DNA of 20,734 bases from a virus. The notes under the pieces are model-generated. The model searched no databases. It was not told where the DNA came from and saw only the letters and a list, made by a program, of their open reading frames with translations. The stretch spans positions 1-20,734 of IMG/VR virus record IMGVR_UViG_3300008448_000827; one strand, given 5' to 3'. The position numbers were made by a program, and so were the translations under genes. Of the stretch, positions 1 through 20,734 are shown piece by piece (the first letter of the stretch is position 1; every line of letters begins with the position of its first letter).

Positions 1-626
1 CCAAAATATATATTACCAAGACTATTAACTGATAACCCAAGAGTTGTATTATCAGACCAATACCATCTTTGTATATCTTGACCTACTCCTCCTTCAATCC
101 TTACAGCAGGGTTACTACTATCTCGTCTAACATGAAGTCTTGCAGATGCAGCACCACTTCCCGCAAAAGTGTTATCTCCTATTAAAACACCTGTTCCTGC
201 AAAAATGCCTGTTGCGCTATTTGCTCTGTTTAATACAATACCTGAGGAAGTTGAATTATCTCCTGCATAAATATAATGTTGAGTAGTATCTGAACCACCA
301 CCAAGTCTTAATACGGCAGAATACCTTCCACTACTATTTGCAATAGCACCAAAAGAAAATAAATCTAAATTAGTAACAGATATAGTTGAATTACTATACC
401 CTATTCTAAAAGGATTATATAAAGAAGCTGTACCCGTTTGAACGGTTCCTGTAATTCCTACCTGCGTAGTACTTAATTGTAATGGAGAAGGTGTGTTTGC
501 TTGGTCAGTAACAGCTCTAAGAGTAGTATCTAAAGCTACTCCACCTGATATTTGTAGTACACCATCGGCTACTGAACCGCCACCGCCTGTACCGCCTGCG
601 CTTGAACTTCTTGCTGTTTGTCTCAT
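1..626 (-). CDS. Tail fibre/virion structural protein, N-terminal part (runs off the window)
   Basis: An uninterrupted minus-strand frame opens with ATG at 626-624 (MRQTARSSSAGGTGGGGS) and stays open for about 208 codons to the window edge, so the C-terminus is missing. A Gly/Ser-rich linker follows the start, then beta-rich, Thr/Ser/Asn-rich sequence. Near residues 168-182 is a SARLHVRRDSSNPAVRIEGG-type segment. Segments like this, a short strand block naming an ARLHV...NPA+R+EG pattern, are common in Bacteroidota phage and prophage fibre proteins, often ahead of a C-terminal chaperone domain; that domain would lie outside the window. The start sits one base after the stop of the upstream gene, so the two are probably co-transcribed from the promoter near 952. 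The general role (fibre, virion surface) is inferred from composition and position. Confidence 0.6.
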   Translation of the reverse strand, partial: MRQTARSSSAGGTGGGGSVADGVLQISGGVALDTTLRAVTDQANTPSPLQLSTTQVGITGTVQTGTASLYNPFRIGYSNSTISVTNLDLFSFGAIANSSGRYSAVLRLGGGSDTTQHYIYAGDNSTSSGIVLNRANSATGIFAGTGVLIGDNTFAGSGAASARLHVRRDSSNPAVRIEGGVGQDIQRWYWSDNTTLGLSVNSLGNIYF

Positions 627-627
627 A

Positions 628-948
628 TTATGGTTCTATTACAAATTCTACCCTAGTTGAAGTTGAACCAGACGCTAAAGTTACCTTTAAGTCGCTTAGT
701 TGTTTAACCATGAAAATCCTGCGCTCTAAAGCTACAAGAGTAACATAATCTGTTGAATTTCCTACATACACTCTAATACCTAGAGTGGTAGAAGTATTTC
801 TAATTTCTACTATTTTGCACTTCATATCAGTGCCATTTTCACCAATAGTAGCCGATGTTTTAGTTGTTGTATTACTAATGTTAACACTAGTAGGTATCGT
901 AATATCAGATACTAATAACTGCAAAAGTTGAAATAATTTTTCCCACAT
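628..948 (-). CDS. Small virion-associated protein, near-leaderless gene
   Basis: This encodes 106 residues if the ATG at 948-946 is used (MWEKLFQLLQLLVSDITIP...). The frame can be extended to a TTG at 954-952, but that TTG is part of the promoter -7 box and so cannot be in the mRNA. After a short hydrophobic helix the protein is beta-rich and Thr/Ser-rich, with a compact strand pattern (MKCKIVEIRNTS..LGIRVYVG). No family is recognised. Lying between two fibre genes, it is probably a small structural or fibre-accessory protein. The upstream promoter places the expected transcript start on or next to the ATG, so the message would be leaderless or nearly so. Confidence 0.65.
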   Translation of the reverse strand: MWEKLFQLLQLLVSDITIPTSVNISNTTTKTSATIGENGTDMKCKIVEIRNTSTTLGIRVYVGNSTDYVTLVALERRIFMVKQLSDLKVTLASGSTSTRVEFVIEP

Positions 949-951
949 ATA

Positions 952-983
952 CAAATATAATTAATTTTTAACAAAAAAGCAAA
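952..983 (-). promoter_or_regulatory. Bacteroidota-type promoter for the fibre genes
   Basis: On the minus strand a TTTG (983-980) is followed after exactly 20 bases by TATATTTG (959-952). This is a full match to the Bacteroidota housekeeping sigma consensus, -33 TTTG and -7 TAnnTTTG with about 19-21 bases between. The expected start of transcription, 4-6 bases downstream, falls at the ATG at 948. It would give the last two fibre-type genes their own promoter, separate from the long upstream operon. Confidence 0.7.
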
Positions 984-1000
984 TTTTTTTAAGACTATTA

Positions 1001-2302
1001 TTAGATAGGTATTCCTGTAAAACTATACCAAGAAGTAAACGTGCCTGAATAAGAACGTCTATAAACTACCCCATTAGCAGCTTCTATTGTTTGAAACCCT
1101 TCACCTGAGCCAGTATTTTTAACTACTAAAAAACCTTCTCCAATAGCTCCACTAGGATAGTTTTTACCTAATTCAGTTAAATCAGGTATAAATTTTATAC
1201 CGTTATCTGTTGTCGAAGTAAGAGTATCTAAATCATCTGTAGATAAATCTACACGCCAATTATCTCCAGCATCTCCTTTAACAGATTCTAAAGGAAGTAC
1301 AAAAGCATTACTAACAGTTACGTCCATAGTACCATCAGCACATTGCGCATAAAAGTCAATAGTATGTTCACCAATAGCAAGTTGTGCTGTTGTAAATACA
1401 TAGTTAATAGTATGTGGCTTATCGTGAGCTACATAAGTACTGAAAGCTTGTCCGTAAGTAGTATCATCTATTTTACATTTAACGTCAAAAGTACCTGTTG
1501 AAGTAGCATCAATTTCAAATTGAGCAACAACTAAATACTTACAAGGTACTACACAAGTAACAGCAAGCGTTAATTCTGATAGTATATCATACACATTACT
1601 TACAGTTACTGGAGTATTAACTTCAACAAATCCTGAAGTAAGTTCACTTTTCTCATTAACTACTACACCACAGTCTATAGTATTACCGTTAGGGTAAGTT
1701 ATCTGTAAATGACCGTCTACGTCTATTTCTGCGCTTACTGCACTTATACCTCCGTAAATGTTGCCGATAGACAAAGATGAAGAGTCGGACATAGTAGCTG
1801 TAACATTGCCTCCTGCATCAACTACAAAAGCTGTTACGCTTTTACCATCAACTCCTTTTGCAACACCACAATCTAATATAGTACCATTAGAAAGAGTAAG
1901 TAATAATTTTTTATAGTTAGCACTTGCTGGATTCTGTTCTATTGCAGCACTTGCCACAGAAACACCATCGGTACCGTTAGTACCGTTAGTACCATTCTGT
2001 ACTGTGAAAGTAGTGTTAGAACCACTCGTATAAACAATAGTATAAGTATCTAAAGAACCCGCAGCACCAGTACCACTAGTACGTGTTATACTAGTTATAC
2101 CTCTACCATTAGTTCCGTTAGTTCCATTAGTACCTTTAGGTATAATAACAGTAGTACCATCTGACAAGTTTATAGTAATGTCGTTAGGATTATCTACTTG
2201 ACTTAGTACATAAATAGATAACCCATCCTCACCATTTTGTGCCTTATAAGGTACATCAGGTATTGTTGGAAAAATCTCAAAACTTATCTCGTTGCCTGCC
2301 AT
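1001..2302 (-). CDS. Collagen-like tail fibre with C-terminal knob-like domain
   Basis: The 433 residues are a trimeric-fibre type of protein. Two Gly-X-X runs rich in G-T-N lie at about residues 57-68 and 104-113, separated by a beta-rich segment. Two similar blocks follow (around 132-150 and 198-214), each ending in a ...LSNGTILDCGV / YPNGNTIDCGV pattern, so these are internal repeats. The last 85 residues (DLSTDDLDTLTSTTDNGIKF ... YRRSYSGTFTSWYSF) resemble the pyocin-knob type of fibre tip. The likely role is host recognition or a virion decoration fibre. The start ATG shares its A with the TAA stop of the gene before it (TAATG), suggesting translational coupling. Fibre identity is well supported; the receptor is unknown. 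Confidence 0.8.
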   Translation of the reverse strand: MAGNEISFEIFPTIPDVPYKAQNGEDGLSIYVLSQVDNPNDITINLSDGTTVIIPKGTNGTNGTNGRGITSITRTSGTGAAGSLDTYTIVYTSGSNTTFTVQNGTNGTNGTDGVSVASAAIEQNPASANYKKLLLTLSNGTILDCGVAKGVDGKSVTAFVVDAGGNVTATMSDSSSLSIGNIYGGISAVSAEIDVDGHLQITYPNGNTIDCGVVVNEKSELTSGFVEVNTPVTVSNVYDILSELTLAVTCVVPCKYLVVAQFEIDATSTGTFDVKCKIDDTTYGQAFSTYVAHDKPHTINYVFTTAQLAIGEHTIDFYAQCADGTMDVTVSNAFVLPLESVKGDAGDNWRVDLSTDDLDTLTSTTDNGIKFIPDLTELGKNYPSGAIGEGFLVVKNTGSGEGFQTIEAANGVVYRRSYSGTFTSWYSFTGIPI

Positions 2303-2565
2303 TATGTTTCTATTAATAATTTTATTCTGTCTATCATTACGTTAAAGTCTGTAAGACTTATGAAGTTATCATCCCAAGGAGTACCATCTTCATATTGACC
2401 CCATGTACTAAGAATCCATTGATACATCAATAGCTCTTTGTACATTTCGTCTTTGTTATCACAATTTACTACACCGAACCTTTGTTCATATAATCTTATA
2501 TTACCTAATCTAGCAAAGACGACAGTTAGATTAGTTTGTAATGTAGTTAATTCTGATGTTAGCAT
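2302..2565 (-). CDS. Small conserved-type tail-region protein, unknown function
   Basis: The 87 residues appear mostly helical, with a Trp/Tyr/Asp-rich middle (MYQWILSTWGQYEDGTPWDD). No signal peptide, membrane segment or catalytic motif is visible. The start codon overlaps the last 7 bases of the preceding gene, and the stop overlaps the next start by one base, so it is locked into the tail-gene operon. Its place between a Cys-rich structural protein and a fibre suggests a connector, adaptor or chaperone for fibre attachment. That is inference only. Confidence 0.7.
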   Translation of the reverse strand: MLTSELTTLQTNLTVVFARLGNIRLYEQRFGVVNCDNKDEMYKELLMYQWILSTWGQYEDGTPWDDNFISLTDFNVMIDRIKLLIET

Positions 2566-3410
2566 TTACAATCCTCCGAAGCACACATCTTATTTAATGC
2601 TGCTATATTCTTATTAGCTTCTGAATAAAGACCTACTTTAAATTGAGCGTCTACAGAGAAAATACCAAAGAATATCTCCATAGCTTTATCTATACTTGGT
2701 GAACCGCATTGCTTACAGCAGCTTTTTGCTGACAAGCTATATTTAGCCATTTTAGGCTGAATACAAGTCAACAAACCATTTATTACTTTAAGATATACTG
2801 TAGTTAAATAACCTGCATAAATACTTACCTCAGTACTATCAGGAAATTTTTCTGCATCCAAAGCTTGTGATAAGCTAATTTCTGTATTACTTAAAATAGT
2901 CTCTATATACCTGTCTCTTTCGTCAGCTTCTGTATTAATTATCTTTATCCATCTAGTATCAGCAAATCCTGTTGTAAGAGCTTCAAAAGTACCGTCACTT
3001 ATCGTAACAACTTTACCGCTACTTACTACTTCACCTACAGTAGCGGCTTCACCTACTACTCTATACCAAGTCCAGCAATCTAGTTTATAGATACCGTCAG
3101 GAAAGGTTAAGTAGCTTGTATCATAACCTAAATCTACAGGTGTAAAAGTCTTTGTTAATGCCGCTGAAGGCACAACAACAGGTACAGCAGCTTGTGTAGG
3201 TTCTGTAAGAGCCTTATTGTTACGTATAGTTACAACAGTACCATCAGGTTTAGTAATAATAAAATCAGTTATATCGTTATCATTACTTCTATTAGGTGTA
3301 CCATAACCGCCAGGATTAGTAGTTCCATTATACACTCCTGTATTGTTTGTATAAGTTATTAAAGTAGCGGCTTGATTTATAACCGCTGTTCCAGTAGGTA
3401 TAGTAGCCAT
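2559..3410 (-). CDS. Virion structural (neck/tail) protein with Cys-rich C-terminus
   Basis: The 283-residue protein begins with Thr/Asn-rich beta sequence and contains a DGTVVTIRNN strand block near 56-65. It ends in a helical segment with seven cysteines: C216, C231, C232, C235, C276, C281 and C283. The spacing (SCCKQCGS and a terminal CASEDCKC) suggests a metal site or disulphide cluster. It lies between a neck-type protein and small tail genes, so a tail or neck structural role is likely. The ATG overlaps the previous stop as TAATG. The exact part of the virion cannot be told from sequence. Confidence 0.65.
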   Translation of the reverse strand: MATIPTGTAVINQAATLITYTNNTGVYNGTTNPGGYGTPNRSNDNDITDFIITKPDGTVVTIRNNKALTEPTQAAVPVVVPSAALTKTFTPVDLGYDTSYLTFPDGIYKLDCWTWYRVVGEAATVGEVVSSGKVVTISDGTFEALTTGFADTRWIKIINTEADERDRYIETILSNTEISLSQALDAEKFPDSTEVSIYAGYLTTVYLKVINGLLTCIQPKMAKYSLSAKSCCKQCGSPSIDKAMEIFFGIFSVDAQFKVGLYSEANKNIAALNKMCASEDCKC

Positions 3411-4111
3411 TATTCTCTAGTTGGTGTTAGTAATTGTATTTTTGTTGGATTTTGTTCTGCTACCTTCATCATGTATAGCAAAGTAGTATCTATTATCTTA
3501 AAACACACATCGTCAGGAAACTCTAAAGTAGTTCCTGAATCAGTAGCATAAGTATAGATAGTTGGTTTTTTTAGATAGTCAATATATAAGGCTTCAATAT
3601 TAAATTGTTTTACGCCTTTATATGAATTATATACAACAATATTACTACCTTCTATTTTAGATACTGGGCTAGCTATTGTTGTCTTTTGTAAACTATTTTC
3701 TAAGATATTGAACAAGTCTTGGTGCTTAGTTAATCTATTAGGCACTTCTCTTGTTTCTGTTGTTGTACAATTTACAGGAGATACTTTAGTTCTATCATTA
3801 AGTAAATGTCTGTAAGTTGCGGGTAAAGAACCAGCTTTATAAGTGTAACCACCGAAAGTTGTTTCAGAACCAAGTGTTATAGCTGTATTACCTACCACTA
3901 AAACACGTAAATCATCCAAGGACGCTTGGATGCCTTCATACTCTTCTTCAATACGAGTATCGTCTATATTAGGTACTGCTATTTTTATAAACTTATTAGT
4001 ACCTTTTTGCCAAAAGAAATCTAATTCCCATGTTTCAACATTCTTGTTCACAAAGGCTGCAATGTTTTGCAGCCCTTGTTGAACATGAACGTATGCTTCG
4101 TGTAAAGTCAT
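3410..4111 (-). CDS. Neck/tail structural protein, putative head-tail connector
   Basis: The 233-residue protein has a helical N-terminus (HEAYVHVQQGLQNIAAFVNKN). The middle is mixed, with a TTTETREVPNRLTKHQDLFNIL segment. Near the C-terminus an IEALYIDYLKKPTIYTY...LEFPDDVCFKIIDTTLLYMMKVAEQ pattern alternates strand and helix. This last pattern, an ALYIDYLKKP motif followed by a helix starting FPD, is familiar from neck or adaptor-type proteins of Bacteroidota phages. The assignment rests on that resemblance and on its place just after a large virion protein. Head-tail connector is the best guess. Confidence 0.55.
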   Translation of the reverse strand: MTLHEAYVHVQQGLQNIAAFVNKNVETWELDFFWQKGTNKFIKIAVPNIDDTRIEEEYEGIQASLDDLRVLVVGNTAITLGSETTFGGYTYKAGSLPATYRHLLNDRTKVSPVNCTTTETREVPNRLTKHQDLFNILENSLQKTTIASPVSKIEGSNIVVYNSYKGVKQFNIEALYIDYLKKPTIYTYATDSGTTLEFPDDVCFKIIDTTLLYMMKVAEQNPTKIQLLTPTRE

Positions 4112-4125
4112 ATTGTATAACTCTA

Positions 4126-5736
4126 TTAGAAGTTACAACTAGCGTTTGGACATAAAGCCTTAATGATAGTTGAAAAAGAAGTACTTGCAGTTTGACCTGT
4201 AGGGAAAGCTACCATAAGAACGCTATTGGCAGTCTTATTATGCGGTGCTCCAGTAGTTACTGTTCCTTGAGTTAGCTGTAAAGTATACACATCATAGTTA
4301 GTTGATGCACTAGCGTACAATGGTAATTGCTTTGCCCATTTGCTATATGTATCAAACTGACCACGATAAGCAACTAAACCTTGCTCAATCTTAACCATTT
4401 CTACACCACTTCCAAGTCCTTTAGAAGAACTTACAGAACTAGTTACAGTTGCATTTTCCAATACACCTTGTTTAGCATAATCGTAAGATGCACCAGCAGT
4501 ATCAGCAGTCATTTTAAGACCATACTCTGTAATACTTGTTACAATACCTGCTTCTAAGGTTTTGCTTGTACCACCTAAGTAGTAACCAGTTTCTCCTACG
4601 TAAGCAACATCTAATTCAAAACTTGCAGCAGCACTTACGGCAGCAGAAGCTTTATAAATAGTAGCTACAGTTTCACCAGTAGTAGTGTTAACAGTCAAGG
4701 TAGGAACAACCCAAGATGAATCATCGTCTGTTTGAACTACCAAGATTTTAGCACCATAAGTAGAAGAGTTTAACACGATAGTTACATCAGCAGTAGATAC
4801 AGTAGCAGTAGCTTGAGTACCTGCGTTAATAGCAGCTGCAATAGCAGTAGCATTTTGTGCAGCACTACCAGCATCGGCTACATTGTAGATAGTTCCACCG
4901 ATTGTAATTACGTGTCTTCCAGCTCCTGTACCTGCAATATCAGCAGTAAAAGTCACTGACTTCATGTTAGCATGAGATACACCGATAACATCAGCAGCAG
5001 CTACAGTACCTGTAGAAGCAACCCATCCGCTAGTAGCATCTTGAATCATAAAAGCTACAGTAGTAGAACCTTTAGTGAATTTCAATGCAGTGGCAGTACC
5101 TGTAAAATCAGCTTGTGTACCATTAGAAGTAATACCAGCAGTATGAGTTTTGCTCAATACAGGAGTATTATTTACTTGGTTAGCGATTGGTCTAAGAATG
5201 TCATACGCTGCGGTAGATGCCAATAAAGCACCTGTAGAGTAGTTTTCTTGTTCACGAATTTGGTCAGGAGTAGTACCTTCCTTTTGGATAGCACCAATAC
5301 CTGCGTAGTCGTTAGCTACGATAGTTGGAAGTGTTAAACTACCATTAGTTCCATTGTAACCGATAAAGGTTACTTCTTTGATTGGAGCTACATACGCTTG
5401 CTTAGTGATTTTAGTTACACCATACCTGTCAAATACACCTGTAGATACTGGGTACTCTCCACCTTGTGAAATACGAATCATTCTGTTTGCAGAAGAATCG
5501 TCAAAATCACTGTACTCTACTTTACCTGTCGCAGTTGTGTTTTCTGAGATAGTAATTAGAGACTCTAAGTTAAGCGCAGCTACACCTGTTGTTACTTCAG
5601 GCATACCATAAATACCTATTGCTCCAGTAGCTAACAAACCTGGGTCTGTTGCAGCATCAGCAGTAGTCAATGCGCCTGTTACAGGTGCATACACTTGCGT
5701 GGTAAGTCCTGTACCAATTAAAATTTTCTTGCTCAT
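4126..5736 (-). CDS. Large Ala/Thr-rich virion protein, candidate major tail protein
   Basis: The 536 residues are poor in Lys and rich in Ala, Thr, Ser and Gly, as expected of an abundant virion protein. It seems to be built as an outer domain (residues about 1-195 and 355-536) split by an inserted beta-sandwich-like region (about 200-355). The insert contains a strand-helix pattern VITIGGTIYNVADAGSAAQNATAIAAAI, typical of modules found in phage tail sheath, tube and decoration proteins. It ends in CPNASCNF, a pair of cysteines like those in the Cys-rich protein two genes downstream. The codons are compact and regular, fitting high expression. Major tail (tube or sheath) protein is likely, but a capsid decoration protein is possible. 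Confidence 0.5.
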   Translation of the reverse strand: MSKKILIGTGLTTQVYAPVTGALTTADAATDPGLLATGAIGIYGMPEVTTGVAALNLESLITISENTTATGKVEYSDFDDSSANRMIRISQGGEYPVSTGVFDRYGVTKITKQAYVAPIKEVTFIGYNGTNGSLTLPTIVANDYAGIGAIQKEGTTPDQIREQENYSTGALLASTAAYDILRPIANQVNNTPVLSKTHTAGITSNGTQADFTGTATALKFTKGSTTVAFMIQDATSGWVASTGTVAAADVIGVSHANMKSVTFTADIAGTGAGRHVITIGGTIYNVADAGSAAQNATAIAAAINAGTQATATVSTADVTIVLNSSTYGAKILVVQTDDDSSWVVPTLTVNTTTGETVATIYKASAAVSAAASFELDVAYVGETGYYLGGTSKTLEAGIVTSITEYGLKMTADTAGASYDYAKQGVLENATVTSSVSSSKGLGSGVEMVKIEQGLVAYRGQFDTYSKWAKQLPLYASASTNYDVYTLQLTQGTVTTGAPHNKTANSVLMVAFPTGQTASTSFSTIIKALCPNASCNF

Positions 5737-5787
5737 TTTGTTGTTGTTAAATTGTTATTATATTGTTGTTTATTGAAAAGTGAGTTG

Positions 5788-6801
5788 TTATACTCGTACT
5801 TTAGTTATTTCGCTAAGCTGTGCTTTCATTTTAACAACCGTACCTGATTTGGTTTGGTCATTTAAGAAAACATTAGCATCTTCGTCACCTGCACCAATTA
5901 GTTCATCACCGAAGAAAATTGATTTTCCTTGTACAGTGACAATACCTGATTGCTTTAATCTGAACAATAAAGACTTAGTCTCTAAATTCCTATCGTTATA
6001 CAAAGCAATAAATTCAGTTGACTTAGCATCTTTTAATTGGTCTAATCTCTTACACTTGGTAATGTAATCTGCTGTATAGAACAATTCGTTTGGTTCTTTT
6101 AGTAAGTCTAACAACCAATCTATCTTAGAGTGGTCTTTCTCACTAGAACTTGAAATCAAGTCAGTGTAAGCCTTAGTAGCTTCCAACTTAGTTTTAAATG
6201 CCGCATCTTCAATACGTTTCTCTACAGAAAGGTCATTCATGATGAAGTCAAATAAGTCAGATGATGCTTTTTGGTCTTCTAAGAAAGCTACTCTTGAACT
6301 TTGTCTTGCAAAATTAGCTTTAATATAATCATGCAAATTTACAGGTATTTCAATAGTAACTAACTCGTTATCTACTTTTACTTCTTCTAACTTATAAGAA
6401 GCGTTAAGACGTAAACCATCTACTCTTGGAATACTGATTGTGTAATCTGCCCAAAATGTAGTCATAGCTTCATCATAACCAAAGTCTTTAGGGTTCTTAT
6501 TAATTAGCTTAGAAGCAAAATACCTTTCTTGGTCTGTTGACAATCCTCTTATAATAGCACCAGTAGAGTTTACAAATTCACTACTTATTGAACCTGCTGT
6601 AGTAGACTCTGCTCTTAGTTTAGCAGGTAACGGATGATAACCTCCTTTACGTTCATTGGCTACTAAATGATACTTTTGCTCAATTATTTTTGGTTGAGCT
6701 ACTTCTTTTGTTGCTGTAAAAGCTACATTGTTCGGTGCGGCTAGTGTTCCTCCTCCTGCTGTACTTGCGCCTTTAGCAGGTACTGTTGTTTTGTTTTCCA
6801 T
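5788..6801 (-). CDS. Virion-region protein of unknown function, possibly head-associated
   Basis: The 337 residues begin with a low-complexity Ala/Gly/Thr tail (residues 1-38). A mainly helical body follows, with charged segments around 185-275, and then a short beta-rich end. No enzyme motif, signal or membrane segment is visible. It lies between the major capsid protein and the candidate major tail protein, separated from the capsid gene by a tRNA and a hairpin. A head-associated or internal virion protein is plausible. The ATG at 6801 follows an AT-rich leader without Shine-Dalgarno. Confidence 0.6.
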   Translation of the reverse strand: MENKTTVPAKGASTAGGGTLAAPNNVAFTATKEVAQPKIIEQKYHLVANERKGGYHPLPAKLRAESTTAGSISSEFVNSTGAIIRGLSTDQERYFASKLINKNPKDFGYDEAMTTFWADYTISIPRVDGLRLNASYKLEEVKVDNELVTIEIPVNLHDYIKANFARQSSRVAFLEDQKASSDLFDFIMNDLSVEKRIEDAAFKTKLEATKAYTDLISSSSEKDHSKIDWLLDLLKEPNELFYTADYITKCKRLDQLKDAKSTEFIALYNDRNLETKSLLFRLKQSGIVTVQGKSIFFGDELIGAGDEDANVFLNDQTKSGTVVKMKAQLSEITKVRV

Positions 6802-6843
6802 TTATTTATTAAATTAAAGTTTGTAATGTTAAATGTTACTTAG

Positions 6844-6915
6844 TTGCGAGAGATGGATTCGAACCACCGACCTTTAGATTATGAGTCTAACGAGCTACCC
6901 CTGCTCTATCTCGCG
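6844..6915 (-). tRNA. tRNA-Met (CAU) with initiator hallmarks
   Basis: The 72-base cloverleaf, 5' end at 6915, folds fully. The acceptor CGCGAGA pairs with TCTCGCA except for the first pair. The D stem is GAGC/GCTC, the anticodon stem TTAGA/TCTAA with loop CTCATAA, and the T stem GGTGG/CCATC with loop TTCGAAT. The anticodon CAU lies at 6883-6881. Two features mark bacterial initiator tRNA: the unpaired C1-A72 at the end of the acceptor stem, and A11-U24 in the D stem. Most of the D-arm and anticodon-loop sequence also matches bacterial tRNA-fMet. The usual three G-C pairs at 29-31/39-41 are absent (A-U, G-C, A-U instead). CCA is not encoded: the sequence after discriminator A is CTA. Confidence 0.9.
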
Positions 6916-6920
6916 ATTTA

Positions 6921-6953
6921 ACCGCACTCTTAGTTTTAGCTAAGAAGTGCGGT
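6921..6953 (-). terminator. Strong hairpin between capsid gene and tRNA
   Basis: Thirteen base pairs with one bulged A (arms 6921-6933 and 6940-6953, loop 6934-6939) form just after the capsid stop codon at 6969-6967 and only 5 bases before the tRNA 5' end. In the minus direction the hairpin is followed by TTAAAT rather than a T-run, so it is not a textbook intrinsic terminator. It could weaken read-through, stabilise the 3' end of the capsid mRNA, or mark a processing site that frees the tRNA. Confidence 0.6.
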
Positions 6954-6966
6954 TGTAATTAATCAA

Positions 6967-8481
6967 TTATTGTCCTAGAGTACACAATAATTTATAGCAT
7001 GAGGTTGGACGTTTAATTTGGATACCACCTGTTCTTACGTTCTCAATACTAGTCTCGTCTCTATCTGTTGAACGGTAAACTGATTCAGGATAACCTAGTG
7101 GAGTATGAACACCAGCAACAACGAAGTTGATGTTTTCACGTCCTTCTTCAACTATGTATTGAAGATTAGATTCGCCTTGGTAAACAGTTTGGTCTACAAA
7201 GTAGAAGTGGTGAGAAGTAATAGGTAGTCCTGTTAATGGATGTCTTGGAGCTGATTGAGCAATAAGACCTCTATCAAACATTGGATGGTAGTGAACAGTT
7301 AACATTTGTCCATCTACGTGACGGAAGCTTGTGAAGAAGCTACCATAAACCATCTCGTGTGAGTTGCTACCGCTAGAGTACTGCTCACTAGAAATGAATT
7401 GGGTAAATCCTTTCAACTCGTTCTTAATCATTCGGTCAAAATCAGCCATACCACCACGACCTGTGTAGATATGAATATCTGCTAATTCATCTGTAATGTT
7501 AAAAGTGATGTCACGAACCAAGTTGAAGAACTTGTTGTACGATAACAATGAGTATGTATCACTATTACTTGGTGGAATTTGTTGGTCAATACCAGCTCCT
7601 GAAGTAATAGGTACTTGAGTTTCACTATCTACGGTATAGAAATCACCTGTATTTGCTTTACCATATTGTGACCACCAAATATCATTTTCTCTTTGCTCGT
7701 TAAAAGTTAACATTGACATGTATAACTCGTAGTCCATGTATGACTTAAACAGCTTTCCATCAATAGGAATCTGAAACATCATGGTTTTTTTAGCTACGTT
7801 ACCAGCATACTTGTATGAACTACGCATGAGTGAAATCATGTTAGTAGCCATGCTTGGTAACTGTGAACGGCTTTCTACACCTTTAGATTTCTCGAAAGGA
7901 ACTTTAGCCACACCACCTGACCATGCTTGACCAGATGTCATACAGCTAATAGGCATAAACAAGCTGTTTGTACCTGCGAAAATCTTCAATGTGTACTCCC
8001 AACCATCAGCTACTGCAACTGGGTCACTTACAACTTGACATTGTAATTGTGCTGCTTGGATGTGTGGTGGGTAAAGTAATTGTTGACGGTAAAACCAACG
8101 GTCAGCGAACACTACTTTAAAAGTACTACCTGCTAAACCTGGCTTTTGACCTGTGCTGTAGAGGTTTCTTACTACAATAGAAGTCTTTTTAGGAGCACCC
8201 ATCACTGGATACTTGTACTCAAAGTTAGCATTGTCTAACTTAACTCTACTAATAGTTTTAACTTTTTTAGTTTGTGCTTCTAAGTTACCTTCTGTGTAAG
8301 CTAGTACTGGGAAGTTCTTTTTACCATACTCTTTGTCGTTATACAACATGTGAGTAACAATAGGTGATAAGAGAGTAGCATCATTCTGAAGTGCTCTCGA
8401 AAGTTCTGTAATAGAACTGTAGTCTTTATCGCGATATGTATCTTGATAAAGTTTTAATTCGGGTGTTATTTTACCTGCCAT
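6967..8481 (-). CDS. Major capsid protein
   Basis: The 504 residues match the size expected for the major capsid protein of crAss-like and related Bacteroidota phages. The gene follows terminase, portal and the acidic scaffold-like protein directly, the standard place for the shell protein. The sequence is mixed alpha/beta and well balanced. Aromatic-rich segments (DRWFYRQQLLYPPHI, MLTFNEQRENDIWWSQYG) and a His-rich late segment (HYHPMFDRGLIAQSAPRHPL...SHHFYF) are seen. No proteolysis or enzyme motif is seen. An HK97-type fold is expected from context but cannot be seen directly. The start ATG is preceded by an A-rich AAACAAATAAATT instead of Shine-Dalgarno. Confidence 0.75.
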   Translation of the reverse strand: MAGKITPELKLYQDTYRDKDYSSITELSRALQNDATLLSPIVTHMLYNDKEYGKKNFPVLAYTEGNLEAQTKKVKTISRVKLDNANFEYKYPVMGAPKKTSIVVRNLYSTGQKPGLAGSTFKVVFADRWFYRQQLLYPPHIQAAQLQCQVVSDPVAVADGWEYTLKIFAGTNSLFMPISCMTSGQAWSGGVAKVPFEKSKGVESRSQLPSMATNMISLMRSSYKYAGNVAKKTMMFQIPIDGKLFKSYMDYELYMSMLTFNEQRENDIWWSQYGKANTGDFYTVDSETQVPITSGAGIDQQIPPSNSDTYSLLSYNKFFNLVRDITFNITDELADIHIYTGRGGMADFDRMIKNELKGFTQFISSEQYSSGSNSHEMVYGSFFTSFRHVDGQMLTVHYHPMFDRGLIAQSAPRHPLTGLPITSHHFYFVDQTVYQGESNLQYIVEEGRENINFVVAGVHTPLGYPESVYRSTDRDETSIENVRTGGIQIKRPTSCYKLLCTLGQ

Positions 8482-8513
8482 AATTTATTTGTTTTTTGTT
8501 TGTTTATGTATTA

Positions 8514-9566
8514 CTACGTTTTTCTGTTGATTGCCGCTTTTAACTCGTCTAAACTTTTCCATTCTCTATCACCTTTGTCTGGACCTTCTCCTGCTGAAGG
8601 AGTCATTCTAACTCTAGGTGTTCCTCCTGCCGCTGCTTGTCTAGCTACCTTCTCAAGACCTTTTACTTTAAAATCTTTGAACACTATGTAATCAAGGAGT
8701 AACCTTTGTTGTAAACTTAGTTGTTCGTGTTTCTTTGTAAGTTTATCACTATCTAATATAAACTCATTAAATTGCTTTCTTTCAGCTTCAGGTATTACTA
8801 AGTTATCTAAGTTACCTTCTTTAATAATAGTGTTAACTTGACTTATAATTTTGTTATTCTCTTCTTCCTGTGCTGCTATTTCTGCTTTTTCTTGAGCTAT
8901 TCTAGCATCAGCTTGTTGCTTTAGTGCTGTTTTAATTGTTTCAGTTTCTTTAGTTACCTCAGCATCTAACTCATTATCATCCTTTAATGCTTCAACTAGC
9001 AACTTAGCTCTCTTTTCAGAAATACCTTTTTGTACATAAACCTTAGTTAAGAAATCTGATTTACCATCAACATCATCAGCAGCAAACTCTAATTTAAATT
9101 GTTCTGCTTCTTTCTTAGCTTTCCAGCTTTCGATACTTAATCCTTGTTCTTTGTGAGCACGTAAATCTTGTAAGTCAGGGTCTGAATCTAAGAACTCTTT
9201 TCTAGCACTCTCTTTAACTAACTCGTCACGCTTATCATAGAACTTTTTGATACCATCAACACTATCATCATTAATGTCAATATCAGCAAAATCTTCTAAC
9301 TTATAACCATACTGTTTGATTAAATGTGAAATAGGTGTTACTTCATCTTCTTCCTCTTCCTCTTCTTCACTACCTGCTCCGCCTGCTCCACTTCCTTTTG
9401 CAGCTTCTGCTGCTAATCTAGCTGCTTCTGCATCAACGGCTGCTTGAGCCTCTGCTGCTGCCTCTGCCGCTATTTCTTCTGCTGTTTTCTCTGCTGGAAT
9501 ATCTTCCAGTTGGTACTTTGATGCAATACCACTTACTACATCTTCACCTAAGTTTAATTCTGTCAT
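8514..9566 (-). CDS. Acidic head scaffold-like protein
   Basis: The 350-residue protein is highly charged and helical. An Ala/Glu-rich repeat-like helix spans about residues 28-57. A Gly hinge (58-66) and a run of seven Glu plus Asp-Glu (67-75) follow, then Lys/Glu-rich coiled-coil stretches (about 100-300), ending in a short basic tail (ELKAAINRKT). Composition and its place between portal and major capsid protein are those of an internal scaffolding protein, around which the procapsid forms. No protease motif is visible, so a scaffold-protease fusion is not supported. It has its own promoter candidate at 9617-9648. Confidence 0.65.
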   Translation of the reverse strand: MTELNLGEDVVSGIASKYQLEDIPAEKTAEEIAAEAAAEAQAAVDAEAARLAAEAAKGSGAGGAGSEEEEEEEDEVTPISHLIKQYGYKLEDFADIDINDDSVDGIKKFYDKRDELVKESARKEFLDSDPDLQDLRAHKEQGLSIESWKAKKEAEQFKLEFAADDVDGKSDFLTKVYVQKGISEKRAKLLVEALKDDNELDAEVTKETETIKTALKQQADARIAQEKAEIAAQEEENNKIISQVNTIIKEGNLDNLVIPEAERKQFNEFILDSDKLTKKHEQLSLQQRLLLDYIVFKDFKVKGLEKVARQAAAGGTPRVRMTPSAGEGPDKGDREWKSLDELKAAINRKT

Positions 9567-9616
9567 GTTTGTTTGTTTTATTTAATGTGTGTGAAATTTT
9601 AATCAATAAAACAGTA

Positions 9617-9648
9617 CAAAGATAATAATAATTACCTACTTCTACTAA
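9617..9648 (-). promoter_or_regulatory. Promoter candidate ahead of scaffold and capsid genes
   Basis: TATCTTTG (9624-9617) matches the Bacteroidota -7 consensus TAnnTTTG. The TTAG 20 bases upstream (9648-9645) is one mismatch from the -33 TTTG. It lies in the 115-base gap between portal and scaffold genes, the longest gap inside the head operon, and would give a leader of roughly 45 bases. This would allow extra transcription of the most abundant head proteins. Confidence 0.5.
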
Positions 9649-9681
9649 TCCTTAAAAAAGCGGAAATAGGCAATTATCTAC

Positions 9682-12000
9682 TTATTTCTTGGTTCCTGTT
9701 GGTCTACTAGCTTTATATCTTTCAACTGATAGCTTTTCTTTAGCTATCTTTTCGTCACTTAGTCTTTTAGCTCTTTGTTCTGCAAGTTTCTCTCTTTCTA
9801 GTTGTATCTTACCAAACGCTTCTTCTCTCTTGGCTTGTAGTTTAGCTATTTCTGTAACATCTGGTACTCCGTTATTATTAACATCTGCTCCTAATAAATC
9901 AGCTTCAAGTTCCATTAACTTCAAGTCTTTAGCAGATTCTATATTAGCATCAACTTCATACCTCTTTAATTCTCTATCGGCAGCTTTTTCAGCTAACTCT
10001 GCTTGCTTAAATTCTTGCTCAGCAGCAGCTTGTTGTTGATTACGTTCTACTAGTTTACTTTCTAATTCATCCAAATCTTCTATAAGTTCAGCTATATTAA
10101 CAGCCTGTACAATTCTAGGCAACATTCCAATCTGTTCTGTTTGTTGTGCTATATTACCTAACTGCCCTTTCATTAACTCTAAATCTCTTTGTGTTTTAGC
10201 ACTATTCTCAGCTACTACACCGTATTCAATCCAAGGGTAAACACTTGGGTCTATTTCATATTCTACTTCTTTTTGCTTACTCGACAAGTAAACACCCTTC
10301 TTACCGTCTTTCCATGCTATCTGTGTTAACGGTAACAAGCTATTAAGGTCTGTTAAAATAGTTTCTTCGTGTTGTCTAAATAGTTCTTCTGTAGCTGTAC
10401 TACTTCTATAAAGAGCTTCTTCTGTTACAGCCTTACCATCACTAGCCATAGTAGCTCCTTTACGTTGTCTATTAAATCCAATGGCTTCGTCCCAATCTTC
10501 TTTAATAGCACGTAATATATCATATAGCTCTTTTATGTAAGAAGCCAACGACATGTCTAATACTTTTATATATTGTAAAGCTTGTAGTGCTTGAGGATTG
10601 GTTTCATCAATAAATAAATAACCATGTGCATCAGCATAATACATCACAGTAAATTCATCCCAACCTTCTTTTTGTGGTATAATACCAAGTGGAAAAGTAG
10701 TAATCTTATCCTTATTTTTGTTCATTACCTTTTCAAGATGGTAATGCGCGATATTGTATTTTATCTGATATACAATAGCTTTTTCACCTATACTTTGAGG
10801 TATTACATAGTTATTACCATATATTCTACCATTGTATTCATTCTTACAACGGCTTGGATTTTCCCATGTACCTTTTTGGTGAGCAAGAGGTTGTACCCCT
10901 ATAATATGTTTATTATTAATTCTATAACCTTCCCACTTCTGTGTAACCCACCTTCTCTCTACTTCTTCACCAGGAAGAGGTTCATAGTCTTCGTCATATT
11001 GTTCTATATACTCATTACCAAAAGCATCTATACCTTTTACCCTAATCATTTCAGCCATAGAACTCCATTGTACGTGTTCTACTATTAATCCTTCTATTTG
11101 ATTAGCGTAAGGAGCACCAACACCAGCCATACCTCTAAGCATGTCTGTGGTTAGTCCTGTACTAATAGAATTATAACCAATAATACCTAACTGAGTTTCT
11201 AACTCATCTATAATATCATCTGTAAACTCATCCATTCCTGAGAACTTATCTATAATCTCATTCATAGTCATTGTTACAGTACGCTTAACTGCTTCTGCAT
11301 CCTGTATAAAATCAATATTAGGACTATGAGAGAAAGACATCTCCAAAGGACTTACTGTAAAGTAATCTATATCATCATTATGTATAGTTTGATATGTAAA
11401 GAATCTACCTAACACTATAAAATCATACAGGGTTTTACGTCTAATTAAATCAATGCGCTTATCTGTCATGATAACATTAAGTGCATGTTGACCCATTTTA
11501 GATAACTCGTTCTGTAAATTAGATACAGTTTTGTTAATTAAGTCTTGAGACATTGGTGTTTGAGCAATCTGCTCAGGCAACATACCTTCTTGAACTAAAC
11601 CATTAACAAAATCCTGCTTTAATTTCTTTACTGTAAGCTCGTACCCTACTTGGTCTTTTCTATCCTGCATAGTACTATTAAGTGCTATTACCATAGGATT
11701 GAAATACCTTTGTGCAAGTTCACCCATCAGTCTTTGAATGTTGGTACTAATAATATCAACATTACGTATCTTAGCTGGATAACCTTTTAATTCAGGTCTA
11801 TCCATATTAAGTGGGTTTGTTACATAAGTATATACACTTTCATCTAGTTTACCTGCTACAGCACTATATAGTACAATAGCATCACTATTACTAACAGGGA
11901 AAATGTTACACCTATTAGCCCAATATCTTACGTTAGATTCTTTCCAATCTTTATCTTTTTGCGAAAACGGCAGTTTTTGTTTTGGTCTTGATACATTCAT
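9682..12000 (-). CDS. Portal protein
   Basis: The 772 residues are typical for the portals of crAss-like and related phages. The gene starts one base after the terminase stop. The N-terminal part is a mixed domain (about 1-330, beginning with PFSQKDKDWKESNVRYWANR). A wing/stem-type region with the motif ASYIKELYDILRAIKEDWDEAIGFNRQRKG follows, then beta elements near 560-580. The C-terminus from about 620 is a long charged helical coil. The dodecameric ring at one capsid vertex would take DNA in from the terminase. Within the coil at residues 706-717 is a complete EF-hand-type loop DVNNNGVPDVTE. Confidence 0.8.
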   Translation of the reverse strand: MNVSRPKQKLPFSQKDKDWKESNVRYWANRCNIFPVSNSDAIVLYSAVAGKLDESVYTYVTNPLNMDRPELKGYPAKIRNVDIISTNIQRLMGELAQRYFNPMVIALNSTMQDRKDQVGYELTVKKLKQDFVNGLVQEGMLPEQIAQTPMSQDLINKTVSNLQNELSKMGQHALNVIMTDKRIDLIRRKTLYDFIVLGRFFTYQTIHNDDIDYFTVSPLEMSFSHSPNIDFIQDAEAVKRTVTMTMNEIIDKFSGMDEFTDDIIDELETQLGIIGYNSISTGLTTDMLRGMAGVGAPYANQIEGLIVEHVQWSSMAEMIRVKGIDAFGNEYIEQYDEDYEPLPGEEVERRWVTQKWEGYRINNKHIIGVQPLAHQKGTWENPSRCKNEYNGRIYGNNYVIPQSIGEKAIVYQIKYNIAHYHLEKVMNKNKDKITTFPLGIIPQKEGWDEFTVMYYADAHGYLFIDETNPQALQALQYIKVLDMSLASYIKELYDILRAIKEDWDEAIGFNRQRKGATMASDGKAVTEEALYRSSTATEELFRQHEETILTDLNSLLPLTQIAWKDGKKGVYLSSKQKEVEYEIDPSVYPWIEYGVVAENSAKTQRDLELMKGQLGNIAQQTEQIGMLPRIVQAVNIAELIEDLDELESKLVERNQQQAAAEQEFKQAELAEKAADRELKRYEVDANIESAKDLKLMELEADLLGADVNNNGVPDVTEIAKLQAKREEAFGKIQLEREKLAEQRAKRLSDEKIAKEKLSVERYKASRPTGTKK

Positions 12001-12001
12001 C

Positions 12002-14164
12002 TTATTTAAAGCATTGATGGTTACTTAATGCAAATCTCTTTTTTTCTTTTATAGCTTCTCTTCTTTGATAAACTAACTCTCTACTATGATACCTTTGTAT
12101 CCTAAAAGCAGCTATCCTATCAAAGTTACCTTGTTCTGGGTTATAAGACTCTAACTCTTTTAAAAGCCCTACGTCATAAACAGTATGTAGATTTAATTGT
12201 ACTCTACCTTCACCATCTATAGTACGTCTTGTCTCTAACCACTCCTTTATATATTCATCACCTGTGTACTTACGGTCATTTAATTTACCAGCACCTATGT
12301 GCATACCATACTTACGTTTTACACCACCATTAGATGTCTTAAGTTTCTCATCATAAGCTAACTCAAACTCTGATTCTAGCATGTGTAATACCTTAAACCT
12401 TTTGGCATAATCCATTAAGGTCATATCATCATTTTCAAATCCTATTTTTGCGTTATAGTATTCAGCCATTTCAAATACTATCTTACAAAACTCGTCTTTA
12501 GTTTTAGGTCTTCCTACAAATTGACATACAAGCCTATCGTCAAGATTAGGTGCTGATAGATTAGTTGGTCTTAAATATACGTAAGCTGCTCCAACAGATT
12601 CACCTGTTGAGGTATCAAATCGGTAACTATCTACGTCTACTATATATAAATCTCTTTTAGGTCTTCCTGTTTCTGGGTCTTTTATAGGAGGGTACCACAT
12701 AGCTACAGTACTATCGTTATCTGCTCCTTTCTTAATAGGATAATCCCACAGAGTACTTTTACTATTATCTACTTCAAACTTTAACTTACCTTCTGCTGTG
12801 CGTACAAACCTACCTGACGTGCTTAAAGCTTTGTGCAATTCATTACGTTCTACATAAGTACGCCATTCTCTAATAGCTACAGTATCAAATATATTATTAC
12901 TACTAATTGCAAAAGCATCTGCTGGACAGAATGGATGTTCCATCTTTCTGTTCATCAAACCCTTCGCATCACCCTTCTCTATAAATTCTACTCTTTGGTA
13001 TTCCTCTTCATACTCCCTAGCTAAGTCTATTAATGACTCGCCTTTAGGCGTCATATAACCAACTACACACCAGTAATCAGGTATAAAGAAACCACAATAA
13101 GTACCTTTAGCTCCTTCATCATATACGTTCTCAAATTCAAGACAGTTGTATTTCTGACAATTAAAGAATATTTCTTTAAAGCCTTCCCAATCTGTATTAT
13201 CACCACCACCTGTACCAAACCAAATAATCATACCACTCTTGTATGTACCATCTGATAATGTATCCATAGTAGCATCTGTAAAGTCTAACAAGTTAGGTGC
13301 TTTACCACTCTCTTCTACATATATTTCATCAGCATCTTTACCCCTAGCAGCAGCTTTATTTGCTCTAAAACTAGTACCAATTATCTGACTTAAGTAACCT
13401 TGTTCTACTTCACTACCACCTTCTACTTTTTCTTTCCAACCTGATTTAATATGGTCAGGTTCGTTCTTTAATCTTCTTCTACCAAACTTAGTATGCTTAT
13501 CTGTAAAGTCTAATGTTTCTTTACACTTACTAAGAATAGCATCTTCTGTAAGATAAGCCATGTCATACGCAGTATATAATGTAGTAGACTTAGGATAAAG
13601 ATTGTACCTATAACAACCGCTGTAGCCAAGTTTATAACTAGCCCCAAAACGTCTTTTCTTAGCCACACATAAATTCTTCCCACTACCATAAACTGTATAT
13701 TTAACACCTTCATCTTCTATTTCTTGAGCACGTATTCTTACTTCATCGGGAAAACGTAGTGCTTTAAATTGTTCTAATGTTATACCACCACGTTTTAAAA
13801 TATCTGGGTGGTCACTAGCACCATACCTAGCTATCTTCTTAACCCAATAGAATATATAATCACCATCCCAAAAGTCAGGAAAGGTAAACTCTTTTGTAAT
13901 AGCTACATTAAACAACGCTTTCTTTAACTTATGCTTATCTTCATCTGCTGTCAATTTAATACGACAAAAGTTCAAATAACCATAATGCTCCCCTGTAATA
14001 GTTACACCATCTACAGTATAACCATCTACAAGACGTTTACGTTGTTCTAACCACCAATCTCGTTCAGTAGGGTATCTTTTATGTTTCTTAAAATATGCCC
14101 CTGCTTCACAGAACTTGCTTGTATCTACGTCACTAAAATCTATAAGTTTCCTACCTAACGACAT
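12002..14164 (-). CDS. terL: Terminase large subunit (packaging ATPase/nuclease)
   Basis: The 720-residue motor cuts and pumps phage DNA. Motifs in order: a deviant Walker A KKRRFGAS (169-176), Walker B EIYVEE (280-285) with the likely catalytic Glu at 284 or 285, and a coupling motif FGTGG near 316-320. The C-terminal RNase H-type nuclease domain shows DLYIVDVDS (D510, D512), an acidic IGFENDD (E577-D580) and a late acidic site NFDRIAAFR (D682). The P-loop lacks the usual Lys before Ser and instead starts with Lys, as in lambda terminase. Length and order match Bacteroidota phage terminases. The start ATG at 14164 is two bases after the upstream stop. Confidence 0.9.
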   Translation of the reverse strand: MSLGRKLIDFSDVDTSKFCEAGAYFKKHKRYPTERDWWLEQRKRLVDGYTVDGVTITGEHYGYLNFCRIKLTADEDKHKLKKALFNVAITKEFTFPDFWDGDYIFYWVKKIARYGASDHPDILKRGGITLEQFKALRFPDEVRIRAQEIEDEGVKYTVYGSGKNLCVAKKRRFGASYKLGYSGCYRYNLYPKSTTLYTAYDMAYLTEDAILSKCKETLDFTDKHTKFGRRRLKNEPDHIKSGWKEKVEGGSEVEQGYLSQIIGTSFRANKAAARGKDADEIYVEESGKAPNLLDFTDATMDTLSDGTYKSGMIIWFGTGGGDNTDWEGFKEIFFNCQKYNCLEFENVYDEGAKGTYCGFFIPDYWCVVGYMTPKGESLIDLAREYEEEYQRVEFIEKGDAKGLMNRKMEHPFCPADAFAISSNNIFDTVAIREWRTYVERNELHKALSTSGRFVRTAEGKLKFEVDNSKSTLWDYPIKKGADNDSTVAMWYPPIKDPETGRPKRDLYIVDVDSYRFDTSTGESVGAAYVYLRPTNLSAPNLDDRLVCQFVGRPKTKDEFCKIVFEMAEYYNAKIGFENDDMTLMDYAKRFKVLHMLESEFELAYDEKLKTSNGGVKRKYGMHIGAGKLNDRKYTGDEYIKEWLETRRTIDGEGRVQLNLHTVYDVGLLKELESYNPEQGNFDRIAAFRIQRYHSRELVYQRREAIKEKKRFALSNHQCFK

Positions 14165-14166
14165 AC

Positions 14167-14766
14167 TTATGCACTTTCAAACATACCTATTTCTCCACCA
14201 CCACGTATTTTAGCAGCTAAAGAAACTCTTCTAAATGCTTTCTCTCTTAAAGTCTTTAACGACTCTAATACACCACCAGCTTCTTTAATAGTTTTAACTA
14301 CATCTGTTGGTTTATATAGTAAGTTACCTTTAGTATCTCTAGCATTGTAATCTACATTCTCAAGATACTTCATAGTATTTTCTGTAGCTATAATATTAGC
14401 TTGTAAATACTTCACGTCAAAGTCATTTTCTATTTCTTCTAAATAGAATCTTACTGCATCTTTAATTACTTCATCAATCTTCCAATTTGCAGGTAGGTCT
14501 AACAAAGTCTTCACCTTCTCTTCTCTTAATTGTAAGTCTTGATATGATTCTACATACGAACTTCTTGGGTCGCAAAACCAGTATATAAAAGCTAACTCCT
14601 TTGTAGCAATAGCTTTACGTCTACCATCAGCATCACCTGTTTCGTATATTCCTCTATCCGATTTCTTACCTTTATCTCTTTCAAGTATTTTTCTAAAAGG
14701 AGCAAACATTCTAACCTCTGGGTTAAAAATAGGAAACTCTCCTTCTAATATTATTAATTTAATCAT
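14167..14766 (-). CDS. Candidate small terminase subunit
   Basis: The 199 residues are largely helical with basic and acidic patches. The N-terminal IIL..EFPIFNPEVRMFAPFRKILERDKG is followed by KAIATKELAFIYWFCDPRSSY, then a long helical region (residues about 80-190). The gene ends two bases before the large terminase start, the usual place for the DNA-recognition subunit of the packaging machine. A helix-turn-helix cannot be confidently placed, so the assignment rests on position and size. Its ATG overlaps the stop of the preceding gene (ATGA). Confidence 0.45.
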   Translation of the reverse strand: MIKLIILEGEFPIFNPEVRMFAPFRKILERDKGKKSDRGIYETGDADGRRKAIATKELAFIYWFCDPRSSYVESYQDLQLREEKVKTLLDLPANWKIDEVIKDAVRFYLEEIENDFDVKYLQANIIATENTMKYLENVDYNARDTKGNLLYKPTDVVKTIKEAGGVLESLKTLREKAFRRVSLAAKIRGGGEIGMFESA

Positions 14767-14939
14767 AACTTTTTTGCTTTTATTCCAGGGCTACTTGGTT
14801 TTGTTGTTGAAATTTCGTAGTCTGGAATTTTATCACTATCACTTACTATAATTAATGCTAAACACAAAAACCTGTACGAGACAGGCTTGTAAACAATATT
14901 ACCAATAATATAACTAATCTCTTCTTTATAAGGTAACAT
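14763..14939 (-). CDS. Small protein of unknown function (58 residues)
   Basis: The start was set at the ATG at 14939-14937 (MLPYKEEISYIIGNIVYKP), because a longer frame back to 15041 would run far into the upstream gene. With this start the overlap is 14 bases, in keeping with the dense layout. The product has a hydrophobic middle (YRFLCLALIIVS), which could be one short membrane segment, and a Ser/Pro/Lys-rich end. The stop overlaps the next start as ATGA. No family is recognised. Confidence 0.5.
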   Translation of the reverse strand: MLPYKEEISYIIGNIVYKPVSYRFLCLALIIVSDSDKIPDYEISTTKPSSPGIKAKKL

Positions 14940-15219
14940 CACCCAAAAGGTCAAGTCCACCTTCAAGTTCACTCTCTGTAACTTCAAGTTTAGCTTTTTT
15001 CTTATCCCTGTTTTCAATATATTTAGCATATTTCTTCTCATTAAAAGTAAATCTCATTAACCAAGGTACTCTTATTTCTTTTATATCTGTTAATTCCATC
15101 GCATCTACTAACGTGTTTATCTTTACTTGGTAAGCATTGTATATTTTAGTTGCTTCTTCTACTGTAATATTATTAGCTTGTGCGTGTTTTTTTATAAGTC
15201 TCTTTAGAGTATCGTCCAT
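14926..15219 (-). CDS. Small DNA-binding-type protein, possibly IHF/HU-like
   Basis: The 97-residue protein starts with helices (DDTLKRLIKKHAQANNITVEEATKIYNAYQVKINTLVDAMEL) and continues with a strand turn EIRVPWLMRFTFNEKKY (residues 48-64), then a Lys-rich coil and an acidic tail. The helix-helix followed by a LP-x-x-G-x-F-type strand recalls the IHF/HU-like small proteins of crAss-like phages, though the Gly is replaced. It would bind phage DNA. It is the first gene after a terminator and an AT-rich gap with a promoter candidate, so it heads the packaging operon. Confidence 0.4.
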   Translation of the reverse strand: MDDTLKRLIKKHAQANNITVEEATKIYNAYQVKINTLVDAMELTDIKEIRVPWLMRFTFNEKKYAKYIENRDKKKAKLEVTESELEGGLDLLGDVTL

Positions 15220-15232
15220 AATTTTCCCCCTT

Positions 15233-15240
15233 CAAATATA
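15233..15240 (-). promoter_or_regulatory. Promoter -7 box candidate before the packaging operon
   Basis: TATATTTG fits TAnnTTTG, and the ATG of the downstream gene is 13 bases on. No good -33 TTTG lies at the standard 19-21 bases, so it is weaker than the boxes at 952 and 20191. A run of five G (15225-15229) in the leader is the nearest thing to a purine-rich ribosome site in the window. It sits directly after a terminator-like hairpin. Confidence 0.4.
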
Positions 15241-15280
15241 CGAAATTTATTTCATCTTTTAATAACATGTTCAAATAAAC

Positions 15281-15302
15281 AGGTAGATATATTTATCTAC
15301 CT
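15281..15302 (-). terminator. Intrinsic terminator-like hairpin
   Basis: AGGTAGATA and TATCTACCT form a perfect 9-base-pair stem with a 4-base loop. In the minus direction the tail GTTTATTTG follows. The stem overlaps the TAG stop of the zinc-ribbon gene (15303-15301). The palindrome could act in both directions, but with genes only on the minus strand it most likely ends transcription of the small-gene block before the packaging operon. Confidence 0.6.
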
Positions 15303-15693
15303 ATTTACTTAATTTTAGTGTATAACCATGTGCGCATCTTTTGCACACTACTAATACCTCTTGTCCTGAATTTACTTTGTAGTGATTGGTTTCAGTAGCA
15401 CACATGTCGCAGTGCTGATATATAGCATCTGCATTAGGTGATATTGAAGAAATGTCTACTTTTGTGAAGTCTACTTTTTTGACAGGAGAAAATCCTGCCG
15501 CTAAAGGAAGATAAGCTACTTTGACAGGTGTAGCTAATCCATCAACAGGTATAACAGCAATATCTAACGGCTTTTCTTGCGATTCTTCTGTATTTAGGTC
15601 CAGCTTAGAAAGCTGTACGCTTGCCAAAGAGCCTTCAATATTGCTTATATCTATCTGCTTTTTACCTATGTCGTTTATATTAATCTTTAACAT
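15301..15693 (-). CDS. Zinc-ribbon protein of unknown function
   Basis: The 130 residues have a mixed, hydrophobic N-terminal region (residues 1-90, rich in Ile, Val, Pro and Asp-Ile repeats). The C-terminal zinc ribbon has C95-x-x-C98 and C117-x-x-C120 on opposite strands (HCDMCATETNH ... VVCKRCAHGY). The geometry, two CxxC knuckles 19 residues apart, is typical of a structural zinc site that binds nucleic acid or protein. The N-terminal part is not recognised. It ends in a TAG overlapped by the terminator hairpin. Confidence 0.65.
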   Translation of the reverse strand: MLKININDIGKKQIDISNIEGSLASVQLSKLDLNTEESQEKPLDIAVIPVDGLATPVKVAYLPLAAGFSPVKKVDFTKVDISSISPNADAIYQHCDMCATETNHYKVNSGQEVLVVCKRCAHGYTLKLSK

Positions 15694-15697
15694 TTTA

Positions 15698-16099
15698 TTA
15701 TACTTTACTTTCTTTTATACGTTGTAGTTCAAAACCTAACCAAAATCTAGCTTCACATAGATGATTATAACTATTAGTTCTAGCTATAGCAAATTCTCTA
15801 CTTTGATTTCCTGTATGTATTGTTTGTGTAGTAATAGCTCTATCAGCAGTAGGTTCTATATCACCTATAGTTTTTCTATTACCATCATTCTTATATGGTG
15901 TAGCTTCTCCAAGTTCACCTAATACTTTACCTAACCAAGCTTTAGCTAGTATTAAACTATCATATGCTTTTTCTATTTCAGGTGAATTATAGTCTCTACT
16001 ATTATCTACTGAAGAAAGAAAAGTCAATGGCTTTAGTTCTTTTGTAAGTTGTGATAGACCATCTATCTTAACTCTTAATTCTTTTATTTGTTCTTTCAT
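15698..16099 (-). CDS. Small helical protein, possible Acb2/Tad1-like nucleotide sponge
   Basis: The 133 residues seem to be two long helices joined by a short linker. Helix one (residues about 38-65) reads EIEKAYDSLILAKAWLGKVLGEL, the linker is TPYKNDGNRKTIGDIEPTADRA, and the final helix (101-127) reads REFAIARTNSYNHLCEARFWLG. A final helix of the type REhAhAxTxxxxHLxEAxxWLG resembles what I recall of the Acb2/Tad1 hairpin family, which phages use to sequester cyclic nucleotide signals of CBASS and Thoeris defence. The evidence is pattern only. Alternatives are an unrelated helical phage protein. The start overlaps the upstream stop as ATGA. Confidence 0.35.
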   Translation of the reverse strand: MKEQIKELRVKIDGLSQLTKELKPLTFLSSVDNSRDYNSPEIEKAYDSLILAKAWLGKVLGELGEATPYKNDGNRKTIGDIEPTADRAITTQTIHTGNQSREFAIARTNSYNHLCEARFWLGFELQRIKESKV

Positions 16100-16425
16100 A
16101 TTATTCTGTCTAAAAATTTATTATACCACTTTGTATTCTTTACTCTATTATCGGCTATTCTAAGTAAATTCTTTTGTTTCTCTCTGACCGCTTCTTCTTG
16201 CATATCACGAAGTGCTAACCTAATACCTTCTAATTTAAATTTATTTATTTTTGTTCTAGGGTCTGTAAGTATAATTTCATTAGAACCATACCACAAGACA
16301 TTATCAAATTTTCGCAAATATTCTTCTTCTATAAACCTATCTTTTGCGGCTTCCCTAAACCTAGAATGTTTATAATAATCTACCTTATGTATAGTTTTAG
16401 GTAGGTTTAAATGCCCTTCTTCCAT
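16096..16425 (-). CDS. Small basic protein of unknown function
   Basis: The 109 residues are rich in Lys, Arg and Glu, with long amphipathic helical segments (RFREAAKDRFIEEEYLRKFD; LEGIRLALRDMQEEAVREKQKN). No cysteine motif, membrane segment or signal is seen. It may be a nucleic acid binding or regulatory protein. It lies in a run of small genes between tRNA-Phe and the packaging block. Its start follows the previous stop by two bases. Confidence 0.6.
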   Translation of the reverse strand: MEEGHLNLPKTIHKVDYYKHSRFREAAKDRFIEEEYLRKFDNVLWYGSNEIILTDPRTKINKFKLEGIRLALRDMQEEAVREKQKNLLRIADNRVKNTKWYNKFLDRII

Positions 16426-16427
16426 AC

Positions 16428-16634
16428 CTACTCTTTCTTTTTAAATTCACCATTAGTTAAATAGAACAACGGAAACATAGTTATATCTTTTGGATATGTA
16501 TGTGATAACATCTGATTTGCTATACCAGTACGCATTAAAACACTTGCTAAACTTTCTCCTTTTTTAACCGAAAACTTAGGCTTTCTTCCTCTTGCTTTTC
16601 TTACTTTTATAAGCACTTGACTAGATAAACTCAT
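16428..16634 (-). CDS. Small basic protein of unknown function (68 residues)
   Basis: A basic protein with an N-terminal strand VLIKVRKARGRKPKFSVKKG and a later hydrophobic segment. It could bind nucleic acid. The start overlaps the preceding stop (ATGA) and it belongs to the same run of small genes. No family is recognised. Confidence 0.55.
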   Translation of the reverse strand: MSLSSQVLIKVRKARGRKPKFSVKKGESLASVLMRTGIANQMLSHTYPKDITMFPLFYLTNGEFKKKE

Positions 16635-16915
16635 ATCTTAAATAGGTACATAAATGTTATTACATCTTGTTTAGTTCTAAAGTTAACTTCTTTACCCCAA
16701 CCACCTCCATGCGTACTAACACTAAGTATAACACCAATTAGTATATCTACTACATCGTACCTTAAAGTAATATTAATCCAACCATCATGTAGTCTGTAAT
16801 GTTCTAGTCTTATAGTACCTTTTACAGCATATTTTATCTCTTCCTTACCATGTTTATTTATAGGGTCAGCTACCCAACCTAATTCTATCAGGTCATTGCC
16901 GTCTAATGTTTTCAT
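16631..16915 (-). CDS. Small protein of unknown function (94 residues)
   Basis: It appears to be a compact beta-rich protein. The order is LDGNDLIELGWVADPINKHG, then strands around 25-57 (YRLHDGWINITLRYDVVDILIG), a Gly/Ser turn STHGGGWGKEVNF and a closing helix. The motif type ND-LIELGW recalls small Bacteroidota phage proteins that begin with this segment and end in a glycine-rich strand, but no function is known to me. The ATG shares its A with the previous TAA. Confidence 0.6.
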   Translation of the reverse strand: MKTLDGNDLIELGWVADPINKHGKEEIKYAVKGTIRLEHYRLHDGWINITLRYDVVDILIGVILSVSTHGGGWGKEVNFRTKQDVITFMYLFKI

Positions 16916-17220
16916 TACTTCTTACTCCTTTCTTCTAAATACTTCTTCATCTTATCACTATACTCTTTATTAGATGTAGGCTTCTCTATAATAGCTTTCT
17001 TAGCTTCTTCTTCAAAAGCTTTGTTAAACTCTTCATAGGCTTTAGCCCCAAACCACCACAGTTTAGTAGCTCCAGCATTAGCCATTTCTTTTAACATCTG
17101 TTTCTGCTCTTCATTCATAGATTCTTCGTACCTATTAAGAATTTCATCAATAGTTATATATTGTACTTTAGGAACATGTACTTCATCATCATCACCATTA
17201 GTTATAAATTCTGTATTCAT
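16915..17220 (-). CDS. Small acidic/charged helical protein of unknown function
   Basis: The 101 residues start with an acidic segment (NGDDDEVHVPK) and continue as charged amphipathic helices (ILNRYEESMNEEQKQMLKEM; YEEFNKAFEEEAKK; YLEERSKK). No recognised domain. Its start codon overlaps the stop of the small membrane protein (TAATG), so the two are translated as a pair. Confidence 0.6.
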   Translation of the reverse strand: MNTEFITNGDDDEVHVPKVQYITIDEILNRYEESMNEEQKQMLKEMANAGATKLWWFGAKAYEEFNKAFEEEAKKAIIEKPTSNKEYSDKMKKYLEERSKK

Positions 17221-17357
17221 TATTCTATTACTTTAACGTATTCAGTATGGAAAAAATATGGTTCATTTTTATGTATATAAAAACTATACAAAAATAACAA
17301 AGTAACCACAAGCATAATAGCCGCTACTTTTAATTTATCTGCTTTTTCTTTTTTCAT
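17220..17357 (-). CDS. Small single-pass membrane protein (45 residues)
   Basis: An ATG at 17357-17355 opens a 45-codon frame ending in TAA at 17222-17220. The N-terminus is strongly basic (KKEKADKLK). It is followed by a hydrophobic segment of about 18 residues (VAAIMLVVTLLFLYSFYI) and then a short polar tail. The positive-inside rule predicts a cytoplasmic N-terminus. The size and layout would fit a small holin, a spanin-like subunit or a host-membrane regulator, but no lysis enzyme lies nearby. The stop shares its A with the next ATG. It fills what would otherwise be a gap of 150 bases between tRNA-Phe and the next gene. Confidence 0.6.
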   Translation of the reverse strand: MKKEKADKLKVAAIMLVVTLLFLYSFYIHKNEPYFFHTEYVKVIE

Positions 17358-17371
17358 ATCTTTATTGTTAG

Positions 17372-17444
17372 TGGAAGCAGCAGGACTCGAACCTGCATTG
17401 CTGGTTCTTCAAACCAGTGCATTGACCATCTTTGCTATACTTCC
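17372..17444 (-). tRNA. tRNA-Phe (GAA)
   Basis: The 73-base cloverleaf has its 5' end at 17444. Acceptor GGAAGTA pairs with TGCTTCC (one G-T pair). The D stem is GCA/TGC, with an 11-base loop. Anticodon stem CTGGT/ACCAG holds loop TTGAAGA, anticodon GAA at 17410-17408. The T stem GCAGG/CCTGC has loop TTCGAGT, and the discriminator is A. CCA is not encoded: the next bases are CTA, the same three as after the other tRNA. It lies between two protein genes of the same operon and would be cut from a long transcript. Confidence 0.9.
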
Positions 17445-17452
17445 ATCACCGC

Positions 17453-17866
17453 CTAAGCAGTTTCTACTTCATTATCTAATCTTAAATCCTCTATACGAGC
17501 AATTAGAATAGTATGGTAAGCTGTCATAGCAGCATACTGTGCTTGTAATAGATTATATTGAATTGTTCCTACTTTAATTTTTGCTTCAGGTTTAGATATA
17601 AAGCTGTGTAACTTTACCATTTTACTACCTAATTCACTAGCTTCATCTAGCAACCTCTCCATAAAAGTTGTTTCTTTTACAGGTACATTATCTACATAAT
17701 CAGCTAGACTAAATGATGCTACAGTCAAATCAGTTATAGTATTAGTAAGTCTTTCATCTCTACCTAATGCTTCTACTGCTTTTATGCAGTCTTTAATCAT
17801 TAACTCTTCTTTAGTCAGAAGGTCTAGTTGTACTCTTCTTGGTGTTGGTCCTATGCTACTATTCAT
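17453..17866 (-). CDS. Small helical phage protein of unknown function (137 residues)
   Basis: The protein is almost all helical: LLTKEELMIKDCIKAVEALGRDERLTNTITDLTVASFSLADYVDN (about 16-60), FMERLLDEASELGSKMVKLHSFIS (about 67-90), then IQYNLLQAQYAAMTAYHTILIARIEDLRL (about 101-129). The last pattern, a long helix with Q-x-x-AM-x-x-Y-x-x-I-L-x-x-RI, is widespread in small phage proteins of Bacteroidota and Proteobacteria phages. Its function is not known to me. It lies directly ahead of tRNA-Phe. Confidence 0.65.
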   Translation of the reverse strand: MNSSIGPTPRRVQLDLLTKEELMIKDCIKAVEALGRDERLTNTITDLTVASFSLADYVDNVPVKETTFMERLLDEASELGSKMVKLHSFISKPEAKIKVGTIQYNLLQAQYAAMTAYHTILIARIEDLRLDNEVETA

Positions 17867-17867
17867 G

Positions 17868-18236
17868 TTATTTTAAATTAATTAGTTTATATTTTGTTTT
17901 GTAAATCTTTGCTTCTAGTTCTTGGTACATATTAGATAGCCAAGGTTCACAGTCTTTCTCACATTCTTTCTTTGCTGCTTCACATACTAATTCTAAACAT
18001 TCTATTGCTGATATAGACCTATCGGCTTTAGGTATTTCAAAGTCTATTAGTCCAACTTCTCCTTGTACTGCTTCTACTACATCATCACCAAAAGCACTAA
18101 GGTAGTCATAAGCTTCACCAAGTGCAGCATGTTCTGCTGCACTACCTAACTGACCTGGGTTAGTTGGGTGAAGGTGATGTAACTTAATTATATTAGCTGC
18201 TTGGAATATAATTCCGTATATCTTACTATCCTTCAT
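17868..18236 (-). CDS. Small helical protein, DUF5856/ferritin-like type (tentative)
   Basis: The 122 residues form helices with a His-rich first segment (KLHHLHPTNPGQLGSAAEHAALGEAYDYL; H20, H21, H23, E35, H36) and a later segment with two cysteines close together (AAKKECEKDCEPWL). A helix reading LHHLHxxx...AEHxALGxxYD recalls the DUF5856 family of phage proteins, which are thought of as ferritin-like bundles. The His/Glu set could hold a metal. This is a motif impression, not an alignment. Confidence 0.45.
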   Translation of the reverse strand: MKDSKIYGIIFQAANIIKLHHLHPTNPGQLGSAAEHAALGEAYDYLSAFGDDVVEAVQGEVGLIDFEIPKADRSISAIECLELVCEAAKKECEKDCEPWLSNMYQELEAKIYKTKYKLINLK

Positions 18237-18238
18237 TA

Positions 18239-18706
18239 CTAGCTCCTTCCTCTTGTGTTACTTTTTCTTGCCGCTTCTATCTCAGCCAACTTAGCTTCAT
18301 GTTCAGCTATCTTCTCATTAATAGACTCAGCTATAGAATCATACTCTTTTTCCCAATCTTCTCCGTATATTACTTTACAGTTAACTGCAAAAGCATTAGT
18401 AATAATAGGATTCTTCCATCTTCTTTCTTCATCAAATCCTAGTAATGTTGATTGTGATACCATCATTTCATTTACGAAAACAAAGTCTCCTGCTTTAAGT
18501 CCTTTTAAAGGCATTTCAGGATTATCTGTTACATTACTACCTACTTTAGCTATTACCATAGGTCTAGCTTTAGGCATCTTTTTCAAGTCTCTTTTAGTAG
18601 CTTCATCTAAGTATAACTTAGATGCTTCTTCCTTATTAGGATAGCTTACTATGATAATGTCTGTGTCGGCAATAGCCAAGTTCTCGAATTTTTCTAAACT
18701 TTTCAT
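18239..18706 (-). CDS. Possible GroES-like co-chaperonin
   Basis: The 155-residue protein has a first domain patterned like cpn10. An initial strand DTDIIIVSYPN is followed by a stretch that could be the mobile loop (KEEASKLYLDEATKRD), then VIAKVGSNV and a LKAGDFVFVN strand. In GroES the same order is DRVIVKR, mobile loop, GEVLAVGNG and VKVGDIVIFN. A coiled Glu/Lys/Ala-rich tail (residues about 118-150) is extra. T4 and other phages encode GroES-like proteins that replace the host one for capsid folding, which would suit a head-gene neighbourhood. Alternative: an unrelated beta-barrel. The ATG overlaps the upstream stop. Confidence 0.35.
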   Translation of the reverse strand: MKSLEKFENLAIADTDIIIVSYPNKEEASKLYLDEATKRDLKKMPKARPMVIAKVGSNVTDNPEMPLKGLKAGDFVFVNEMMVSQSTLLGFDEERRWKNPIITNAFAVNCKVIYGEDWEKEYDSIAESINEKIAEHEAKLAEIEAARKSNTRGRS

Positions 18707-18936
18707 GTTGTTTTATTTGTTATTTTATTTAATTTAAATTCATTTGGTGATGTATCTAGTCTGTATCCTTGTTGGTTTAAAAAAGCATAAGCATCTTCAA
18801 CTCTACCTGCATGATTTATTCTTAAAAGCTCCATACCAACTCTATACTTACGATAAACCTCTCCTGCTTCTTTCTCTGTTTCAAGAAGTCTGTTGTACCT
18901 TTCAATAGGTAATGTTACTGTTATTTGGTCTGACAT
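18703..18936 (-). CDS. Small protein with a possible ribbon-helix-helix-like start
   Basis: The 77 residues start QITVTLPIERYNRLLETEKE, a strand followed by a helix, as seen in small DNA-binding ribbon-helix-helix proteins. A longer helical body follows. It may be a regulator in the accessory block. The strand is not a full match, so the fold is uncertain. Confidence 0.5.
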   Translation of the reverse strand: MSDQITVTLPIERYNRLLETEKEAGEVYRKYRVGMELLRINHAGRVEDAYAFLNQQGYRLDTSPNEFKLNKITNKTT

Positions 18937-18937
18937 A

Positions 18938-19225
18938 TTAATTAAATTTTGTTTGTATTATATACCTTGTTTGACTAGCTTTAAACTTCATCATAAACCC
19001 ATGAAATGTCTCAAAGTCTACCATTACAAATCTACAATACCCATTGTTATAATTAACAGCAGTTATATTACCATCATATTGTATTGTTTCATCGCCTGTA
19101 GCATCCGAATAGTCTAGTACTTGTGCTAAGTTAATCCTGACTTTGTAATATCTTTCTTCTAATATTGCACCTCCAGGTTCTCTCATTGCAGGCATAATAG
19201 CCTTAAAAAGTTGAAATTCTATCAT
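18938..19225 (-). CDS. Small protein of unknown function (95 residues)
   Basis: A beta-rich globular protein with an Asp/Tyr-rich middle (YSDATGDETIQYDGNITAVNYNN) and a C-terminal helix segment (FETFHGFMMKFKASQ). No family is recognised. Its ATG overlaps the stop of the J-domain gene, so it is likely co-translated with it. Confidence 0.6.
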   Translation of the reverse strand: MIEFQLFKAIMPAMREPGGAILEERYYKVRINLAQVLDYSDATGDETIQYDGNITAVNYNNGYCRFVMVDFETFHGFMMKFKASQTRYIIQTKFN

Positions 19226-19728
19226 AGCACTAATCCTTGTTCTTTAAGTTCTTTTTCCTTATAAAATGCCCATCCTGATTTATACTTCAATACTATTGCT
19301 ATATACTCAAGTTGCTTTCTACTAGTCTTTAATTTATTAAGTATTAAGAAGTCTACAAAGTTAAAATACAAACTAGCTTCTGCTTTCTTAGTTTGACGTA
19401 TAGAATCTAACATAGCATCTATCATAAACTTAAAGCTATCCCAATCTAATATAACAGGTGCTTTATAAACAGGTTCTTCTTGTTTTGGAGCTTGTTTTGG
19501 TGGAGGAGTAAATGTACTAGTGTAAGTAGTTTTACTAGGTACACTAATAGGTAGTAACGGATTAGCTTTACTTATAAACTGATACTCAGAATTTAACTGC
19601 TGCATATCATTTACATTTCCACCCCTATCAGGATGAAACCTTAAAGCTAGTTCCTTAAACTTACTTTTAACTTCTTCTTTATTAGTACAATATTGTAAGT
19701 ACTTAAATTCAGGTCTCTTCATTAACAT
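19222..19728 (-). CDS. J-domain (DnaJ-like) protein
   Basis: The N-terminal 60 residues form a J-domain: helix YLQYCTNKEEVKSKFKELALR, the hallmark loop HPD at residues 32-34 (RFHPDRGGN), then helix NDMQQLNSEYQFISKA. The HPD loop is the part that stimulates DnaK ATPase. The remainder (about 70-168) has a Pro/Lys linker and then a helical domain unlike host DnaJ: no Gly/Phe region or zinc finger. The protein may recruit host DnaK to phage replication or assembly complexes. Its position next to the RepL-like gene favours replication. A second in-frame ATG at codon 3 is an alternative start. Confidence 0.75.
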   Translation of the reverse strand: MLMKRPEFKYLQYCTNKEEVKSKFKELALRFHPDRGGNVNDMQQLNSEYQFISKANPLLPISVPSKTTYTSTFTPPPKQAPKQEEPVYKAPVILDWDSFKFMIDAMLDSIRQTKKAEASLYFNFVDFLILNKLKTSRKQLEYIAIVLKYKSGWAFYKEKELKEQGLVL

Positions 19729-19730
19729 GC

Positions 19731-20183
19731 TTAAATTCTTTTACCGTTAAAAAACTTATTCGGATTTATAAAATATTCGTTACTTCCTACTTTTCTAGCT
19801 ATAAACTCTTTAGCTATTAACTCACATATACCGTTATATATAGGCATCCTACTATCATACTCGCAATATTCCATACATTCTTTTATACTTACTTTTATAA
19901 AATCTCTTCTTATTTGTAAGTTCTCTATTATATAGCACCATACTTTTAGTGCTGCTGGACTGAATGTTTTTATATCGCTAAAAGAACCATTAAACACTTT
20001 TGTAAATTGTAACTTATCTGAGTTAAAGCTCTTCTCTGTTCCTAGTTCTGAATATATACCTAGTTCTCCTGTATTAACATTTACAACTTGTGAGCTTTTA
20101 CCTGCTTCTATATAATGTACAGGCACTATTCCACTTACGTTAAAAGGGCTGTCACTATATGTTTGAAAATCTGATAACTTCAT
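19731..20183 (-). CDS. RepL-like winged-helix replication protein
   Basis: The 150-residue protein has a 70-residue N-terminal region and then a winged-helix domain from about residue 73: FSPAALKVWCYIIENLQIRRDFIKVSIKECMEYC...IYNGICELIAKEFIAR and the wing EYFINPNKFFNGKRI. The order helix, turn, recognition helix and the closing YFINPNxFFNG segment is characteristic of the RepL family of phage/plasmid replication proteins. It heads the whole minus-strand run and is placed beside the divergent control region, as expected for an initiator or regulator binding its own region. It could act as an initiator or as a repressor of the region. Confidence 0.65.
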   Translation of the reverse strand: MKLSDFQTYSDSPFNVSGIVPVHYIEAGKSSQVVNVNTGELGIYSELGTEKSFNSDKLQFTKVFNGSFSDIKTFSPAALKVWCYIIENLQIRRDFIKVSIKECMEYCEYDSRMPIYNGICELIAKEFIARKVGSNEYFINPNKFFNGKRI

Positions 20184-20190
20184 TGTGTCT

Positions 20191-20222
20191 CAAAGATAAG
20201 ACAAATCTATTTAAAATACAAA
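20191..20222 (-). promoter_or_regulatory. Bacteroidota-type promoter for the leftward operon
   Basis: TTTG (20222-20219), 20 bases, then TATCTTTG (20198-20191) on the minus strand: a full match to the -33/-7 consensus. The ATG of the RepL-like gene lies 7 bases after the -7 box, so the 5' leader would be only about 3-4 bases. It is the best candidate for transcribing the whole replication/packaging run by host RNA polymerase. Confidence 0.7.
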
Positions 20223-20530
20223 TCTTCTGTGGTAAATTTTTCATTTATTTTAGACAATATTTATGACTACTTTACTATACACTTTCAAAAATGTATCTGT
20301 GGATAGACACTATGTCTATTGTGGGGTACATGACCCTCAATGGTAGCAAGGGTTTCCAGCCGTTCCTTCTTAATATTATTAGACCCTAACCCAACATCAG
20401 AATTAACACATGGTAATTTTGGAAGAGTAGTTTTATGCCAATAGACAAGAAGAAAGCTTGGAGTAGATGGTGCAGATATTGTGATAGCAGATAGAGTCAT
20501 ATCTAGTCAAAATTTTATTTTCTAAAAAAT

Positions 20531-20631
20531 TTTTTATTTTTATAAAAATGTTGTAGATGAGTAAGAGTGAGTACCATAATTTTTTTTTATTTTTATAGAA
20601 AAATGTTACAGATGTACGTAAGTGAGTACCA
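20531..20631. repeat. Two-copy imperfect direct repeat (46 and 48 bases)
   Basis: Copy one is 20531-20576 and copy two 20584-20631. Both start TTTTTATTTTTATA, share AAAATGTT and a following AGATG, and both end in AGTGAGTACCA. The 6-base segments between AGATG and AGTGAG differ. The copies are offset by about 53-55 bases. Such shared flanks with a variable middle suit protein-binding sites: phage-type promoters, operators or origin iterons for the RepL-like protein. Confidence 0.8.
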
Positions 20632-20706
20632 ATTACTACATGAGACCCCGCTTCAATTTGGTACAAGAAATACACCCCAACTAAAACCAATAAAAATACA
20701 TACATT

Positions 20707-20734
20707 ATGGCAATTTTAAACGAAAAAGCAATGG
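20707..20734 (+). CDS. Start of a plus-strand gene (partial, runs off the window)
   Basis: ATG at 20707 opens MAILNEKAM before the window ends. The A/C-rich leader (ACTAAAACCAATAAAAATAC) without Shine-Dalgarno is like those of the other genes, and the direct repeat lies upstream in the right place for its control. Only nine codons are visible, so the product is unknown. It implies a divergent gene block beyond the right edge. Confidence 0.45.

What the first reader, a model, noticed from the sequence alone, without database searches (positions are those of the whole stretch)
6844..6915. Phage tRNA(CAU) carrying initiator hallmarks, placed right after the capsid gene
Seen in sequence: C1-A72 is unpaired and position 11-24 is A-U, the two features used by formyltransferase and for exclusion of elongation. 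The anticodon loop CTCATAA and much of the D arm match bacterial tRNA-fMet. The three G-C pairs at 29-31/39-41, important for the ribosomal P-site, are missing (A-U, G-C, A-U). An initiator-type tRNA in a phage, in this place, with this one defect is unusual. It could boost initiation on phage messages, many of which seem to have little or no leader, or alter which start codons are used.
Basis: partly seen in the sequence, partly recalled or inferred. Interest (0 to 1): 0.8.

Follow-up and report, generated by a model that had tools for sequence, protein, structure and literature searches.

The report
Phage start-tRNA with altered grip
A gut-type (crAss-like) phage carries, beside its capsid gene, its own copy of the special tRNA that bacteria use to start proteins; it keeps every other start-tRNA mark tested but has changed two of the three G-C pairs thought to be required, and a survey shows that viral start-tRNAs commonly vary these pairs while almost always keeping the middle one.

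Summary
On the minus strand, 6844-6915 is an intact tRNA(CAU), 51 nt downstream of a crAss-like major capsid gene. It has C1xA72, G2-C71, C3-G70, A11-U24, loop CUCAUAA and A73. Pairs 29-41, 30-40 and 31-39 are A-U, G-C and A-U. An initiator model trained without Bacteroidota or viruses beats an elongator-Met/Ile2 model by 18 bits. Two phages with a 96%-identical capsid protein carry the same tRNA at the same place, with compensatory stem changes and GGA/UCC. Bacteroidales chromosomal initiators have GGG/CCC. It is therefore a maintained phage initiator-type tRNA, not elongator Met or Ile2.

The 'one unusual defect' is part of a wider pattern. Of 102 distinct IMG/VR initiator-type tRNAs, 30-40 is G-C in 101, 29-41 is not G-C in 69, and 31-39 is not G-C in 16. 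AGA/UCU occurs in 22 further viral contigs; a related scan of 84,980 prokaryote genomes found none. Eight named phages read in full also depart from GGG/CCC. Best reading: a working, formylatable initiator for late phage translation that relies on G30-C40. Nuclease evasion, RNA processing and host interference remain open. Altered start-codon choice is not supported.

The parts
6844..6915 (-). initiator-type tRNA(CAU): C1xA72, G2-C71, C3-G70, A11-U24, CUCAUAA loop, A73, no encoded CCA; 29-31/39-41 = AGA/UCU
   Evidence: ARAGORN, Rfam, custom covariance models; alignment with relatives
6920..6954 (-). strong hairpin between the MCP stop codon and the tRNA, 4 nt before the tRNA 5' end; possible mRNA 3' stabiliser or processing element
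   Evidence: dG -19.6, z -6.4; a hairpin of different sequence with the same TTAAAT|C junction in L003/L004; none seen in the tRNA-less relatives L005/L006/L008/L009 by reading the sequence
6967..8481 (-). major capsid protein, crAss-like
   Evidence: PHROG 11589 major head protein 4.4e-67; tblastn to crAss-like phages
5788..6801 (-). gene downstream of the tRNA, function unknown, syntenic in all relatives that cover it
   Evidence: tblastn 45-71% in L003-L006 and L008-L010; no PHROG or Pfam match
9682..12000 (-). portal protein (context)
   Evidence: PHROG 6547 1.5e-74
12002..14164 (-). terminase large subunit (context)
   Evidence: PHROG 6681 7.6e-101

Best explanation
This is a phage-borne initiator tRNA of Bacteroidota initiator type, carried in the late (structural) gene block of a crAss-like phage. 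Most likely it is cut out of the late transcript by host RNase P and 3' nucleases, gets CCA added, is charged by MetRS (CAU, A73), is formylated (C1xA72, G2-C71, C3-G70, A11-U24 all present) and adds to the initiator pool while capsid and tail proteins are made in bulk. It can dispense with G29-C41 and G31-C39 because the ribosome's main base-specific grip, the A-minor contact of 16S A1339, is on the G30-C40 pair, which is kept here and in almost every viral initiator-type tRNA. Shown here: identity, conservation, location, the viral pattern. Inferred: expression, charging, formylation and use in initiation.
For: Initiator model 83.1 vs elongator/Ile2 model 65.2 bits; L003 82.5/62.8; Bacteroidales chromosomal initiators 83-87/62-64; E. 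coli elongator Met 53.7/90.8. Same tRNA at the same site in L003/L004 although the neighbouring tail-side genes are only 56-71% identical; four stem pairs changed on both sides between them, C1xA72 and A11-U24 unchanged. In a 5.4 kb query of the late block, the listed DNA matches to known phages fall on the tRNA region. 30-40 is G-C in 101 of 102 viral initiator-type tRNAs while 29-41 and 31-39 vary, in line with A1339 contacting G30-C40 (PMC11497404). Formylation determinants as listed in PMC7949028. In 56 of 88 viral loci of at least 6 kb the initiator-type tRNA is the only tRNA found.
Against: No expression, charging or formylation data. The record is a 20.7 kb fragment, and the long relatives G003 and G008 lack this tRNA, so it is dispensable in the wider clade. 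Published E. coli mutants lacking the 3GC pairs are inactive in initiation (PMC10486304), but that mutant (UA/CG/AU) also loses G30-C40.
Confidence: 0.55

Rival explanations
1. Replacement initiator that resists host nucleases. The host (or a rival prophage) cuts or disables its initiator tRNA on infection (VapC-type anticodon nucleases), and the phage supplies a copy whose altered anticodon stem is not recognised.
For: VapC toxins of several bacteria cleave tRNA-fMet in the anticodon stem-loop and read both sequence and structure (PMC7180214). Phage tRNAs elsewhere carry anticodon-loop changes that evade such nucleases (PMC10264068). The variable pairs flank the loop, and variation goes to A-U, U-A and C-G rather than only to A-U. 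The initiator-type tRNA is often the only tRNA found in a viral locus.
Against: The loop itself, where these enzymes cut, is unchanged (CUCAUAA). No host is known and no VapC was looked for in one. PMC10264068 reports that phages generally avoid encoding tRNA-fMet in the VapC case examined.
Confidence: 0.2
2. RNA punctuation. The hairpin-tRNA cassette separates the capsid message from downstream genes: RNase P cuts at the tRNA, leaving the capsid mRNA with a protective 3' hairpin.
For: Hairpin 4 nt before the tRNA in both lineages, with different sequences but the same TTAAAT junction; absent by reading from tRNA-less relatives; no promoter excess over chance in the region. L010 has a T-run terminator hairpin and another tRNA-like element at the same spot.
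Against: A cutting signal needs no initiator identity, yet C1xA72, A11-U24, the CAU loop, A73 and G30-C40 are all kept. Several relatives manage without it.
Confidence: 0.12
3. Host interference. A formylatable initiator-like tRNA with a weak P-site grip occupies IF2 or immature 30S subunits and slows host initiation.
For: The E. coli 3GC mutant is charged, formylated, binds IF2, is inactive in initiation and impairs ribosome maturation (PMC10486304).
Against: G30-C40 is kept, so the grip is probably not lost. Location in the late block is a poor time for host shut-off, and it would also hit phage translation.
Confidence: 0.07
4. Passenger: a host initiator gene picked up by recombination and drifting.
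For: Absent from the long relatives; G-C to A-U changes fit a 34% GC genome.
Against: Stem changes between window and L003/L004 are compensated, every initiator mark except 29-41 and 31-39 is kept, and changes away from G-C at 31-39 in viruses include C-G, which AT drift does not explain.
Confidence: 0.06

Closest known systems
Bacterial initiator tRNA-fMet (Bacteroidales chromosomal copies L150-L153)
   Same: C1xA72, G2-C71, C3-G70, A11-U24, CUCAUAA, AGGUC variable loop, A73, in Parabacteroides the same short D loop; CCA not encoded in three of the four copies
   Different: host copies have GGG/CCC at 29-31/39-41; the phage copy has AGA/UCU
tRNA-Met of crAss-like phage cr60_1 (Buchavirus hominis, NC_055891)
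   Same: initiator-type, 87% identical over the aligned 67 positions, in a crAss-like phage next to the packaging genes
   Different: U1-A72, AGG/CCU, lies upstream of the terminase gene and after a tRNA-Gln
Initiator-type tRNA-Met genes of phages Aeh1, CcrColossus, Vibrio 1.081.O and 6E35.1a, DSS3P8, Slicko01, Javan59
   Same: phage-encoded and initiator-type; each departs from GGG/CCC
   Different: mostly inside tRNA arrays of larger phages, annotated as tRNA-Met or not at all; variants are AGC/GCU, UGG/CCA, GGU/GCC, AUC/GGU rather than AGA/UCU
E. coli '3GC mutant' and 'M1' initiator tRNAs (PMC10486304, PMC11497404)
   Same: test what happens when 29-31/39-41 are changed in an otherwise intact initiator
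   Different: both laboratory mutants lose the G30-C40 pair; the phage tRNA keeps it

Membership tests
bacterial-type initiator tRNA (tRNA-fMet) | unpaired or weak 1-72 | tested here: met
   C1xA72, also in L003/L004
bacterial-type initiator tRNA (tRNA-fMet) | G2-C71, C3-G70, A11-U24 formylation determinants (PMC7949028) | tested here: met
   sequence and alignment
bacterial-type initiator tRNA (tRNA-fMet) | CAU anticodon in CUCAUAA loop and A73 | tested here: met
bacterial-type initiator tRNA (tRNA-fMet) | three G-C pairs at 29-41, 30-40, 31-39 | tested here: not met
   A-U, G-C, A-U. 29-41 is already variable in cellular initiators, so not all three pairs are strictly defining; 30-40 is kept. 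I therefore call it initiator-type, a variant, rather than a canonical tRNA-fMet
bacterial-type initiator tRNA (tRNA-fMet) | initiator profile outscores elongator profile | tested here: met
   83.1 vs 65.2 bits
bacterial-type initiator tRNA (tRNA-fMet) | charged, formylated, used in the P site | not testable with these tools
   needs bench work
elongator tRNA-Met or tRNA-Ile2 (lysidine) | paired 1-72 and Y11-R24 D stem | tested here: not met
   C1xA72, A11-U24; lower score with the Met+Ile2 model
crAss-like phage (Crassvirales) | homologous MCP, portal and TerL | tested here: met
   PHROG hits and tblastn to crAss-like and related Bacteroidota phages, mostly 24-32% identity in the listed hits; family placement within the order not tested

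The most novel reading that the evidence does not exclude
Phages widely carry their own initiator tRNA, often as the only tRNA near the late genes, and these have been released from the G29-C41 and G31-C39 requirement, possibly to escape initiator-targeting nucleases or to tune P-site binding, so that G30-C40 alone defines the ribosome's initiator grip.
Probability: 0.3. Interest if true: 0.8.

Novelty: new variant of a known kind. Interest (0 to 1): 0.6.

Why it matters
The three G-C pairs are taught as a conserved signature of initiator tRNAs. Viral copies look like a natural mutagenesis series: pairs 29-41 and 31-39 vary with compensation while 30-40 hardly moves, which matches the structural A-minor contact and gives ready-made variants for testing which pair is needed. 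It also raises a direct question: why would a phage carry just this one tRNA, next to its late genes?

Tried and rejected
First viral scan used a pattern one base too long and found nothing; corrected. Covariance model R1 was built with a structure shifted by one base and was not used. The idea that the missing 3GC is unique to this phage was rejected after the survey. Elongator Met and Ile2 rejected by score. Start-codon recoding rejected: the listed late genes start with ATG. Cellular hits with GGA/UCC were followed up: one lies between a tail sheath and a major head protein gene, i.e. a prophage; another hit (L018) is an unpaired tRNA-like array element; others unresolved. Papers on natural 3GC variation were sought and not found in the held library, and two looked up directly were not held. 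Whole T5 record, to check its tRNA set, was not in the collection under the accession tried.

Full report
The thing itself. Window 6844-6915, minus strand, is a complete tRNA(CAU). It has C1xA72, G2-C71, C3-G70, A11-U24, loop CUCAUAA, AGGUC variable loop, A73 and no encoded CCA.

Surroundings. The window is a 20.7 kb virus record, 34% GC. MCP, portal and TerL match PHROG head/packaging families and are distant relatives of crAss-like phage proteins. The MCP ends at 6967, the tRNA starts at 6915, and the next gene starts at 6801, all on the minus strand. Between MCP and tRNA lies a strong hairpin (6920-6954, z -6.4), 4 nt before the tRNA. A tRNA-Phe(GAA) lies at 17372-17444.

Relatives. Of eight IMG/VR relatives by MCP, the two closest (L003/L004, MCP 96%) have the same tRNA at the same place, 61 and 60 of 72 bases identical, with GGA/UCC. 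Between window and L003/L004 four stem pairs changed on both sides and the initiator marks did not change; across eight phage and host initiators 11 of 20 pairs show two-sided changes. Most other neighbouring proteins are 56-71% identical, portal and TerL higher. More distant relatives (MCP 76%) lack the tRNA; L010 (MCP 84%) has an odd 79-nt tRNA-like element there. So the tRNA was gained (or lost) within this clade and then maintained.

Initiator or elongator. Two covariance models were trained on cellular tRNAs from other phyla: R2 on initiators (A1, no Bacteroidota, no viruses) and R3 on elongator Met plus Ile2 (A4). Window: 83.1 vs 65.2 bits. True Bacteroidales initiators: 83.3-87.2 vs 61.6-63.9. 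E. coli elongator Met: 53.7 vs 90.8 (the E. coli elongator is in the training set of R3). The tRNA is initiator-type. Bacteroidales chromosomal copies found in records filed as plasmids share its C1xA72 and, in Parabacteroides, the short D loop, but have GGG/CCC.

Is the altered anticodon stem odd? The exact AGA/UCU type is in 22 viral contigs, 18 distinct intact ones including L118. In cells, A29-U41 is common, but a non-G-C 31-39 was seen in 3 of 398 genomes of one phylum, one of them preselected (viral excess by Fisher test p about 1e-8, taking about 298 genomes as scorable). A scan of 84,980 species for RGA/UCY gave six hits: five tRNAs, all GGA/UCC, one of them in a prophage between head and tail genes, and one unpaired tRNA-like element. 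Eight named phages read in full (cr60_1, Aeh1, CcrColossus, DSS3P8, Vibrio 1.081.O, Slicko01, 6E35.1a, Javan59) all depart from GGG/CCC. Caveats: IMG/VR holds some proviruses with host flanks, contigs are not independent lineages, all patterns fix the D arm and anticodon loop, and hosts are mostly unknown.

How it may work. Structures show A1339 and G1338 of 16S rRNA gripping pairs 30-40 and 29-41, with the strongest base-specific contact at G30-C40 (PMC11497404). The usual laboratory '3GC mutant' (UA/CG/AU), inactive in initiation yet charged and formylated, loses G30-C40 (PMC10486304). The viral series keeps exactly that pair. I therefore favour a working initiator (0.55). Nuclease evasion (0.2), RNA punctuation with the conserved hairpin (0.12), host interference (0.07) and a passenger gene (0.06) remain. 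In 56 of 88 viral loci of at least 6 kb, the initiator-type tRNA is the only tRNA, which argues against plain codon compensation. Initiator-type tRNAs recur near packaging or structural genes: after MCP here, before TerL in cr60_1, before the small terminase in Javan59, beside a tail sheath in L019; this is a list of cases, not a test.

Verdict. The specific novelty claim is modified: the changed 3GC is a viral pattern rather than a single oddity, and start-codon effects are not supported.

Noticed in passing
window 6920-6954 (-); L003 6539-6566; L010 6521-6546: Hairpin between the capsid gene and the tRNA, with unrelated sequence but the same position and TTAAAT junction in window and L003; L010 has a T-run terminator there; tRNA-less relatives lack it.
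   Followed up: partly
L010 6553-6631: 79-nt tRNA-like element at the same site as the initiator tRNA, called His(ATG) by ARAGORN at only 35 Rfam bits, with an odd anticodon arm.
   Followed up: partly
genomes G013, G345, G379: Several tandem tRNA-like copies next to the initiator gene, with TCATAA followed by an extra G+C-rich stem (for example CCCGCCGGGGCGGGATC); looks like an array of initiator-derived elements in one bacterial phylum.
   Followed up: no
A29-U41 (AGG/CCU) is the usual cellular initiator type in many genomes of the phylum of G011 and throughout the listed initiators of the phylum of G013, so '3GC' is not universal in bacteria at 29-41.
   Followed up: partly
window 6967-8481 versus L003/L004: Capsid protein 96% identical while most neighbouring proteins are 56-71% identical, suggesting capsid gene exchange or strong constraint.
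   Followed up: no
L233 1500-1572 (Roseobacter phage DSS3P8); L230 1500-1571 (phiEa21-4): Initiator-type tRNAs with still larger departures: AUC/GGU with U30-G40, and a UUCAUUA anticodon loop.
   Followed up: no
L118 8289-9734: A chaperonin GroEL-like gene near another AGA/UCU initiator-type tRNA, in a contig with a distant crAss-like terminase.
   Followed up: no
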